In this document: positions 1 to 64,000 of the stretch, piece by piece | Numbering within the stretch: the stretch's first letter is position 1 | How the letters are laid out: every line of letters begins with the position of its first letter | NCBI RefSeq assembly: GCF_001429625.1 | Contig: NZ_LMSU01000007.1 | Coordinates: forward strand, 1 to 64,000 | DNA from: Nocardioides sp. Soil805 | GTDB lineage: Bacteria > Actinomycetota > Actinomycetes > Propionibacteriales > Nocardioidaceae | Reading direction: 5' to 3' | DNA length: 64,000 nt | The notes under the pieces: model-generated | Database searches by the model: none | What the model saw: only the letters and a program-made list of their open reading frames with translations | What the model was told of the DNA's origin: nothing | Program-made: the position numbers and the translations under genes

Positions 1-308
1 AGGCGGTAGGCCAGCTCGACGCACTGCGACAGGAAGTGCCCGGCACTGTCGTTGGTGCGACCCAGCATGGTCGCGAACTCCGGCACGCAGAACTCGTCGA
101 TCGCCGGCGACCCCTCACCCGCGAAGGTCTTCGGGGAGGTGAAGCAGGCCTCCGCGAACTCCGGATCCGCCAGGTGCAGGTCGGCCCAATGCACTCCGAG
201 GCGCATCATCTCCACGTCGAGCTTCTCGGCCGCCTGCTTGTGGTCACGCACCGCCCGCAGCAACGCAGCCGGGGTCTCCGGCAGCGCAGGTGCGGCGGTC
301 GATGTCAT
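1..308 (-). CDS. DUF222/HNH endonuclease-type protein, N-terminal fragment (cut by window edge)
   Basis: Reading the minus strand from the ATG at 308 gives an open frame of about 102 codons that runs off the left edge. It begins MTSTAAPALPETPAALLRAV and continues with an acidic helical segment and the stretch FCVPEFATMLGRT. This resembles the N-terminus of the DUF222 proteins that carry a C-terminal HNH nuclease motif and are highly multicopy in Nocardioides and relatives. The HNH end lies outside the window, so nuclease identity is inferred from family resemblance only. The biological role of these proteins is not established. The strand and frame are well supported by the coherent protein and strong GC bias at third positions. 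Confidence 0.7.
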   Translation of the reverse strand, partial: MTSTAAPALPETPAALLRAVRDHKQAAEKLDVEMMRLGVHWADLHLADPEFAEACFTSPKTFAGEGSPAIDEFCVPEFATMLGRTNDSAGHFLSQCVELAYR

Positions 309-447
309 GGGTCAAGCCAAGCAGGGACCACCGACAACCAGACCCCAGAAGCAGCCGTTTCGACCGGCATGTGGACACGACTTTCGAACCGTTCTTGTCG
401 ACCCCGAGAGCGGGGCAGGAGACGTCCGCCGGTCGGTGTACCGGGTG

Positions 448-595
448 CACGAAAGCGCCCGCTCGGCACGTCCTAGGTGCCAGGATATGCCCGGTCGGCG
501 CGATCCAGACGGCAGAAAGTGCCCGCTCGGCGTCTCCCACGCGCCAGGAAGTGCCCGGTCGGCAGGTCCCACGTGTCAGGAAGCGCCCGGTCGGC
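448..595. repeat. Five-unit direct repeat array, 32-bp period
   Basis: Five copies of a 20-bp core, consensus NCAGGAAGTGCCCGGTCGGC, start at 448, 480, 512, 544 and 576. Each is followed by a 12-bp segment that is itself partly conserved (for example GTCTCCCACGCG and AGGTCCCACGTG). The last unit ends at 595, directly beside the stop codon of the DUF3499 gene. A more degenerate unit may lie around 415-436. The array fills much of the 309-595 gap between the DUF222 gene and the DUF3499 gene. No coding sequence was recognised in that gap. Confidence 0.85.
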
Positions 596-967
596 TCAGT
601 CGTTGCTGAGGACGCGGAGGTGTCCGCGCTTGGTGCCGTTGCGGGGGTCGTCTCCCCCGTGGTCGACGGGGCGCGGCGGGGCGGGTCGCTCGATCGGGCG
701 GGCCGCCTCGCGGACCGCGTCGGCGAGGGCGAGCAGGTCGTCGGAGGAGGGGCCCTGGGCGGAGGGGTCCGGGGCGAGCCGCAGGACCTCCCAGCCGCGC
801 GGGGCGGAGAGACGCTCGCTGTGCAGGTCGCACAGGTCGTAGGCGTGCGGCTCGGCGTACGTGGCCAGCGGACCGAGGACGGCGGTCTGGTCGGCGTACA
901 CGTAGGTGAGGGTGTTGACCGCAGTGCGACCGCAGGCAGTGCGGGAACAGCGACGGGTGAGGCTCAC
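596..967 (-). CDS. DUF3499 family protein
   Basis: This 123-residue protein matches the small actinobacterial DUF3499 family. The N-terminal half holds CSRTACGR followed by YDLCDLHSERL, so four cysteine or histidine positions could bind a metal. The C-terminal half is proline- and arginine-rich and probably disordered. The start is GTG at 967. It is divergent from the metallopeptidase-like gene across a 49-bp gap, the arrangement known from M. tuberculosis Rv3258c/Rv3259. Function is unknown. The 3' end abuts the 32-bp repeat array. Confidence 0.85.
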   Translation of the reverse strand: MSLTRRCSRTACGRTAVNTLTYVYADQTAVLGPLATYAEPHAYDLCDLHSERLSAPRGWEVLRLAPDPSAQGPSSDDLLALADAVREAARPIERPAPPRPVDHGGDDPRNGTKRGHLRVLSND

Positions 968-1016
968 CCGCCAGACGCTACCCGCCGCCGGGTCGAGTCC
1001 TGATTAGGCTCGCGGC

Positions 1017-1466
1017 ATGGACGAGGTGCTCCCCCGACGGCGCGTGACCCGTGACCGGCGTGGCCGCGGGATGCGCGGCCCCGGTGTCATGCCCACCCGG
1101 CTCGGCGAGCCGGCGCTGCGCACGGCGCGCGAGCGCTTCGACGACCTGGTGCTCGGCATCGTCACCGAGATCGACACGCGGTGGCAGGAGCGGCTCGGCC
1201 TGGTCGAGTACGCCGTGGAGGACGCGCCCATGCTGCCCGACGACTGGGGCGACGCCACCGTGCCGCTGTCCTCGCTGGTCCGCGGGACGGGCGGCGACCC
1301 GACCCGGCTGGTGCTGTTCCGGCGCCCCATCGAGCACCGGTGCGAGGGGCGCGACGACCTCGAGGCGATGGTCCTCACCCTCGTCGTCGAGCAGGTCGCC
1401 GAGCTGCTCGGCCTGCCACCGGAGGACGTCGACCCGCGGTACGGCGACCCCCACGCCGGCGACTGA
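1017..1466 (+). CDS. Metallopeptidase family (zincin_1, PF06262-like) protein lacking HExxH
   Basis: The 149-residue protein has the layout of the short metallopeptidase family found beside DUF3499 in actinobacteria. It has a basic N-terminus, then RFDDLVLGIVTEI, then a strand with VLFRRPIEHRCEG, and a C-terminal helix where family members carry the HExxH zinc motif. Here that helix reads LVVEQVAELLGL, so both catalytic histidines are absent. Catalysis by the usual mechanism is therefore unlikely and a binding or regulatory role is more plausible. It starts with ATG at 1017 and is divergent from the DUF3499 gene. Confidence 0.7.
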   Translation: MDEVLPRRRVTRDRRGRGMRGPGVMPTRLGEPALRTARERFDDLVLGIVTEIDTRWQERLGLVEYAVEDAPMLPDDWGDATVPLSSLVRGTGGDPTRLVLFRRPIEHRCEGRDDLEAMVLTLVVEQVAELLGLPPEDVDPRYGDPHAGD

Positions 1467-1484
1467 GGCCTCGCGGCCGAGCCG

Positions 1485-2870
1485 CTAGCGCAGCGCCGGG
1501 CGCACGTCGGCGACGAGCCCCTGGAGGCGCAGCGGGCTCAGCGGCAGGACGGCCAGGCCGGGCGGGCCGACCTCGACGGCCGCCACCACGGTGGTGCGCT
1601 CGACGACCAGGTCCAGCTGGGTGGCGCCGGAGGTCAGCCTGACGCGAGGCGAGACACCCGGCCCGACCGCGACGCGCTCGCGGGCGACCTCGCGGCCTCG
1701 CCGGTCGCGCAGGGTGTAGGTCACGACGCCGGCCTCCTCGGCGCCGGCCAGCACCAGGCGGGCGGGGCCAGAGGGCAGCGTCAGGGCGGCGCGGTCCTCG
1801 AACGGAGTGGCCCCGACCGCGAGCGACAGGTCACCGGACGCGAGGGTGCGCAACGCGGCGGTCACGGGCTGCGACGCCTCCAGCCGCAGCCCGATGGCGC
1901 CGCGGGCGGCCTTGCCGCGCAGGACGCCGGTGAGGTCGACGGTGCTCGTGCTGCCGGGCGGGACGGTCAGCTCCTCCAGACCGGACGGGGTGAACTCGCT
2001 GCCCTTGGTCACCACGCGCAGCGCCACCCGGACCTCGTCGTCGCCCGGGTTGGCGACCGCCAGCACCCGGTCACCGGGCTTGCCGCCCAGGCCCACGAGG
2101 TACGACGTGGTGGCCGGCGCGGCCTGCGGCGGCAGCCAGTCGCTGCTGCTGGGGCCGGCGCCGAGCTCGTCGACCTGGTCGACCACGTGGACCCCGAGGC
2201 GGCCGCGGGACACCACCACCCGCAGGCTGAGGTCGGCCCGGTCGGGCACCACCTGGGCGAGGTCGAAGCGCACGGTGCGCCCACCCGGGACGGTCACGCC
2301 CCGCATGGCCGGGACGTCGACCGGGCCGTCCGGACCGAGCACGGTGACGTCGGCGACGGCCGGGCCCCGGTCGGGATTGGTGACCTCGAGCACCGAGGCG
2401 TGCTCGGCGGACGCGCCGACGCCGGTGAACCACTGCTCCGGGCTGGGCAGGTCGCAGGACGTCGCGGCACCGTCGCCGTACCGGCCGGCGACGAGACCCG
2501 CGGCGAGGGTCCCCTCGGCCTGGAGCACCACCGGCCTGCGGGTGGCGTCGCGCACGGTGCCGTCGAGGGTCAGGGTGTCCTCGGCCGGCTGCCGCATCTC
2601 GACCTCGCCGCGCTCGCCGGTGGCGCTCGCGACGGCGACCGTGCCGGCGCCCGGGAGGGCGGCCGGACACACGAGCGTGGTGCGCGTGAGCGCCACCTCG
2701 GCCGGGGGCCGGCTCGTGGCGTCGTCGGAGACGGGCCGGACCAGGAGCAGCGTCCCCACCGTGACGAGCGGGATGAGCACGGCGAGCAGGTCCAGCGGAC
2801 CCAGGCGGCGGGTGCGCCCGGGCAGCGCGGCCCGGCGACCGGCCTGCGGGGTCGGGGCGGGCTCAGTCAT
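1485..2870 (-). CDS. DUF5719 family membrane-anchored protein
   Basis: The 461-residue protein has a short basic cytoplasmic N-terminus, one transmembrane segment at about residues 26-45 (LLAVLIPLVTVGTLLLV), and a large extracytoplasmic beta-rich region. That region has repeated motifs of the type VTNPDRGPAVADVTV and VANPGDDEVRVAL. This matches the DUF5719 family, which in actinobacteria follows a large membrane glycosyltransferase. Its first 8 bases overlap the end of the upstream glycosyltransferase gene, so the two are probably translationally coupled. Function is unknown; a role in cell-envelope polymer biosynthesis is inferred from its partner. Confidence 0.75.
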   Translation of the reverse strand: MTEPAPTPQAGRRAALPGRTRRLGPLDLLAVLIPLVTVGTLLLVRPVSDDATSRPPAEVALTRTTLVCPAALPGAGTVAVASATGERGEVEMRQPAEDTLTLDGTVRDATRRPVVLQAEGTLAAGLVAGRYGDGAATSCDLPSPEQWFTGVGASAEHASVLEVTNPDRGPAVADVTVLGPDGPVDVPAMRGVTVPGGRTVRFDLAQVVPDRADLSLRVVVSRGRLGVHVVDQVDELGAGPSSSDWLPPQAAPATTSYLVGLGGKPGDRVLAVANPGDDEVRVALRVVTKGSEFTPSGLEELTVPPGSTSTVDLTGVLRGKAARGAIGLRLEASQPVTAALRTLASGDLSLAVGATPFEDRAALTLPSGPARLVLAGAEEAGVVTYTLRDRRGREVARERVAVGPGVSPRVRLTSGATQLDLVVERTTVVAAVEVGPPGLAVLPLSPLRLQGLVADVRPALR

Positions 2871-5745
2871 CGCGGCCCTTCCTCACGGTGGGGGCGGCCA
2901 GGACGAGGGCGAGCAGGACGGCGACGACCTGGAGGACGAGCAGCAGCACCCTGGGCCAGGTCGTGCGTCCCTCGACCCCCTCCGCGGACAGCGGCCGGTC
3001 GATGCGCCAGGCGCGGGTGGAGCGGTCCTCCGCGCTGGCCTGGTCGAGGCCCGCGGTGGCGTCGAGCCCGGCGGCGACGGTGCCGTCGGCGGGCGACGGG
3101 AGGACGACGTACTCGATTCCCACCCGCGCGAGGGACTCGACCACCTCGCCGGTGGGCGCGGAGACCAGCTCACGCACCTGGTCGGTGAGGTCGACGTCCT
3201 CGTCGGCGAGCGCGAGCACCTCGTCCTCGCCGAGGGTCACGCCGTCCCCGCGCAGGATGCGGTAGTCGATGCCCTCGGCCACCGAGCCCCGCACGACCAG
3301 CACTCCGTGCTCGTCGCCGAGCAGGGAGCTCTGCTCCATGTACGCCGGGACGACCGACGGCTCGGCGCGGGTGAGCTGGTCGTCGTCGGGGCTGACCAGC
3401 CACCACACGAGACCGCCGAGGGGCACGACCGCCGCCACGACGGCCAGCAGGCCGGCGAGTCCCCGCTGCCACAGCGGGTGCCGGCCCCCGTCGTGCAGCC
3501 GGGCGAGGTAGGCCTCGGCACCCAGCACGGTGGCCACCACGGCCAGGCCCTGGAGGATCACGACGAACAGGCCCAGGCTCGGCCGGGTCTGGATCGCCGG
3601 CAGCTGCAGGGTGACCAGACCCAGCCCGGCGACCACGACCGATGCCGCGAGCGCGACCAGCCAGCAGGCGAGCACGGGCACCCGGGTCGAGCGCGGCACG
3701 AGAGCCAGCAGCGCGAGCACCCCCACGAGCGCCCCCAGCCACCACGGTGCACCGAGGTCGCCGAGCCGGCCGGTGAGCAGCCCCCCGACGTCGACACGGT
3801 CGCCGGGGAGCCGGCCGGCCTCGAGCAGCAGGCCCTGGGCGGACCCCGTGGTCACCAGCGGGACGATCCACGGCGCCAGCAGCACCGGCACGGCGGCCAG
3901 CGCCGCGACGGGCGGGCCCCAGCTGTGCCGGTCACGCAGCAGCCGCGGGGAGATGAAGGCGGCGACGCCGAGCACGATCGCGGCGGCCAGCAGCGCGAAG
4001 AGCCAGACCCCGGGCACGAAGGCCGCACCGAGGGCGACGAGCAGCGCGGTGCGCCACGCCGCCCGCCAGCGCCGGTCCCGGTCGGGGTCGGCGAAGCCCA
4101 GGGCGGCGTGCGCGGTCCAGGGCAGCAGCGCGGCGACGGCCACGGTGCCGAAGCGTCCCTCTCCCCACGCGCCCGAGGTCGCGGGGACGAGGCCGTAGGT
4201 GACCGCACCCCACACGTGCAGCCAGCGCGGCAGGTCACGGGTGTCGACGAGGTGGCCGACGACGGTCAGCAGCCGCCACGCCCCCCAGGTCGCGAAGGGG
4301 ACCGCGAGCAGCATCAGGGCGGACACGACGACGCCGGGTCCGCCGACGAGGCTGCCGACGAAGGCGAACGGCAGCACGTACGCCGGGGCCGGGACGTCGG
4401 TCCCCGACCCGAGCGGGTGCCAGGTCTGCACGTGCAGCTGCCACCACTGGGCCACGTCGTCCGGCACCGGCGACAGCGCGCCACCGGTGATCGAGCCGAA
4501 CGCCGTCCGGGCGCCGACCACGGCAAGGACCGCGAAGAGCGCCAGCACGACGGCGACCGGGCTGGTGAAGAAGCGCGCCACGAGCCCGGAGTCCTGGAGG
4601 TAGGCGTCCTCGTCGTCCTCGTCGCGGCGGTCGCGGTCGCGCCCGGCCCGCTGGTCGGGGGCGGCCTGTCCGGCCCGGGCGGCTCGCCGGCGCTCGGCCA
4701 CGTCCTGCGCCTGGTTGGTGGCTGCCGCCGCGAGGTCCGTGACCATGTCGAGCCCGTGGCGGTAGGGCAGCCAGGGCGGCGCCAGCAGGTGGCGTACGTC
4801 GCGCGGCTCCCCCGTCCGCCGCTCGGCACGGGTCCGCCGGGCCGCGACCACCTGGCCGGGCCGCGAGTACAGCGACAGCACGGCGGCGAGCTCGTCGAGC
4901 GCCTCGCCCACCGAGCGCACCGCCAGGAAGCCCAGGACGCGGAGCAGCGAGCCGAAGAAGAGGCGCACGACCTGCCAGGGCAGCCGGCGCGGCGAGGAGT
5001 TGGCCAGCAGCGTCAGCAGCGCGGCACGCCGCTCCTGGTAGTGCGTGTGACGTCCGGTGAGCGGGGTACGCCGCACCCCGCGGTGCGCCGCCTCGGCGTG
5101 GAAGACCACCGCCGGGGGCACCACCAGGGTGGTGTGGCCGGCCTCGGCGGCGCGCCAGCCGAAGTCGATGTCGTTGCCGAAGATGGGCAGCGCGGGGTCC
5201 AGACCACCGAGCTCGGTCAGCACGCTGCGGCGCACGAGCATCCCGGCGGTGTTGACCGCGAGCACGCGGCGTACGTCGTCGTGCTGGCCCTGGTCGTACT
5301 CGCCGCGCTCGAGGCCGGTCTCGCGGTGGCCGGTGCCGGTGATGGTGAGCCCCACCTCCAGCAGGCGCTTGAGCGAGGGCCATTCACGCAGCTTGGGCCC
5401 GAGGACCGCCGCCTCCGGGTGCTCCCGCGCGGCGACCAGCAGCTGCTCGAGCGCGTCGGGGGCCGGCAGGCTGTCGTCGTGGAGCAGCCACACCCACTCG
5501 TCGGCCACCTCGGGGACCTGCTCGAGGGCGTGGGCCACGGCGGCGGGATAGCTGGTGGAGCCCGGGACCTCGAGCACGGACTCGTCCTGGAGGAGTCCGC
5601 GGAGCAGGTCGGCGCTGCCGTCGCGGCTGCCGGTGTCGACGGCGATGGCGCGATCGACGGGGCGCGTCTGCGCCTCCAGGCCGTCGAGGACCTGCGGGAG
5701 CCACCGCGCCCCGTCATGGCTGACGAGGAGCACGGTGACGGTCAC
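2863..5745 (-). CDS. Large membrane glycosyltransferase, GT2 family with C-terminal multi-spanning domain
   Basis: The 960-residue protein starts with a GT2 catalytic domain: MTVTVLLVSHDGARW, a DxD-type HDD at residues 89-91, and a FGNDIDFGWRAAEAG acceptor-side acidic motif near residue 190. After a charged linker rich in Arg and Asp (about residues 350-390) come roughly a dozen hydrophobic segments and extracytoplasmic loops. It is probably an envelope glycosyltransferase acting at the membrane. Sugar donor and acceptor cannot be read from the sequence. It starts with GTG at 5745 and overlaps the DUF5719 gene. It lies between whiB and the DUF3499/metallopeptidase pair. Confidence 0.8.
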   Translation of the reverse strand: MTVTVLLVSHDGARWLPQVLDGLEAQTRPVDRAIAVDTGSRDGSADLLRGLLQDESVLEVPGSTSYPAAVAHALEQVPEVADEWVWLLHDDSLPAPDALEQLLVAAREHPEAAVLGPKLREWPSLKRLLEVGLTITGTGHRETGLERGEYDQGQHDDVRRVLAVNTAGMLVRRSVLTELGGLDPALPIFGNDIDFGWRAAEAGHTTLVVPPAVVFHAEAAHRGVRRTPLTGRHTHYQERRAALLTLLANSSPRRLPWQVVRLFFGSLLRVLGFLAVRSVGEALDELAAVLSLYSRPGQVVAARRTRAERRTGEPRDVRHLLAPPWLPYRHGLDMVTDLAAAATNQAQDVAERRRAARAGQAAPDQRAGRDRDRRDEDDEDAYLQDSGLVARFFTSPVAVVLALFAVLAVVGARTAFGSITGGALSPVPDDVAQWWQLHVQTWHPLGSGTDVPAPAYVLPFAFVGSLVGGPGVVVSALMLLAVPFATWGAWRLLTVVGHLVDTRDLPRWLHVWGAVTYGLVPATSGAWGEGRFGTVAVAALLPWTAHAALGFADPDRDRRWRAAWRTALLVALGAAFVPGVWLFALLAAAIVLGVAAFISPRLLRDRHSWGPPVAALAAVPVLLAPWIVPLVTTGSAQGLLLEAGRLPGDRVDVGGLLTGRLGDLGAPWWLGALVGVLALLALVPRSTRVPVLACWLVALAASVVVAGLGLVTLQLPAIQTRPSLGLFVVILQGLAVVATVLGAEAYLARLHDGGRHPLWQRGLAGLLAVVAAVVPLGGLVWWLVSPDDDQLTRAEPSVVPAYMEQSSLLGDEHGVLVVRGSVAEGIDYRILRGDGVTLGEDEVLALADEDVDLTDQVRELVSAPTGEVVESLARVGIEYVVLPSPADGTVAAGLDATAGLDQASAEDRSTRAWRIDRPLSAEGVEGRTTWPRVLLLVLQVVAVLLALVLAAPTVRKGRDD

Positions 5746-5811
5746 CGCAGCACCCTAGCGAGGGGTCGGTGAGGCCCGAAAACGTCGCCGGACGTCCCCC
5801 GAAATGCGCGA

Positions 5812-5836
5812 CGGGCCCGCTGGATCAGCGGGCCCG
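5812..5836 (-). terminator. Strong hairpin downstream of whiB
   Basis: Perfect 11-bp arms CGGGCCCGCTG and CAGCGGGCCCG surround a 3-nt loop, 15 bp past the whiB stop codon. No long T-run follows, which is usual for GC-rich actinobacterial terminators. Confidence 0.7.
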
Positions 5837-5850
5837 GGGCGCCTCGTGCA

Positions 5851-6108
5851 TCAGACTGCGCGCTTCTTGAGCTTGCGGCGCTCCCTCTCGGAGAGGCCGC
5901 CCCAGATCCCGAAGCGCTCGTCGTTCATCAAGGCGGACTCGAGACAGTCGTCCCGCACCTCGCAGGTCAGGCAGACCTTCTTGGCCTCCCTGGTGGAACC
6001 ACCCTTCTCCGGGAAGAAGGCTTCCGGGTCGGTCTGCGCGCACAGGGCGCGATCCTGCCAACCCTGCTCGTCGGCTTCCGGCTCAAGGAGAAACAGTTCT
6101 GCTCTCAT
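5851..6108 (-). CDS. whiB2: WhiB-family iron-sulfur transcription factor (WhiB2/WhmD-like)
   Basis: The 85-residue protein has the four WhiB cysteines at residues 23, 46, 49 and 55 (C-x22-C-x2-C-x5-C), which bind a [4Fe-4S] cluster. The GIWGG turn at 67-71 and a basic RRKLKKRAV tail for DNA contact follow. Its position next to the F420 genes matches whiB2 (whmD in M. smegmatis), a regulator of septation and division. The ATG at 6108 is chosen because AAGGG lies just upstream; an in-frame TTG at 6153 would add 15 residues. WhiB proteins generally act with the principal sigma factor. Confidence 0.9.
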   Translation of the reverse strand: MRAELFLLEPEADEQGWQDRALCAQTDPEAFFPEKGGSTREAKKVCLTCEVRDDCLESALMNDERFGIWGGLSERERRKLKKRAV

Positions 6109-6203
6109 GGCTTTCGCCCTTTCGACCCTCGTGATGGAGCTCCTCGTCCCCAATCCCCGGCACCCGTCCGAGCCGCGTCCGGGGAGTGAAGAACACTGTG
6201 GGA

Positions 6204-6232
6204 ATTACATGCCTGTCGTACACGGAAGTCAA
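6204..6232 (-). promoter_or_regulatory. Predicted housekeeping-type promoter for whiB
   Basis: On the minus strand TTGACT (6232-6227) and TGTAAT (6209-6204) are separated by 17 bp, a good fit to an HrdB/SigA-type promoter. It lies about 95 bp upstream of the whiB ATG in an unusually AT-rich stretch. The assignment rests on motif match only. Confidence 0.55.
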
Positions 6233-6245
6233 GCCCAGATCTGAT

Positions 6246-6263
6246 ATGGCCCGAACGGGCCAT
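6246..6263. promoter_or_regulatory. Inverted repeat in the whiB-cofD divergent region
   Basis: ATGGCCCG and CGGGCCAT form perfect 8-bp arms around AA. The site lies 14 bp upstream of the predicted whiB -35 box and about 45 bp upstream of cofD, so it could be an operator for either gene or a cofD leader hairpin. No binding protein is implied by the sequence. Confidence 0.4.
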
Positions 6264-6307
6264 GAGGCACCCCGTTCGGGTGATCCGCGGTAGGGCAAGG
6301 TATCCGC

Positions 6308-7312
6308 ATGCAGAAGATCACGGTGCTCTCCGGCGGCATGGGCGGGGCTACGTTCGTGCGTGGCCTCCTCCACGGGATCCGCACCGGCGCCCTCCCCGGG
6401 GTGGCGTCGGACGCGGAGGTCACCGTGGTGGCCAACACCGCCGACGACCTGTGGGTCCACGGGCTCAAGGTGTGCCCCGACCTCGACACCGTGATGTACA
6501 CCCTCGGTGACGGCATCGACCCCGGGCGCGGGTGGGGACGACGCGACGAGACGTGGAGCACCAAGGAGGAGCTCGCGGCGTACGGCGTGGAGCCGACGTG
6601 GTTCGGCCTCGGCGACCGCGACATCGCCACCCACCTGGTCCGCACCCAGATGCTGGAGGCGGGCTTCCCGCTCTCCGCCGTCACCGAGGCGCTGTGCCGG
6701 CGCTGGCAGCCCGGGGTCCGTCTGCTGCCGATGAGCGACGACCGTGTCGAGACCCACATCGCGATCGCCGACCCCGCCGAGCCGAGCGGACGCAGGGTCG
6801 TGCACTTCCAGGAGTACTGGGTGCGGCTGCGCGCCGAGGTGCCCGCCGAGGCGGTGATCGTGGTCGGCCAGGACGCCTCCACCCCCGGACCCGGCGTGCT
6901 CGAGGCCATCGCGGACACCGACCTGCTCGTGCTGCCACCGTCCAACCCGGTCGTCAGCGTCGGCACCGTCCTCGGCGTGCCCGGCATCCGCGAGGCGGTC
7001 GCCGCCACCGCGGCGCCGGTCGTCGGCCTCTCCCCCATCGTCGGCGACACCCACGTGCGCGGCATGGCGCACCAGGTGCTGACCGCGATCGGGGTCGAGG
7101 TCACCGCCGGCGCGGTCGCGCGCCACTACGGCAGCTGCCGTGACGGCGGCGTGCTGGACGCCTGGCTGGTCGACACCCGCGACGAGCACCACGTCGCCGG
7201 AGTCCGCGACGCGGGCATCGCCTGCGAGGCCGTGCCGCTGATGATGCGCGACGACGACGCGACCGCTGCCATGGCCGCGGCGGCCGTCGGCCTGGCCCGG
7301 TCCGTCCGGTGA
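6308..7312 (+). CDS. cofD: 2-phospho-L-lactate (or phosphoenolpyruvate) transferase, F420 biosynthesis
   Basis: The 334-residue protein matches CofD/FbiA, which transfers the phospholactyl or enolpyruvyl group from the GDP-linked donor to the deazaflavin Fo. The N-terminus SGGMGGATFVRGL is the family nucleotide loop, followed by VVANTADDLWVHGLKVCPDLDT. Later blocks include SDDRVETHI, FQEYWVR and LSPIVGD. The length is normal. It is the first gene of an operon with cofE; the last 4 bases overlap the cofE start as GTGA. In actinobacteria the donor is likely enolpyruvyl-diphospho-guanosine, giving dehydro-F420-0; that is family knowledge, not visible here. Confidence 0.93.
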   Translation: MQKITVLSGGMGGATFVRGLLHGIRTGALPGVASDAEVTVVANTADDLWVHGLKVCPDLDTVMYTLGDGIDPGRGWGRRDETWSTKEELAAYGVEPTWFGLGDRDIATHLVRTQMLEAGFPLSAVTEALCRRWQPGVRLLPMSDDRVETHIAIADPAEPSGRRVVHFQEYWVRLRAEVPAEAVIVVGQDASTPGPGVLEAIADTDLLVLPPSNPVVSVGTVLGVPGIREAVAATAAPVVGLSPIVGDTHVRGMAHQVLTAIGVEVTAGAVARHYGSCRDGGVLDAWLVDTRDEHHVAGVRDAGIACEAVPLMMRDDDATAAMAAAAVGLARSVR

Positions 7313-8292
7313 GCCGGCTGGAGGTCACCGCGCCCGACGGGCTCCCGGAGATCACCGCGGACACCGACCTCGCCCGCGTCGTCGCGGCCGTGACCGAGCT
7401 CGCGGACGGCGACATCGTGGTGGTCACCAGCAAGGTCGTCAGCAAGGCCGAGGGGCGGGTCCGGGCCGGCGACCGCGCCGAGGCGCTGGCGGAGGAGACC
7501 GTGCGCGTCGTCGCGAGCCGGGGGCCCACCCTCATCGTCCGCAACCGGCTCGGGCTCACCATGGCCGCGGCGGGCGTCGACGCCTCCAACGTCCCCCTGG
7601 GACGGGTCGCGCTGCTGCCGCTCGACCCCGACGCCAGCGCCCGGGCGCTGCGAGACGCCCTGCTCGAGCTCACCGGCGCCAACGTCGGCGTCGTCGTCAC
7701 CGACACCGCCGGTCGGGCGTGGCGCGAGGGCCAGACCGACATCGCGATCGGTGCCGCCGGCCTCCTGGTGGCCGAGGACTTCGGCGGTCGCGAGGACCTT
7801 TACGGCAACCCGCTCGCGGTGACCCTGCCCGCCGTGGCCGACGAGATCGCGGGAGCGGCCGAGCTGGCCCAGGGCAAGCTCGCGGGCCGTCCCGTCGCGG
7901 TGGTCCGCGGGCGCGCCGACCTGGTGCTCGAGGCCGGCGCCCACGGCACCGGGGCCGTCCGCCTCGTCCGCCCGGAGGGCGGGGACCTGTTCGGGTACGG
8001 CGCCCGCGAGGCCGTCGTCCGCGCGCTCGCCGGGCGCCCGGAGGACCGACGACCCTTCGGCGACCCGGTTTCCGCACACGAGCTGGCCGGCGCGCTCGAG
8101 CGCGTCCACCCCACGGGCCGGCCCTCCCTCACGCCGCTGGACGGCGGGTCCTCGTCGTACGGGATGGGGCTGCACGACGCGCCGGACCGCACCGCGGTGG
8201 CCGCGGTCTGCTTCGCCCACGGCTGGACCCTCGACGAGTGGCGCGCCGACGGATCCGACGTGGTGGCCACCGTGTCACCCGTCACTCCGTAG
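7309..8292 (+). CDS. cofE: Coenzyme F420-0:L-glutamate ligase (FbiB N-terminal/CofE-type) with short C-terminal extension
   Basis: The first 245 or so residues match CofE, which adds glutamates to F420-0. Blocks include DIVVVTSKVVSKAEGR, VVVTDTAGRAWREGQTDIAIG and ARDLYGNPL-like GREDLYGNPL. The protein is 327 residues, longer than stand-alone CofE (about 250) but far shorter than mycobacterial FbiB (about 450), whose C-terminal nitroreductase-like domain reduces dehydro-F420-0. The remaining 80 residues do not show that FMN domain. It starts with GTG at 7309 inside the cofD stop, so translation is coupled. The missing reductase step must come from elsewhere if the dehydro route is used. Confidence 0.9.
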   Translation: MSRLEVTAPDGLPEITADTDLARVVAAVTELADGDIVVVTSKVVSKAEGRVRAGDRAEALAEETVRVVASRGPTLIVRNRLGLTMAAAGVDASNVPLGRVALLPLDPDASARALRDALLELTGANVGVVVTDTAGRAWREGQTDIAIGAAGLLVAEDFGGREDLYGNPLAVTLPAVADEIAGAAELAQGKLAGRPVAVVRGRADLVLEAGAHGTGAVRLVRPEGGDLFGYGAREAVVRALAGRPEDRRPFGDPVSAHELAGALERVHPTGRPSLTPLDGGSSSYGMGLHDAPDRTAVAAVCFAHGWTLDEWRADGSDVVATVSPVTP

Positions 8293-8374
8293 ACTCTGCC
8301 CCCGACACCCGCCGGAGCACTGTCCCAGTGCCCCGGTCCGGGACCTGCCCCCCGACCCGAGAGACCCCAGCACC

Positions 8375-9112
8375 GTGGCCAAGAAGGACAGGACCGACCG
8401 TCAGGCGGTCATCGACTCCATCCGCAAGAAGCAGGCCGGCGCCGAGAAGCGCCGCGGCTTCGCCCTCGTCGGGGCGTGCATCGTCGTCGCGCTGGTCATC
8501 ATCGGCGCGGCGGCCTACCAGCCGATCAAGGACTGGTGGGACCTGCGCTCCTACGACTCGGAGTCGATCGACGCCATCGGCGCCCCGGCGTCCGACTGCG
8601 GTGAGATCACCACCAAGAAGGCCTCGGGCAACCAGGACCACGTCGAGCCGGGCACCCCCCTGCAGTACGAGGACTCGCCGCCGGCCTTCGGCCAGCACTA
8701 CAACGTCTGGGACAGCATCAGCCGCAAGCTCTACAAGGCCTCCGACCGCCCCGACGTCGGCGAGCTGGTCCACAACCTCGAGCACGGCTACACGATCCTC
8801 TGGTACGACGAGACGGTCGCCGCCAGCGACGAGATGATGGACGACCTGCGCGGCATCGCCTCCAAGAAGTCCAGCACCACCAACCTGCGCGACAAGTTCA
8901 AGGCCGTGCCGTGGACCTCCGAGGACGGCGACCCCTTCCCCTCCGGCCAGCACGTGGCCATGACGCACTGGTCGGTCGGCGGCGCAGACGCGGGCCAGGG
9001 CGGCGAGCAGGTGGGCGTGTTCCAGTACTGCTCGGCCCCGAGCGGCGAGGCGCTCGACGAGTTCATGAAGAAGTACCCCTACATGGACTCCCCGGAGCCG
9101 ACCGTCCTCTGA
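8375..9112 (+). CDS. DUF3105 domain membrane protein
   Basis: The 245-residue protein has a charged N-terminus, one transmembrane helix at about residues 28-48, and an extracytoplasmic DUF3105 domain. Family blocks visible are SPPAFGQHYN, LVHNLEHGYTILWY and HWSVGG, with VFQYCSAPSGEALDEFMKKYPYMDSPEP at the end in shorter pieces. Conserved histidines and an NLEHG turn suggest metal or heme contact, but no activity is established. It starts with GTG at 8375, 82 bp after cofE, and is convergent with manC. Confidence 0.85.
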   Translation: MAKKDRTDRQAVIDSIRKKQAGAEKRRGFALVGACIVVALVIIGAAAYQPIKDWWDLRSYDSESIDAIGAPASDCGEITTKKASGNQDHVEPGTPLQYEDSPPAFGQHYNVWDSISRKLYKASDRPDVGELVHNLEHGYTILWYDETVAASDEMMDDLRGIASKKSSTTNLRDKFKAVPWTSEDGDPFPSGQHVAMTHWSVGGADAGQGGEQVGVFQYCSAPSGEALDEFMKKYPYMDSPEPTVL

Positions 9113-9126
9113 CGGGCCGCTCGCCC

Positions 9127-10227
9127 TCAGGTCAGACCGACGTGGCCGTCCTCCTTGAGGGCGGCCACGATCGATTTCACGTCCTGCGCCCGCGCCCGCG
9201 TGGTGACGAGCAGGGCGTCGCCGGTGTCCACCACCACCACGTCGTCGATGCCGACCACCGCCACCACCCGGTCGCCACCGGGCACGACGAGCCCGGTGCT
9301 GTCGACGGAGCGGACCCGGTCGCGGTCGCCCAGGACGACGAGCTCGCCGTCCGGCGTCGGCAGCAGCGAGCGCAGCGACGCGAAGTCGCCCACGTCGTCC
9401 CAGCCGAAGCGGCCCGGGACGACCGCCACCCGTCCTGCGGCGGCGGCCGGCTCCGCCACGGCGTGGTCCACCGCGATCCGCGGCAGCGACGCCCAGGCGT
9501 CGTCGAGCGTGGTCGGGTCCGCCGCGATGGCCCGCAGCGCGGCCGCGAAGGCGGGGTCACCCTCCGCCAGCAGGTCCAGGAGCACGGTCGGACGCACCAC
9601 GAACATCCCGGCGTTCCAGCGGTAGCCGCGCTCGACGTACTGCGCCGCTACCTCGGCGTCCGGCTTCTCGACGAACTCGCGCACCACGCGCGCGCCCGGC
9701 ACCCCGGCGAGCTCCTCGCCCGCACTGATGTAGCCGAAGCCGGTCGCGGGGTGCGTCGGCTCGATGCCGATCGTCACCAGCCAGCCGGCCCGCGCCGCCT
9801 CGACGGCGCGCCCGACCACGGCGTGGAAGGCGTCGGGATCGGTGATGACGTGGTCGGCCGCGAAGGAGCCCATGACCGCCTTGGGGTCCCGGCGCTCGAG
9901 CAGCGCGGCGGCGAGCCCGATGGCGGCCATCGAGTCGCGCGCCGAGGGCTCGGCCAGCACCGCGTCGTCCGGTACGTCGAGCTGGTCGAGCACCGCCTCG
10001 CGGTGCGCGCGACCCGTCACCACCAGGAAGCGCTCCCCCACCAGGGGCAGCAGGCGGTCGTGGGTGGCCTGCAGCAGGGTGCGACCCGACCCGGTCAGGT
10101 CGTGGAGGAACTTGGGCGAGGCGGCCCGGGAGAGCGGCCAGAGCCGGGTCCCTGCGCCGCCGGCCGGCACCACGGCCCAGAAGTGGTCGAGCGGGGTGGT
10201 CGACGGCCGGCTCGTCAGGTCAGTCAT
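9127..10227 (-). CDS. manC: Mannose-1-phosphate guanylyltransferase
   Basis: The 366-residue nucleotidyltransferase makes GDP-mannose from GTP and mannose-1-phosphate. The signature GGAGTRLWPLSR at residues 23-34 is followed by the PKF lysine block, and EKPD appears in the middle as VREFVEKPDAE. A YRWNAGMF block supports sugar-phosphate binding. There is no isomerase fusion, as usual for the actinobacterial ManB/ManC form. It is divergent from the TIGR03089 gene with a 38-bp gap. The position matches Rv3264c. The product feeds mannolipids and glycoprotein mannosylation. Confidence 0.92.
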   Translation of the reverse strand: MTDLTSRPSTTPLDHFWAVVPAGGAGTRLWPLSRAASPKFLHDLTGSGRTLLQATHDRLLPLVGERFLVVTGRAHREAVLDQLDVPDDAVLAEPSARDSMAAIGLAAALLERRDPKAVMGSFAADHVITDPDAFHAVVGRAVEAARAGWLVTIGIEPTHPATGFGYISAGEELAGVPGARVVREFVEKPDAEVAAQYVERGYRWNAGMFVVRPTVLLDLLAEGDPAFAAALRAIAADPTTLDDAWASLPRIAVDHAVAEPAAAAGRVAVVPGRFGWDDVGDFASLRSLLPTPDGELVVLGDRDRVRSVDSTGLVVPGGDRVVAVVGIDDVVVVDTGDALLVTTRARAQDVKSIVAALKEDGHVGLT

Positions 10228-10265
10228 GGGGCGGAGGCTATGCCACCTCTCCCTAGGGTGGGGGC

Positions 10266-10997
10266 GTGACCACCTTCGACGCCGTCCTGCGAGTCCAGCT
10301 GCGCCACGACCCCGGTCGCCCCCTGGTCACGTGGTACGACCACGCCACCGGCGAGCGGGTCGAGCTCTCGGTCACCACGTACGCCAACTGGGTGGCCAAG
10401 GCAGCGAGCCTGCTGGTCGAGGAGGGCGACCTCGAGCGCGGCATGCGGCTGCGCGTCGACCTGCCGACCCACTGGCTCTCACCGGTGTTCCTGGGCGCCG
10501 CCTGGACGGTCGGGCTGGTCCTCACCTCCGCAGACGACCCGGACGCGGTCGTCTGCGGCCCCGACTCGCTGGAGGGGTGGGCCGCGCGCGCTGACGAGGT
10601 CGTCGTGCTGGCCTGCAGCCTGCTGCCCCTCGGCGTGCGGTTCGCCGACCCGGTCCCGCCGGGCGTGCACGACGTGGGGCTGGAGATCTGGTCCCAGCCC
10701 GACGCCTTCGCGCCGTGGGACCCGCCGACCGGCCAGGACGCCGCCACCGGCGCGGCGTACGGCGACCGGAGCCAGGCGGCCCTCATGGAGTCGGCCGCCG
10801 CCGGGAGTCTCCTCACCGACGGCGGCCGTCTCTTCTCGGTGGCGAATCCGGCTTCCCCACCGGGGATCGCCACCTTCACCGAGCCGCTCGTACGCGGCGG
10901 CTCGCTGGTCCTCGTCCGGCACCCGGACCCGGCGCGGCTCGACGCGACGTACGCCGCTGAACGTGCCACGCACCGGGCCGGAGAGCCGGGGCACTGA
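10266..10997 (+). CDS. TIGR03089 family protein (AMP-binding-like)
   Basis: The 243-residue actinobacterial protein resembles the N-terminal part of acyl-CoA synthetases. It begins with a substrate-domain-like segment (RPLVTWYDHATGERVELS, YANWVAKAASLL) but lacks the ATP-binding P-loop TSG and the rest of the adenylation fold. Such proteins form the TIGR03089 family and usually sit close to an LCP gene and manC, as here. Function is unknown. The GTG start at 10266 follows a short divergent gap with manC. It is convergent with the amidase gene. Confidence 0.8.
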   Translation: MTTFDAVLRVQLRHDPGRPLVTWYDHATGERVELSVTTYANWVAKAASLLVEEGDLERGMRLRVDLPTHWLSPVFLGAAWTVGLVLTSADDPDAVVCGPDSLEGWAARADEVVVLACSLLPLGVRFADPVPPGVHDVGLEIWSQPDAFAPWDPPTGQDAATGAAYGDRSQAALMESAAAGSLLTDGGRLFSVANPASPPGIATFTEPLVRGGSLVLVRHPDPARLDATYAAERATHRAGEPGH

Positions 10998-11022
10998 CCG
11001 GCCGACACAGCCGGCCGGGTCG

Positions 11023-13752
11023 CTAGCCGGCCAGGTCGAAGGCCTCCATCCCGCTGCCCAGGTAGCGCGGGGCGGCGACCTTGCCGGTCGTGCCCGTGTA
11101 GAGGTAGACGTCGCCCGTGCCGCGGTGGCGCACGACGTAGTCGCCGCGCCCCTTGGCGCGGATGTCGCTGACGCCGACCACCCAGTCGAAGCCCGACAGG
11201 TCGTTCGGCAGGCCGGCGAGGGTCCGCTGGCGGCCCGCCACCTGCTTCCCGGCGGCGATCCCGGTCCCGGAGCCCGCGTAGACCATCAGCGCGCCGTTGC
11301 CCGCCGTGCCGAGCAGGTCGGGGAAGCCGTCGCCGGTCACGTCGCCGGCCGGGGAGAACGTGATGCCGCCGAAGCCCTTGCCGAGCGCGACGGGCGGGTT
11401 CAGCTGGCCCTGGCCGTTGCCCCGGTAGAGCGACAGCGTCCCGTCGGACCCGCGGGCGATCACGTCGCCGGAGCCGTCACGGTCCCAGTCGCCGACGTTG
11501 AGGATCGTGTCGACGCCTGTGAAGGAGACACCGGTGTCGATCGGGGCACCGAGGTCGAAGGTGCCGCGGTTGGCGATCAGCACCAGGCTGTTGTCCTTGA
11601 CGCCGACCAGGTCCGGGGCGGCGTCACCGACGAGGTTGCCCGCGCCGGTCATCGAGCGCAGCGAGCGGACGTTGGTGGCCGGGCCGACCGGCGTGCCGAA
11701 GGAGCCGCCGCCGCGCGAGGGCAGGATGAAGACCGCTCCCTTGCTGCGACGGGCCACGAGGTCGAGGCGGCCGTCGCCGTTGAAGTCGGCGCCGCTGGCG
11801 ATGCGGTTGTAGATCCCCCAGGAGCCCGGGACCGCGCTGCGGGCACCGAAGCGACCGTCGCCCTTGCCCTTGAACAGGGTGAGCCCCCGAGCGCTGCGGC
11901 CCAGCAGGTCGACGTTGCCGTCGCCGTTCTGGTCGCCGGCACCGATGAGCTGGCTGTAGCTGCCCATGCCCTTGCCGAGCACCACGCGCCTGAAGCCACC
12001 CTTGGGAGCCCCCAGGAGCGCGACGAGCCGGCCCTTGTGGCGGGCGACGAGGTCGTTGCGACCGTCCTTGTCGATGTCGCCGACCGCGGTCATGAGCGTG
12101 TGGCCACGCGTCGCCTTGATGACCTTGGAGGTCGCCTTGAACTTGCCGTCGCCCTTGCCCGGCCGGATGCGGAGCACGCCCTGCTTGCTGGTGGAGACCA
12201 GGTCGATCACACCGTCGCCGGTGACGTCGGGGGTGACGAGCACGTCCTGCTTGTCCTTCCAGCCCTTGGTCGACACCGTCGTCGCCTTGGCGAAGGCGGT
12301 GAGGCCGCCGGTCGGGACGACGAAGCCACGTCCGTCGGCGGCCCGCCGGACGACGAGGTCCGGGTACGCCGCGCCGACCAGGTTGGACTGCGGGGCGGGG
12401 TCGCCGATGGTCACCGTCGTCGGGGCCGGCGGCGGCGGCGGGGGCGCCGGCGTGCCGCCCGCGGCGGCGAGCGCCCGGATGGTGGGGATCTTGGCGTAGA
12501 GGTACTTGCCCGGGCACGCCGTGGAGCCGGCGTCGCGGTGCCCGTTGATCGCCGCGAAGGTCTTGCGGCCGACCTGCTGGGACATCGAGGCGGGGTTGAC
12601 CCCGTGCAGGCCGAGCTTCCACGCGAAGAGCGAGCCGTAGGCCTGCAGCATCACCTCGGGCGGCTGGACGACGTCGAAGTTGCCGATGGCCGACATGGCG
12701 AACGCGTAGTCGTTGTAGCCGAGGGTGTGGGCGCCGACGACGGGCTTGTCGATCCCGCCGTACCGGCCCTCCCAGATCCGGCCGAACCGGTCGACGAGGA
12801 AGTTGTAGCCGATGTCGCTCCAGCCGCGGGACTTCACGTGGTAGGCGTAGATGCTGCGGATGATGCCCGGCACCTGGGCCTCGGTGTAGTCGTTGGCGTT
12901 GACGGTGTGGTGCACGAAGCCGGCGCTGATGGAGCCGTAGCGCAGCGAGCTCTTGTTGCGGATCGACTCGTCGGCGCCCCACTGGGCGCGGCTGTAGATC
13001 GTCGGCTGGGCCGCCTTGCGGGCCGCCTGGAGCTCGATGTCCCCGTCGGTGGTCCCGGTCGTGGCGGTCTCGCCGCCGCGCTCCTCGAAGTCGTCGTCGT
13101 ACGACGTGTCGCCCGCGGCGGGCGCCTCGGTCTCGGTCGCGTCGGCGCGGCCCGGCTCGACGACGGCCATGGACAGGTCGTCGGGCAGGGTGTCGGAGGC
13201 GCGGGCCTGGATCTGGACGGCGTCGACGTCACCGATGATCAGCGGGTCGGTCCCGGGACGCGACGTGGCCGCGTCCGGGCTGCCGGCGTCCGGGGCGTGG
13301 TCGTCGTGGTACTCCAGGTCGGCCCAGTCGCTCCACGTGTCCCCCTCGCGGATGCGCACCTGGAGGGAGATCTGGTCGTCGGCGAGGTCCTCGCCGTGGG
13401 CCCAGGTGACGCCGACGGCGCCGTAGCCCGTCACGTCCTGCGGCTTGCTGGTGACCCGGCTGCTGGTGACCGAGCCGCCCACGACCGTCCGCCCGGCGAG
13501 CGCGCGGGCGCTGCCGGTGGGCGTCGTGAGGGGCACCTCGGTCACGGTCGGCTCGACCACGGTGGTCGGCACGGTGGCCGACTGCAGCGCGCCGGAGATG
13601 ACGGCGGGGCCGCCGGCACCGGCCGCACCCGGGTGCTGGCCGACGATGTCGAGGGAGATCACCCCCGAGGCCGGGGTGAGGACGGCGAGGACGACACCGA
13701 GGGCCAGCAGCTGCTGGCAGGCGGTGATGAAACGGGCCTGGACAAGACGCAT
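11023..13752 (-). CDS. Secreted N-acetylmuramoyl-L-alanine amidase (PGRP-type) with FG-GAP/VCBS repeats
   Basis: The 909-residue protein has a signal sequence (about residues 1-35), a linker and beta region, then an Amidase_2/PGRP domain at about 250-420. Zinc ligands are visible in GFVHHTVNAND and in NGHRDAGSTACPG. A proline linker (GGTPAPPPPPPAP) leads to many FG-GAP-type repeats such as GDQNGDGNVDLLGR, probably a beta-propeller. It likely cleaves the amide between MurNAc and the stem peptide during wall remodelling. ATG at 13752 follows GAGAG, so it is preferred over TTG at 13761. It is convergent with the TIGR03089 gene. Confidence 0.88.
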   Translation of the reverse strand: MRLVQARFITACQQLLALGVVLAVLTPASGVISLDIVGQHPGAAGAGGPAVISGALQSATVPTTVVEPTVTEVPLTTPTGSARALAGRTVVGGSVTSSRVTSKPQDVTGYGAVGVTWAHGEDLADDQISLQVRIREGDTWSDWADLEYHDDHAPDAGSPDAATSRPGTDPLIIGDVDAVQIQARASDTLPDDLSMAVVEPGRADATETEAPAAGDTSYDDDFEERGGETATTGTTDGDIELQAARKAAQPTIYSRAQWGADESIRNKSSLRYGSISAGFVHHTVNANDYTEAQVPGIIRSIYAYHVKSRGWSDIGYNFLVDRFGRIWEGRYGGIDKPVVGAHTLGYNDYAFAMSAIGNFDVVQPPEVMLQAYGSLFAWKLGLHGVNPASMSQQVGRKTFAAINGHRDAGSTACPGKYLYAKIPTIRALAAAGGTPAPPPPPPAPTTVTIGDPAPQSNLVGAAYPDLVVRRAADGRGFVVPTGGLTAFAKATTVSTKGWKDKQDVLVTPDVTGDGVIDLVSTSKQGVLRIRPGKGDGKFKATSKVIKATRGHTLMTAVGDIDKDGRNDLVARHKGRLVALLGAPKGGFRRVVLGKGMGSYSQLIGAGDQNGDGNVDLLGRSARGLTLFKGKGDGRFGARSAVPGSWGIYNRIASGADFNGDGRLDLVARRSKGAVFILPSRGGGSFGTPVGPATNVRSLRSMTGAGNLVGDAAPDLVGVKDNSLVLIANRGTFDLGAPIDTGVSFTGVDTILNVGDWDRDGSGDVIARGSDGTLSLYRGNGQGQLNPPVALGKGFGGITFSPAGDVTGDGFPDLLGTAGNGALMVYAGSGTGIAAGKQVAGRQRTLAGLPNDLSGFDWVVGVSDIRAKGRGDYVVRHRGTGDVYLYTGTTGKVAAPRYLGSGMEAFDLAG

Positions 13753-13985
13753 GTTCGACAACTCTCAGTGCGCGGGGAAGGTCACACGAGACGCAACTTT
13801 CACACCAGTCACACAGAACCGCTAGGTTTCGTGAGTAACTACAATCGTGTAATTTCCAGTCGACACGCCGACGACTTCCACAATTGTCAACTTCTCCGCC
13901 GCGCGCCGCAGCGAAATCGCCCCCGCCGGCCGCCTCCCCCGCGCCGGACCTGGCTCGAGGCGGCGGGAGACGACCGGGCACCCGC

Positions 13986-14042
13986 CAACTGGCGGGAGAC
14001 GACAGGCCCGGCGCCGACCAGGACGTCGTACGCCGCCAGTTG
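13986..14042. repeat. 57-bp palindromic element, copy 1
   Basis: The outer arms CAACTGGCGG and CCGCCAGTTG pair perfectly and close a 37-nt interior with GACGAC/GTCGT complementarity. A second copy lies at 14192-14248, about 93% identical by eye (4 differences in 57). A partial left arm (GGCGGGAGACGAC) also appears at 13963-13975. It lies in the 533-bp gap between the amidase start and the wzt stop. Confidence 0.85.
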
Positions 14043-14075
14043 CCGCCTGGCCCGCCTGGACCGCCGAGCCGCGCT

Positions 14076-14162
14076 CGTAGACACGCGGACGTTGGTCGCC
14101 CACAGGGTGCGACCGCACGCTCGGACGGGGACCGGGCCGGGACTTCTGTCCGCGTGTCTACG
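14076..14162. repeat. 15-bp perfect inverted repeat enclosed by the palindrome pair
   Basis: CGTAGACACGCGGAC (14076-14090) and its exact complement GTCCGCGTGTCTACG (14148-14162) bracket 57 nt. The loop contains a further GGTCGC/GCGACC pairing. The element sits centrally between the two 57-bp palindromes. It could fold as a stable RNA or be a recombination-type end, but neither is proven. Confidence 0.75.
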
Positions 14163-14191
14163 CGTGGCCCGCGCCGTCTCCGGCGCGACCG

Positions 14192-14248
14192 CAACTGGCG
14201 GGAGACGACACTGCCGGCGCCGACCAGCACGTCGTACGCCGCCAGTTG
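14192..14248. repeat. 57-bp palindromic element, copy 2
   Basis: Same element as at 13986-14042, in the same orientation judged by the asymmetric interior. It starts 37 bp beyond the wzt stop codon, so it may also serve as the terminator of the galactan cluster. Confidence 0.85.
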
Positions 14249-14285
14249 CGACGCGGAACCCGCCGAACCGACCGGACGGGGTGGC

Positions 14286-15065
14286 TCAGATGTCGGCGCC
14301 GAGCCCGTCGTCGGCCCCGCGGCTCTTGTCGTTCTCGTCCTCGTCGTCGTAGTGCAGGAACGCGATGCCCTCGTCGACGTCGCCGTCGAAGGCGAGCCGA
14401 CCCTTGTCGAGGACCAGGACCCGATCGCACAGGTTGCGGACCGAGCCGGGCGCGTGGGAGACGTAGAACATCGTCACGCCGGACTTCACGATCTCGTCCA
14501 TGCGCTTCTTGCACTTGCGCTTGAAGGGCCGGTCCCCCACCGCCAGCGCCTCGTCGGCGATGAAGATGTCGGCGTCGACGTTGATGGCCACCGCGAAGCC
14601 GAGGCGGGCCTTCATGCCCGAGCTGTAGTAGGCCACCTCGGTGTCGAGGAACTTGCCGAGGTCGGCGAAGTCGACGATCTCGTCGAACTTGCGGTCGGTC
14701 TCGGCCCGCGACATCCCGAGGATGGCGGCGTTGAGGTAGAGGTTGTCGCGACCCGAGAGCTGGGTGTCGAAGCCGGCGCCCGTGGCGATCAGGCCGGCGA
14801 TCCGGCCACGGGTGAGCACCGAGCCCGAGTCGGGACGCATGACGCCGCTGATGAGCTTGAGCAGGGTGGACTTGCCGGAGCCGTTGAGGCCCATCAGGCC
14901 CACCGACTCGCCCTCCTGGACGGTGAAGCTCACGTCGTCGACGGCGTTGAAGACGTCGTGCGTCTTGCGCCCACGCGCCTTGGCGAGCGCGATCTGCTTC
15001 AGCGAGCGGTGGTAGGACATCGTGAACGACTTGGTGGCGTGCTCCACCTGGATCATGGTGGTCAT
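14286..15065 (-). CDS. wzt: Polysaccharide ABC exporter ATP-binding subunit
   Basis: The 259-residue ATPase has Walker A GLNGSGKST, a signature region YSSGMKARLGFAVAI, Walker B DIFIADEAL and switch histidine in YVSHA. The SSGM signature and LGVGDxxF-like AVGDRPFKRKC are typical of Wzt/RfbE-type exporters of O-antigen, teichoic acid or galactan. No long C-terminal carbohydrate-binding domain is present; the tail is acidic. The start ATG at 15065 overlaps the permease stop as ATGA. It is the last gene of the galactan-type cluster and resembles Rv3781 of M. tuberculosis, the partner of Rv3783. Confidence 0.9.
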   Translation of the reverse strand: MTTMIQVEHATKSFTMSYHRSLKQIALAKARGRKTHDVFNAVDDVSFTVQEGESVGLMGLNGSGKSTLLKLISGVMRPDSGSVLTRGRIAGLIATGAGFDTQLSGRDNLYLNAAILGMSRAETDRKFDEIVDFADLGKFLDTEVAYYSSGMKARLGFAVAINVDADIFIADEALAVGDRPFKRKCKKRMDEIVKSGVTMFYVSHAPGSVRNLCDRVLVLDKGRLAFDGDVDEGIAFLHYDDEDENDKSRGADDGLGADI

Positions 15066-15981
15066 CAGAGGCGCTCCGGGACCCTGGACTCGAGCCGCGA
15101 GAACAGGCGCTGGGCCAGCACCACGAGCACCAGCGAGATCAGCGTCATGATCAGCCCGCGGGTGAAGAGGTGGTCCGGCAGGTGCAGGGCCTCGGTGTAC
15201 GACGGGTCGCTGGTCGTCCCGGTCCAGAAGGCGCGCTGGAACAGCAGCACCGCCACGGCGATCGGGTTGAACAGGTAGTACGAGGCGATCGGCTCGCCGA
15301 ACTTGGCCAGCACGAGCGTGTAGGGGTACATCATCGGCACGCTGAAGGTGACGAACTGGGTGAGCGTCTGGGCGACCTTGCCGAAGTCGCGCATGAAGAC
15401 GTTGGCCACGCTGAACACCAGCCCCAGCGCGAGGCCCAACAGGGCAGTGAGCGAGAAGCCCAGCAGCATGGCCGCCATCCCCACCGGGTCCGGCGCCCAG
15501 CCGAGCAGCACGATGACGAACACCAGGATCACCAGCATGGGGATCGTGTGCCAGGCGGACACGAGCATCCGCGACACCGGGAACATCTCCCGCGGCACCG
15601 GAAGCTTGGTGATGAGCGTCCGGTTCTGGATCAGCGACTGGGTGCCGCCGTTGAAGGTCTCGGTGAAGAAGTGCACCACCACCATGCCCGCGAACAGGTG
15701 CACGGCGAAGTTCTCCATGCCGCCGCCGCGCCCGACCATCACCTGGAACAGGAAGTAGAACATGCAGAAGCGGACCGCCGGCTGGAGGTAGCTCCACATC
15801 CACCCGAGCACGGTTCCCTGGTAGCGGGACTGGATGGTGTTGCGCACCAGCATCCGCAGCAGGTAGCGACGGCGCATGACCTCGGCGAGGCCGGTCGCCG
15901 CCGGCGGCGCGAGGGGCATGGCCTCGAGCTCCTCGCGGGTGGGTCGCCGCGAGGCCGGGGTGCCGGAGGTGAGGGTGTCGC

Positions 15982-15985
<4 letters not shown>
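15065..15985 (-). CDS. wzm: Polysaccharide ABC exporter permease
   Basis: The 306-residue ABC-2 permease has an N-terminal amphipathic region with RYLLRMLVRNTIQSRYQGTVLGWMW in shorter blocks. About six hydrophobic segments follow, the pattern of Wzm/TagG permeases. It should flip a lipid-linked polysaccharide across the membrane together with the Wzt-type ATPase next to it. The ATG at 15985 overlaps the glfT2 stop as ATGA, and its own stop overlaps wzt. Upstream in-frame codons are rejected because they read back through glfT2. Confidence 0.9.
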
Positions 15986-19298
<3,313 letters not shown>

Positions 19299-20204
19299 CT
19301 AGCGAGGGGGTGCGGCCGAGCCGGGCAGGCGTCGCATACCCCGCGCCGACGCCATGGCACGGATCACGTTGCGCGCCTCGGCCCGGCCGCCGCGCAGCGG
19401 GCTGAGGAGCACCACCGCGGCCGTGATCAGCCACGGCTTGAGCCGCACGAGGGCGTTCTCCCCGTGGCGCAGGTGCACCACGAAGAGGTTGCGGTACATG
19501 TAGAAGCCCTTCCAGCCGGAGAGGTCGTGCTGCTGGTTGAAGTCGAGCTGGCGCACGAGGACCGCGTCGCGCACCGCCCAGATGCGCCGTCCGGCGAGTC
19601 GGGCCCGCACGGCGTACTCGGCGTCGTCGTAGAAGATGAAGAACTCCGGGTCGGGGAAGCCGATCTCAGCGGTCACGCTGCGCCGGACCATGAAGCCCTC
19701 GAAGGCGACGTTCTGCACCTCCACGAGCGGCGGCATCGACGCGCGATCGGCGTACGCCGTGTCCACGGCCGACCTCTTCGGGCGCACCGCCAGCGGGTTG
19801 CGCAGGTCGAAGTGGAGCGCCGCCTTCTCGACCAGCGCGCCGGAGAGGTCCTCGCGCACCGCGATCAGGCAGTCCTCGTCGACCGCCATGAGCGTGGCGA
19901 GGCAGTCGGGGGCCGGCACCACGTCGTCGTCCATCAGCCACACGCGGTCGAAGCCGCCGTCGTACGCCTCCCGCACGCCGAGGTGGAAGCCCCCGGCGCC
20001 GCCGAGGTTGGCCTCGGTGGTCGTCACGTGCAGCGGCAGGTCGTCGCGCGCGTCGAGGACGGCGCGGGTGTGGTCGGTGCTGACGTTGTCGATGACGATG
20101 ATCGCGTCCGGGCGGTGCGTCTGCGCCGCGAGCCCGTCCAGCATGCCCACCAGCAGGTCGGCGCGGTTGTGGGTCACCACGACGACGGCGACGGTCTCGG
20201 TCAT
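19299..20204 (-). CDS. GT2 family glycosyltransferase
   Basis: The 301-residue protein has a GT2 fold: VAVVVVTHNRADLL at the N-terminus, NLGGAGGFHLGVREA, DxD-type MDDD in VWLMDDDVVPAPD, and FFIFYDDAEYAVRARLAG. The NLGGAGG block is typical of rhamnosyl- and galactofuranosyl-transferases such as GlfT1 and WbbL. The C-terminus has basic and hydrophobic patches for membrane association. ATG at 20204 overlaps the upstream glycosyltransferase stop as ATGA. It probably acts early in galactan assembly; the exact sugar is uncertain. Confidence 0.8.
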   Translation of the reverse strand: MTETVAVVVVTHNRADLLVGMLDGLAAQTHRPDAIIVIDNVSTDHTRAVLDARDDLPLHVTTTEANLGGAGGFHLGVREAYDGGFDRVWLMDDDVVPAPDCLATLMAVDEDCLIAVREDLSGALVEKAALHFDLRNPLAVRPKRSAVDTAYADRASMPPLVEVQNVAFEGFMVRRSVTAEIGFPDPEFFIFYDDAEYAVRARLAGRRIWAVRDAVLVRQLDFNQQHDLSGWKGFYMYRNLFVVHLRHGENALVRLKPWLITAAVVLLSPLRGGRAEARNVIRAMASARGMRRLPGSAAPPR

Positions 20205-21130
20205 CGCAGGAACCTCTCGTGCCCGTCGTACTCCCCCGCGAGCCCGGCGCGCATCGCCCCGGCGCTGAGCCGCAGCCGGGCCCAGCTGGGCCGGGTGAAG
20301 GTGTAGAACCACACGGTCTTCACCACGAAGGCCAGCGCGTGCAGCGGCCCGCGGTAGTCGCGCAGGTTGACCAGGTTGTTGCGGGCCATGCAGTAGTGCT
20401 TGAGGTCGCTCGGGCTGTGGTTGTACGTCGTGCGGCCCCACATCATCGGCGTCCCGAGCTCCCCCACGCTGGGGTGCAGGACCCGGGCGTCGACCACGGT
20501 GGCCACGCGCGCCCCGGCCTCCTTGGCGCGCCAGAGGAACTCGACGTCGTCGCCCCAGATGAAGAACTCCTCGCGGGGCAGGCCGATCCGGTCCACGAGC
20601 TCCTTGGTGACCAGCACGCCGTTGAAGGGGATGACGATGTCGGCCAGCACCCCCTCACGGGCGGCGGCACGCACCTGGGCCATGTCGCCCACGACGCGGG
20701 CACCGCCCGGCAGCCGGATGGGGAAGACGAGGCGCTCGGGGTCGTCCTCGTCCACGACCAGCGGCCCCCAGAAGTCGTAGTAGTCGTCGTGGGCGAGCAG
20801 GGTCGTGAGGCAGTCGGCGTCGGGCAGGCCGTCGTCGTCCATGAGCCACACGAGGTCGGCGCCGCGGTCGATGGCCCACGCGAGCCCGTCGTGGAAGCCG
20901 CCGGCCCCGCCCCGGTTGTGCTCGAGGGTGCGGGCAAGCAGGGGCACCTCCCCCGTGGTCGGCTGCCCGGCGAGCCACTTGCCGGTGCCGTCGAGGGACG
21001 CGTTGTCGACCACCAGCACCTCGCTCAGGCCGGCCACCTCGCCGAGGCGCGCCACCAGTCTCTGGAGCAGCGGCAGCCGGTTGAAGGTGACGACCACCGC
21101 GACGACACGGCCATCACGGGGAGGAGTCAC
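20201..21130 (-). CDS. GT2 family glycosyltransferase, GlfT1-like
   Basis: The 309-residue protein has VVAVVVTFNRLPLLQRL, NRGGAGGFHDGLAWA, VWLMDDDGLPDADCL and FFIWGDDVEFLWRAKEAG. These match GT2 enzymes related to GlfT1 (Rv3782), which adds the first galactofuranose residues to the lipid-linked acceptor. GTG at 21130 gives a start just before the catalytic fold; GTG at 21139 is the alternative. It lies 37 bp downstream of an LCP gene with a hairpin in the gap. Function as the initiating galactofuranosyltransferase is inference from similarity and position. Confidence 0.75.
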   Translation of the reverse strand: MTPPRDGRVVAVVVTFNRLPLLQRLVARLGEVAGLSEVLVVDNASLDGTGKWLAGQPTTGEVPLLARTLEHNRGGAGGFHDGLAWAIDRGADLVWLMDDDGLPDADCLTTLLAHDDYYDFWGPLVVDEDDPERLVFPIRLPGGARVVGDMAQVRAAAREGVLADIVIPFNGVLVTKELVDRIGLPREEFFIWGDDVEFLWRAKEAGARVATVVDARVLHPSVGELGTPMMWGRTTYNHSPSDLKHYCMARNNLVNLRDYRGPLHALAFVVKTVWFYTFTRPSWARLRLSAGAMRAGLAGEYDGHERFLR

Positions 21131-21145
21131 GGCGTACACCCTAGG

Positions 21146-21164
21146 GGCCGTACGCCGTACGGCC
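21146..21164. promoter_or_regulatory. Intercistronic hairpin between LCP and GlfT1-like genes
   Basis: GGCCGTAC and GTACGGCC pair perfectly around GCC within the 37-bp gap. It could be an attenuator, a partial terminator or an RNA processing site inside the cluster. Confidence 0.5.
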
Positions 21165-21167
21165 TGA

Positions 21168-22739
21168 TCAGCAGGCCGCCCCGAGGTCCTCGGAGTCGTT
21201 CGCGGCGTACCCGTCCTTGAGCGTCCCGAACGACCCACCGGTCATCGAGGGCGGTGCCGCCGGCGTCGTCGCGGGCGCCTGCGCGCCGGTCCCGGCGTCG
21301 GTGCTCGCGTCGCTGCCCGCCTCGGCCGTGTCGGTCTCCGGCTCGACCGGGGCCGGCGCCGGGCTCTGCCCCTCCGCGCGGTCGATGGCCTCGGCCACCT
21401 TGGCGTGGATGAGCTCGATGTCCGGGTCGGCGGTGGTGACGAGCGGCGGCACCAGCGACAGGGTGGCGATCTTCTGGCTCTTGGCCTTGAGGGCGAGGTC
21501 GACGAACGTGCCCACCTCGCCGCGCGGCACGCTGGTCGAGATCATCTCCGAGGAGGCCTTGGCGATCTTCTCGAAGTTGCGCAGCGCCGTCTCGGGGCTG
21601 ACCTGCTGGAGCATCGCGTTCATGACGCACTTCTGGCGCGCCATCCGCGAGTAGTCGTCCGATCCCTCCCGGGCACGGGCGAACCACAGGGTGTCCATGC
21701 CGTCGAGGGTCCGGGTGCCGGGCTCGATGTAGCGGAAGAACGAGTCGCTGGGCAGGCCCACCGGGATGCGGTCGCGCACGGTCAGCTCCACGCCGCCGAC
21801 GGCATCGACGAGGCTGCGGAAGCCGGCGAGGTTGACCATCGCGTAGTAGTTGATCTGCAGGTCGGTGATGCCCTCGACCGCGGAGATCGTCGCGTCGACC
21901 CCCGGGTTCTTCGAGCCCTTGAAGAGCTCGGTGTGGTCCCCGGCCCAGGTGCTGACACCGTTGAGGTAGCACCCGTCGCAGTCGAAGCCGTGCGGGAACT
22001 GCTCGGCCATCGGCGAGCCCTCGTCGAAGGGGAAGTTCGCCATGTTGCGGGGCAGCCCGACGAGCACCGTCTTGCCAGTGCGGGCGTCGATGCTGGCGAC
22101 CGTCAGCGAGTCGGGGCGCAGGCCCCAGCGACCAGCGCCGGAGTCGCCGCCGAGCAGCAGCACGTTGAAGCGTCCGTCGTGGGCCCCGACGACCTCGCCG
22201 TCGCCGAACATCGTGAGCATGAACGAGCGCTGCACGCCGACCATGTGCGCGCCGAAGAGCAGCGTGCCGGCGACGGTGAGCGAGAGCAGGCCGTTCATGC
22301 CGACCACGGCCAGGCGCTGCTGGCGCTGCAGCCCGAGGGGCTGGCCCAGGCGCCAGGAGTCCATGAAGAGCAGGGCCCACCCGACGGCCAGTGCCATCAG
22401 GCCCAGGCGCAGCACGCCCAGGAGCAGGGTGTTGGAGGCCGCCCAGAAGACGAAGGAGTGCGCGAACGCCGCGACGAGCACGCTCAGCAGGGTGACGACG
22501 ATGACGCCCAGCCAGACGCGGATCGCGATCCTGCCCAGGCGCCGGTTGCCGGCGACGAGCTGGGCGGAGCCGGGGATGACGAGGGTCATCACCATCAGCG
22601 TGACCGCGCGTCGGAACCGCACGCGTTGCGCCCGGTCGGCGGTGCTGTAGCGCTGGCCGTCGGCGGAGGAGACCGTGGGAGCGGTCGTCGGGTGGGGCGG
22701 AGCGTCGGGGTGCGACCCGCCGGGGCTGTCGGGCGGCAT
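21168..22739 (-). CDS. LytR-CpsA-Psr (LCP) family protein with multi-spanning N-terminus
   Basis: The 523-residue protein has about four hydrophobic segments within residues 45-180, then an extracytoplasmic LCP domain (about 190-410). Blocks include NVLLLGGDSGAGRWGLRPDS, VGLPRNMANFPF and LWFARAREGSDDYSRMARQ, with conserved Asp and Arg residues that bind pyrophosphate. A low-complexity Ala/Pro/Thr tail follows. LCP proteins transfer lipid-linked glycopolymers to peptidoglycan. As the first gene of the glf/glfT2/wzm/wzt cluster it is the likely ligase for that polymer. ATG at 22739 follows AGAGAGG. Confidence 0.87.
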   Translation of the reverse strand: MPPDSPGGSHPDAPPHPTTAPTVSSADGQRYSTADRAQRVRFRRAVTLMVMTLVIPGSAQLVAGNRRLGRIAIRVWLGVIVVTLLSVLVAAFAHSFVFWAASNTLLLGVLRLGLMALAVGWALLFMDSWRLGQPLGLQRQQRLAVVGMNGLLSLTVAGTLLFGAHMVGVQRSFMLTMFGDGEVVGAHDGRFNVLLLGGDSGAGRWGLRPDSLTVASIDARTGKTVLVGLPRNMANFPFDEGSPMAEQFPHGFDCDGCYLNGVSTWAGDHTELFKGSKNPGVDATISAVEGITDLQINYYAMVNLAGFRSLVDAVGGVELTVRDRIPVGLPSDSFFRYIEPGTRTLDGMDTLWFARAREGSDDYSRMARQKCVMNAMLQQVSPETALRNFEKIAKASSEMISTSVPRGEVGTFVDLALKAKSQKIATLSLVPPLVTTADPDIELIHAKVAEAIDRAEGQSPAPAPVEPETDTAEAGSDASTDAGTGAQAPATTPAAPPSMTGGSFGTLKDGYAANDSEDLGAAC

Positions 22740-22856
22740 GGGGTGCCTCTCTTGCTGGGGGAAGTCAGCCCAGCCAGTATCACCAGTCCCACCCGTCACA
22801 ACCCGGTACGACGCGCCGCCACGGCCCGATGGGTGGAGATGCTCCGGCGACGAAGG

Positions 22857-22934
22857 TCCGCCCACCTGCGTGGAAGTGCAGCCCCGGACGCCCTCCGGAC
22901 CCCGTACCTCCGCTCACCTGCGTGGAAGTTCAGC
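22857..22934. repeat. Two-copy direct repeat, 52-bp period
   Basis: A 26-bp unit, TCCGCCCACCTGCGTGGAAG followed by TGCAGC, occurs at 22857-22882 and with two differences at 22909-22934. A weaker third match containing GTGGAGATGCTCCGG lies at about 22833-22847. The array fills the gap between the LCP start region and the DUF402 gene and overlaps the DUF402 stop codon. Confidence 0.75.
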
Positions 22935-23478
22935 GCGGCGCGGGCTCCGGCACCCAGTCGTCGTACTCCGCCCACCACCGGTCGTCGGCGTCGAGCAGGC
23001 GCACCACCTCGTCGGCCGCCTCGAGCACGGCGCCGACGGTGGCCAGGTCGATGCGACCCTGCGCGCGCTGCTCGTGGAGGTGCTCCACGTCCTTCCACTC
23101 CCGGCGCCCGTCGGGGTGCACGAGGAGGTCCAGGCCGTGGTCGTCGGTGTCGAACCCGTCGTCGTCGCGCACCACGGGACTCTCGAAGTTGACGTACCAG
23201 TGCTGGAAGACGTCCCCGACGAAGAACTTCCAGACGCTGTAGCGCTCGCCCGTGCGGTGGACCTGGAGCACCGTGGTGCCGCCCCACGCGAGGTGCGCGC
23301 CCCACGGGTGCGGGCCGATGGGGTGCCCGTGGAAGGTGAACGGCGACCCCGGCTCCAGCAGGACCGCGAACGTGGTGCCGTCGTCCTCGACCACCGTCAC
23401 CGGGTGCTCGAGCCAGAGCCGTCCGTGGAGGACCTCCCGGCGGGTGACGACCTCCCCGGGCACCCAGGGCGTCGTCAC
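22930..23478 (-). CDS. DUF402 domain protein
   Basis: The 182-residue protein matches the DUF402 family, relatives of the nucleoside diphosphate phosphatase FomD. Visible family features are YSVWKFFVGDVFQHWYVNFE, DTDDHGLDLLVHPDGR and an acidic C-terminus with EWKDVEHLHEQ. Asp and Glu residues in the middle block bind metal in characterised relatives. The GTG at 23478 overlaps the stop of the thioesterase gene as GTGA, so the pair is an operon. Substrate is unknown. Confidence 0.8.
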   Translation of the reverse strand: MTTPWVPGEVVTRREVLHGRLWLEHPVTVVEDDGTTFAVLLEPGSPFTFHGHPIGPHPWGAHLAWGGTTVLQVHRTGERYSVWKFFVGDVFQHWYVNFESPVVRDDDGFDTDDHGLDLLVHPDGRREWKDVEHLHEQRAQGRIDLATVGAVLEAADEVVRLLDADDRWWAEYDDWVPEPAPR

Positions 23479-23981
23479 TCCTCGCGCCCCTGGTTGATCT
23501 CCTGCTTGCGGGCCAGCCGGTGGGCCCGGCGGATCTGGGCCTCGCGCTCGCGGCGTACCTCGCTCGGCGTCTCGGTGACCAGGCCGGGCACGGCGCGGGG
23601 GGCGCCGTCCTCGTCGATCGCGACGAAGACGAAGTAGGCGCTCGCGACGTGCACGGGCTCGTCCGCGGCGTTCCCCCACGGCTGCGTCTCGACCCGCACG
23701 CCGATCTCCATGGAGGACCGCCCCGCCCAGTTGACCTGGGAGTAGGTCTTGACGATGTCCCCCACGTGGACGGGTCGCAGGAAGGTCATCTCGTCCATCG
23801 CGGCCGTGACCGCCGGGCCGTCGCTGTGCCGGAAGGCCACCGCGCCCGCGGTCGAGTCGGCCAGCTTCATGATCTCCCCGCCGTGCACGTTGCCGAGGAT
23901 GTTGGCGTGCACCGAGGTGGCGGCCATGGCGAGCGAGACCCGGGAGTAGGACACCGGTCGCGGGGTGGGCGCATCACTCAT
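23475..23981 (-). CDS. Acyl-CoA thioesterase, hotdog fold (YciA/BACH type)
   Basis: The 168-residue protein has a single hotdog domain. NILGNVHGGEIMKLADSTAG contains the conserved Asn and the HGG-x-I-M-x-x-D active-site helix. MTFLRPVHVGD and VNWAGRSSMEIGVRV follow. The family hydrolyses fatty acyl-CoA thioesters in the cytosol. The C-terminus is a basic helix. It is divergent from an LCP gene across a 23-bp gap, so promoter elements must overlap both 5' ends. Confidence 0.88.
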   Translation of the reverse strand: MSDAPTPRPVSYSRVSLAMAATSVHANILGNVHGGEIMKLADSTAGAVAFRHSDGPAVTAAMDEMTFLRPVHVGDIVKTYSQVNWAGRSSMEIGVRVETQPWGNAADEPVHVASAYFVFVAIDEDGAPRAVPGLVTETPSEVRREREAQIRRAHRLARKQEINQGREE

Positions 23982-24004
23982 GGGCGCACGGTAGCGTCTC
24001 GGCC

Positions 24005-25240
24005 ATGGCTGAACGTCCCCCCGGGAAGGGCGGTCCCGAGGAAGGGACCCCCGAGTACGACTGGCTCTACGGCAAGGGCGGCAAGGGCTCCCCGTCGGCG
24101 GGCTCCGACGACGCCACCCGGATGGTCCCCACCCGGGGCCGGTCCGGCGAGCGGCCGCGTCCCGACGAGACCCGGGTCATGCCCGCCCAGCCGCGGACGT
24201 CGTCCGGCGGGAACCGGCCGCCCGGAGGGCCCACCGGCACCGCGCCCGTCGCTCCCGCGCCGCGGCCGAAGAGCCCCCGCCGTCGACCGCGCCTGCGCTT
24301 CGGCGTCGTCAAGCTCCTCGTCCTGCTGTGGCTGGTCTTCATGCTCGCCGTGCCCTTCTGGGCCTGGAGCAAGGTGGACAAGATCGAGGCGATGCCCAGC
24401 GACAAGGGCCGACCGGCCGAGCAGGGGGGCAACACCTATCTCATCGTGGGCTCGGACTCGCGCGACGACCTCACCGAGGAGGAGCGCAAGGAGCTCGGCA
24501 CCGGTGGCCCGGTGGGCCAGCGCACCGACACGATCATGCTGCTCCACACCGGCGACGGCCCCAACCTGCTCATGTCCATCCCGCGCGACTCGATCGTCGA
24601 CATCCCCGGACACGGCACGACCAAGGTCAACGCGGCGTTCGCGTACGGCGGGCCCCAGCTGCTCATCCGCACCCTGGAGAACGAGACCGGCATCCGCATC
24701 GACGACTACATCCAGATCGGCTTCGGCGGCTTCGTCGGGATGGTCGACGCGGTCGGCGGCGTGGAGATCTGCCCCAAGAGCGCGATGAAGGACCCCCAGG
24801 CCAACCTCGACATCCCGAAGGGCTGCCAGGAGGCCGACGGCAAGACGGCCCTCGGCTACGCCCGCTCCCGCAAGACCTACTCCCAGCTCGGCGACATCGA
24901 CCGGGCCCGGGCGCAGCGCGAGGTCGTCTCGGCCATCGGCGACAAGGCGCTGTCGCCGTGGACGTTCATCAACCCGGTCCGCTACTACCGGCTGGCGATG
25001 GCATCCGCCGGGTCCTTCTCGGTGAGCGAGGGCACCAGCCCCATCTCGCTCGGCCGCTTCGCCTTCGCGATGACGCGGGTCGACGGCGACTCGGGCCTCA
25101 CCTGCGGCGTCCCCATCCAGGACCTCGCGGTCACGTGGGACGCGGAACGCTCGGAGCAGTTCTTCTCCTTCATCCGCGACGACGACACGTCGAGCATCCC
25201 TGCGGATCTCTGCACCCCCAGCGGGATGCCGGGCCGGTGA
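24005..25240 (+). CDS. LCP family protein, second copy
   Basis: The 411-residue protein has a disordered Pro/Arg/Gly N-terminus of about 98 residues, one transmembrane helix at about 100-121, and an LCP domain. Domain blocks include YLIVGSDSRDD, GQRTDTIMLLHTGD, SIPRDSIVDI and GYARSRKTYSQLGDIDRARAQRE. The Arg and Asp residues for pyrophosphate binding are present. It should attach a glycopolymer to peptidoglycan. Unlike the LCP at 21168-22739 it has a single membrane span. Its stop overlaps the enoyl-CoA hydratase start as GTGA, an unexpected functional pairing. Confidence 0.9.
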   Translation: MAERPPGKGGPEEGTPEYDWLYGKGGKGSPSAGSDDATRMVPTRGRSGERPRPDETRVMPAQPRTSSGGNRPPGGPTGTAPVAPAPRPKSPRRRPRLRFGVVKLLVLLWLVFMLAVPFWAWSKVDKIEAMPSDKGRPAEQGGNTYLIVGSDSRDDLTEEERKELGTGGPVGQRTDTIMLLHTGDGPNLLMSIPRDSIVDIPGHGTTKVNAAFAYGGPQLLIRTLENETGIRIDDYIQIGFGGFVGMVDAVGGVEICPKSAMKDPQANLDIPKGCQEADGKTALGYARSRKTYSQLGDIDRARAQREVVSAIGDKALSPWTFINPVRYYRLAMASAGSFSVSEGTSPISLGRFAFAMTRVDGDSGLTCGVPIQDLAVTWDAERSEQFFSFIRDDDTSSIPADLCTPSGMPGR

Positions 25241-26106
25241 CCGCCTACGAGACCCTGTCGGTGGAGACCGACGCCGACGGCGTCACCACACTCACCCTCG
25301 ACCGCCCCGACGCCCTCAACGCGTTCACCGTCACGATGGCGCGCGAGCTCGAGCACTTCTTCACCGCCGCCGCCTCCGACGACGCGATCCGCGCCGTCGT
25401 GGTGACCGGCGCGGGCCGGGCGTTCTGCGCGGGCATGGACCTGTCCGCGCAGGGCAACGTGTTCGGCCTCGACGAGGACGCCCACCCCACCCCCGCCGAC
25501 CTGCGCGACCGCCTCACGCAGGCGCCGTACCAGGACGGCGTGCGCGACACCGGCGGCAAGGTGGCGCTGGCGATCCACGCCTGTCCCAAGCCGGTGATCG
25601 CCGCCATCAACGGCGCGGCGGTGGGCATCGGGGCCACCATGACGCTGGCCATGGACATCCGGCTCGCCTCCACCCGGGCGCGCATCGGCTTCGTCTTCGG
25701 CCGCCTCGGCATCGTGCCGGAGGCCTGCTCGTCGTACTTCCTGCCCCGCATCGTCGGGGTCCAGCAGGCGCTGGAGTGGGTCTACTCGGCCGAGGTCCTC
25801 AGCGCCGAGGCCGCCCTGGAGGGGCGGCTGCTGCGCTCGCTCCACGAGCCCGACGACCTGCTGCCGGCCGCCCTCGACCTGGCCCGCTCCTTCGTCGTGG
25901 GCCGCTCCCCCGTCGCGCTCGCGCTCGCCAAGCAGCTGCTGTACGCCGGCACCTCGGCCGCCTCCCCACTGGAGATGCACCGCGCCGACTCGCTCGCGAT
26001 GTGGCACACGTCGGTGGGCGACGGCAAGGAGGGCGTGGCCGCGTTCCGGGAGAAGCGCGACCCGGACTTCACCGGGCGCGCCTCGGAGCTGCCGCGGATC
26101 TTCTAG
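25237..26106 (+). CDS. Enoyl-CoA hydratase/isomerase family protein
   Basis: The 289-residue crotonase-fold protein has LTLDRPDALNAFTVTM, the oxyanion block GAGRAFCAGMDLSAQG, and PVIAAINGAAVGIGATM. Near the second acidic position it reads FGRLGIVPEACSSYFLPR, so the glutamate at about residue 168 is kept. It probably acts on enoyl-CoA thioesters in fatty-acid or aromatic-acid breakdown. GTG at 25237 overlaps the LCP stop. The C-terminal REKRDPDFTGR is common in this subfamily. Confidence 0.9.
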   Translation: MTAYETLSVETDADGVTTLTLDRPDALNAFTVTMARELEHFFTAAASDDAIRAVVVTGAGRAFCAGMDLSAQGNVFGLDEDAHPTPADLRDRLTQAPYQDGVRDTGGKVALAIHACPKPVIAAINGAAVGIGATMTLAMDIRLASTRARIGFVFGRLGIVPEACSSYFLPRIVGVQQALEWVYSAEVLSAEAALEGRLLRSLHEPDDLLPAALDLARSFVVGRSPVALALAKQLLYAGTSAASPLEMHRADSLAMWHTSVGDGKEGVAAFREKRDPDFTGRASELPRIF

Positions 26107-26186
26107 CCCCCCTCAGGGCTGTACTCGCGTCCGATCACGGTGGGCATCATCGAGGACGTCCGTACGTCGCCTCGAGAGGACCTCCC

Positions 26187-27149
26187 ATGCAGATCGGCTA
26201 CACGCTCATGACCGAGCAGTCCGCCCCCCGCGACCTGGTCCGGCACGCCGGCCTCGCCGAGCGGGCGGGCTTCGACTTCGAGGTGATGAGCGACCACTAC
26301 TTCCCGTGGCTCGACGAGCAGGGGCACGCCGGTTACGCCTGGGCGATGCTGGGCGCGGTGACGCAGGTGACCGACCGGATCGAGCTGATGACCTACGTGA
26401 CCTGTCCGACCGTGCGCTACCACCCCGCGGTGGTGGCCCAGAAGGCCGCGACCGTCCAGCAGCTCTCCGGCGGGCGCTTCACCCTCGGCGTCGGCTCGGG
26501 CGAGAACCTCAACGAGCACGTCGTGGGCCGGGGCTGGCCGACCGTGCACGTGCGCCAGGCCATGCTGGTCGAGGCGCTCGAGATCATCAACCAGCTCTTC
26601 GACGGCGGCTACGTCGACTACGACGGGCAGCACTTCACCGTGTCCTCCGCCAAGGTCTGGGACCTGCCCGAGACCCGGGTCCCCATCGCCGCGGCGGTCT
26701 CCGGCCCGGCCGGCATCGCGCGCCTGGCGCCGCTGGTCGACCACATGGTCGCGGTGGAGCCGTCCGCCGACCTGGTCTCGCAGTGGGCGGGGTCCGGCGC
26801 GCGGGGCGAGCGCAGGATCGGCCAGATGCCGATCTCGTGGGACCCCGACCGGGACCGGGCGGTAGCCCGCGCCCACGAGCAGTTCCGCTGGTTCGGCGGT
26901 GGCTGGGCGGTCAACGCGGACCTCCCCGTGCCCTCCGGCTTCGCCGGGGCGACCCAGTTCGTGCGACCCGAGGACGTGGCCGAGTCCATCCCGTGCGGCC
27001 CCGACGTGGACGCCGTGGTGGCGGCCGCGGCCGAGTGGCGCGAGGCCGGCTTCACCGACCTGGCGCTGGTGCAGATCGGCGACGAGCGCCAGGAGGACTT
27101 CCTCGACTGGGCCCGCGGCGAGCTGCTGCCGGCCCTGCGCGACGCCTGA
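26187..27149 (+). CDS. F420-dependent LLM-class oxidoreductase (TIGR03557-like)
   Basis: The 320-residue protein has the luciferase-like TIM barrel. MQIGYTLMTEQSAPRDLVRH, a SDHYFPW block near residue 36, LMTYVTCPTVRYHP, and GRFTLGVGSGENLNEHVVG resemble the F420-dependent glucose-6-phosphate dehydrogenase-like group. ATG at 26187 has GAGAGGA 7 bp upstream. A cofactor F420 dependence fits with cofD and cofE in the same window, but the substrate is unknown. Confidence 0.85.
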   Translation: MQIGYTLMTEQSAPRDLVRHAGLAERAGFDFEVMSDHYFPWLDEQGHAGYAWAMLGAVTQVTDRIELMTYVTCPTVRYHPAVVAQKAATVQQLSGGRFTLGVGSGENLNEHVVGRGWPTVHVRQAMLVEALEIINQLFDGGYVDYDGQHFTVSSAKVWDLPETRVPIAAAVSGPAGIARLAPLVDHMVAVEPSADLVSQWAGSGARGERRIGQMPISWDPDRDRAVARAHEQFRWFGGGWAVNADLPVPSGFAGATQFVRPEDVAESIPCGPDVDAVVAAAAEWREAGFTDLALVQIGDERQEDFLDWARGELLPALRDA

Positions 27150-27212
27150 GCCTCCCGGCCCGCGAGGGTCTCGCGAAAGTCCTTGTGTGCTCCCGAGCGT
27201 CGGCGTACGCTC

Positions 27213-27224
27213 GCGATATATCGC
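27213..27224. promoter_or_regulatory. Candidate PadR operator
   Basis: GCGATATATCGC is a perfect 12-bp palindrome in an AT-rich spot 52 bp upstream of the PadR ATG. PadR regulators usually bind AT-centred palindromes in their own promoters, so autoregulation is inferred. Confidence 0.6.
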
Positions 27225-27275
27225 AATACGTCGACAGGTCGAGCCGGTCGGCGACGTCACCGGGAGGACACGCAC

Positions 27276-27929
27276 ATGGGACACCGCAGGAATCCGTGGG
27301 AGCTCCGCTTCGACCAGCACGGCTGGGGCGGCCCGCCCCGTGGCCCCGGCGGCCCCCCGCCGTGGGTGCAGGGCCTCCTCGGCTGGGGCCAGACCGGCAG
27401 CCCGCAACCGCCCTCGGGCGGCCCGCGCGCCCGTCGCGGCGACGTCCGCCTGGCCATCCTCTCCGCCCTGGCCGACGCCGCGGGCCGGGGAGAGCCGATC
27501 AACGGCTACCAGGTCATCCAGCAGATCGCCGATCGCAGCAACGGCTCGTGGCGGCCCAGCCCCGGATCCGTCTACCCCACGATCCAGCAGCTCGCCGACG
27601 AGGGCCTCGTGGAGACCGACGACGAACGGGGTCGCAAGACCCTGCGGCTCACCGCCCAGGGCGAGACGTACGTCGCCGAGCGCGCCGCCGAGCTCGACGC
27701 GGTCTGGGCGCCGTTCGAGCGGGCCCAGCAACGTGCCTCGACCGGCACCTCGGGTGACCTCAAGTCCGAGATCGGGCAGGTCATGAGCGCCGTGTGGCAG
27801 CTGGTCACCCAGGGCTCCGACACCCAGCGCAAGGCCGCCATCGGCGTCCTCGTCGACACCCGCCGCTCCCTCTACGGGATCCTGGCGGACGGCGCGGAGC
27901 CGGAGCCCGAGCCCGACGAGGACCTGTGA
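27276..27929 (+). CDS. PadR family transcriptional regulator
   Basis: The 217-residue protein has a Gly/Pro-rich N-terminal extension of about 50 residues and then a PadR winged helix. Blocks are RRGDVRLAILSALAD, NGYQVIQQIADRSNGSWRPSPGSVYPTIQQL in pieces, and LVETDDERGRKTLRLTAQG. A C-terminal helix supports dimerisation. ATG at 27276 follows GGGAGGA. It overlaps by one base (TGATG) with a DUF1707 gene, a pair common in actinobacteria. A palindrome upstream suggests autorepression. The signal is unknown. Confidence 0.9.
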   Translation: MGHRRNPWELRFDQHGWGGPPRGPGGPPPWVQGLLGWGQTGSPQPPSGGPRARRGDVRLAILSALADAAGRGEPINGYQVIQQIADRSNGSWRPSPGSVYPTIQQLADEGLVETDDERGRKTLRLTAQGETYVAERAAELDAVWAPFERAQQRASTGTSGDLKSEIGQVMSAVWQLVTQGSDTQRKAAIGVLVDTRRSLYGILADGAEPEPEPDEDL

Positions 27930-28339
27930 TGGCCGACCCGCGCGCGGCCGGGTCCCGGATCGGGGACCGGGAGCGCGAGGCGGCGACCTCGATCCTCAAC
28001 GACCACTACGCGGCCGGGCGCATCGACACCAAGGAGCACGCCGAGCGCCTCGACGCGATCTGGTCGGCCCGCACCCGTGCCGACCTCGACGTGGTCTTCT
28101 GGGACCTGCCCCGGGCGGTCGCCCCGCCGCGTCCCCCGGCACCCGTGCGTCGTACGACGCCCTGGCGCGCGCCGCTCGCCATGTTCCTGGTGGCGGCGCT
28201 CCTCCTGGCCGTCGCGCTCCACGTGCCGTGGTGGGTGTGGCTCATCGGCGTCGTGGTGCTGCTCAAGTCACGCGGCTGGGGACACGGTCACAACGCTCGC
28301 CACGGGTGCCACAATCACGGCACGAGGGCTCGACCCTGA
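27929..28339 (+). CDS. DUF1707 (SHOCT-like) membrane protein
   Basis: The 136-residue protein begins with a DUF1707 domain (about residues 8-60): RIGDREREAATSILNDHYAAGRID and EHAERLDAIWSARTRADLD in pieces. Two closely spaced hydrophobic segments at about 84-118 (APLAMFLVAALLLAVAL, WWVWLIGVVVLL) follow and the tail is His-rich. ATG at 27929 overlaps the PadR stop, so it is co-translated with that regulator. DUF1707 proteins are often targets or partners of PadR-type regulators. The function is unknown. Confidence 0.85.
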   Translation: MADPRAAGSRIGDREREAATSILNDHYAAGRIDTKEHAERLDAIWSARTRADLDVVFWDLPRAVAPPRPPAPVRRTTPWRAPLAMFLVAALLLAVALHVPWWVWLIGVVVLLKSRGWGHGHNARHGCHNHGTRARP

Positions 28340-28371
28340 GCCGTCACCCGAGAGCCTCCCCTGGAGCCCCG

Positions 28372-29058
28372 ATGCCCGACCGCGCGCCCGACGCCGAGGC
28401 CTTCGCCCGGCTCGCCCTCGACCTCCACGACGTGGACGGCCTCGACGAGACGGTCGACCGGATCCTGGAGTTCGCCGTCACCACCTTCGGCTGCCGCCAC
28501 GCCGGCGTCATCCTGGTGCACGGCGGCTCCCGGGTCGAGACCGTCGCGGCGACCGATCCGGTAGTGGAGGGGCTGGACGCCATCCAGCTCGAGGCCGGCG
28601 AGGGGCCCGACCTCGAGCTCATCGCCGACCGGCACGAGGTCCTCGTCCGCGACGTGCGCCACGAGACGCGCTGGCCACGCTGGTGCGAGGCGGTCGAGCA
28701 GGCCGGGGTGCGCAGCATGCTGGGCTCGCGGCTCTACACCACCCAGCAGGTGATCGGCAGCCTCAACCTCTACGACCCGGCGCCGGACGCCTTCGACGAG
28801 GCGGACGCCGACGTCGCACACATGCTGGCCCGGCACGCCGCCGTCGCGGTGCAGCACGCCCGCGGCGACGAGCACCTGCGCAAGGCGGTCGACGCGCGCA
28901 ACCTCGTCGGGCAGGCACAGGGCATCCTCATGGAGCGCTTCGACCTCGACGCCGCCCGTGCCTTCGAGGTGCTGCGCCGCTACTCCCAGCACCACAACCG
29001 CAAGCTCCACCTGGTGGCCCAGGAGCTCATCGACAACCGGGTGCTTCCCGAGGTGTGA
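28372..29058 (+). CDS. GAF and ANTAR domain RNA-binding regulator
   Basis: The 228-residue protein has a GAF domain (about residues 20-155) with VTTFGCRHAGVILV and EGPDLELIADRHEVLVRD. A C-terminal ANTAR domain (about 165-222) follows with NLVGQAQGILMERFDLDAARAFEVLRRYSQ in pieces. ANTAR domains bind paired RNA hairpins and cause antitermination. The GAF domain probably senses a small molecule. It is convergent with the hemerythrin-like gene. The target leader is not obvious in this window. Confidence 0.9.
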   Translation: MPDRAPDAEAFARLALDLHDVDGLDETVDRILEFAVTTFGCRHAGVILVHGGSRVETVAATDPVVEGLDAIQLEAGEGPDLELIADRHEVLVRDVRHETRWPRWCEAVEQAGVRSMLGSRLYTTQQVIGSLNLYDPAPDAFDEADADVAHMLARHAAVAVQHARGDEHLRKAVDARNLVGQAQGILMERFDLDAARAFEVLRRYSQHHNRKLHLVAQELIDNRVLPEV

Positions 29059-29064
29059 GGATCC

Positions 29065-29577
29065 TCAGCCGGCTCGAGTGATCTGCGCGACGGCAGTCTC
29101 GCGCATCTCGGACCAGGTGTTGCCGAGGTAGGCGTCGCCCGCGCCGTCCCAGAGCGCCAGTGCCGCTGCCACCGCCTGACGCTCGTCGTCCGGCAGCACA
29201 CCGGCGAGCACGTGCTCGTCCACGGTGGCGCTGTGCCGCAGGAACGAGACCGCGACCCGCGCGCACGCCGCGTCGAAGCCGAGCGACTCCGGCTCCTCGC
29301 CCTCGGCGGCGACCACCTCGCGGTCCAGCTCGGCCTCGGCCTCGCGCACCGAGTCGAGCCGGGGGCCGAGGACCGCGTGCTCGAGCGCCACGTGGACGGC
29401 GAGGCGCCGGCGGGCGTGGAGGAAGACGTCCTCCCGGGCTCCGGCATGAAGACGTGGCACCCGGCACCACTCCTCGCGCAGCTCCTCGTGCTGGGCCGCC
29501 AGCCGGTGGGCCAGCTCCTCGCCGGTGGTGACCGGTACGACGGCGTCGGGCTCGTGGAGTGGTGCGCTCATGCCCAT
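29065..29577 (-). CDS. Hemerythrin-like (HHE) domain protein, tentative
   Basis: The 170-residue helical protein has spaced His and Glu residues consistent with an HHE diiron four-helix bundle. They occur in RLAAQHEELREEW, FLHARRRLAVHVALEHAVL and VSFLRHSATVDEHVLAGVL. The spacing is not canonical, so metal binding is a suggestion. ATG at 29577 or 29571 could be the start; no clear ribosome site decides. It sits between GAF-ANTAR and LuxR-type regulators, with a 10-bp inverted repeat just upstream. A role in oxygen or nitric oxide response is inference. Confidence 0.55.
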   Translation of the reverse strand: MGMSAPLHEPDAVVPVTTGEELAHRLAAQHEELREEWCRVPRLHAGAREDVFLHARRRLAVHVALEHAVLGPRLDSVREAEAELDREVVAAEGEEPESLGFDAACARVAVSFLRHSATVDEHVLAGVLPDDERQAVAAALALWDGAGDAYLGNTWSEMRETAVAQITRAG

Positions 29578-29579
29578 CG

Positions 29580-29628
29580 CCGTACCCGGCCACGCCTCGA
29601 GGCATGCGTTCGCGCCGACCGGGTACGG
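29580..29628. promoter_or_regulatory. Inverted repeat upstream of the hemerythrin-like gene
   Basis: CCGTACCCGG (29580-29589) and CCGGGTACGG (29619-29628) are perfect 10-bp arms separated by 29 bp, ending 2 bp before the predicted start codon. It could be an operator pair or a leader hairpin that hides the start. Confidence 0.45.
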
Positions 29629-29743
29629 ACCCACCAGACGGGGACGCATCGTCGTACCCCTGGCCGGCCGATGGCCGGTCGTGGCCGGTCGGTCCGGGCT
29701 CACGCAGCCCCGGGACGACCGGCCACTCCCCGTCCAGCACCGG

Positions 29744-30412
29744 TCAGGCGGTCATCCCGGGGTCCTCGTCACGGGTGATCGACCCGAGGTAGCCGTGGCG
29801 TACCCCCCACAGCACCGCCTGCGAGCGCGACGCCACGCCCATCTTGCGGTAGGCGGAGCGGATGTAGGACTTGAGCGAGTTGATGCTGATCGAGGCTCGG
29901 TCCGCGATGGTCTGGTTGTCGAAGCCCGCCGTGATCATCGCGATCACCTGCGCCTCGCGAGGGGTGAGCGTCTCCAGCGGCGACGTCGGGGTCGAGTGCG
30001 GGGACGTGACCGGGGGCTGGTCGGCGCCCAGGTCGACCACGGGGCGTCCGTGGTGGATCGACTCGAGCGCCGCGACGAGGCGCGCCGCCGGCAGGGCCTT
30101 CGACAGCACCCCGCTCACCCCGTTGCCGAGCGCCAGCTCCACCAGCTCGGGGCGCGCGTTCCAGGTCCAGGTGACGAGGCGGCCGTCGTGCGCGACCGAC
30201 TGGACCGCGGCCAGCGGCAGGTCCCGGACCCCGGCGAGCGTGTCGTGGAGGGTGAGGTCGACGTCCCGGGCCGGGACGCCGCCCGGGGACGGCAGCACCT
30301 GCACGCGGTGGGCGTACGGCGCCAGGAGGCCGGCGAAACCGACGGTCACGAGCTCGCACTCGTGGGCCAGGGTGACGCGCACAGGGCGGCGTCGTCGTGT
30401 CATCACGGTCAT
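29744..30412 (-). CDS. LuxR/NarL-type regulator with degenerate receiver domain
   Basis: The 222-residue protein has a receiver-like N-terminal half and a LuxR helix-turn-helix at about residues 155-215 (LTPREAQVIAMITAGFDNQTIADRA, SINSLKSYIRSAYRKMG in pieces). The paired acidic residues of the phosphorylation pocket are replaced by H17-E18 (TLAHECEL), although an HD pair is present at the expected phospho-Asp strand (DLTLHDTL). This suggests atypical or phosphorylation-independent control. It starts with ATG at 30412 and is divergent from the sigma factor gene with a 126-bp gap. No histidine kinase is adjacent. Confidence 0.8.
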   Translation of the reverse strand: MTVMTRRRRPVRVTLAHECELVTVGFAGLLAPYAHRVQVLPSPGGVPARDVDLTLHDTLAGVRDLPLAAVQSVAHDGRLVTWTWNARPELVELALGNGVSGVLSKALPAARLVAALESIHHGRPVVDLGADQPPVTSPHSTPTSPLETLTPREAQVIAMITAGFDNQTIADRASISINSLKSYIRSAYRKMGVASRSQAVLWGVRHGYLGSITRDEDPGMTA

Positions 30413-30538
30413 GAGCGCGCCGTACCCAACTCGTGCGATCGCATGCCCGAAGGGAGGTAGTGGCGGACGGACAGCACTGGTTGGCTCGGGAGTCGTGGTC
30501 GAGCAACGTGCCACGTTCGACCTGCACGAAGGAACGAC

Positions 30539-31357
30539 GTGTCACCCACCTCCCCGCCCCGGGGGCACCGCGGCGTGTCCCGCGCCCGCCGGATGGCCCT
30601 CACCGACGAGCTGCTGGCCCGACTCGACGACCCGGCCGAGGTACGCCTCGAGCTGGAGGACGAGATCATCCGCCTCAACCTGGTGGTGGCCACCCAGGAG
30701 GCCCGACGCTACGAGCGTCGCGGCATCGATCCCGACGACCTGCGACAGGTGGCCTGCCTGGCCCTGGTGAAGGCGGTGCGCCGCTTCGACCCCGCCCTGG
30801 CCACCGACTTCCTCGGCTACGTCGTGCCGTGCATCCGCGGTGAGCTGCGGCGCTGGTTCCGCGACGCCGGCTGGGTCGTGCGCCCGCCCCGCTCGATCCA
30901 GGAGCTGCAGGCCCGGGTCGCCAGCGTCGGGGCCGAGCTGACCCAGGAGCTCGGGCGGTCCCCTCGACCCAGCGACATCGCAGCCCGGCTCGGCGTCCCG
31001 ACCGCGCGGGTGGAGGAGGCCGTGTCGGCACACGCCGGCTACTCGGTCGACTCCCTGGACGCCGTGCACGACGACTCCGAACGACCGCTCGCCGACTCCC
31101 TCGTGCTCCACGAGGCGGGCTTCGCGCAGGTGGAGGCCCGCACGGTCGTCGCCCCGCTGGTACGACGCCTCGGCACCCGCGAGCAGCGCATCGTCGAGCT
31201 GCGCTACCTCCACGGCGCCACCCAGGGCGAGATCGGCGCGGAGATCGGCGTGACGCAGACCCAGGTGTCGCGGCTGATGACCGGGATCAACCGACAGCTG
31301 GGTGCCGAGCTGGGCGCCGGCGACGAGGACTCCTCGGGCCTGTCGCCCGCCGTCTGA
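30539..31357 (+). CDS. RNA polymerase sigma factor, SigB/SigF/SigG family
   Basis: The 272-residue protein has region 2 (ARRYERRGIDPDDLRQVACLALVKAVRRFDP in pieces; DFLGYVVPCIRGELRRWFRD), region 3 (LGRSPRPSDIAARLGV) and region 4 (LGTREQRIVELRYLHGATQGEIGAEIGVTQTQVSRL in pieces). This is the general-stress and sporulation-type group 3 architecture. GTG at 30539 follows GAAGGA with good spacing. No anti-sigma factor is adjacent. The divergent LuxR-type gene and nearby lipoprotein suggest a stress-response block. Confidence 0.9.
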   Translation: MSPTSPPRGHRGVSRARRMALTDELLARLDDPAEVRLELEDEIIRLNLVVATQEARRYERRGIDPDDLRQVACLALVKAVRRFDPALATDFLGYVVPCIRGELRRWFRDAGWVVRPPRSIQELQARVASVGAELTQELGRSPRPSDIAARLGVPTARVEEAVSAHAGYSVDSLDAVHDDSERPLADSLVLHEAGFAQVEARTVVAPLVRRLGTREQRIVELRYLHGATQGEIGAEIGVTQTQVSRLMTGINRQLGAELGAGDEDSSGLSPAV

Positions 31358-31371
31358 GCGCAGGTCTCCCG

Positions 31372-31405
31372 GACCCGTCCGATCAGGGGGCTGCCCGGAC
31401 GGGTC
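31372..31405. terminator. Convergent hairpin between sigma factor and lipoprotein genes
   Basis: GACCCGTCCG (31372-31381) and CGGACGGGTC (31396-31405) pair perfectly around a 14-nt loop. The hairpin spans the convergent gene ends and overlaps the last codons of the lipoprotein gene. Confidence 0.6.
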
Positions 31406-32333
31406 GGTCGAGCCCCGCCTCGAGCGCCGCCACCAGGTCGTCGATCTCGACCCTCACGTCCCCCGCCCCGTGATGGAGCAGGTCGGCCATTGCGGTCCGT
31501 GCGACCCGCACCGCGTCCCGCAGCTCTCTGGCCCGGCCCCGGACTTGCTCGTCCTTGGCGGTGGCCTCGAGCCGCGTGAGTCGGTCCTCGAGGGCCACGA
31601 CGCGGTCCGACGACACGGCCCAGCCTCCTGCGACCTGCTCGCGTGAGCCGGTGTCCCGCAGGTCCGGCAGCAGCTCGCGAGCGAGCCACGACACCTCGCC
31701 CTCCGCGGCGGTGAGCTCGGCGCGCCCGGCGCCGCGGCGACGGGCCCGGCTCCACAGGAGTACCCCGGCCACCAGCGCGAGCACCAGCCCCGCGAGAAGC
31801 CACCACCACCCGGCCCCACCCTCGTCCGCCTCGGCCTCGACGTCGGTCGTCTCGGCCTCGACCATCGCGGACGACGAGGGCGCGGGCTCCGAGGTGGCGC
31901 TCCCGGAAGGCGTGGGCAGGACGGAGGTCTCCGAGGCCGAGGGCTCGGAGGCGCTGGGCGTCACGGAATTGCTGGGCGTCTCGCTCTCGCTGGGCGTCTC
32001 GGACTCGCTGGGCGTCTCGGACTCACTGGGCGTCACGGACTCACTGGGCGTCACGGAATCACTCGGGGTAGCGGAATCGCTGGGGGTCGCCGGTGCGCTG
32101 GGGGTCCGGGTCGGGCTCGGGACGGTGGGGGTCCGGGTCGGGCTCGGGACGGTGGGGGTCCGGGTCGGGCTCGGCAGCGTCGCGGTCCGGGACGGCTGGG
32201 CGGATGCCGAGCCGGTCGGGGTCGGAGTCGGTCGGTCGCCCGAGCCCTCGCTGCACGAGGTCACCAGCAGGAGGGACGCTGCGACGCCGACGGTTCGCGC
32301 GACGCCGACGCGTCGTCTCGTCGTGGTGGACAT
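31383..32333 (-). CDS. Repeat-stalk lipoprotein with C-terminal transmembrane helix and cytoplasmic tail
   Basis: The 316-residue protein has a lipobox-like SLLLVTSC at about residues 20-27. A stalk of PSPTRTPTV repeats and then (TPSESE)-type repeats extends to about residue 150. An acidic segment, a transmembrane helix WWWLLAGLVLALVAGVLLW at about 175-193, and a roughly 120-residue charged helical tail follow. If both ends are anchored, the stalk forms an external loop and the tail is cytoplasmic. No known domain was recognised. It is convergent with the sigma factor gene. Confidence 0.75.
   Translation of the reverse strand: MSTTTRRRVGVARTVGVAASLLLVTSCSEGSGDRPTPTPTGSASAQPSRTATLPSPTRTPTVPSPTRTPTVPSPTRTPSAPATPSDSATPSDSVTPSESVTPSESETPSESETPSESETPSNSVTPSASEPSASETSVLPTPSGSATSEPAPSSSAMVEAETTDVEAEADEGGAGWWWLLAGLVLALVAGVLLWSRARRRGAGRAELTAAEGEVSWLARELLPDLRDTGSREQVAGGWAVSSDRVVALEDRLTRLEATAKDEQVRGRARELRDAVRVARTAMADLLHHGAGDVRVEIDDLVAALEAGLDRPVRAAP
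32100..32175 (-). repeat. 27-bp tandem repeat within the lipoprotein gene
   Basis: Two full units at 32100-32126 and 32127-32153 and a partial third to 32175 share GGGTCCGGGTCGGGCTCGG. They encode the PSPTRTPTV repeats. An 18-bp-period repeat encoding TPSESE lies at about 31965-32060. Such repeats are prone to length variation. Confidence 0.8.
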
Positions 32334-32441
32334 GGAACCCCCTCAGCCGTCGGGCCCCGCCCGGACGGACGCTCGCTCGTCGCCCCGCATGCTGGCACAG
32401 GGAGCTCCCCGGGACATCGCCCTCCGCCCGCCCGCTGTTCG

Positions 32442-32457
32442 GGTCACCCGGGTGACC
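32442..32457. promoter_or_regulatory. 16-bp perfect palindrome upstream of the three-helix-bundle gene
   Basis: GGTCACCCGGGTGACC lies in the 242-bp divergent region between the lipoprotein gene and the small gene at 32576. It ends about 118 bp upstream of that gene's ATG. It is a candidate operator; no regulator can be named. Confidence 0.5.
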
Positions 32458-32575
32458 TTTTGGGAGGGGGATGCGACGCCAGTGGGCTCGACGGATCCTC
32501 GGGGTAGGGCCACAGGTGTCAGGGCTCGTCGTGTGTCCACCCGAGGACCGCGGAACCAGAAGGGGGCCGGAACGC

Positions 32576-32884
32576 ATGGTGACCACGGACGTACACCTGA
32601 ACCGGACCGTCCGGGCGGAACCGACCGCAGAGCCGATCGAGGAGCCGATCGCCGCAGGCCCCGGTGAGGCCGACCTGACCCGGAGCATGGCGCTGGTGAG
32701 CGCACGGCTCAGGGAGCGGTTCGACTCGGTGCCCGCGACGACCGTCGAGGGCGTGATCAGCGAGGTCCGTCGCGAGTTCGACGGGAGCCGGGTCCGAGCC
32801 TTCGTACCGATCCTCGTCGAACGCCTGGCCCGGGACCGCCTGACCGTCCTGTCGATGCCTGCGCCTCAGGCAGACCAGGCCTGA
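32576..32884 (+). CDS. Small three-helix bundle dimerization domain protein
   Basis: The 102-residue protein has a variable N-terminus and then a helical C-terminal domain. ALVSARLRERFDSVPATTVEGVISEVRREFDGSRVRAFVPILVERLARDRL, read in pieces, fits the short actinobacterial three-helix-bundle dimerization family. These proteins often stand alone near stress regulators. ATG at 32576 follows AGAAGGGGG. Function is unknown. Confidence 0.7.
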   Translation: MVTTDVHLNRTVRAEPTAEPIEEPIAAGPGEADLTRSMALVSARLRERFDSVPATTVEGVISEVRREFDGSRVRAFVPILVERLARDRLTVLSMPAPQADQA

Positions 32885-33111
32885 GCCGGCCTCCCCTACA
32901 TGGTCCCAGTGGTCATCCTCGCCGCACCCCGGCACGGGGGATACAGGGCGCGGCGAGGAATCCAGGGGGGGTGGGACGCCACAGGGGAGCGTCCCCGGGG
33001 CACGACGGCAGGTGAGCGCGCTCGTACTCGCCGTGACCTCACGAAGGACAGTACGCACCGGCGACGTTCCACACAGCACCACCCGGGACGGGTGCCTTAC
33101 CCTCTGGGGAC

Positions 33112-34167
33112 ATGCCACGGTCACGGGCCACACCACTGCTCGGTCGGCGTGCCGCGCTGCGCGGGTACGTCGCGCTGGCCCGCGGGCTCGACCTCGACGC
33201 TGCGCGCCTCCTGAACGCGCAGGGCCTGCGCGTCGATGCGCTGGAGCCAGATGCCTGGTCCCCGGTGGACGCCATGGCACGGGTGCTCGGGTCGTCCGCG
33301 CGTTCGTCAGGTCGCGACGACTTCGGCCTCCTGCTGTCGAAGAGACGGCGTCTGTCCACGCTGGGGCCGCTGAGCCTCCTCCTGCACGAGGAGCCCGACG
33401 TTGCCAGTGCCGTGCAACTGCTTCATCGAAACGCCGCCAGCTACAACCAGGCGCTCTCGTTCTCGACCGTCCACGCGGACGTGTTGACGACGATCGAGGT
33501 GACGCTGTCCCTCGGCGACGACGTCGATCCCGGGTCCGCACGTCAGGCGCTGGAGCTGGCGGTCGCCGCGTACCTCCGGATCCTCCGGGAGCTGTGTGCC
33601 CCGGGCTGGCGCCCCTTCCAGGTTCAGCTCCCCCACGACCCCCCCTGCGATGTGCGGACCCACCACAGCGTCCTCGACACCGTCATCGTGTTCGACGCGG
33701 CTCGAGCCGCCGTCGTCCTCCGCCGCGACGACCTTGACCTGGAGCTGCAGGCCGACCCCCAGCGTCGCGCGTACGCGCGACGGTTCCTCGACCTCCTGCG
33801 CCTGGACTCGCAGGACGCCGGCATCACGGGCGCGGTGCACACGCTGATCCGGACCAGGTTGCCGTCCGGTCGGTGCTCCGCCGAGCTGGTGGCTCGCGAC
33901 CTCGGCATGGACCGGCGCACCCTTCACCGCCAGCTGGAGCGCGAAGGGACGACTTTCTCCACGGTGCTCGACGAGGTCCGCGCGGCCCTGGCCGAGGAGA
34001 GGCTGCGTGACCCCCACTACACCGTGACGCAGGTGTCCGAGGCGCTGGGCTTCGCCGCCCCGAGCGCCATGTCGCGGTGGTTCACCCGTCGGTACGGCTG
34101 CTCGCCCACACAGTGGCGCGACCGGCTCGAGGCGGCACCGGCGAGGGCGACAGGCAGCACCGCCTGA
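33112..34167 (+). CDS. AraC family transcriptional regulator
   Basis: The 351-residue protein has an N-terminal arabinose-binding-like sensor (about residues 20-210) of the OruR/ArgR-like AraC group. A C-terminal pair of helix-turn-helix motifs follows at about 255-340: SAELVARDLGMDRRTLHRQLEREGTTF, read in pieces, and VTQVSEALGFAAPSAMSRWFTRRYGCSPTQWR, read in pieces. It is convergent with the FadE25-like gene. AraC proteins of this group commonly control adjacent metabolic genes, but the target here is unknown. Confidence 0.85.
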   Translation: MPRSRATPLLGRRAALRGYVALARGLDLDAARLLNAQGLRVDALEPDAWSPVDAMARVLGSSARSSGRDDFGLLLSKRRRLSTLGPLSLLLHEEPDVASAVQLLHRNAASYNQALSFSTVHADVLTTIEVTLSLGDDVDPGSARQALELAVAAYLRILRELCAPGWRPFQVQLPHDPPCDVRTHHSVLDTVIVFDAARAAVVLRRDDLDLELQADPQRRAYARRFLDLLRLDSQDAGITGAVHTLIRTRLPSGRCSAELVARDLGMDRRTLHRQLEREGTTFSTVLDEVRAALAEERLRDPHYTVTQVSEALGFAAPSAMSRWFTRRYGCSPTQWRDRLEAAPARATGSTA

Positions 34168-34199
34168 TCCCCGCGCCGCAGCTCCGCACGACACCCGGA

Positions 34200-35366
34200 T
34201 CAGAGCTCGGACTGCACCCCGTTGAGGAGCTGACGCGCCATCACGATCCGCTGGACCTGGTTGGTGCCCTCGTAGATCTGGGTGATCTTCGCGTCGCGCA
34301 TCATCCGCTCGACCGGGTAGTCGCGGGTGAAGCCGTAGCCGCCCAGCACCTGCACGGCGTCGACGGTCACCTGCATCGCGACGTCGGAGGCGAAGCACTT
34401 GGCCGCGGCCCCGAAGAACGTCAGGTCCGCGTCGCCCCGCTCGGAGCGGCCGGCGGCGGCGTACGTCATCTGTCGGGCCGCCTCGACCTTCATGCCCATG
34501 TCGGCGAGCATGAACTGCAGGCCCTGGAAGTCGGAGATCGACTTCCCGAACTGTCGGCGCTCCTTGGCGTACTCCAGCGCGTAGTCGAGCGCACCCTGCG
34601 CGACGCCGACGGCCTGGGCGGCGATGGTGACGCGGGTGTGGTCGAGGGTCTGCATCGCGGTGGCGAAGCCGGTGCCCTCGGCGCCGATCATCCGGTCCGC
34701 GGGGATGCGGACCTTGTCGAGGTAGACCTCGCGGGTCGGGCTGCCCTTGATGCCGAGCTTCTTCTCGGGGGCGCCGAAGGAGACGCCCTCGTCCGACTTC
34801 TCCACCACGAAGGCGGAGATGCCGCCGCGCGTCTTCTTCTCGGCGTCGGTGACAGCCATGACGGTGTAGAACTCCGACTCGCCGGCGTTGGTGATCCACC
34901 GCTTCACCCCGTCGAGGACCCACTCGTCGCCGTCGCGCACCGCGCGGGTCTTCATGCCCCCGGCGTCCGAGCCGGCGTCGGGCTCGGAGAGGCAGTAGGA
35001 GAACCCGCCCTCACCGCGGGCCAGGGCGCCGAGGTACTTCTGCTTGAGCTCCTCGGAGCCCGCGATCTGCACCGGCAGCGAGCCGAGCTTGTTGACCGCA
35101 GGGATCAGGCTCGAGGACACGCACGCCCGTGCGACCTCCTCGATGACCAGCACGGTCGCCAGCGCGTCCGCACCTGCGCCGCCGTACTCCTCGGGCACGT
35201 GCGGGGCGTGGAAGTCCGCGGCCAGCAGCGCGTCGGCCGCCTCCTGCGGGTAGCGCGCCTCCTCGTCGACCGCAGCGGCATACGGCGCGACCTTCGCGTC
35301 GCACAGGTCGCGGACGGCCTCGCGGATGGCCCGGTGCTCCTCGGAGAGGGTGTACATGTCGCTCAT
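34200..35366 (-). CDS. fadE25: Acyl-CoA dehydrogenase, FadE25-like
   Basis: The 388-residue flavoprotein oxidises acyl-CoA to enoyl-CoA. Family blocks are VPEEYGGAGADALA, CLSEPDAGSDAGGM, KRWITNAGESEFYTVMAV, KLGIKGSPTREVYLD and RDAKITQIYEGTNQVQRIVMARQLL. These recall M. tuberculosis FadE25 (Rv3274c) closely from memory, and the location before purE/purK fits that gene. ATG at 35366 starts the frame. It is convergent with the AraC gene. Confidence 0.85.
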   Translation of the reverse strand: MSDMYTLSEEHRAIREAVRDLCDAKVAPYAAAVDEEARYPQEAADALLAADFHAPHVPEEYGGAGADALATVLVIEEVARACVSSSLIPAVNKLGSLPVQIAGSEELKQKYLGALARGEGGFSYCLSEPDAGSDAGGMKTRAVRDGDEWVLDGVKRWITNAGESEFYTVMAVTDAEKKTRGGISAFVVEKSDEGVSFGAPEKKLGIKGSPTREVYLDKVRIPADRMIGAEGTGFATAMQTLDHTRVTIAAQAVGVAQGALDYALEYAKERRQFGKSISDFQGLQFMLADMGMKVEAARQMTYAAAGRSERGDADLTFFGAAAKCFASDVAMQVTVDAVQVLGGYGFTRDYPVERMMRDAKITQIYEGTNQVQRIVMARQLLNGVQSEL

Positions 35367-35421
35367 GCACGAATCCTACTAGCGGGTAACGAGCCTGTGC
35401 GCAGCGGTCGGACGACGAACG

Positions 35422-35450
35422 CCCGGCCGGTGCGCGGGGCACCGACCGGG
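35422..35450 (-). terminator. Hairpin downstream of the Ig-like secreted protein gene
   Basis: CCCGGCCGGTGC (35422-35433) and GCACCGACCGGG (35439-35450) form a 12-bp stem with one mismatch and a 5-nt loop. It lies 24 bp past the stop codon. Confidence 0.6.
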
Positions 35451-35473
35451 CGGTCGAGGAGACGGGACCGGGG

Positions 35474-36397
35474 TCAGCGGACCTTGATGACGACCTTCTT
35501 GTCCTTCGACTTCTCGGTGAAGTCGTCGCCGAGGTAGAGCACCTTCACCACGGTCTTGCCCTTGGGCAGCGCCTTCTTGAGGGTGATGGTGACCTTGCCC
35601 TGGGCGTTGAGCGAACCCTTGCCGAGCTTCTTCTGGCCCTTCATGACCTTCACCTTGCCGGTGGGGACCTCGTTGTCGGCCTGCACGGTGACCTTGAGCT
35701 TGGTCTTCTTGCCGAGCTTGGTGGGGTTCTTCGCGGGCTTCGCCTTGGTCGTGGACTCGTTCTCGGCCAGGATGACCGACCCGAGGCTCGAGGGCGTACC
35801 CGGCTTGTAGACGCACGGGACATCCTTGAGCATGGCAACGTCGCCCTGCTGCGTAGCGGTGAACGTGAACGCCGAGGGCACCACGACGTCGTAGGTGCCG
35901 GCGCCCGGGAGGTTGACCGGGACGGTCGTGGCGGGCTCCACGCCGGGAGTGGTCAGCGGGTTGGGCGTGTTGAGGGTGAGCGGCTGGTTCGCCGTGGCGG
36001 GCACGGGCGTCTGCGGGAACCGGACGTTCTGCAGCGCGAGGTCGGCGGTGTCCGAGGAGGACAGGTTGTCCAGCGTGGCGACCATGTCGTTGGAGAAGCC
36101 GCCGATGGACGTCGCCTTGTAGAAGAACTTCGCGGCCTCGACGACGTCGGCCGGCAGGGTCACGCTCAGCAGCACCGGGATGGCCGGGGCGTCGAGGCCC
36201 GCGTTGGCGGCACCGGGCAGGGTGGCGGTGATGCCCACCGGGATGTCCCGGACGCCCAGGCTCGGGAAGGTGCAGGTGTAGGTGGTGGCCGCGGTGGCGG
36301 CCTGGGCGGCCGGGGCCGTCATGGCGACGAGAGCGCCGGCGCTCAGGGCGCCCGCGGCAACTGCGGCGCCGAGGCGCCGGACTGGGGTGTGGAGCAT
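35474..36397 (-). CDS. Secreted protein with C-terminal Ig-like domain
   Basis: The 307-residue protein has a signal peptide (MLHTPVRRLGAAVAAGALSA, cleavage after AQA-like sites near residue 35). A beta-rich middle domain with one cysteine pair (YTCTFPSLG, DVPCVYKPG) comes next. A lysine-rich Ig-like domain (about residues 215-307: VPTGKVKVMKGQKKLGKGSL, VLYLGDDFTEKSKDKK) closes it. Such Ig-like repeats are common in surface proteins of Nocardioides. ATG at 36397 follows GAGGGA. No catalytic motif was seen. Confidence 0.7.
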   Translation of the reverse strand: MLHTPVRRLGAAVAAGALSAGALVAMTAPAAQAATAATTYTCTFPSLGVRDIPVGITATLPGAANAGLDAPAIPVLLSVTLPADVVEAAKFFYKATSIGGFSNDMVATLDNLSSSDTADLALQNVRFPQTPVPATANQPLTLNTPNPLTTPGVEPATTVPVNLPGAGTYDVVVPSAFTFTATQQGDVAMLKDVPCVYKPGTPSSLGSVILAENESTTKAKPAKNPTKLGKKTKLKVTVQADNEVPTGKVKVMKGQKKLGKGSLNAQGKVTITLKKALPKGKTVVKVLYLGDDFTEKSKDKKVVIKVR

Positions 36398-36540
36398 GAG
36401 TGGATGTCCCTCCGTGGATGTGTGTGCGGTCACACCCAACCACATCCGCCACCACATTCACGGTGCTGGTAGACCCTTGTCGTACTGATCGGTAACCCCA
36501 CCGGGGTTTGGGGTTCCGCTCCACCGGGCACTCCGGGGCC

Positions 36541-37926
36541 ATGCGTCGTACGCCGATCACCGCCCTCGCCCTGCTCGCCGTACTCACGGTCCTGGCCGGC
36601 TGCTCGGACGGGGAGGCGGAGAAGGGGGACGCCGCCCCGGCGGCGCCGTCCTCCGCCACGAGCACGGAGGAGGGGGCCACCGACGAACCGGCGGCGGCCC
36701 CGGCGGTCATGATCGGCGACCAGGTCTACGTGCCGCCCTGCGCCCTCCTGCCCACGACCGAGGCCACGCGGCTGCTCCCCCTCACCCGTGGGGCCGAGGT
36801 CACCGAGCGCGGGCGGGCCGCCTCCACGACCGCCAAGGAGCTGGCCGAGCGCAAGGACACCGTCGGTGGCGCCGTGGTCACCACCAGCTGCGACTACTCG
36901 ATCGGGGACCGCGCCAAGACGTTCGCCAAGCTCAAGGTGGAGCAGTACCCCACCGAGGCGGCCGCCGCCGCGGAGTGGCGCCAGTTCAAGAAGTACGGCG
37001 ACGGGAGGCTGCCGAAGGACCTGCGCGACAACAACGGTGTCTTCGACGCCCTCGAGCAGGCCACGGTCGACATCATCCGGGACGCCCAGCAGAGCCTCGG
37101 CGGCGTGCGGCTGCGGGGCATCGACGAGCGCATCCTGTGGCAGCAGGGCGGGAGCGCCTACCTCGCGACGACCGGCAACCTGCTCGTGCGCTTCACCCGG
37201 GGGCGCGACTACGGGCTCACCGACGACCTGACCGAGCGCGACGCAGAGCTGGCCGAGCGCGTGCTGACCACCGCCCTCGACCGTGCCGAGGAGCTCCGCG
37301 GCGAGGACGCCGAGCCCGCCGCCGGCTCCACGGGACAGTTCTCGCAGGCCCAGGACTGGCCCACCTTCCTCGACCCCTGCGCACTCCTCGACGGCGAGGC
37401 GGTGGACGCCCTCTTCCCGGGGGTCGAGCTGGAGGAGCTCACCTCCGACTCGACCCCCGCCGATCCGGACTCCTACCTCTCCCTGGACTCCTTCGCCGGC
37501 CGCTCGGTCCAGAACAGCTGCCTGCGCGAGGACGACGAGAACCGGCGCACCGCCGAGCTGCTGGTCCAGTACGTCGCGCCGGGCGACCAGCCGAGGCGGG
37601 TGCTGGACTCCTACCTGTCCCAGCTGGCGTTCTCCGATCCCCGGCCGACCCCGGACGAGGTCCGCACGATCCGGGGGGCGCTGCGCCCCGGCGGGATGTT
37701 CGACGTCGACGGCTCCTACGTGCTCGCCAGCACCGGCGGCGGCATGTACTTCTACGTGATCTGGGACCGCTACGTCCTCGAGCTCCAGGCGAAGCAGGCG
37801 AAGAAGCGCCGGGGCGGGAAGCCCGAGCCGTTCCCCGAGCTGGAGACGCTCGACAGCTACACCCTCAAGACGGCCATGGAGGCCGTCGTCGCCAACGCCC
37901 GGAACACGCTCGGGACCGAGGACTGA
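36541..37926 (+). CDS. Predicted lipoprotein of unknown function
   Basis: The 461-residue protein has a signal peptide with the lipobox LAGC at about residues 18-21, followed by a low-complexity Ala/Pro/Glu linker. Two similar halves follow, each starting with a cysteine block (PPCALLPTTEATRLLP and DPCALLDGEAVDALFPG) and containing a later cysteine, so the protein may be an internal duplication. It resembles DUF3558-like actinobacterial lipoproteins in style. No enzymatic motif is visible. It is a monocistron divergent from the Ig-like secreted protein. Confidence 0.75.
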   Translation: MRRTPITALALLAVLTVLAGCSDGEAEKGDAAPAAPSSATSTEEGATDEPAAAPAVMIGDQVYVPPCALLPTTEATRLLPLTRGAEVTERGRAASTTAKELAERKDTVGGAVVTTSCDYSIGDRAKTFAKLKVEQYPTEAAAAAEWRQFKKYGDGRLPKDLRDNNGVFDALEQATVDIIRDAQQSLGGVRLRGIDERILWQQGGSAYLATTGNLLVRFTRGRDYGLTDDLTERDAELAERVLTTALDRAEELRGEDAEPAAGSTGQFSQAQDWPTFLDPCALLDGEAVDALFPGVELEELTSDSTPADPDSYLSLDSFAGRSVQNSCLREDDENRRTAELLVQYVAPGDQPRRVLDSYLSQLAFSDPRPTPDEVRTIRGALRPGGMFDVDGSYVLASTGGGMYFYVIWDRYVLELQAKQAKKRRGGKPEPFPELETLDSYTLKTAMEAVVANARNTLGTED

Positions 37927-38026
37927 GCGCTACCGGGCACGGCCCCAGGACGGGCCGAAGGCCTCTGGGCGACCCGGCGTCGCCGCCCTAGCGTGGTGGG
38001 ACCAGCCGCACACACCGGGAGTCACC

Positions 38027-38914
38027 GTGGACATCTTCGACGGACGAGTGGTCATGGTCACCGGCGCAGCACGTGGCATCGGAGAGGCGACCGCCACGCT
38101 GCTGGCGCGTCGCGGTGCCGACCTGCTGCTGACCGACATCGACCAGGCCGCGCTCGACGACCTGGCGGCCCGGCTGACCGCAACGGGTACCCGGGTGGAG
38201 GCGGTCGCGTGCGACGTGCGCGACCTCGGTGCGACGCAGGCGGCGGTCGCCCGGGCAGTGGAGGCCTTCGGCGGCATCGACGTCGTCGTCGCCAACGCGG
38301 GCGTGGCGAGCTACGGCACCGTGCTCACGGTCGATCCTGACGCGTTCCGACGGGTCCTCGACACCAATGTACTCGGTGTCTTCCACACCGTGCGTGCGGC
38401 ACTGCCGACGATCATCGAGCGCCGGGGCTACGTGCTGGTCGTCTCCTCCCTCGCCGCCCTGGCGGCCACACCGGGCATGGCGGCGTACGACGCGAGCAAG
38501 GCCGGGGTCGAGCACTTCGCCAACGCGCTGCGGATGGAGGTCGCCCATCTCGGGGTGGACGTCGGCAGCGCCCACATGTCGTGGATAGACACGCCGCTCC
38601 TGCGCGAGGCCAGGGAGGACATGAGCAGCTTCGACGAGATGCTGGCTGCCCTGCCGGCACCGCTGCGCGCGGTCACGTCTGCCGAGGACTGCGCCAAGGC
38701 CTTCGTCGAGGGCATCGAGGCGCGCAAGCGTCAGGTGTTCGTGCCCGGCTGGCTCTCGTCCCTGTCCCGGCTGCGCATGATCCTCAACTCCCGGCTCGGG
38801 GACCGGATGTCCGCGAGGGACCGAGCACGACTCATCGCCCGCACGGACACGGACGTACGACGACTGGGCCGCTCGACCGGGCCCCGCTACACGGAGTCCG
38901 ACGTCGGCGGCTGA
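38027..38914 (+). CDS. Short-chain dehydrogenase/reductase
   Basis: The 295-residue protein has the SDR cofactor motif TGAARGIG (residues 12-19), NAG at 90-92, and the catalytic Ser-Tyr-Lys set with YDASK at 154-158. A C-terminal extension (about residues 235-295) carries FVPGWLSSLSRLRMIL, which suggests peripheral membrane contact. It probably uses NADP(H), judging by the basic ARR at 27-29 and TDID at 36-39, although an acidic residue there also fits NAD. Substrate is unknown. It starts with GTG at 38027. Confidence 0.88.
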   Translation: MDIFDGRVVMVTGAARGIGEATATLLARRGADLLLTDIDQAALDDLAARLTATGTRVEAVACDVRDLGATQAAVARAVEAFGGIDVVVANAGVASYGTVLTVDPDAFRRVLDTNVLGVFHTVRAALPTIIERRGYVLVVSSLAALAATPGMAAYDASKAGVEHFANALRMEVAHLGVDVGSAHMSWIDTPLLREAREDMSSFDEMLAALPAPLRAVTSAEDCAKAFVEGIEARKRQVFVPGWLSSLSRLRMILNSRLGDRMSARDRARLIARTDTDVRRLGRSTGPRYTESDVGG

Positions 38915-38944
38915 TCGGGGGCGTCGGCGGGTAGCGTCGGGGCC

Positions 38945-39361
38945 GTGACCACCTCGTGGCAGGACCCCGCGACCGTCGACCGCATGCTCGACGACCTCGA
39001 GACCTGGGCCGTGGTCGGCCTGTCCGGCGACACCGGGCGCACGGCGTACTCGATCGCCAGGCTCCTCCAGGAACGCGGCAAGCGGATCGTGCCGGTCCAC
39101 CCGGACGCCCCGACCGTCCTGGGCGAGCAGGGCTACGCCACGCTCGCGGACATCCCGTTCCCGGTCGACGTGGTCGACGTGTTCCGGCGCTCCGAGGCAG
39201 CGGGCGAGTTCGCGGACCAGGCCGTGGCCATAGGCGCCCGGGGCGTGTGGTTCCAGCTCGGCGTCGTCGACGAGGCGGCGTTCGACCGGACCACCGCGGC
39301 CGGGGTCGCCATGGTCATGGACACCTGTCCCGCCATCGAGTGGCGCAAGCGGAGCGCGTGA
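38945..39361 (+). CDS. CoA-binding protein
   Basis: The 138-residue protein is a CoA_binding-type Rossmann domain. TWAVVGLSGDTGRTAYSIARLL carries the nucleotide loop, VPVHPDAPTVLGEQGYATLADIP follows in pieces, and VDVVDVFRRSE and GARGVWFQLG complete the fold. Such stand-alone proteins bind CoA or nucleotides and have no settled function. GTG at 38945 is the start. The stop overlaps the arfB start as GTGA. Confidence 0.88.
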   Translation: MTTSWQDPATVDRMLDDLETWAVVGLSGDTGRTAYSIARLLQERGKRIVPVHPDAPTVLGEQGYATLADIPFPVDVVDVFRRSEAAGEFADQAVAIGARGVWFQLGVVDEAAFDRTTAAGVAMVMDTCPAIEWRKRSA

Positions 39362-39786
39362 AGGACCTGCTCGTCCCGTCCGGCCCCGGCCTCCCGTCGG
39401 GGCTGGTGGTGCCGGACGCCGACCTCGTCGAGCGGTTCTCCCGCTCCCCCGGCCCGGGCGGCCAGTCGGTCAACACCTCCGACAGCCGCGTCGAGCTGGA
39501 GTACGACGTCCGCTCGGCCTCGACGCTCACCGACTCCCAGCGCTCCCGGGCGCTGCGTCGCTGGCCCGACGGCAAGGTCGTCATCGCCGCCTCCGAGCAC
39601 CGCTCGCAGCACCGCAACCGGGTCGCGGCCCGGGAGCGGCTGGCCGCCCTGCTGCGCGAGGCCCTCGCCCCGCCGCCCCCGCCCCGGCGGGCCACCCGGC
39701 CCACCCGCGGGTCCAAGGAGCGCCGGTTGCGCGCCAAGAAGGAGCGCGGGCAGACCAAGGCGCTGCGCGGCCGGGTCGGCGACTAG
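39358..39786 (+). CDS. arfB: Alternative ribosome-rescue factor ArfB (peptidyl-tRNA hydrolase)
   Basis: The 142-residue protein has the class I release-factor GGQ motif at residues 34-36 in RSPGPGGQSVNTSDSRVEL. A basic C-terminal tail (KERRLRAKKERGQTKALRGR) enters the mRNA channel in family members. ArfB hydrolyses peptidyl-tRNA on stalled ribosomes. GTG at 39358 overlaps the CoA-binding gene stop, so the two are coupled. Its TAG stop overlaps the convergent oxidoreductase stop in a CTAG. Confidence 0.9.
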   Translation: MKDLLVPSGPGLPSGLVVPDADLVERFSRSPGPGGQSVNTSDSRVELEYDVRSASTLTDSQRSRALRRWPDGKVVIAASEHRSQHRNRVAARERLAALLREALAPPPPPRRATRPTRGSKERRLRAKKERGQTKALRGRVGD

Positions 39787-40766
39787 AGCTCGACGGTCGC
39801 CTCGGTCGTGGTGATGCCGAGCTGGGACAGCGTCTCCTCCATCACCCACTGCACGCCGAGGGTGTCGTCGAGGGGCACCACCGGCGACTCGGTCAGTCCG
39901 GCGGCCAGGCACCGGCCCACCTCGTCGATCTCGTGGCTGTAGCCGCGCCCGCGGGCCGGCAGCTCGCGGGTCTCGGCCTCCTGCCCGTTGCGTCGCACGA
40001 CCAGCGAGGTGGGGTGGTGGAAGCGGGGCGGCAGCTCGATCGAGCCGCCGGTCCCCCAGATGACGGCCCGACCGGGGCTCTCGGTGGTGAGCCCGCAGGC
40101 CAGCGACGCGCCGCGCCCGTCGTCGTACGCCAGGTGCATCGTCACCGACGCGTCGGTGCCGTTGGGGTAGCGGGTGCCGGAGGCGACGACGCGGTCCGGG
40201 GTGCCGAGGAAGTCCTGGGCGAAGGAGATGACGTAGACGCCGAGGTCGAGGGTGGCGCCGCCGCCGAGGGCGGGATCGAAGAGCCGCGAGGCGGGGTCGT
40301 AGTCGCGGTGCGCGCCCAGGTCGGCCTGGACGGCCACCACCTCACCGATCTCGCCCGCCTCGACGAGCCGGCGGGCTTCCACGACCGCCGGCTGGAGCCG
40401 GGTCCACATCGCCTCCATGCAGAAGACACCGCGCTCGCGGGCCGCGGCCACCACCTCGCGTGCCCCGGCCAGGGTGGCGGTGAAGGCCTTCTCGACCAGC
40501 ACGGGCACGCCGGCCTCGATCGCGGCGAGCGCCAGGGCGTGGTGCTGCGGGTGCGGGGTCGCGATGTAGAGGACGTCGATGTCGGCGCCCACCAGCTCGC
40601 CGTAGGTGTGGGCACCCGCGATGCCGTACGACGACGCGAGCCCGGCGGCGCGCTCCCGGGAGCGGGACCCGATCGCCACCGCCTCGGCGTCCGGCACGTG
40701 CTCGAAGTCGCGCAGGAAGACCTCCGCCATGGCGCCGGTCCCTGCGATGCCCCACCGAGTCGTCAT
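39783..40766 (-). CDS. Gfo/Idh/MocA family oxidoreductase
   Basis: The 327-residue protein starts with a Rossmann motif (RWGIAGTGAMAEVFLRDF) and shows YIATPHPQHHALALAAIEAGVPVLVEKAFT, read in pieces, with the catalytic lysine in the EKAF block. A middle domain includes GALGGGATLDLGVY-like LGGGATLDLGVYVISFAQ. It probably oxidises or reduces a sugar or cyclitol using NAD(P). ATG at 40766 is preferred. It is convergent with arfB, sharing four bases. Confidence 0.88.
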   Translation of the reverse strand: MTTRWGIAGTGAMAEVFLRDFEHVPDAEAVAIGSRSRERAAGLASSYGIAGAHTYGELVGADIDVLYIATPHPQHHALALAAIEAGVPVLVEKAFTATLAGAREVVAAARERGVFCMEAMWTRLQPAVVEARRLVEAGEIGEVVAVQADLGAHRDYDPASRLFDPALGGGATLDLGVYVISFAQDFLGTPDRVVASGTRYPNGTDASVTMHLAYDDGRGASLACGLTTESPGRAVIWGTGGSIELPPRFHHPTSLVVRRNGQEAETRELPARGRGYSHEIDEVGRCLAAGLTESPVVPLDDTLGVQWVMEETLSQLGITTTEATVEL

Positions 40767-40776
40767 GGCGCTCAGC

Positions 40777-41907
40777 CTAGGGGCCGGACCGGCCGGCAGC
40801 GGCACGGGAGGCGGCGCCGACCAGCCCCTCGAGCGGACCGCGGGAGCGCGTGGCCGCGAAGACGGACCCGATGCCCAGCAGGAGCAGCACGTGGAACAGG
40901 TAGCTGTCGCGCAGGGTGTCGGGCAGGAAGCCCTGCGACCGCGCCACGACGTGCACCGAGTAGAGGGTGAGCGTCATCGCGCCGGCCCCGAAGAAGAGGG
41001 CCACCGCCCGCCCCGTGACGGCCCCCGCGACGGACAGGGCCAGCAGCGCGGCACCGATGACCAGGAGGGCCGAGCCGGTCGTCTGGAGGAGGTCGAACGG
41101 GGTGGCCGTGTGCGGCGCCACCACCAGGAGCCACTGCCACGAACCCCCGGTCGGCGTGGTGCCGGGCAGCCCGGCCGCGATCCGGTCGAGCAGGGCGGCG
41201 CCGTCGACGTCCTGCGCCGGCGGCTCCACGAGCAGGGCCCGCTGCACCTCTGTACCGGCCGTCAGGACCCGTGAGGCCGCGGTCGCCAGCAGGGCGGCCG
41301 CCGCTCCCCCGGCGACCAGGAGTCCCGCCGTACGCCGCGACGTGAGGTCGAGGCGACCGACCGCCATCCCGGCGAGCACGTAGGCCAGCCACGGCACGGC
41401 CGGGTAGTAGCCGGTGAACGTCAGCTCGGCCAGCAGTCCGCCGGGGTCGGCGACGAGCTGGCCCCAGGTCGGGCTGGCGTACTGCCGCTCGGGCAGCGAC
41501 GGTCGCACGAGGTGGGAGACGACCGGGGCGACCACCAGCCACCCGGCCGCGAGCAGGGCCAGCGAGCGCGCCGACAGCCCGAGGAAGGGCAGGGCCAGCA
41601 CGAAGACCACGCCGTAGTAGGTGAGGATCACCGCGATGCCCGAGCCGACCTCGCCGAGCACCAGGCCGACGGCGGCCACCAGCACGGCCCGGACGGCGAG
41701 TCCCGCCGACGCGCGGCCCCGGGCGCTGCCGGTGACCGGGAGGCGCCGCCCGGTCATCAGGGCGATGCTGACCCCGGCCAGGACGGCGAAGAGCGCGGAC
41801 GCGCGACCGCCGGCGAGCGCCTGCCCGAACGACAGCGACCCGTCGGGGTCGCGGGCGACGAGGACGTGCGTGGCGACCATCCCGAGCAGCGCCAGGCAGC
41901 GCGCCAC
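40777..41907 (-). CDS. Membrane acyltransferase-like protein (HGSNAT/DUF1624-related)
   Basis: The protein of about 376 residues has some ten hydrophobic segments. [17 protein letters not shown] near the start resembles the first membrane helix of the heparan-alpha-glucosaminide N-acetyltransferase-like and DUF418 membrane families, with a conserved His. A second block, [11 protein letters not shown], supports that group. The GTG at 41907 lies inside the conserved motif, so the real start may be an upstream CTG close to the purE stop. It follows purE by 38 bp. Substrate is unknown. Confidence 0.7.
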
Positions 41908-41945
41908 GTCGATGGCGACGAGGCGTCCCGGCGCCGGCAGGTCGG

Positions 41946-42461
<516 letters not shown>

Positions 42462-42472
42462 GTCACTCACCT

Positions 42473-43630
42473 TCACTCACTGTGGTTGCCGAGGTCGCCG
42501 CGGAACCACGCGGCGGCGTGCCGCGCGCGCTCCAAGCAGTCGTCGAGGTCGTCGCCGTAGGCGTTGACGTGGCCGACCTTGCGGCCGGGTCGCAGGTCCT
42601 TGCCGTAGAGGTGCACCCGCAGGTGCGGGTCACGGGCCATCGCGTGCGGGAAGCCGTCGTACAGCCGTCCGGTGTCGGCGGGCCCGCCCAGGATGTTGAC
42701 CATCACGGTCCAGCGCGCCCGCGGGGCGGGTGAGCCGAGCGGGAGGTCCATGACGGCGCGCAGGTGGTTCTCGAACTGCGACGTGACCGCGCCGTCCTGC
42801 GTCCAGTGGCCGGTGTTGTGCGGCCGCATCGCCAGCTCGTTGACGAGGATGCGGCCGTCGGTCGTCTCGAAGAGCTCGACGGCGAGGATGCCCGTCACGT
42901 CGAGCGCCCCCGCGACGCGCAGCGCGATCTCCTGCGCCTGTCCGGCCAGGGCCGGCGACAGGTCCGGGGCGGGGGCGACGACCTCGAAGCAGATGCCGTC
43001 GAGCTGGGTGGAGGCGACGACGGGGTAGGACGCGGCCTGGCCGCTGGGCGAGCGGGCCACCAGGGCGGAGAGCTCGCGACGGAAGTCGACGAGCTCCTCG
43101 GCGAGCACCTCGACCCCGGCCGCGGCGGCCGCGGCGAAGGCCGCGTCGGCATCGGCCGGCTCGCGGACCACCCACACCCCCTTGCCGTCGTACCCGCCCC
43201 GCGTGGTCTTGAGGACGCACGGGAACCCGAACGCCTCCACGTCGGCCGGGGTGGCGACCAGCGCGTTGCGGGGGCACGGGATGCCCAGCTCGGCGAGCCG
43301 GGCGCGCATGACGCCCTTGTCCTGGGCGTGGACCAGCGCCCCGGGTCCGGGACGTACGGCGACGCCGGACTCCTCGAGCGCGTGCAGGTGCGCGGTCGGC
43401 ACGTGCTCGTGGTCGAAGGTGACCACGGGGCAGCCCGTGGTCACACGGCGCAGGGTGTCGAGGTCGGTGTAGTCGCCGACCTCGTGGTCGGGGATCACCT
43501 GGGCGGCGGAGACGCCCTCGGCCTCGGCGAGCAGCCGCAGCGGCAGGCCCAGGGCGATCGCCGGCTGCGCCATCATCCGGGCCAGCTGCCCTCCGCCGAT
43601 CACGGCGAGGGTGGGTGCACGGTCGGTCAC
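42473..43630 (-). CDS. purK: N5-carboxyaminoimidazole ribonucleotide synthase
   Basis: The 385-residue ATP-grasp enzyme makes N5-CAIR from AIR, bicarbonate and [14 protein letters not shown] opens the pre-ATP domain. [18 protein letters not shown] is the ATP loop, and [17 protein letters not shown] is the catalytic metal block. GTG at 43630 starts the frame. The stop overlaps a possible early purE start, so purK and purE are co-transcribed. The upstream gene encodes a lone winged helix. Confidence 0.95.
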
Positions 43631-43665
43631 GCAGGAAACCCTAGGGCAGCCGTCCTGAGCGTCGC

Positions 43666-43977
43666 TCAGGTCGTCTCGGCACTCGTCTCGAAGCGCAGCC
43701 CGTGGCCCCGCAGGGTGGTGATGAGCCGCGGCTTGCGCGGGTCGTCGTCCAGCTTGCGGCGCAGCCACCCGAGGTGGACGTCGATGGTCTTGGACGAGGT
43801 CCAGAAGGTCGTGTCCCACACGTCCTCCATGAGCTCGGCGCGGGTCACCACCAGACCCGCCCGAGCCATCAGCGCGTGGAGGAGGTCGAACTCCTTGCGG
43901 GACAGCCGGATCTCCCGGTCACCCCTCCACACCTTCCGCTCGTGCGGGTCGAGACGGACGTCCTGGACCTTGAGCAC
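43666..43977 (-). CDS. Stand-alone OmpR/PhoB-type winged-helix protein
   Basis: The 103-residue protein is only the DNA-binding half of an OmpR-type response regulator. RLSRKEFDLLHALMARAGLVVTRAELMEDVWD, read in pieces, and KTIDVHLGWLRRKLDDDP are the hallmark helices and wing. There is no receiver domain upstream in any frame. It lies 35 bp upstream of purK on the same strand. It may be a phosphorylation-independent regulator; the target is unknown. Confidence 0.85.
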   Translation of the reverse strand: MLKVQDVRLDPHERKVWRGDREIRLSRKEFDLLHALMARAGLVVTRAELMEDVWDTTFWTSSKTIDVHLGWLRRKLDDDPRKPRLITTLRGHGLRFETSAETT

Positions 43978-44082
43978 GGGCCAAGGTTGCGTGGTGCCGG
44001 GTGCCCGTGCGGGCGGTTTTACCCAAACGTGGACGAATGGTCTGGTCCGGTTGGACGTGTCGTGGGAAAGGGGGGCCGCGGG

Positions 44083-45099
44083 TCAGCGGCGGCGTACGGC
44101 GACCGGCTCCACGAGCCCGAAGCCGTGCACGGGTCGCGCGGGCAGCCGGCGGCTCTCGAACTCCTCGACCGGCAGCTGGTCGGCCGTGCGCTGGTCGATG
44201 ATGAGGCGGTTGCGCCGCGCCACGGCCGTCAGCCGCGCGGCCATGTTGACCGGCGGGCCGAACACGTCGCCCAGTCGCGGCACCACCGGCCCCGAGGCGA
44301 GGCCCACGCGGACGTCGGGGAGCTTGGGGTCGCGCCCGATCACGTTGATGATCCCCTCGGCCACCTCGATGGCCGACTCGGCGTCGGCGATCACGAAGAG
44401 CACCGAGTCGCCGAGGCTCTTGATGATCCGGCCGCCGTGGTTGGTGACGACGTCGTGGCAGCGGCCCTCGAACTTCTCCACGAGGTCGCCGATCTTGTCG
44501 CGGTCCATCTCGTTGGACAGCGCCGTGAAGGACACCAGGTCGGCGAAGCCGACCGTCACGTCGACGGTGTGCAGGTCCTCGTCGTTGGCGCCCATCGCCT
44601 CCATCCGCGCGACCGCCGCGGCGAGGTGGCGGCGCCACGCGTAGACCAGCGTCCTCTCGAAGTGGGGGCTGACGTCCTCGATCAGCCGCAGGGCCGAGCC
44701 CACGCGGGAGCCCAGGGCGTCCGGTCCGGCCTCGAGCTCCTCCACCCGGTTGGACAGGGTCGCGACCTCCCAGTCCGCGAGGCGCGCCATGGTCTGGCCG
44801 ACGCCACGGGTCATGTTGACCGCCATGTCGAAGTCGACCGAGCCGCTGTCGACGATCCCGACGACGTCGCGGACCGCCTCGGCGTCGGCCCGGGTGAAGG
44901 CCCGCTCGCCCAGCTGGTCGGGGAAGCCGAGCGCGCGCCACAGGCGTCGCGTCTGGTCCACCGTCACCCCGGTCTCGGAGGCGACCTCGAGGGCGGTCAG
45001 CGTGGGCTGCTCGCCCAGGATCGCCATGTCCAGGCGCTCGGGGGCCGGGGCCGTCGCGTCCGGCCCCTGCTGCCCGCGGCGTCGGCGCTCAGGTGCCAT
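44083..45099 (-). CDS. Class III adenylate cyclase with N-terminal regulatory domain
   Basis: The 338-residue protein has an N-terminal regulatory domain like that of Rv1264-type cyclases ([22 protein letters not shown], read in pieces) and a C-terminal class III cyclase domain. Metal-binding D187 (FADLVSFT) and D231 (KSLGDSVLF), substrate-defining K227, and N285 and R289 (VNMAARL) are all present, so it should make cAMP. No membrane segment is visible. Its first 11 bases overlap the end of the PH-domain gene. Confidence 0.9.
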
Positions 45100-45604
45100 C
45101 GTCGACGCGCTCGGCGGCCGGGCCGCCCGTGGAGAGGGTGTGCAGCTCCTCGGCCACCCGCAGCTGGACCTGCTCGACGCGCGGGATGTCGGAGAGCAGC
45201 ACCCGGCCGTTGGTGCTGGCGTCGGAGACGATGAGGGTGCCGCAGCCGAAGAGCCGGTCGACGACGCCGATCTCGAAGTCGACGCCGCTGATCCGGTTGA
45301 GCGGGATCGTGCGGCCCTCCTTGGCGATCAGGCCGGAGCGCTTGATGAAGCGACGGTTGGTGAAGGTGTACGTCGTGGTGAGCCAGTCCAGGAAGGGCCG
45401 CAGCACGAACCACACGGCGATCGCCGCGGCCACGAGGCCTGCGGCCAGGCCGAGGCCGGTCGAGTCGCTGACGGTGCCGAGCCAGGTCACCGCCGCGGCC
45501 AGGAGCACGAGCACGACCACCGGGAGGACGAGCGCCTTGGGGTGCGTCCGCGTGGACACGACGACGCGCTCGCCGTCGTTGAGGAGCTTGGTCGGGAAGG
45601 CCAC
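45089..45604 (-). CDS. PH-domain (bPH2/YdbS-like) membrane protein
   Basis: The 171-residue protein has two transmembrane segments at about residues 25-45 and 50-70, then a bacterial PH-like domain. [24 protein letters not shown] and [25 protein letters not shown], read in pieces, are hallmarks of the family. Position next to birA matches Rv3278c. Its stop overlaps the cyclase gene start by 11 bp. Function is unknown. Confidence 0.85.
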
Positions 45605-45616
45605 GTCCCGATCATG

Positions 45617-46414
45617 TCACTGGCGCGGGCGCACGTGAACGACATCGCCCGCCCCGACGGTGAAGGTCCCCTCGCCGGTGCTCACCACCAGCGCGCCCCG
45701 GTCGTCCACGGCGAGCGCCTCGCCGCGGCGTACCTCCACGCCGTCCGGGCCGCCCGGGAGGTGGACGTCGACCTCGCGGCCCAGGGTGGAGCAGACGTCG
45801 GTGTAGGCCGCGCGGAGCGAGGCGGTGTCGCCGAGCAGGCCCTGGAGGCCGTGCAGGGAGCCCAGCACCTGGCCGAGCAGTCCGGTGCGGTCGACCCGCT
45901 CCGAGGTCTCCAGCTCGATGGAGGTGGCCAGCGCGACGGGGAGCTCGTCGAGCGTCTGGGAGACGTTGATGCCCACCCCGACCACCGCCGCGGGACCGGT
46001 CGGTGTCTCGATCCGCTCGACGAGGATGCCGGCCAGCTTGCGCTCCTCGACCAGCACGTCGTTGGGCCACTTGAGGGCGATCTCGGGGATCCGGTCGGCG
46101 ACGGCGGCCTGGACGGCGTACCCCGTCAGCAGCGGCAGCCACGTCCAGTCCTGGGCGGGCACGTCGGGGCGCAGCAGCACCGAGAAGGTCAGCGAGGTGC
46201 GCGCCGGGGTCTCCCACACCCGGTCGAGGCGCCCCCGGCCCGCGGTCTGGTGCTCGGTGACCACGACGAGGCCCTCCTCCTCCCCCGCACGGGCACGCTC
46301 GGCCACCACGGCGTTGGTGGAGGGGGTGGCCTCGGTGACCTCGACGCGCCAGCCGTCGGGCGCCGCGATGCGGTCGGGGTCGAGTGCTGGGCGCGGTGCC
46401 GGGGCGGAGGTCAT
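45617..46414 (-). CDS. birA: Biotin-[acetyl-CoA-carboxylase] ligase
   Basis: The 265-residue protein biotinylates the carboxylase BCCP domain. [13 protein letters not shown] begins the catalytic domain. [18 protein letters not shown] is the biotinyl-AMP loop, [20 protein letters not shown] the substrate lysine block, and GVGINVSQ follows. No N-terminal DNA-binding domain is present, so it is a monofunctional ligase. It is divergent from accD5, whose BCCP partner AccA3 is about 15 kb away in the same window. Confidence 0.95.
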
Positions 46415-46456
46415 GGCACTACATTGTCGGACGCAGACAACAGGAGGCCACACGAC

Positions 46457-48088
46457 GTGAGTGCACAGGTGCAGCCCGGCGAGGGCACGGACGTCCCTGC
46501 TGGGGACAGCGACATCGACATCCACACGACGGCAGGCAAGCTCGCCGATCTCGAGCGGCGCCTCGACGAGGCGGTCCACGCCGGCTCGGCCAAGGCCGTG
46601 GAGAAGCAGCACGCGAAGGGGCGCAAGACCGCCCGCGAGCGCATCGAGCTCCTCTTCGACGAGGGCTCCTTCGTGGAGCTCGACGAGCTCGCGCGACACC
46701 GCTCGACCGCGTTCGGCCTGCAGGACCGCCGTCCGTACGGCGACGGCGTCGTCACTGGCTACGGCACCGTCGACGGCCGCCAGGTCTGCGTGTTCTCCCA
46801 GGACTTCACCGTCTTCGGCGGCTCGCTGGGCGAGGTCTACGGCGAGAAGATCACCAAGGTGATGGACCTCGCCATCAAGACCGGCTGCCCGATCATCGGC
46901 ATCAACGAGGGCGCCGGCGCCCGCATCCAGGAGGGCGTCGTCTCGCTCGGCCTGTACGGCGAGATCTTCCGCCGCAACGTGCACGCCTCGGGCGTCATCC
47001 CGCAGATCTCGATGATCATGGGCAACTGCGCCGGCGGCCACGTCTACTCCCCCGCGGTCACCGACTTCACGATCATGGTCGACAAGACCTCCGCGATGTT
47101 CATCACCGGGCCCGACGTCATCAAGACCGTCACCGGCGAGGACGTCACGATGGAGGAGCTCGGCGGCGCGCGGACGCACAACACCAAGTCGGGCAACGCC
47201 CACTACATGGCCTCCGACGAGGAGGACGCCATCGAGTACGTCAAGGCGCTGCTGTCCTACCTCCCCCAGAACAACCTCGACGAGCCGGTCGTCTACGACG
47301 AGCAGGCCGACCTCGAGCTGGGCGACCTGGACCGGGCGCTCGACACGCTGATCCCGGACGGCGCCAACCAGCCGTACGACATGCACACGGTCATCGAGAC
47401 CGTGCTGGACGACCAGGAGTTCCTCGAGGTCCAGCCGCTCTTCGCGCCCAACATCATCGTCGGCTACGGCCGCGTCGAGGGTCGCCCGGTCGGCGTCGTG
47501 GCCAACCAGCCGATGCAGTTCGCCGGCACCCTCGACATCGACGCCTCCGAGAAGGCCGCCCGCTTCGTGCGCACGTGCGACGCCTTCAACATCCCGGTGC
47601 TGACGTTCGTCGACGTGCCCGGCTTCCTGCCCGGGACCGACCAGGAGTTCAACGGCATCATCCGCCGCGGCGCCAAGCTGATCTACGCCTACGCCGAGGC
47701 GACTGTGCCGCTGATCACGGTCATCACGCGCAAGGCCTACGGCGGCGCCTACGACGTGATGGGCTCCAAGCACCTCGGCGCCGACATCAACGTCTCGTGG
47801 CCCACCGGCCAGATCGCGGTGATGGGCGCCCAGGGCGCGGTCAACATCCTCTACCGCAAGGAGATCGCGGAGGCCGAGAAGGCCGGCAACGTCGAGGAGC
47901 GCCGCGCCGAGCTGGTCCAGGAGTACGACGACACCCTGGCCAACCCCTACATCGCGGCCGAGCGCGGCTACATCGACGCCGTCATCTCCCCCCACGAGAC
48001 CCGCTCGGAGATCGTCCGCTCGCTGCGGCTGCTGCGCTCCAAGCGCGAGACCCTGCCGCCCAAGAAGCACGGGAACATCCCGCTGTGA
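46457..48088 (+). CDS. accD5: Acyl-CoA (propionyl-CoA) carboxylase beta subunit, carboxyltransferase
   Basis: The 543-residue protein transfers carboxyl from carboxybiotin to acyl-Co[50 protein letters not shown], and the N-terminal and C-terminal oxyanion glycines ([24 protein letters not shown]) are present. GTG at 46457 follows CAGGAGG. It is coupled to the epsilon subunit by GTGA and divergent from birA, the classic Rv3279c-Rv3281 arrangement. AccD5 with AccA3 and AccE5 carboxylates propionyl-CoA in mycobacteria. Confidence 0.95.
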
Positions 48089-48348
48089 GCGGCAGCGAAC
48101 GATCCGGCGCTGTGAGCGACAGCGACAGCGGGCCCGGGACGGCTGCCGCGCCGCTGCTACGCGTGGTCAACCCCGACGCCACCCCCGAGGAGGTCGCGGC
48201 CCTGGTGGCCGTGTTCGCCTCCCTCGGGACCGCGGGCGACGAGGCGCCGAGGCGACGTACGCCGGAGTGGTCGGCGCCGCACCGTGGCGTCCGCCGCACC
48301 CACCCCAGCGGTCCCGGCGGCTGGCGCTCGAGCGCGGCACCCCGCTAG
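48085..48348 (+). CDS. accE5: Acyl-CoA carboxylase epsilon subunit
   Basis: The 87-residue protein has [21 protein letters not shown] in pieces and a C-terminal [12 protein letters not shown] and [12 protein letters not shown], the small accessory subunit pattern that stabilises the AccA3-AccD5 complex. GTG at 48085 overlaps the accD5 stop. A second in-frame GTG at 48112 also has the same GCTGTGAGC context, so the true start could be nine residues downstream. Confidence 0.9.
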
Positions 48349-48374
48349 GGGCGGCAGGTCGTAGGGTCGCCTCC

Positions 48375-50063
48375 GTGACCGACACCTCTTCCCGGACCAT
48401 CGACGCCCTCTGCGAGGCGTTCGTCGAGGACTTCTGCGCCCTCGACCCCATCGCCGCGACGTACTACGGCGTCGCCGGGCACGACGACCGCCTGCCCGAC
48501 TACTCGCCGGCCGGCTACGACGCCCGCGTCGACCTCGTACGCCGCGCGGTCTCGGCCGTGGAGGCCGCGACGCCCGTCGACGACCGCGAGGCCGCGGCCC
48601 GCGACTCCTTCCTCGAGCGCCACCGCCTCGAGCTCGAGATGGAGGACGCCGGCATCGCGCGGTGCATGGTGTCGGTCATCGACAGCGCCGTCCACGGGAT
48701 GCGCCAGGTCTTCGACCTCATGCCCACCGAGGGCGACGCCGCCCTCGAGGCGATCGACGCCCGCCTCGCGGCGATCCCCGCCGCGGTGCAGGGCTACCGC
48801 GTCACCCTGGCCGACGAGGCGTCGCACGGGCGGGTGTCGGCATCGGCGCAGTACGCGAAGGTCGTCGAGCAGATCCGCGGCTGGACGGGCGAGACGGGCG
48901 AGAGCGGGGACTTCTTCGCCGGCCTCGTCGAGCGCTGTGCCCCCGCCGGCGACCTCGCCGAGCGGATGCGCGAGCACGCCCGGGCGGCCACCCGCGCGTT
49001 CGCCGACTTCGGGCTCTTCCTGTCCGACGAGCTCGAGCCGCAGGGCCGTGACAAGGAGGCGGTGGGCCGCGAGCACTACGCGCTGACCAGCCGCTACTTC
49101 CTCGGAGCAACGGTCGACCTGGAGGAGACCTACGCCTGGGGCTGGCAGGAGCTCAAGCGGCTGGCCGACGACATGGCCGCCACCGCCGACCGCATCCTGC
49201 CCGGCGCCACGGTCGCCGAGGCGGTGGCGCACCTCGACGCCGACCCCGCCCGCGTCGTGCACGGTCGCGAGGCCTTCCGCGACTGGATGCAGGAGCTCGC
49301 CGACCGCACGCTCGCCGACATGGCCGACGTCCACTTCGACATCCCCGAGCCGATCCGCCGCATCGAGTGCATGCTCGCCCCGACCAACGACGGCGGCATC
49401 TACTACACGGGCCCGTCGGAGGACTTCGAGCGCCCCGGGCGCATGTGGTGGTCGGTGCCGGACGGCATCGAGGACTTCTACCCGTGGCGCGAGGTGACGA
49501 CCGTCTTCCACGAGGGCGTCCCCGGCCACCACCTCCAGGTCGCCCAGACGGCGTACCGCAGCGAGAGCCTCAACCGCTGGCAGCGGCTCATGTGCTGGGT
49601 CAGCGGGCACGGCGAGGGCTGGGCCCTGTACGCCGAGCGGCTGATGGACGACCTCGGCCACCTGGCCGACCCGGCCGACCGCCTCGGCATGCTCGACGGG
49701 CAGTCCTTCCGGGCCGCGCGGGTGATCGTCGACATCGGCATGCACCTCGAGCTGGAGATCCCCGAGGACAACCCGTTCGGCTTCCACCCCGGTGAGACGT
49801 GGACCCCCGAGCTGGGCCGCGAGTTCCTCGGCCAGCACTGCCAGATGGAGTCGGAGGTCCTCGACTTCGAGATCAACCGCTACCTCGGCTGGCCGGGACA
49901 GGCACCGTCGTACAAGGTCGGCGAGCGCATCTGGCTCCAGGCCCGAGACGACGTGCGCGCGCGGCAGGGCGACGACTTCGACCTCAAGGCCTTCCACCGC
50001 GCGGCCCTCGACCTCGGCTCGCTGGGCCTCGACCCGCTCCGGGCGGCGCTCGCGCGGCTGTGA
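48375..50063 (+). CDS. DUF885 family protein (putative peptidase)
   Basis: The 562-residue helical protein matches DUF885. The HEGVPGHH motif in TVFHEGVPGHHLQVAQ, near residues 379-386, resembles the HExxH-like metal site of related carboxypeptidase-type enzymes. WVSGHGEGWALYAERLMDDLG carries the third ligand glutamate region. GTG at 48375 begins the frame, 26 bp after accE5. A palindrome starts seven bases after the stop. Substrate is unknown. Confidence 0.88.
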   Translation: MTDTSSRTIDALCEAFVEDFCALDPIAATYYGVAGHDDRLPDYSPAGYDARVDLVRRAVSAVEAATPVDDREAAARDSFLERHRLELEMEDAGIARCMVSVIDSAVHGMRQVFDLMPTEGDAALEAIDARLAAIPAAVQGYRVTLADEASHGRVSASAQYAKVVEQIRGWTGETGESGDFFAGLVERCAPAGDLAERMREHARAATRAFADFGLFLSDELEPQGRDKEAVGREHYALTSRYFLGATVDLEETYAWGWQELKRLADDMAATADRILPGATVAEAVAHLDADPARVVHGREAFRDWMQELADRTLADMADVHFDIPEPIRRIECMLAPTNDGGIYYTGPSEDFERPGRMWWSVPDGIEDFYPWREVTTVFHEGVPGHHLQVAQTAYRSESLNRWQRLMCWVSGHGEGWALYAERLMDDLGHLADPADRLGMLDGQSFRAARVIVDIGMHLELEIPEDNPFGFHPGETWTPELGREFLGQHCQMESEVLDFEINRYLGWPGQAPSYKVGERIWLQARDDVRARQGDDFDLKAFHRAALDLGSLGLDPLRAALARL

Positions 50064-50069
50064 GGTGAG

Positions 50070-50110
50070 CGTGGGCGGTCGCAGCCACCAGAGGACTACG
50101 ACCGCCCACG
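50070..50110. repeat. 41-bp palindromic element, left copy
   Basis: CGTGGGCGGTCG and CGACCGCCCACG are perfect 12-bp arms around 17 nt. It overlaps the 3' end of the broken AbiEi/DUF559 gene and starts 7 bp after the DUF885 stop. A second copy of the same length lies at 51145-51185 with 36 of 41 bases identical. Confidence 0.88.
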
Positions 50111-51111
50111 ACCTCCGACCGGGCAGCCGGGGCGACATCGGCGAGGGGTTCCTGCCCAGCCCCGTGCCCCGAGGATGGCCGCCAACGCGCCGACGACACG
50201 GCACGGGGACAGCACCTGCGACCACCCGAGCCGGATCGTCACGAGCGCGTGGACCGCGGCGTCGAGGTCCCGGTCGAGGTCGGCCCACCTGTCCTCGGAG
50301 TCCCGGTGCCCGAACCGCCCGTCGAGCTCGACGACGAGGCCCTCCGCCTCGTACGTCACGTCGCGGACGACCGCGCGACCCTGGCGCGCGTCGCGGACCT
50401 GTCGCCGCCCCGCGGGGAGCCCGTGGGCGCGCTCGACGTCGCGCAGGTAACGGTGCTCCAGCACCGACCGGGCACCCTCGGCCACGTCCTGCAGCACGTC
50501 CACCAGCGCGGCCCGGCCCTTCAGGGTGCCGAGCCGCTCGAGGGCGTGGAGCAGCTTCGTGACATCGGTCCGACCCTGCTGGCAGGCATCGGCCAGCACG
50601 GCGACGGCGCCCGCGAGGTCTCGCTGCGAGGCGACCTTGAGCAACGCCAGCTCCACCGTGACCCGCGGGGGCCACCGGTGCGAGGTCAGCCAGGAGGACG
50701 CGCCGCGCACGCGCTCGACCCGGACGCCGGGCACCGGCGCCGGGGACCGCCTCGCCGCGTCGATCATCACCCACACGGGGTCGTCCGGTCCGCGCGGACG
50801 GCGGTCGCGGCGGACTCCGTGCAGGTCGAGTGCCGTCTGCCGGTGCGCAGCCGCCGGCCAGTGCAGGAGCACGGCGGCCCAGGTCCGCTGTGAGCGGGTC
50901 AACGGGCCGTGTGGTCGACGTACACGCCCTCGTGCACGCGGGCCCGCAGCATGCCCCGGATGTCGACGTCGTCCCCGCCGGCCTCGAGGACCTGGCGGCG
51001 GGAGACGACCCCCGACTGGCGCTCCATCAGCCGGCGCAGCGCCGCACGGTCGAGGAGGCAGTCACGGCGGCGGGGCACGAGCGGATGCTGCTCCGTCCGC
51101 GTGCAACCCAC
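50096..51111 (-). pseudogene. Frameshifted AbiEi-like wHTH plus DUF559/PD-(D/E)XK-type protein
   Basis: Two adjoining frames make one protein. From about 51027 the first encodes a winged-helix AbiEi-type N-terminus (MERQSGVVSRRQVLEAGG, then HEGVYVDHT). At about 50904-50908 the frame ends and another continues with RSQRTWAAVLLHWPAA, the usual next block. One extra base in the GGGCC run would restore DHTGPLTRSQRTWAA. The second part has an endonuclease-like core: VLEHRYLRDVE, RDVTYEAEGLVVELDGRFGH (D-x-n-E-x-D) and LDRDLDAA. It resembles the DUF559/Vsr-fold proteins that are multicopy in Nocardioides. It is either a pseudogene or a sequencing error. Confidence 0.78.
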
Positions 51112-51144
51112 ACCTGGGAGTCGTGGCCTGTGGAGAGACGCGGT

Positions 51145-51185
51145 CGTGGGCGGTCGCAGTCGTCCGAGGACTGCGACCGCCCACG
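51145..51185. repeat. 41-bp palindromic element, right copy
   Basis: CGTGGGCGGTCGCAGT (51145-51160) and its exact complement (51170-51185) form 16-bp arms around a 9-nt loop. It lies 33 bp upstream of the broken gene's 5' end and 37 bp upstream of maf. It is in the same orientation as the left copy by the shared GAGGACT loop side. Confidence 0.88.
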
Positions 51186-51222
51186 CTCGGGCGGGGTGGG
51201 TCGACGTCCTAGGGTCGGGACC

Positions 51223-51837
51223 ATGCAGCTCGTCCTCGCCTCCGCCTCCCCCGCCCGGCTCGCCACCCTGCGCTCCGCGGGCGTCGAACCCCGCGTGATC
51301 GTCAGCGGGGTCGACGAGTCACAGCTCGACGGGCTGCCGCCGGCCGAGCTGGCGCTCCGGCTGGCCGAGCTCAAGTGCGCTGCGGTGGCGACGCGCGAGG
51401 ACGTCCCGACCGGCGCGCTGGTGCTGGGCTGCGACTCGGTGCTCGAGCTCGACGGCGAGGCACTGGGCAAGCCCGGGTCCGCGGAGGTGGCGGTCCAGCG
51501 GTGGCAGATGATGCGGGGGCGCAGCGGCGTGCTGCACACCGGTCACTGCCTGCGCGAGGTCTCCTCGGGTCGCGTGGCCGCGGCGACGGCGAGCACGACG
51601 GTGCACTTCGCCGACGTCAGCGACGACGAGATCACGGCGTACGTCGCCACCGGCGAGCCGCTGGAGGTGGCCGGCGCCTTCACCGTCGACGGCCTCGGCG
51701 GCGCGTTCGTCAGCGGGATCGAGGGCGACCACCACAACGTCGTGGGGGTCAGCCTCCCGCTGCTGCGCGAGCTCGTCGTCGAGCTCGGCCACACCTGGAC
51801 CGCGCTGTGGGACGAGGCCGGCGTCAGCCCGGCTTGA
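51223..51837 (+). CDS. maf: Maf-like nucleoside triphosphate pyrophosphatase
   Basis: The 204-residue protein hydrolyses non-canonical or canonical NTPs. The SASPARLATLRSAGV loop, VLGCDSVLELDGEALGKP with the catalytic Asp, and the later FTVDGLGGAFVSGIEGDHHNVVGVSLP block identify Maf. ATG at 51223 is used; the 3' end overlaps the convergent universal stress protein gene by 14 bp. Location after accD5/accE5 matches Rv3282. Confidence 0.92.
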   Translation: MQLVLASASPARLATLRSAGVEPRVIVSGVDESQLDGLPPAELALRLAELKCAAVATREDVPTGALVLGCDSVLELDGEALGKPGSAEVAVQRWQMMRGRSGVLHTGHCLREVSSGRVAAATASTTVHFADVSDDEITAYVATGEPLEVAGAFTVDGLGGAFVSGIEGDHHNVVGVSLPLLRELVVELGHTWTALWDEAGVSPA

Positions 51838-52213
51838 CCGCGATGACCGGGCAGGTGGCGTCGATGATGACGCGCTGGGCGACACTGCCCATGATCACCT
51901 TGCCGACCGGGGTGCGGTGCCGGATGCCGATCACGATCACGTCGGCGATGACCTCCTTGGCGACCGCGAGGATCTCGTCGGCGATGTCCTTGCCGGTCGT
52001 CTGGCGCAGCTCGTGCTCGACCCCACTGGCGGCCAGCTGCTCCTCGAGGGTCACCTTGTCGTCCTCGCCGAGGTAGCGACGGTCGACCAGGGCGTCGCCC
52101 TTGGTGCTGTTGACGATGACGACGCCGGTGTGGCGCCGCTGCGCCTCGCCGAGGCCGTAGGCGAGCGCGGCCTCGCCGTACTCGTCCGGGATGAAGCCGA
52201 TCACGACAGCCAT
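51824..52213 (-). CDS. Universal stress protein (UspA family)
   Basis: The 129-residue protein has one Usp domain with the C-terminal ATP-binding pattern GIRHRTPVGKVIMGSVAQRVIIDATCPVIAVKPG, read in pieces, which keeps the G-x2-G-x9-G(S) nucleotide motif. ATG at 52213 overlaps the tctA stop as ATGA, so it is translated as part of the TctABC operon. The pairing suggests it monitors or gates the transporter, though this is inference. Confidence 0.88.
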   Translation of the reverse strand: MAVVIGFIPDEYGEAALAYGLGEAQRRHTGVVIVNSTKGDALVDRRYLGEDDKVTLEEQLAASGVEHELRQTTGKDIADEILAVAKEVIADVIVIGIRHRTPVGKVIMGSVAQRVIIDATCPVIAVKPG

Positions 52214-53730
52214 CAGGAGACCTCCGACTCGTTGGACACGGGGTGGGGCACCGGACCACGGACCCGGGACAGGACCGTGGGCACGACGAGGGCCAGCAGG
52301 ATGAGCAGGTAGACGAAGATCGCCAGCGGCTCGTTGAACAGCCCGCTGATCGCGCCGTTGGACAGGTCGAGCGCCTCGCGCATCTTGGTCTCCATGAGCG
52401 GGCCGATGATGACGCCGAGGATCAGGGGCAGGAGCGGGATGCCGAAGCGGCGTACGGCGAACCCGACGGCGCCGAAGACCAGCAGCAGGGCGACGTCGAA
52501 GGCGCTCTGGTTGACCGCGTAGGCACCCAGCGAGGCGAAGAACAGGATGCCCGCGTAGAGCTGGGGTCGCGGGATGCGCAGCAGCTTGGCCCACAGGGGC
52601 GCCAGCGGCAGGTTGATCGCCAGCAGCAGGGTGTTGCCGATGAGCAGGCTGGCGAGCAGCGTCCACACCAGGTCGGGCTGGTCGGCCATCAGCGTGGGCC
52701 CGGGCACGATGCCGTACGTGCGCATGGCCGCGAGCAGCACGGCCGCCGTCGCGGTCACCGGCAGGCCCAGAGCCAGCAGCGGCACGAACATCCCGGCGGC
52801 GCTGGCGTTGTTGGCCGCCTCCGGCCCGGCGACGCCCTCGATGGCCCCGTGGCCGAACTCGTCGGACCTGCGCGAGAGCTTGCGCTCCAGGACGTAGGAC
52901 ATGAACGTCGGCGTCTCCGCGCCACCGGCGGGCAGCGCACCGAACGGGAAGCCGAGGGCGGTGCCGCGCAGCCACGGCCTCCAGGAGCGCGACCAGTCCT
53001 CACGGCTCATGAACGGCCTCCCGACCGGGATCACGTCGAGCGGGGCGCGACGCAGGTGCGCGGCGATCCACATGGCCTCGCCGATGGCGAAGATGCCGAC
53101 CGCGACGACGACGATGTCGATGCCGTCGGCGAGCTGGAGGACCCCACCGGTCAGCCGTGCCTGGCCGGTCGAGAGGTCGAGGCCGACGAGCCCGATGGTG
53201 AGGCCGATCGCCAGCCCGATGAAGCCACGCAGCTTGGACGAGCCCAGCACCGCGGTGACGAGCACGAGGGAGAACAGCATGATCGCGAAGAACGACGGCG
53301 CCCCGATGTTGACCGCGACCCGCGCCAGGCCCGGGGTGAAGAACGCGACGAGCAGGGTGCCGATGGTGCCGGCGATGAAGGACCCGATCGCCGCGGTGGC
53401 CAGCGCCTGGGCGGCACGGCCCTTCTTGGCCATCTTGTTGCCCTCGATGGCCGTCATCACCGAAGCCGACTCGCCGGGGGTGTTGAGCAGGATCGAGGTC
53501 GTCGAGCCGCCGTACATGCCCCCGTAGTAGATGCCGGCGAAGAGGATGAACGATTGGGTGGGCTCGAGGCCGAAGGTGAGGGGCAGCAGCAGGGCCACCG
53601 CCATGGCCGGGCCGATGCCGGGCAGCACGCCGACGAACGTGCCGAGGAGCACGCCGACCGCGCAGAAGGCGAGGTTCTGCGGCGTGAGCGCGCTGGCGAA
53701 GCCGTCGAGGAGCAGGGTGAGGGTGTCCAT
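52213..53730 (-). CDS. tctA: Tripartite tricarboxylate transporter, large membrane subunit
   Basis: The 505-residue protein has about a dozen membrane segments and the TctA signature block [21 protein letters not shown], read in pieces, near residues 33-52. [39 protein letters not shown], seen in parts, is also typical. It forms the translocation channel for citrate or other carboxylates, with TctB and the periplasmic-type TctC. It starts with ATG at 53730, one base after tctB's stop. Confidence 0.92.
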
Positions 53731-53731
53731 C

Positions 53732-54244
53732 TCAGAGCACCCCGTCCAGGATCCCGGGCGCCAGCGGCACGTCGAGGCCGACGTAGAAGAAGTACCAGGT
53801 GGCGGCCGCCATCACGACGCCCACGACGAGGTCGCGGACCAGGGTGCGCGACCCGAGGGCCCAGGCACAGCCCGCGAAGAGCAGCCCCCCGGTCACGGCC
53901 CAGCCGAGCACGTTGACCAGCAGCACGTTGAGCACCAGGATCCCGGCCAGCTTGCCGACGGTGACCCAGTCGGCCGGGCTGGTGAGGTCGACGTCCTCGC
54001 CCTCCTCGCCCTGCGCCACGTCGCCGCGGGCGGTGGCCACCGCGAGCAGGACGGCGAGCACGATCATCGACGCGCCGACGACGTAGGGGAAGACGCGGGG
54101 ACCGATGGGGTCGCCGAAGCCGACGTTGAGGCCGCGGGCGTCGATGATCGTCCAGAGACCGACCAGGGCGAGGACGGCGGCGAGGCCGTACTGCGCGCGG
54201 TCGACCTCGACCGGCTCGGTGCGGGGTGCTGCGGTGTCGGCCAT
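53732..54244 (-). CDS. tctB: Tripartite tricarboxylate transporter, small membrane subunit
   Basis: The 170-residue protein has four hydrophobic segments (for example [17 protein letters not shown] and [17 protein letters not shown]) and the short cytoplasmic loops typical of TctB. ATG at 54244 overlaps the tctC stop as ATGA. It is the small membrane subunit of the same transporter and has no known catalytic motif. Confidence 0.88.
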
Positions 54245-55242
54245 CAGAGGAGTCCCAGATCCGTCAGGGTGGTGGAGACCCGCGTGTCCTGCTCCTGCAG
54301 GAAGGCCTCGAAGTCGTCACCGGTCGTGAAGTCGTCGGTCCAGCCGTTCTCGGTCAGCGTGTCCTGCCACTGCGGCGTGTCGTGCATCGCCTCGAGGTAG
54401 CCGATGAGCTCGTCGCGACGCTCCTCGGAGATGTCCGGCGGGGCGAGCAGGCCTCGCCAGTTGAGGAAGACCAGGTCGATGCCCGACTCGGTCAGCGTGG
54501 GCACGTCGGCGAACGCCTCCTGCGGGGAGCGCTCCTCCCCGGAGACGGCCAGCATCCGCAGCTCGCCGTCCTCGACGCTGCCGAGGAACTCGGCGGGCCC
54601 CGAGAACCCGACGTCGATCTTGCTGCCGAGCAGGGCGCTGGTGAGCGGCCCGCCACCGTCGTACGACACGTAGTTGACGTCGCGGGGGTCGATGCCGACC
54701 TCGTCGGCCAGCTGCATCGGGAAGAGGTGGTCGGGGCCGCCGGGCGACGAGCCGCCGCCGATGGCCAGCGAGGAAGGGTCCGCCTTCCACGCGTCGACGA
54801 AGTCGTCGACGGTCTCGTACGGCGAGTCGGCCGGCACCAGGATGCCCTCGGGCTCGCTCATCAGCTGCGCGACCGGCGTCGCGTCGAGCGGGCCGTAGCC
54901 GCTGGCGAACGAGTACGTCGAGCCGACGACGCCGAGGCCCACCGTCATCAGGGTGTGCTCGTCGCCGGCCTCGCCGATCAGCTGCGTCATCGCGGCAGCG
55001 CCGCCGGCACCGATGACGTTCTCCACGGTGAAGCTGCCGCCCGTGATGTCGTCGTCCTCCATGACGCCCACGGCGGCACGGCCGGTCTGGTCGTAGCCCC
55101 CGCCGGGACTGTTGGGGATGATCATCAGCAGGTCGCGGCTGTCGTCGCCGCGGGTGACGCCGCACCCGGCGAGCGAGAGCGCGACCCCGAGGCTCGCCAG
55201 GATGGCCGTCGTACGTCGCCCCAGCCGTCGCATGCGCCACAT
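54244..55242 (-). CDS. tctC: Tripartite tricarboxylate transporter substrate-binding lipoprotein
   Basis: The 332-residue protein has a lipobox SLAGC near residue 27 and a TctC/Bug-type solute-binding fold. IIPNSPGGGYDQTGRA is the ligand loop, GAGGAAAMTQLIG and GGSSPGGPDHLF are further family blocks. It should capture a carboxylate outside the membrane and hand it to TctAB. ATG at 55242 is used; 55233 is possible. No two-component sensor is adjacent. Confidence 0.9.
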   Translation of the reverse strand: MWRMRRLGRRTTAILASLGVALSLAGCGVTRGDDSRDLLMIIPNSPGGGYDQTGRAAVGVMEDDDITGGSFTVENVIGAGGAAAMTQLIGEAGDEHTLMTVGLGVVGSTYSFASGYGPLDATPVAQLMSEPEGILVPADSPYETVDDFVDAWKADPSSLAIGGGSSPGGPDHLFPMQLADEVGIDPRDVNYVSYDGGGPLTSALLGSKIDVGFSGPAEFLGSVEDGELRMLAVSGEERSPQEAFADVPTLTESGIDLVFLNWRGLLAPPDISEERRDELIGYLEAMHDTPQWQDTLTENGWTDDFTTGDDFEAFLQEQDTRVSTTLTDLGLL

Positions 55243-55287
55243 CGTGCACCCGGGACGGGTGCCGTGTCGAGGACGACCCCGGCGGTC

Positions 55288-55764
55288 TCAGAGCGTGGTG
55301 GCGACGCCGTCCTCGGCTACCTCGTCGCGGATCCCGAAGACGAGCTGGCGGGTCATCACGAAGCGCGCGGCGTTGGCCATGGCCAGCCCGATCACGTTGG
55401 CCGAGAGGTTGTCGGAGACCGGGTCGTCGAGCCCGAGCGGGTTGCGGCTGATCCACAGGCACGCCATCGGGATGAGCATGGTGACGAGGCTGATGGCCAC
55501 GAAGGCCGTGCGTCCGCCGTCGAGGTGACGGGTCGAGCGGTGCCGGAAGGCCCACGAGCGCGTGCCCCGGTAGGCGATCACCGTGCCGACGAGGTTGGCC
55601 AGGACGTAGCCGAGCTGCGGCTGGTCGTTCATGGGCGCCATGCCCTCGGTGTTGAAGCCGTGGACCAGCAGGTTGAACAGGATCACCGAGACGGTGGTCG
55701 CCACCAGCCCGACGGCCAGGTAGCGCCAGATCTCCCCCGCCAGCCGGCGGCCCCTCGGCGTCAC
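55288..55764 (-). CDS. GtrA family membrane protein
   Basis: The 158-residue protein has four transmembrane segments and the GtrA pattern: RYLAVGLVATTVSVILFNLL, YVLANLVGTVIAYRGTRSWAFR, and ARFVMTRQLVF near the C-terminus. GtrA proteins move polyprenyl-linked sugars across the membrane. The position near birA/maf/accA3 recalls Rv3277. The donor glycan is unknown. A 45-bp gap separates it from tctC. Confidence 0.85.
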   Translation of the reverse strand: MTPRGRRLAGEIWRYLAVGLVATTVSVILFNLLVHGFNTEGMAPMNDQPQLGYVLANLVGTVIAYRGTRSWAFRHRSTRHLDGGRTAFVAISLVTMLIPMACLWISRNPLGLDDPVSDNLSANVIGLAMANAARFVMTRQLVFGIRDEVAEDGVATTL

Positions 55765-55883
55765 GGTGAAAGGCTAGCCCGAGCACCGCGCCGATCCGGT
55801 CTCCTCGGCGCGCCGTGACGGGAGGCATTGCTCACTCGACCGGCCGTCGGAGAGCCGGTGCTCGGCCCCCTGGCCGCGAGGTG

Positions 55884-56672
55884 TCAGCGCAGGCGCGCGG
55901 GGTTGACCGCCGCCGTCACGGCCGCGGCGTACGCCAGGTAGCCGTCGAGAGTGGGGTGGAAGGCGCCCGGGTCGAACGGGCCGAGGACCCAGGGCTCCGG
56001 AGCGTTGACGCCGTGGCCGTCGAACCGCTCGGTGACGTCCACGAAGTCGAAGCCGTGCCGGACGGCCGCCGCCTCGACCACGCCGTTGAGCAGGTCGGCG
56101 CCGTCGTTGAGGGCCTGCTGCTCGGCGAGCGAGGCACCGAGGTAGGCACCGTTCTCCGGCGAGAACAGGCGCGGGTAGCCCGTCACCACGACGCTGGCAT
56201 CGGGAGCAGCCGCCGCGACCTGCGTGTGGACGGCGTCCAGAAGCCCCGGCAGCTGGGTGACGATGCGCCCGCGGACCAGGCCCAGGGCCCCGGAGCACTG
56301 CAGGTCGGTGCCGCCGAGGCAGGCGCCCACCGCCGAGGACCAGCCGATGTCGTTGCCGCCGATGCTGAGCGTGACCAGGTCGGTGTCGTCGTCGAGTGCC
56401 GAGAGCTGTCCGCCCGACACGAGGGACGTGGTCGTCGCCCCGGCGCACGCGACGAAGTCGTCGAGGGTGATCTTCTTGCGCCCGTCGACCAGGACGGCGT
56501 ACGCCGACTGCGACCGCCCGCAGGTCGCCGAGTACGGCGGGACGCCGTAGCCCGACGCGTAGGAGTCACCGAGGGCGTCGTACTCGATGGACTGACGCGG
56601 CGCCGCCGCGGCCGGGGCCGCCCCGGCGAGGGCGAGGACCAGCAGGACGAGGGCGGTGACGGTGCGCTTCAT
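55884..56672 (-). CDS. Secreted SGNH/GDSL hydrolase
   Basis: The 262-residue protein has a signal peptide (about residues 1-24) and the SGNH blocks. GDSYASGYG provides S37, SIGGNDIGW the block III Asn, and FDPGAFHPTLDGY the Asp and His of block V. Four cysteines (TCGRSQ, FVACAG, ACLGGTDLQC) probably form two disulfides as in Streptomyces-type secreted lipases and esterases. ATG at 56672 is the start. The substrate is an ester, not further defined. Confidence 0.92.
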   Translation of the reverse strand: MKRTVTALVLLVLALAGAAPAAAAPRQSIEYDALGDSYASGYGVPPYSATCGRSQSAYAVLVDGRKKITLDDFVACAGATTTSLVSGGQLSALDDDTDLVTLSIGGNDIGWSSAVGACLGGTDLQCSGALGLVRGRIVTQLPGLLDAVHTQVAAAAPDASVVVTGYPRLFSPENGAYLGASLAEQQALNDGADLLNGVVEAAAVRHGFDFVDVTERFDGHGVNAPEPWVLGPFDPGAFHPTLDGYLAYAAAVTAAVNPARLR

Positions 56673-56719
56673 GGTCGGAACGTACGCCCGGTGGGACGGC
56701 CCTGAACAGGGCCGACCGG

Positions 56720-57916
56720 TCACTCGACCGGCAGGCCGAGCCCCCGCGCGATGAGCATCCGCTGGACCTCCGAGGTGCCCTCGCCGATCTCGAGCACCTT
56801 GGCGTCGCGGTAGAAGCGCACCACGGGGTACTCCTCCATGAAGCCGTAGCCGCCGAAGACCTGGGTGGCGATGCGGGTCGCCGTGACGGCCGACTCGGTG
56901 GCGTAGAGCTTGGCGACGGCGGCGGCCTGCTTGAAGTCCTTCGTGGAGACGGCGTGGCCGGCGTCCATGGCGTCCTTCATCGCGGCCGCCTTGTAGGTGA
57001 GCAGGCGCGAGGCGTCGAGCATGACCTGGAGGTCGCTGATCTGGAAGGCGACGCCCTGCTTGCGTCCGATGGGACCGCCGAAGGTCTGTCGCTGCCCGGC
57101 GTACTCCAGGGACAGGTCGAGGCAGGCCTGGATGCAGCCGACGGCGAGGGCGGCGATCGCGACCCGTCCGTCGTCGAGGGTGGCGAGGAACTGCGCGTAG
57201 CCGCGACCGCGCTCGCCGAGCAGGTGCGACTCGGGCACCCGGGCGTCCTCGAAGGACAGCGGGTGGGTGTCGGAGGCGTGCCAGCCGAGCTTGTCGTAGG
57301 CCTTCTCGGCCGTGAAGCCGGGGGTCCCGCTCGGGATCATGATGGTGGAGATCTCGGCCTTGCCGCCCTCACGCTCACCGGTGCGGGCGGTGACGGTGAC
57401 GAGCGAGGTGATCTCGGAGCCGGAGTTGGTGATGAACTGCTTGGCACCGTTGACGACCCACTCGCCGTCGGCCAGGACGGCCTTGGTCCTGGTCGCCCCC
57501 GCGTCGGAGCCGGCGCCGGGCTCGGTCAGGCCGAAGCCGGCGAGCCGCTGGCCGGAGACCAGGTCGGGCAGCCACGTCTTCTTCTGGTCCTCGGTGCCGA
57601 AGGTGAGGATCGGGTTGATGCCCAGGCCGACCGCGGCCTCGAGCGTGATGCCCATCGACTGGTCGACGCGACCGATCTCCTCGATGGCCAGGCACAGCGA
57701 GGTGAAGCCGCCGTCCTCGCCGGCGAGGCCGGAGCCGCCGAACTCCTCCGGGGCCGTGAGCCCCATCAACCCGAGGTCGCCCATCTGCTGCACCACGTCG
57801 GTCGGGAAGTGGTGGTCGCGGTCCCACTGGGCCGCGTGCGGGGCGATCTGGGCCTGCGCGAACTCGCGCACGCTGCGCCGGAACTGCTCGTGCTCGGGGG
57901 ACAGCTCGAAGGTCAT
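56720..57916 (-). CDS. Acyl-CoA dehydrogenase
   Basis: The 398-residue flavoprotein has APEEFGGSGLAGEDGGF, GFGLTEPGAGSDAGATRT, NGAKQFITNSGSEITSLVTV and YRDAKVLEIGEGTSEVQRMLIARGLG. It differs in detail from the FadE25-like enzyme at 34200-35366, so the two probably act on different acyl-CoAs. ATG at 57916 starts the frame. A near-perfect palindrome 21-38 bp upstream suggests control by a TetR-type repressor. Confidence 0.9.
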   Translation of the reverse strand: MTFELSPEHEQFRRSVREFAQAQIAPHAAQWDRDHHFPTDVVQQMGDLGLMGLTAPEEFGGSGLAGEDGGFTSLCLAIEEIGRVDQSMGITLEAAVGLGINPILTFGTEDQKKTWLPDLVSGQRLAGFGLTEPGAGSDAGATRTKAVLADGEWVVNGAKQFITNSGSEITSLVTVTARTGEREGGKAEISTIMIPSGTPGFTAEKAYDKLGWHASDTHPLSFEDARVPESHLLGERGRGYAQFLATLDDGRVAIAALAVGCIQACLDLSLEYAGQRQTFGGPIGRKQGVAFQISDLQVMLDASRLLTYKAAAMKDAMDAGHAVSTKDFKQAAAVAKLYATESAVTATRIATQVFGGYGFMEEYPVVRFYRDAKVLEIGEGTSEVQRMLIARGLGLPVE

Positions 57917-57936
57917 GGGGAGAGAGTAGCCGCGTT

Positions 57937-57954
57937 GGTTAACGATCGCTAACC
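57937..57954. promoter_or_regulatory. Candidate TetR-type operator upstream of acyl-CoA dehydrogenase
   Basis: GGTTAACGATCGCTAACC is an 18-bp palindrome with one mismatched pair, centred on CGATCG. It resembles the TTAACGATCG-type sites of TetR-family regulators of fatty-acid breakdown. The regulator gene is not nearby. Confidence 0.6.
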
Positions 57955-57992
57955 CCGTCGACCTCGATTCCGGTCGGGCCCGTACAGTCCAC

Positions 57993-58011
57993 TAAGGTAA
58001 GCCGACCCTAA
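57993..58011. promoter_or_regulatory. DtxR/IdeR-type iron box
   Basis: TAAGGTAAGCCGACCCTAA matches the 19-bp iron-box consensus at about 15 of 19 positions by eye. It lies 39 bp upstream of the iron-binding lipoprotein ATG, the expected place for iron-dependent repression. Confidence 0.75.
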
Positions 58012-58049
58012 CGACCGTCACGCCATCCGATCCGCGAGGACCCGTCTCC

Positions 58050-59090
58050 ATGCCGACCTCCCCCCTGCGCCGCCCCCTGCGTCGTACCGCTCGCCGCTGG
58101 GCCGGCGCCACCGTCGCCGCGCTGCTGGTCGCCCCCCTGGGCGCGTGCAGCATCCTCAACCCGCCGGACCTGGTCATCTACAACGCCCAGCACGAGGAGC
58201 TGCTCGACGAGATCGTGCCGCTCTTCGAGGAGGAGTCCGGCCTCGACGTCGAGCTGCGCAGCGGCAAGGACCTCGAGATGGCCAACCAGATCGTCGAGGA
58301 GGGCAGCGACTCCCCCGCCGACGTCTTCCTCACCGAGAACTCGCCCGCGATGAGCATCGTCGACAACGCCGGGCTCTTCGCGCCGGTGCCGCAGGCCGCG
58401 CTCGACAACATCCCGGCGGAGTACGTCCCCAGCTCGGGCACCTGGACCGGCTTCCTGGCCCGCTCGACGGTGGTCATGTACAACACCGACAACGTCACCG
58501 AGGCGGACATGCCGGCGAGCATCCTCGACTTCGCCGACCCCGAGTGGAAGGGCCGCGTCGGCTTCTCCCCCACCGGGGCCGACTTCCAGGCGATCGTCTC
58601 GGCCGTGCTGGAGCTCGAGGGCGAGGAGGCGACCCGCACCTGGCTCGAGGGCCTCGCCGCCAACGGGGTCGTCCTGCAGAACAACCTCGTGGTCATGCAG
58701 GCGGCCGACTCCGGCGAGATCGACGCCGGGATCGCCTACCACTACTACTGGTACCGCGACCGCGAGGAGGGCGGGTCGGACTCGGACAGCTCCGAGCTCT
58801 ACTTCTTCGGCGACCAGGACCCCGGGGCCTTCCTGTCCGTCTCGGGCGCGGGGATCCTCGAGAGCAGCGAGCACCAGGAGGCCGCCGACGAGTTCGTCGA
58901 GTGGCTGACCTCGACGACCGCGCAGCAGGCCATGGCCGAGTCCTACGCGCTGGAGTACCCGCTCAACCCGGACGCCGAGCTCAACCGGGACGTCAAGCCC
59001 TTCGACGAGCTCGAGCCCCCGGCCGTCGACGTCTCCAGCCTCAACGGTCCCCAGGTGACCGAGCTGATGACCGAGGCCGGACTGCTCTGA
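58050..59090 (+). CDS. Iron(III) ABC transporter substrate-binding lipoprotein
   Basis: The 346-residue protein has a lipobox with C33 (VAPLGACS) and the FbpA/FutA-type fold. VIYNAQHEELLDEIVPLFEE is the opening strand, DVFLTENSPAMS follows, and a Tyr-rich AYHYYWYRD block about residues 230-238 fits the iron-coordinating tyrosines. It should bind ferric iron outside the membrane. An IdeR-like box precedes it, and permease and ATPase genes follow with overlaps. Confidence 0.9.
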   Translation: MPTSPLRRPLRRTARRWAGATVAALLVAPLGACSILNPPDLVIYNAQHEELLDEIVPLFEEESGLDVELRSGKDLEMANQIVEEGSDSPADVFLTENSPAMSIVDNAGLFAPVPQAALDNIPAEYVPSSGTWTGFLARSTVVMYNTDNVTEADMPASILDFADPEWKGRVGFSPTGADFQAIVSAVLELEGEEATRTWLEGLAANGVVLQNNLVVMQAADSGEIDAGIAYHYYWYRDREEGGSDSDSSELYFFGDQDPGAFLSVSGAGILESSEHQEAADEFVEWLTSTTAQQAMAESYALEYPLNPDAELNRDVKPFDELEPPAVDVSSLNGPQVTELMTEAGLL

Positions 59091-60616
59091 GGACCGGAGC
59101 CCGCACCGCGACCCCACCCCTGCTGCTGGCCGCAGGGGTGGCTGTCGCGCTGCTCGCACTGATCCCGCTCGTGTACGTCGCGACGTACATCGTGATCATC
59201 GGCCCCCGGGAGATCTGGGAGCTCGTCTTCCGGCCGCGGGTGCTGGACCTGCTCCGCAACACCGTGACGCTGGCCGCGGCCACCATGGCCGCCACCGCCG
59301 CACTGGGGATCGCGCTGGCCTTCCTCGTCGAGCGCACCGACCTGCCGGCCCGCCGCCTCTGGCACGGGCTGCTCGTGGCGCCGCTGGCCGTGCCGGCGTT
59401 CGTCAACGGCTACGCCTGGGTCTCGCTGGACCGCTCGATCAACGGGTTCGGCGGGGCCTGGCTGGTGGTGACGCTGTCCTACTACCCCCTCGTCTACCTG
59501 CCCGCCGTGGCGGCCCTGCGCGGGCTCGACCCGGCGCTGGAGGAGGCCTCCTGGTCGCTCGGCCACACCCGCTGGCAGACCTTCGCCCGGGTCGTCCTCC
59601 CGCAGCTGCGACCGGCCCTGCTGGGCGGCGCACTGCTGGTGGGGCTGCACCTGCTGGCCGAGTTCGGCGCCCTGGCCCTGCTGCGCTTCCCGACCTTCAC
59701 CACCGCCATCTACGACCAGTACGGCTCCACCTTCAACGGCTCTGCGGCGACCGCGATGGCCGGCGTCCTGGTGCTGCTGTGCCTGTTCCTGCTGCTCGCG
59801 GAGCTGCGCCTGCGCGGCACCCGGCACTACTCACGGGTCGGCCAGGGCGCGGCGCGGCTGTCCGAGCCCGTGGCCCTGCGCGGCCTGCGCTGGCCGCTGC
59901 TGCTCCTCGTCACCGGGCTCGTCGTGCTCGCCGTGGGCGTGCCGACGTACGCCCTGCTGCACTGGCTGGCGGTGGGCACCTCGACCGAGTTCCCCGTCGA
60001 CGACCTGCTCTCCGCGACCGGCTCCACCGTCGTCCTGGCCGCCCTGGGAGCGCTCGCGACCACGGTCGCGGCGGTCCCGGTGGCCTGGCTGGCCGTGCGC
60101 TACCGCGGCCGGCTCACCACCCTCGTCGAGCGCAGCACGTACGTCGCCAACGCGCTGCCCGGCATCGTGGTCGGCCTCGCGCTGGTCGTGGCGAGCCTGC
60201 GCCTGGTGCCGCTCGTCTACCAGACCGCCCTGCTGCTGGTCGTGGCCTACGCGATCCTCTTCCTGCCCCGTGCGGTGGTCTCGGTCCGCTCGGGGCTCGA
60301 GCAGGCGCCGGTGGTCCTCGACCACGTGGCGCAGAGCCTGGGCACCGGTCCGATCGCGACCGCCCGCAGGGTCACCCTGCCGCTCATCGCGCCGAGCCTG
60401 GGGGCCGGCGCCGCGCTGGTCTTCCTCGCCATCTCCACCGAGCTGACGGCCACCTTGATGCTCAGCCCCATCGGCACCCGCACCCTGGCGACCGAGTTCT
60501 GGTCGGCGTCCTCGGAGCTGCGCTACGGCGCGGCGGCGCCGTACGCCCTGCTCCTCGTCCTCATCTCGGTGCCCGCGACCGTGCTGCTCATGCGGCAGGA
60601 GAGACTGCACCCATGA
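59087..60616 (+). CDS. Iron(III) ABC transporter permease (fused two-module type)
   Basis: The protein of about 509 residues has twelve or so membrane segments in two similar halves. Each half carries the EAA-type loop: EEASWSLGHTRWQTFARVVLPQLRP and DHVAQSLGTGPIATARRVTLPLIAP, read in pieces. This is the FbpB/SfuB architecture. No ATG or GTG lies before the first membrane helix, so a CTG at 59087 overlapping the lipoprotein stop is taken as the start. GTG at 59138 would cut into the first helix. It is coupled to the ATPase by ATGA. Confidence 0.88.
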   Translation: MRTGARTATPPLLLAAGVAVALLALIPLVYVATYIVIIGPREIWELVFRPRVLDLLRNTVTLAAATMAATAALGIALAFLVERTDLPARRLWHGLLVAPLAVPAFVNGYAWVSLDRSINGFGGAWLVVTLSYYPLVYLPAVAALRGLDPALEEASWSLGHTRWQTFARVVLPQLRPALLGGALLVGLHLLAEFGALALLRFPTFTTAIYDQYGSTFNGSAATAMAGVLVLLCLFLLLAELRLRGTRHYSRVGQGAARLSEPVALRGLRWPLLLLVTGLVVLAVGVPTYALLHWLAVGTSTEFPVDDLLSATGSTVVLAALGALATTVAAVPVAWLAVRYRGRLTTLVERSTYVANALPGIVVGLALVVASLRLVPLVYQTALLLVVAYAILFLPRAVVSVRSGLEQAPVVLDHVAQSLGTGPIATARRVTLPLIAPSLGAGAALVFLAISTELTATLMLSPIGTRTLATEFWSASSELRYGAAAPYALLLVLISVPATVLLMRQERLHP

Positions 60617-61668
60617 GCGCACTGACGGTGACGGGGGTGAGCAAGGTCTTCCCCCCGACGGGTTCGGAGCAGACGGAGACCCGCGCGGTCGACGACGTCA
60701 GCCTGCACGTGCCGCACGGCTCGCTCACCGCCGTGCTCGGCCCCAGCGGCTGCGGCAAGACGACGCTGCTGCGGCTCATCGCCGGCTTCCTGGCCCCCGA
60801 CTCAGGGACCATCGCCTTCGACGACCGGGTCGTCGCCGGTGACGGGCGACCGGTGCCGCCCCAGGACCGCCGAGTGGGCTACGTCCCGCAGGAGGGCGCG
60901 CTCTTCCCGCACCTCGACGTCGCCGGCAACATCGGCTTCGGGCTGCCCCGCGGTCAGCGCGACTCCGGCTCGAGGATCGACGAGATGCTCGACCTCGTCG
61001 AGCTCCCGCGTGCCTTCCGCAGCCGGGCGCCCCACGAGCTCTCCGGGGGTCAGCAGCAGCGGGTCGCGCTCGCCCGCGCGCTGGCGCCGCGACCCACCGT
61101 CGTGCTCCTGGACGAGCCCTTCTCCTCCCTGGACGCCTCCCTGCGCGAGTCCACCGGGCGCGCCGTCGCCCGCGCCCTGCGGGCGGCGCACGCCACCGGG
61201 CTGCTGGTCACCCACGACCAGTCCGAGGCGCTGTCGCTGTCCGACCAGGTCGCGGTCCTGCGTGAGGGCCGCCTCATCCAGGCCGGCTCGCCCGCCGACG
61301 TCTACCTCGCCCCGCACGACCCCGAGCTCGCCCGCTTCGTCGGCGGCGCCACGCCGCTGCCCGGTCGCGCCGGGCAGGGCGTCTCGGCCACCTGTGCGCT
61401 CGGTGCCGTGACCCTCGCCCACCCCGCGTCCGCCGACGACCTCGTGCTGGTGATCCGTCCCGACCAGGTCGTCCTCGACCCGGCCGGGGTGGAGGCACTG
61501 GTCGACGAGGTCAGCTTCTACGGCCACGACGCGGCCATCCGGCTCTCGGTCGGCGGCGCCGCCCTCGTGGCCCGGGTGTCCGGCCCGTCGGCCCCGCGGG
61601 CCGGCGACCGCGTACGCATCGGCGTCCGCGGGACGGTGCACGCCTACCCCGCCCCGGTCCGCGACTGA
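60613..61668 (+). CDS. Iron(III) ABC transporter ATP-binding protein
   Basis: The 351-residue ATPase has Walker A GPSGCGKTT, signature LSGGQQQRVALARAL, Walker B VVLLDEPFSSLD and switch His in LLVTHDQSEA. A C-terminal TOBE-like regulatory domain (about residues 250-351) follows, as in FbpC. ATG at 60613 overlaps the permease stop. It completes the importer operon that starts at 58050. Confidence 0.92.
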   Translation: MSALTVTGVSKVFPPTGSEQTETRAVDDVSLHVPHGSLTAVLGPSGCGKTTLLRLIAGFLAPDSGTIAFDDRVVAGDGRPVPPQDRRVGYVPQEGALFPHLDVAGNIGFGLPRGQRDSGSRIDEMLDLVELPRAFRSRAPHELSGGQQQRVALARALAPRPTVVLLDEPFSSLDASLRESTGRAVARALRAAHATGLLVTHDQSEALSLSDQVAVLREGRLIQAGSPADVYLAPHDPELARFVGGATPLPGRAGQGVSATCALGAVTLAHPASADDLVLVIRPDQVVLDPAGVEALVDEVSFYGHDAAIRLSVGGAALVARVSGPSAPRAGDRVRIGVRGTVHAYPAPVRD

Positions 61669-61743
61669 CACCTCGGTCGGCGCCGGCGCGAGGGGGCGAT
61701 AGTGTGCCCAGCGGCATCGCAGGCAGCAGACTTGGAGTGTTCC

Positions 61744-63531
61744 GTGGCCGACAAGCAGGGATTGCAGAAGGTCCTCATCGCCAACCGTGGCGAGATCGCA
61801 GTGCGCGTCATCCGCGCCTGCAAGGACGCGGGCATCGGGAGCGTGGCGGTCTACGCCGACCCCGATCGTGACGCGCTCTTCGTCAAGCTCGCCGACGAGG
61901 CGCACTCGCTCGAGGGGTCCACCCCCGCCGAGTCGTACCTCGACATCGCCAAGATCATCGCGGTGGCGCAGAAGTCCGGTGCCGACTCCGTGCACCCCGG
62001 CTACGGCTTCCTCGCCGAGAACGCCGACTTCGCCCGCGCCGTCATCGACGCCGGGCTGATCTGGATCGGCCCGCCGCCGGAGGCCATCGAGAGCCTCGGC
62101 GACAAGGTCCGGGCCCGCCACATCGCGGAGAAGGTCGGCGCCCCGCTGGCCCCCGGCACCAAGGACCCCCTCGAGAACGCCCAGGAGGCCGTCGCCTTCG
62201 CCGAGGAGCACGGCCTGCCGATCGCGATCAAGGCCGCCTTCGGTGGCGGCGGTCGCGGGCTCAAGGTCGCCAAGGAGCTCTCCGAGGTCGCCGACGCCTT
62301 CGACTCCGCGGTGCGCGAGGCGGTCACCGCCTTCGGTCGCGGCGAGTGCTTCGTGGAGAAGTTCCTCGACCAGCCCCGCCACGTCGAGACCCAGTGCCTG
62401 GCCGACCAGCACGGCAACGTCGTGGTCGTCTCGACCCGCGACTGCTCGCTGCAGCGCCGCCACCAGAAGCTCGTCGAGGAGGCGCCCGCGCCGTTCCTCA
62501 GCGACGACCAGCTCACCCGCCTCTACGAGTCGTCCAAGGCGATCCTCAAGGAGGCCGGCTACGTCGGCGCCGGCACGTGCGAGTTCCTCGTGGCCAAGGA
62601 CGGCACGATCTCCTTCCTCGAGGTCAACACCCGCCTCCAGGTGGAGCACCCGGTCTCCGAGGAGGTCACCGGGATCGACCTGGTCCGCGAGATGTTCCGC
62701 ATCGCGGCCGGCGAGGAGCTCGGCTACGACGACCCCGAGATCCGCGGCCACTCCATCGAGTTCCGCATCAACGCCGAGGACGGCGGGCGCAACTTCATGC
62801 CCGCGCCCGGCACCCTGTCCACGTGGGCCCCGCCGAGCGGTCCGGGCGTCCGCGTCGACGGCGGCTACCTCGAGGGCGAGACCATCCCCGGCTCCTTCGA
62901 CTCCCTCGTCGCCAAGCTCGTCGTCACCGGCCGCGACCGCACCCAGGCGCTCGAGCGCTCACGGCGTGCGCTGGCCGAGTTCGTCGTCGACGGCATGCCC
63001 ACGGTCATCCCGTTCCACCAGGCGGTCGTCACCGACCCGGCGTACGTCGGTGCGTCGACGCCGTCCGGCGAGGGCGAGTTCACCGTCTACACGACCTGGA
63101 TCGAGACCGACTTCAACAACCAGATCGAGCCGTACGCCGGCGGCCACGCCGAGGCCGAGGAGCAGGGCGAGCGCCAGCGGGTCACCGTCGAGGTCGGCGG
63201 GCGCCGGCTCGAGGTCGTGCTCCCCGCCGGGCTGGGCGGCCTCTCCACGGGCGGGGGCAACGGTGCGGCCAAGAAGCCGAAGCGGGCCGCCAAGAAGGCC
63301 GGTGCCGCCGCCTCCGGCGACGCCGTGACCAGCCCGATGCAGGGCACCATCGTCAAGGTCGCCGTCGAGGAGGGCCAGGAGGTCGCCGAGGGCGACGTCG
63401 TGGTCGTCATGGAGGCGATGAAGATGGAGCAGCCGCTCAAGGCCCACAAGTCCGGCACCGTCACCGGGCTCCAGGCCGAGGTCGGCGCGACGGTCACCAA
63501 CGGTGCAGTCATCTGCGAGCTCAAGGACTGA
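61744..63531 (+). CDS. accA3: Acyl-CoA carboxylase alpha subunit: biotin carboxylase plus BCCP
   Basis: The 595-residue protein has a biotin carboxylase ATP-grasp domain (about residues 5-450). [30 protein letters not shown] and [18 protein letters not shown] are hallmarks. A linker and a C-terminal BCCP domain follow with biotin site [10 protein letters not shown] (K560). It carboxylates biotin for AccD partners. GTG at 61744 follows GGAG. BirA and AccD5/AccE5 in this window complete the enzyme. The Rv3285 position is conserved. Confidence 0.95.
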
Positions 63532-63540
63532 AGCTGCGGG

Positions 63541-63626
63541 AGAGTCCCCGCCCGGGCGGGGACTCTGTCACCGTGTGACCGTTGCAACCGTCACACGGTG
63601 ACAGTCTTCCCGCTCGAGCGGGGACT
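63541..63626. terminator. Three adjacent palindromes after accA3
   Basis: A perfect 26-bp palindrome runs 63541-63566 (half-site AGAGTCCCCGCCC). A second has 14-bp arms TGTCACCGTGTGAC (63566-63579) and GTCACACGGTGACA (63590-63603), with GTTGCAAC palindromic in the loop. A third, CCCGCTCGAGCGGG, spans 63609-63622, with flanking AGTC/GACT. The first is the likely accA3 terminator. The others may be operators or further hairpins. Confidence 0.7.
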
Positions 63627-63642
63627 CATGCAAACAGATAGC

Positions 63643-63668
63643 GAGTGATCACTTTTTATGTGACACTC
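63643..63668. promoter_or_regulatory. Candidate autoregulatory operator of the TetR gene
   Basis: GAGTGATCAC (63643-63652) and GTGACACTC (63660-63668) are imperfect inverted arms around TTTTTAT, ending 5 bp before the TetR start codon in an AT-rich spot. TetR proteins often bind such sites in their own promoters. Confidence 0.5.
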
Positions 63669-63673
63669 GGGTC

Positions 63674-64000
63674 GTGACCGCCCCTCGTCGTACCCAGGCC
63701 GAACGTCGCGACGCGACGATCACGCGGCTCCTCGACGCCACCGTCGAGTGCCTGGCCACGCGCGGGTACGCCGCGACCACCACCTCCGCGGTGGCCGCGG
63801 CGGCCGGCGTGAGCCAGGGGGCGCTGTTCCGGCACTTCCCCACCCGCCAGGACCTGCTGGTCGCCACCGCCGAGGTGGTGGCCGAGCGCAACGTGGCCGC
63901 CTTCCGCGGCCTGGCGGGAGACCCGTCCCCCGACGTCGAGGCCGTCGCCGCCGTGCTGGGCCACCTGCGCTCGGTGGTGCTCTCCCCCGCCAACCAGACG
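63674..64000 (+). CDS. TetR family transcriptional regulator, N-terminal part (cut by window end)
   Basis: From GTG at 63674 a frame of 109 codons reaches the right edge. RRDATITRLLDATVECLATRGYAATTTSAVAAAAGVSQGALFRHFPTRQDLLVATAEVV, read in pieces, is a TetR helix-turn-helix (about residues 9-60). The ligand-binding domain is mostly outside the window. Its regulated genes are not visible, though the acyl-CoA dehydrogenase palindrome at 57937 and its own upstream repeat are possible sites. Confidence 0.88.
   Translation, partial: MTAPRRTQAERRDATITRLLDATVECLATRGYAATTTSAVAAAAGVSQGALFRHFPTRQDLLVATAEVVAERNVAAFRGLAGDPSPDVEAVAAVLGHLRSVVLSPANQT

Follow-up and report, generated by a model that had tools for sequence, protein, structure and literature searches.

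At the end of a 64,000-nucleotide stretch of DNA from Nocardioides sp. Soil805, hereafter the window, several symmetric sequence elements are packed between a carboxylase gene and a gene for a TetR-family regulator, and the locus raises the question of what these elements are. A preliminary description had listed four of them, remarked that the first and the third share sequence, and proposed that together they might mark a regulatory hub. The features discussed in this section are the following.

61702 to 63531, plus strand: upstream gene, a biotin carboxylase/BCCP-type acyl-CoA carboxylase subunit (open reading frame, named by eye, start codon uncertain)
63536 to 63627, plus strand: repeat copy of the hairpin-core-hairpin variant, found at 17 places in the Soil805 genome and described by model R1
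63541 to 63566, no strand: hairpin 1, which is element (a), a perfect 26-bp palindrome
63566 to 63603, no strand: core palindrome, which is element (b), 38 bp long, with a single mismatched pair and, at its centre, the self-palindromic GTTGCAAC
63604 to 63627, no strand: hairpin 2, a degenerate version of hairpin 1 that contains element (c)
63635 to 63667, plus strand: promoter/operator-like block of the TetR gene, found before 24 of 24 TetR orthologues
63674 to 64000, plus strand: TetR-family regulator (PF00440, 2.1e-17), 208 amino acids in full and extending past the end of the window

Symmetry and folding of the locus

All four elements are present as announced, namely the palindromes (a) to (c), whose repeat copy begins 5 nt after the carboxylase stop codon, and element (d), an imperfect inverted pair (63642-63652 versus 63660-63669) that lies mostly within the block at 63635-63667. 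Element (a) is the sole perfect palindrome of at least 22 bp in the window, and its arm of 13 was reached in 0 of 20 Markov-1 simulations of 64 kb, the longest simulated arm being 12. Elements (a) and (b) overlap by one base, and element (c) is a perfect 14-bp palindrome (63609-63622). The sequence common to the first and third elements is GCGGGGACTC, at 63556-63565 and again at 63618-63627, and hairpin 2 is 89% identical over 19 nt to 63547-63565.

Taken together, (a) to (c) form a single near-palindrome of 86 bp (63542-63627, 86% complementary). The RNA of 63530-63675 folds at -93.2 kcal/mol, compared with a mean of -51.4 for shuffled sequences (z -10.3, with 0 of 200 shuffles as low), and the minus-strand fold of the same segment lies 9 standard deviations below its shuffles. 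The preliminary description was right that one terminator would call for less structure than this. Consensus scans of 62000-64000 found neither a T-run terminator nor a sigma-70-like promoter, and Rfam gave no match within the window.

A dispersed palindromic repeat

A DNA search of the Soil805 genome returned 30 matches that merge to 17 places, the window copy included. Elements 1 to 3 are therefore one copy of a dispersed palindromic repeat and not a local regulatory hub; the repeat also stands beside unrelated genes, such as those for S-adenosylmethionine synthetase, a DEAD-box helicase and PAP2, and inside coding sequence. The 17 copies align without gaps at a mean column identity of 84%; GTTGCAAC does not vary among them, nor does much of the GAGTCCCCG..CGGGGAC hairpin. 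The unit is about 90 bp long and consists of a hairpin, a core palindrome centred on GTTGCAAC, and then either a second hairpin (four copies, that of the window among them) or the short end CGACTCGCCGACACAGT and its variants (13 copies).

A covariance model of the repeat, R1, matches the window copy at 63533-63628 with 100 bits (E 7.8e-26), and the reverse strand scores 71.6 bits. With up to 28 candidates scored per genome, R1 has matches in 87 of 147 genomes assigned by homology to Nocardioides, the genus of the nearest named TetR relatives. Changes on both sides occur in 25 of 27 stem pairs, and 0 of 500 shuffles reach the observed values, figures that are inflated because the alignment (A2) was fitted to the model and because it holds both strands of many palindromes, which are thus read double-stranded.

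The TetR gene and the gap in front of it

The fourth element is separate from the repeat. The 33-nt block at 63635-63667 has its best ungapped match, with 23 to 33 of 33 positions, before each of 24 TetR orthologues; the repeat family of the window is found in the gap between the carboxylase and TetR genes (the accC-TetR gap) of only four of these 24 (L082, L088, L090 and L094). Conservation across relatives, which the preliminary description had asked about, therefore holds for element 4 and fails for the repeat, and the original finding divides in two. Judged from its sequence, element 4 belongs to a promoter/operator-like block of the TetR gene, a putative operator independent of the repeat. 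The block has a conserved TAGATAGC..CTCACTTTYTATGTGACACT pattern near the start codon, in the window and in the orthologues.

A local hub bound by TetR, to which the symmetry of the elements and their nearness to the TetR gene had lent some appeal, is very improbable in view of the 16 further copies of the repeat in the genome and of its absence before most TetR orthologues.

Regarding the other gaps, two more orthologues (L093 and L098) carry, by eye, a sister dialect of the repeat marked by GGATATCC, and most of those that remain contain hairpins of other families, again by eye. It seems that a hairpin is favoured between the carboxylase and TetR genes and that its family is interchangeable. 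As side observations, the gaps of L083, L085, L089, L091, L092, L099 and L100 have a long hairpin, GAGCGGTG..CACCGCTC, with CACATT-like inner parts, which sometimes occurs twice in tandem and is possibly a separate repeat family, and those of L087, L097, L101 and L103 have a third hairpin type, GGACGTCATGG..CCATGACGTCC.

A gene bracketed by inverted copies of the repeat

Two of the 17 copies in the Soil805 genome (C4:100049 and C4:101160) flank, in inverted orientation and 1.1 kb apart, a gene for a protein of 316 amino acids, orf317 (contig C4, 100150-101082), which lies beside a KamA-family gene. The same bracketed arrangement is seen again in other species. Homologues of orf317 occur in 123 of 147 Nocardioides genomes (E 1e-20), and across the order a profile at 1e-15 detects homologues in 121 of 147 genomes and 18 of 20 genera. 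Genomes with orf317 have R1 matches more often than those without it at the 1e-20 threshold (81 of 123 versus 6 of 24, p 4e-4).

Among 30 loci of orf317-family genes, R1 finds an inverted pair around the gene at 22 (at three of them further out), a copy on one side at two and none at six, and drift of the repeat dialect explains part of the eight loci at which the model misses the pair. An R1 pair also surrounds the gene at most of 20 more Nocardioides loci, chosen because they are second paralogues or belong to other genomes. In addition, bracketing was measured without any model, by an inverted-repeat score that compares the 420 bp before the gene with the 420 bp after it. Against 600 random placements, drawn from Nocardioides DNA only (maximum 45, 99th percentile 32), the score exceeds all controls at 49 of 52 Nocardioides loci and at 13 of 20 loci from other genera of the order, and it exceeds 32 at 50 of 52 and 17 of 20, respectively; the other seven loci outside Nocardioides are not above the control maximum. 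The first 30 loci are not independent, because 20 of them are the same kamA locus, and the ten non-kamA loci among them score 58 to 135, all above the control maximum.

The gene changes fast at this place. Over 19 kamA loci, orf317 has a mean identity of 55% to the Soil805 protein, compared with 88% for KamA.

Four more distant AbiEi-like genes exist in the Soil805 genome (L352 to L355). L352 (C2:427107-427901) has a clear hairpin-type inverted pair of a different repeat, of GTAACGC type, and L354 (C1:167107-167691) owes its high score to a unit like CCGACCGGGCGCTTCCTGACA repeated in tandem, while L353 and L355 have no flanking inverted pair within 420 bp.

The orf317 protein family

The AbiEi model of PADLOC (PDLC02249) matches 47 of 47 family members, with a best value of 1.1e-19, and PF13338 (AbiEi_4) reaches E 0.1 or better in 34 of the 47, the Soil805 protein itself (E 0.028) being below the cut-off. 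Six residues in the C-terminal third are invariant in the 47 members, namely D236, E247, D249, G250, K253 and Y254, and this part, read by eye, is probably a Vsr-like PD-(D/E)xK nuclease motif, with AbaSI (weak, E 0.17) as the sole supporting structure match.

Two other families were considered as the partner of the repeat and rejected. The single match of DUF559 (PF04480) in the Soil805 genome is a different gene from orf317. The RAYT domain PF01797 has 0 matches in that genome, while control matches were obtained in 5 of 14 genomes, and the nine Pfam families with matches in the 47 members do not include it. No relatives of orf317 were found in IMG/VR contigs, plasmids or phages.

Repeat dialects and their agreement with the paralogues

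A sample of 95 copies from 25 genomes, taken as the best of the R1 list, a sampling that favours the Soil805 dialect, has a common scheme with letters that are specific to each genome. Copies from one genome have a mean identity of 0.86 (361 pairs) and copies from different genomes one of 0.70 (4104 pairs), and the closest copy comes from the same genome in 63 of 82 cases, versus 7.7 expected, for genomes with at least two copies. Orthologous copies at one site in different species have identities of 0.58 and 0.64 at two kamA sites, 0.68 at the accC-TetR site (one pair) and 0.79 at the metK site, where copies within those same genomes reach 0.82-0.87. Copies thus resemble their genome-mates more than they resemble copies of another species, in most cases even where these occupy the same site. 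There are two counter-cases: G105 and G117 share a site at which their orthologous copies are 95.5% identical, above the likeness of copies within those genomes, and the metK-site orthologues, at 0.79, are slightly closer than pairs from other sites (0.76).

Paralogues of orf317 have their own repeat dialects, and scattered copies in the genome of a paralogue agree with its dialect. Among the flanks viewed, a paralogue flanked by the GGATATCC hairpin is present in 9 of 20 genomes, and eight of the nine contain the exact sequence CCCCGGATATCCGGGG, which is absent from the other 11; the ninth (G134) has a variant flank that the CCCCGGATATCCGGGG pattern is unable to match. A reversed-pattern control matched in 0 of 20 genomes. 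The Fisher p of 7e-5 for this test is only a guide, because related genomes are not independent. After removal of the flanking copies 44 scattered CCCCGGATATCCGGGG matches are left; nine of the 11 that were read have the full layout of hairpin, core and end, with an AGATCT-type core in most of those read and a hairpin-core-hairpin arrangement like that of the window in two. The two flanks of a locus are each other's best match among 52 downstream flanks at only 10 of 52 loci (median rank 4), which speaks against a strict link between locus and dialect; relatives share dialects.

Position of the copies relative to genes

Of 83 copies that do not flank orf317, 75 could be classified with a simple gene caller: 35 lie between convergent genes, 37 between tandem genes and three between divergent genes, whereas the control gaps of the same loci (n=61) comprise eight convergent, 39 tandem and 14 divergent. 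Stop codons that face a copy are at a median distance of 22 nt, and 80 of 107 are within 60 nt.

A few copies lie inside genes. In Soil805 one is in frame within an acyl-CoA carboxylase carboxyltransferase gene (L017:2519-2614, equal to C2:138718-138813), and a second species, G117, has one in the same place (L229:1955-2050); at the repeat the Soil805 protein has 33 residues, compared with nine in the solved homologue 3u9r. Termination is thus not the whole story. Only these two were borne out among six copies called inside genes, since L203 and L021 both precede the first recognised domain and L075 is the metK 3' site. A copy in G163 (L079, about 2576-2671) runs in frame through a gene of chorismate-binding type, named by eye, and the right flanks of L020 and L036 resemble that of L079, by eye perhaps as the same site in three species.

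This distribution invites the view that the repeats are terminators or insulators kept by the host for their hairpins, and that the AbiEi-like gene is merely flanked by such terminators. The convergent placement close to stop codons fits that view, as do the other hairpins in the carboxylase-TetR gap of other species. We regard it as unlikely, since termination needs neither a shared sequence of about 90 bp, nor dialects matched to paralogues, nor inverted pairs at the members of a single gene family across many genera; moreover, the T-run is missing, and a terminator would be harmful where the in-frame carboxyltransferase copies lie.

Somewhat less probable still is an operator network, in which the AbiEi-like protein would be a regulator, the repeats its binding sites, and the pair at its own gene autoregulatory as in abiE operons. 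Excerpts of PMC3985639 do describe AbiEi as binding inverted repeats in its own promoter, and dialects that track paralogues agree with such a network. The copies, however, lie behind genes, and few of them (three of 75) are at divergent promoters; one copy also lies 3' of the orf317 gene, and a repressor has no need of the invariant residues of the nuclease motif.

Proposed nature of the repeat and relation to known systems

The reading that we consider likely is that elements 1 to 3 are one copy of a palindromic repeat that is not autonomous and has as its partner the AbiEi-like protein with the Vsr-like motif, orf317, encoded elsewhere in the genome and bracketed by an inverted pair of this repeat. 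Its computed support consists of dispersal, bracketing, dialect matching, homogenisation, retained self-complementarity and the location of most copies right behind genes. Mechanistically, the AbiEi-like domain would bind the repeat, the nuclease part might nick or cut it as a hairpin, a cruciform or a single strand, and repair could then copy it to other sites, a role also supposed for RAYT proteins with REPINs, so that the orf317 protein would be what moves the repeat. New copies would survive mainly behind genes, where a hairpin may do no harm or may serve as a terminator or insulator. A local effect of this last kind, independent of the TetR operator, is likely in the carboxylase-TetR gap. 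By eye, no target-site duplication was found at the copies, and no exactly empty site was found.

By analogy, the repeat and orf317 would work like a REPIN/RAYT system without being a member of that group, the RAYT domain being missing. As described in excerpts of PMC2817692, PMC8049555 and PMC3733652, the two have in common a gene between two inverted palindromic repeats, copies scattered mostly outside genes, and repeats that vary together with the gene; a gene at a conserved place that nevertheless changes fast is a further likeness, the fast change of rayt genes being reported in an excerpt of PMC2817692. They differ in the partner, which is AbiEi-like with a Vsr-like motif here and a Y1/HUH transposase (PF01797) in RAYT, in the unit, here about 90 bp with two symmetric parts, and in the number of copies counted per genome, tens here versus hundreds. 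The GTAG or CGTC end tag of REPINs was not seen, by eye, at the ends of the 17-copy consensus (A1).

The N-terminus of orf317 is like AbiEi of type IV toxin-antitoxin systems, a winged-helix protein that binds inverted repeats according to excerpts of PMC3985639, but orf317 has an extra, nuclease-like C-terminal part, and the three neighbours checked at its kamA locus in Soil805 (KamA, a 5'-3' exonuclease and a DSHCT helicase) do not include an AbiEii toxin. The repeat also resembles MITEs, being short, non-coding and of moderate copy number with self-complementary ends, but neither an insertion sequence with a known transposase that could be its parent nor a target-site duplication was found here; a search by end pattern recognised no larger insertion sequence with the ends of the repeat. 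Rickettsia palindromic elements provide another case of a palindromic repeat in frame within genes, as here, in other hosts and with another sequence, and to our knowledge they have no partner protein.

The layout is already known from REPIN/RAYT, and the partner protein is the new part. Our literature searches on DUF559, AbiEi, REPINs and MITEs, which covered open-licence papers in PubMed Central, brought up no such system. Within PMC12306157, PMC10969869 and PMC3733652, searches by term found Nocardioides nowhere, and AbiEi in neither of the first two. This repeat-and-partner system of soil actinobacteria is apparently undescribed.

Implications

The standard case of repeat populations maintained over long times by a single-copy, vertically inherited enzyme is REPIN/RAYT. 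We put forward, with the chances about evenly balanced, that AbiEi-like proteins carrying a nuclease part of Vsr-like type form a new class of enzymes that mobilise repeats. They would be unrelated to the transposases of the HUH/RAYT, DDE, tyrosine and serine types, and each would spread and homogenise its own self-complementary repeats of about 90 bp, with several such populations per actinobacterial genome. Dialects specific to paralogues within one genome make the specificity of such enzymes directly testable by swaps of repeats and proteins. If the proposal is true, a second, unrelated protein has the REPIN/RAYT layout, and such systems would have arisen more than once; AbiEi-like proteins without a toxin would acquire a role; and the palindromic repeats behind genes across a large group of actinobacteria would be accounted for.
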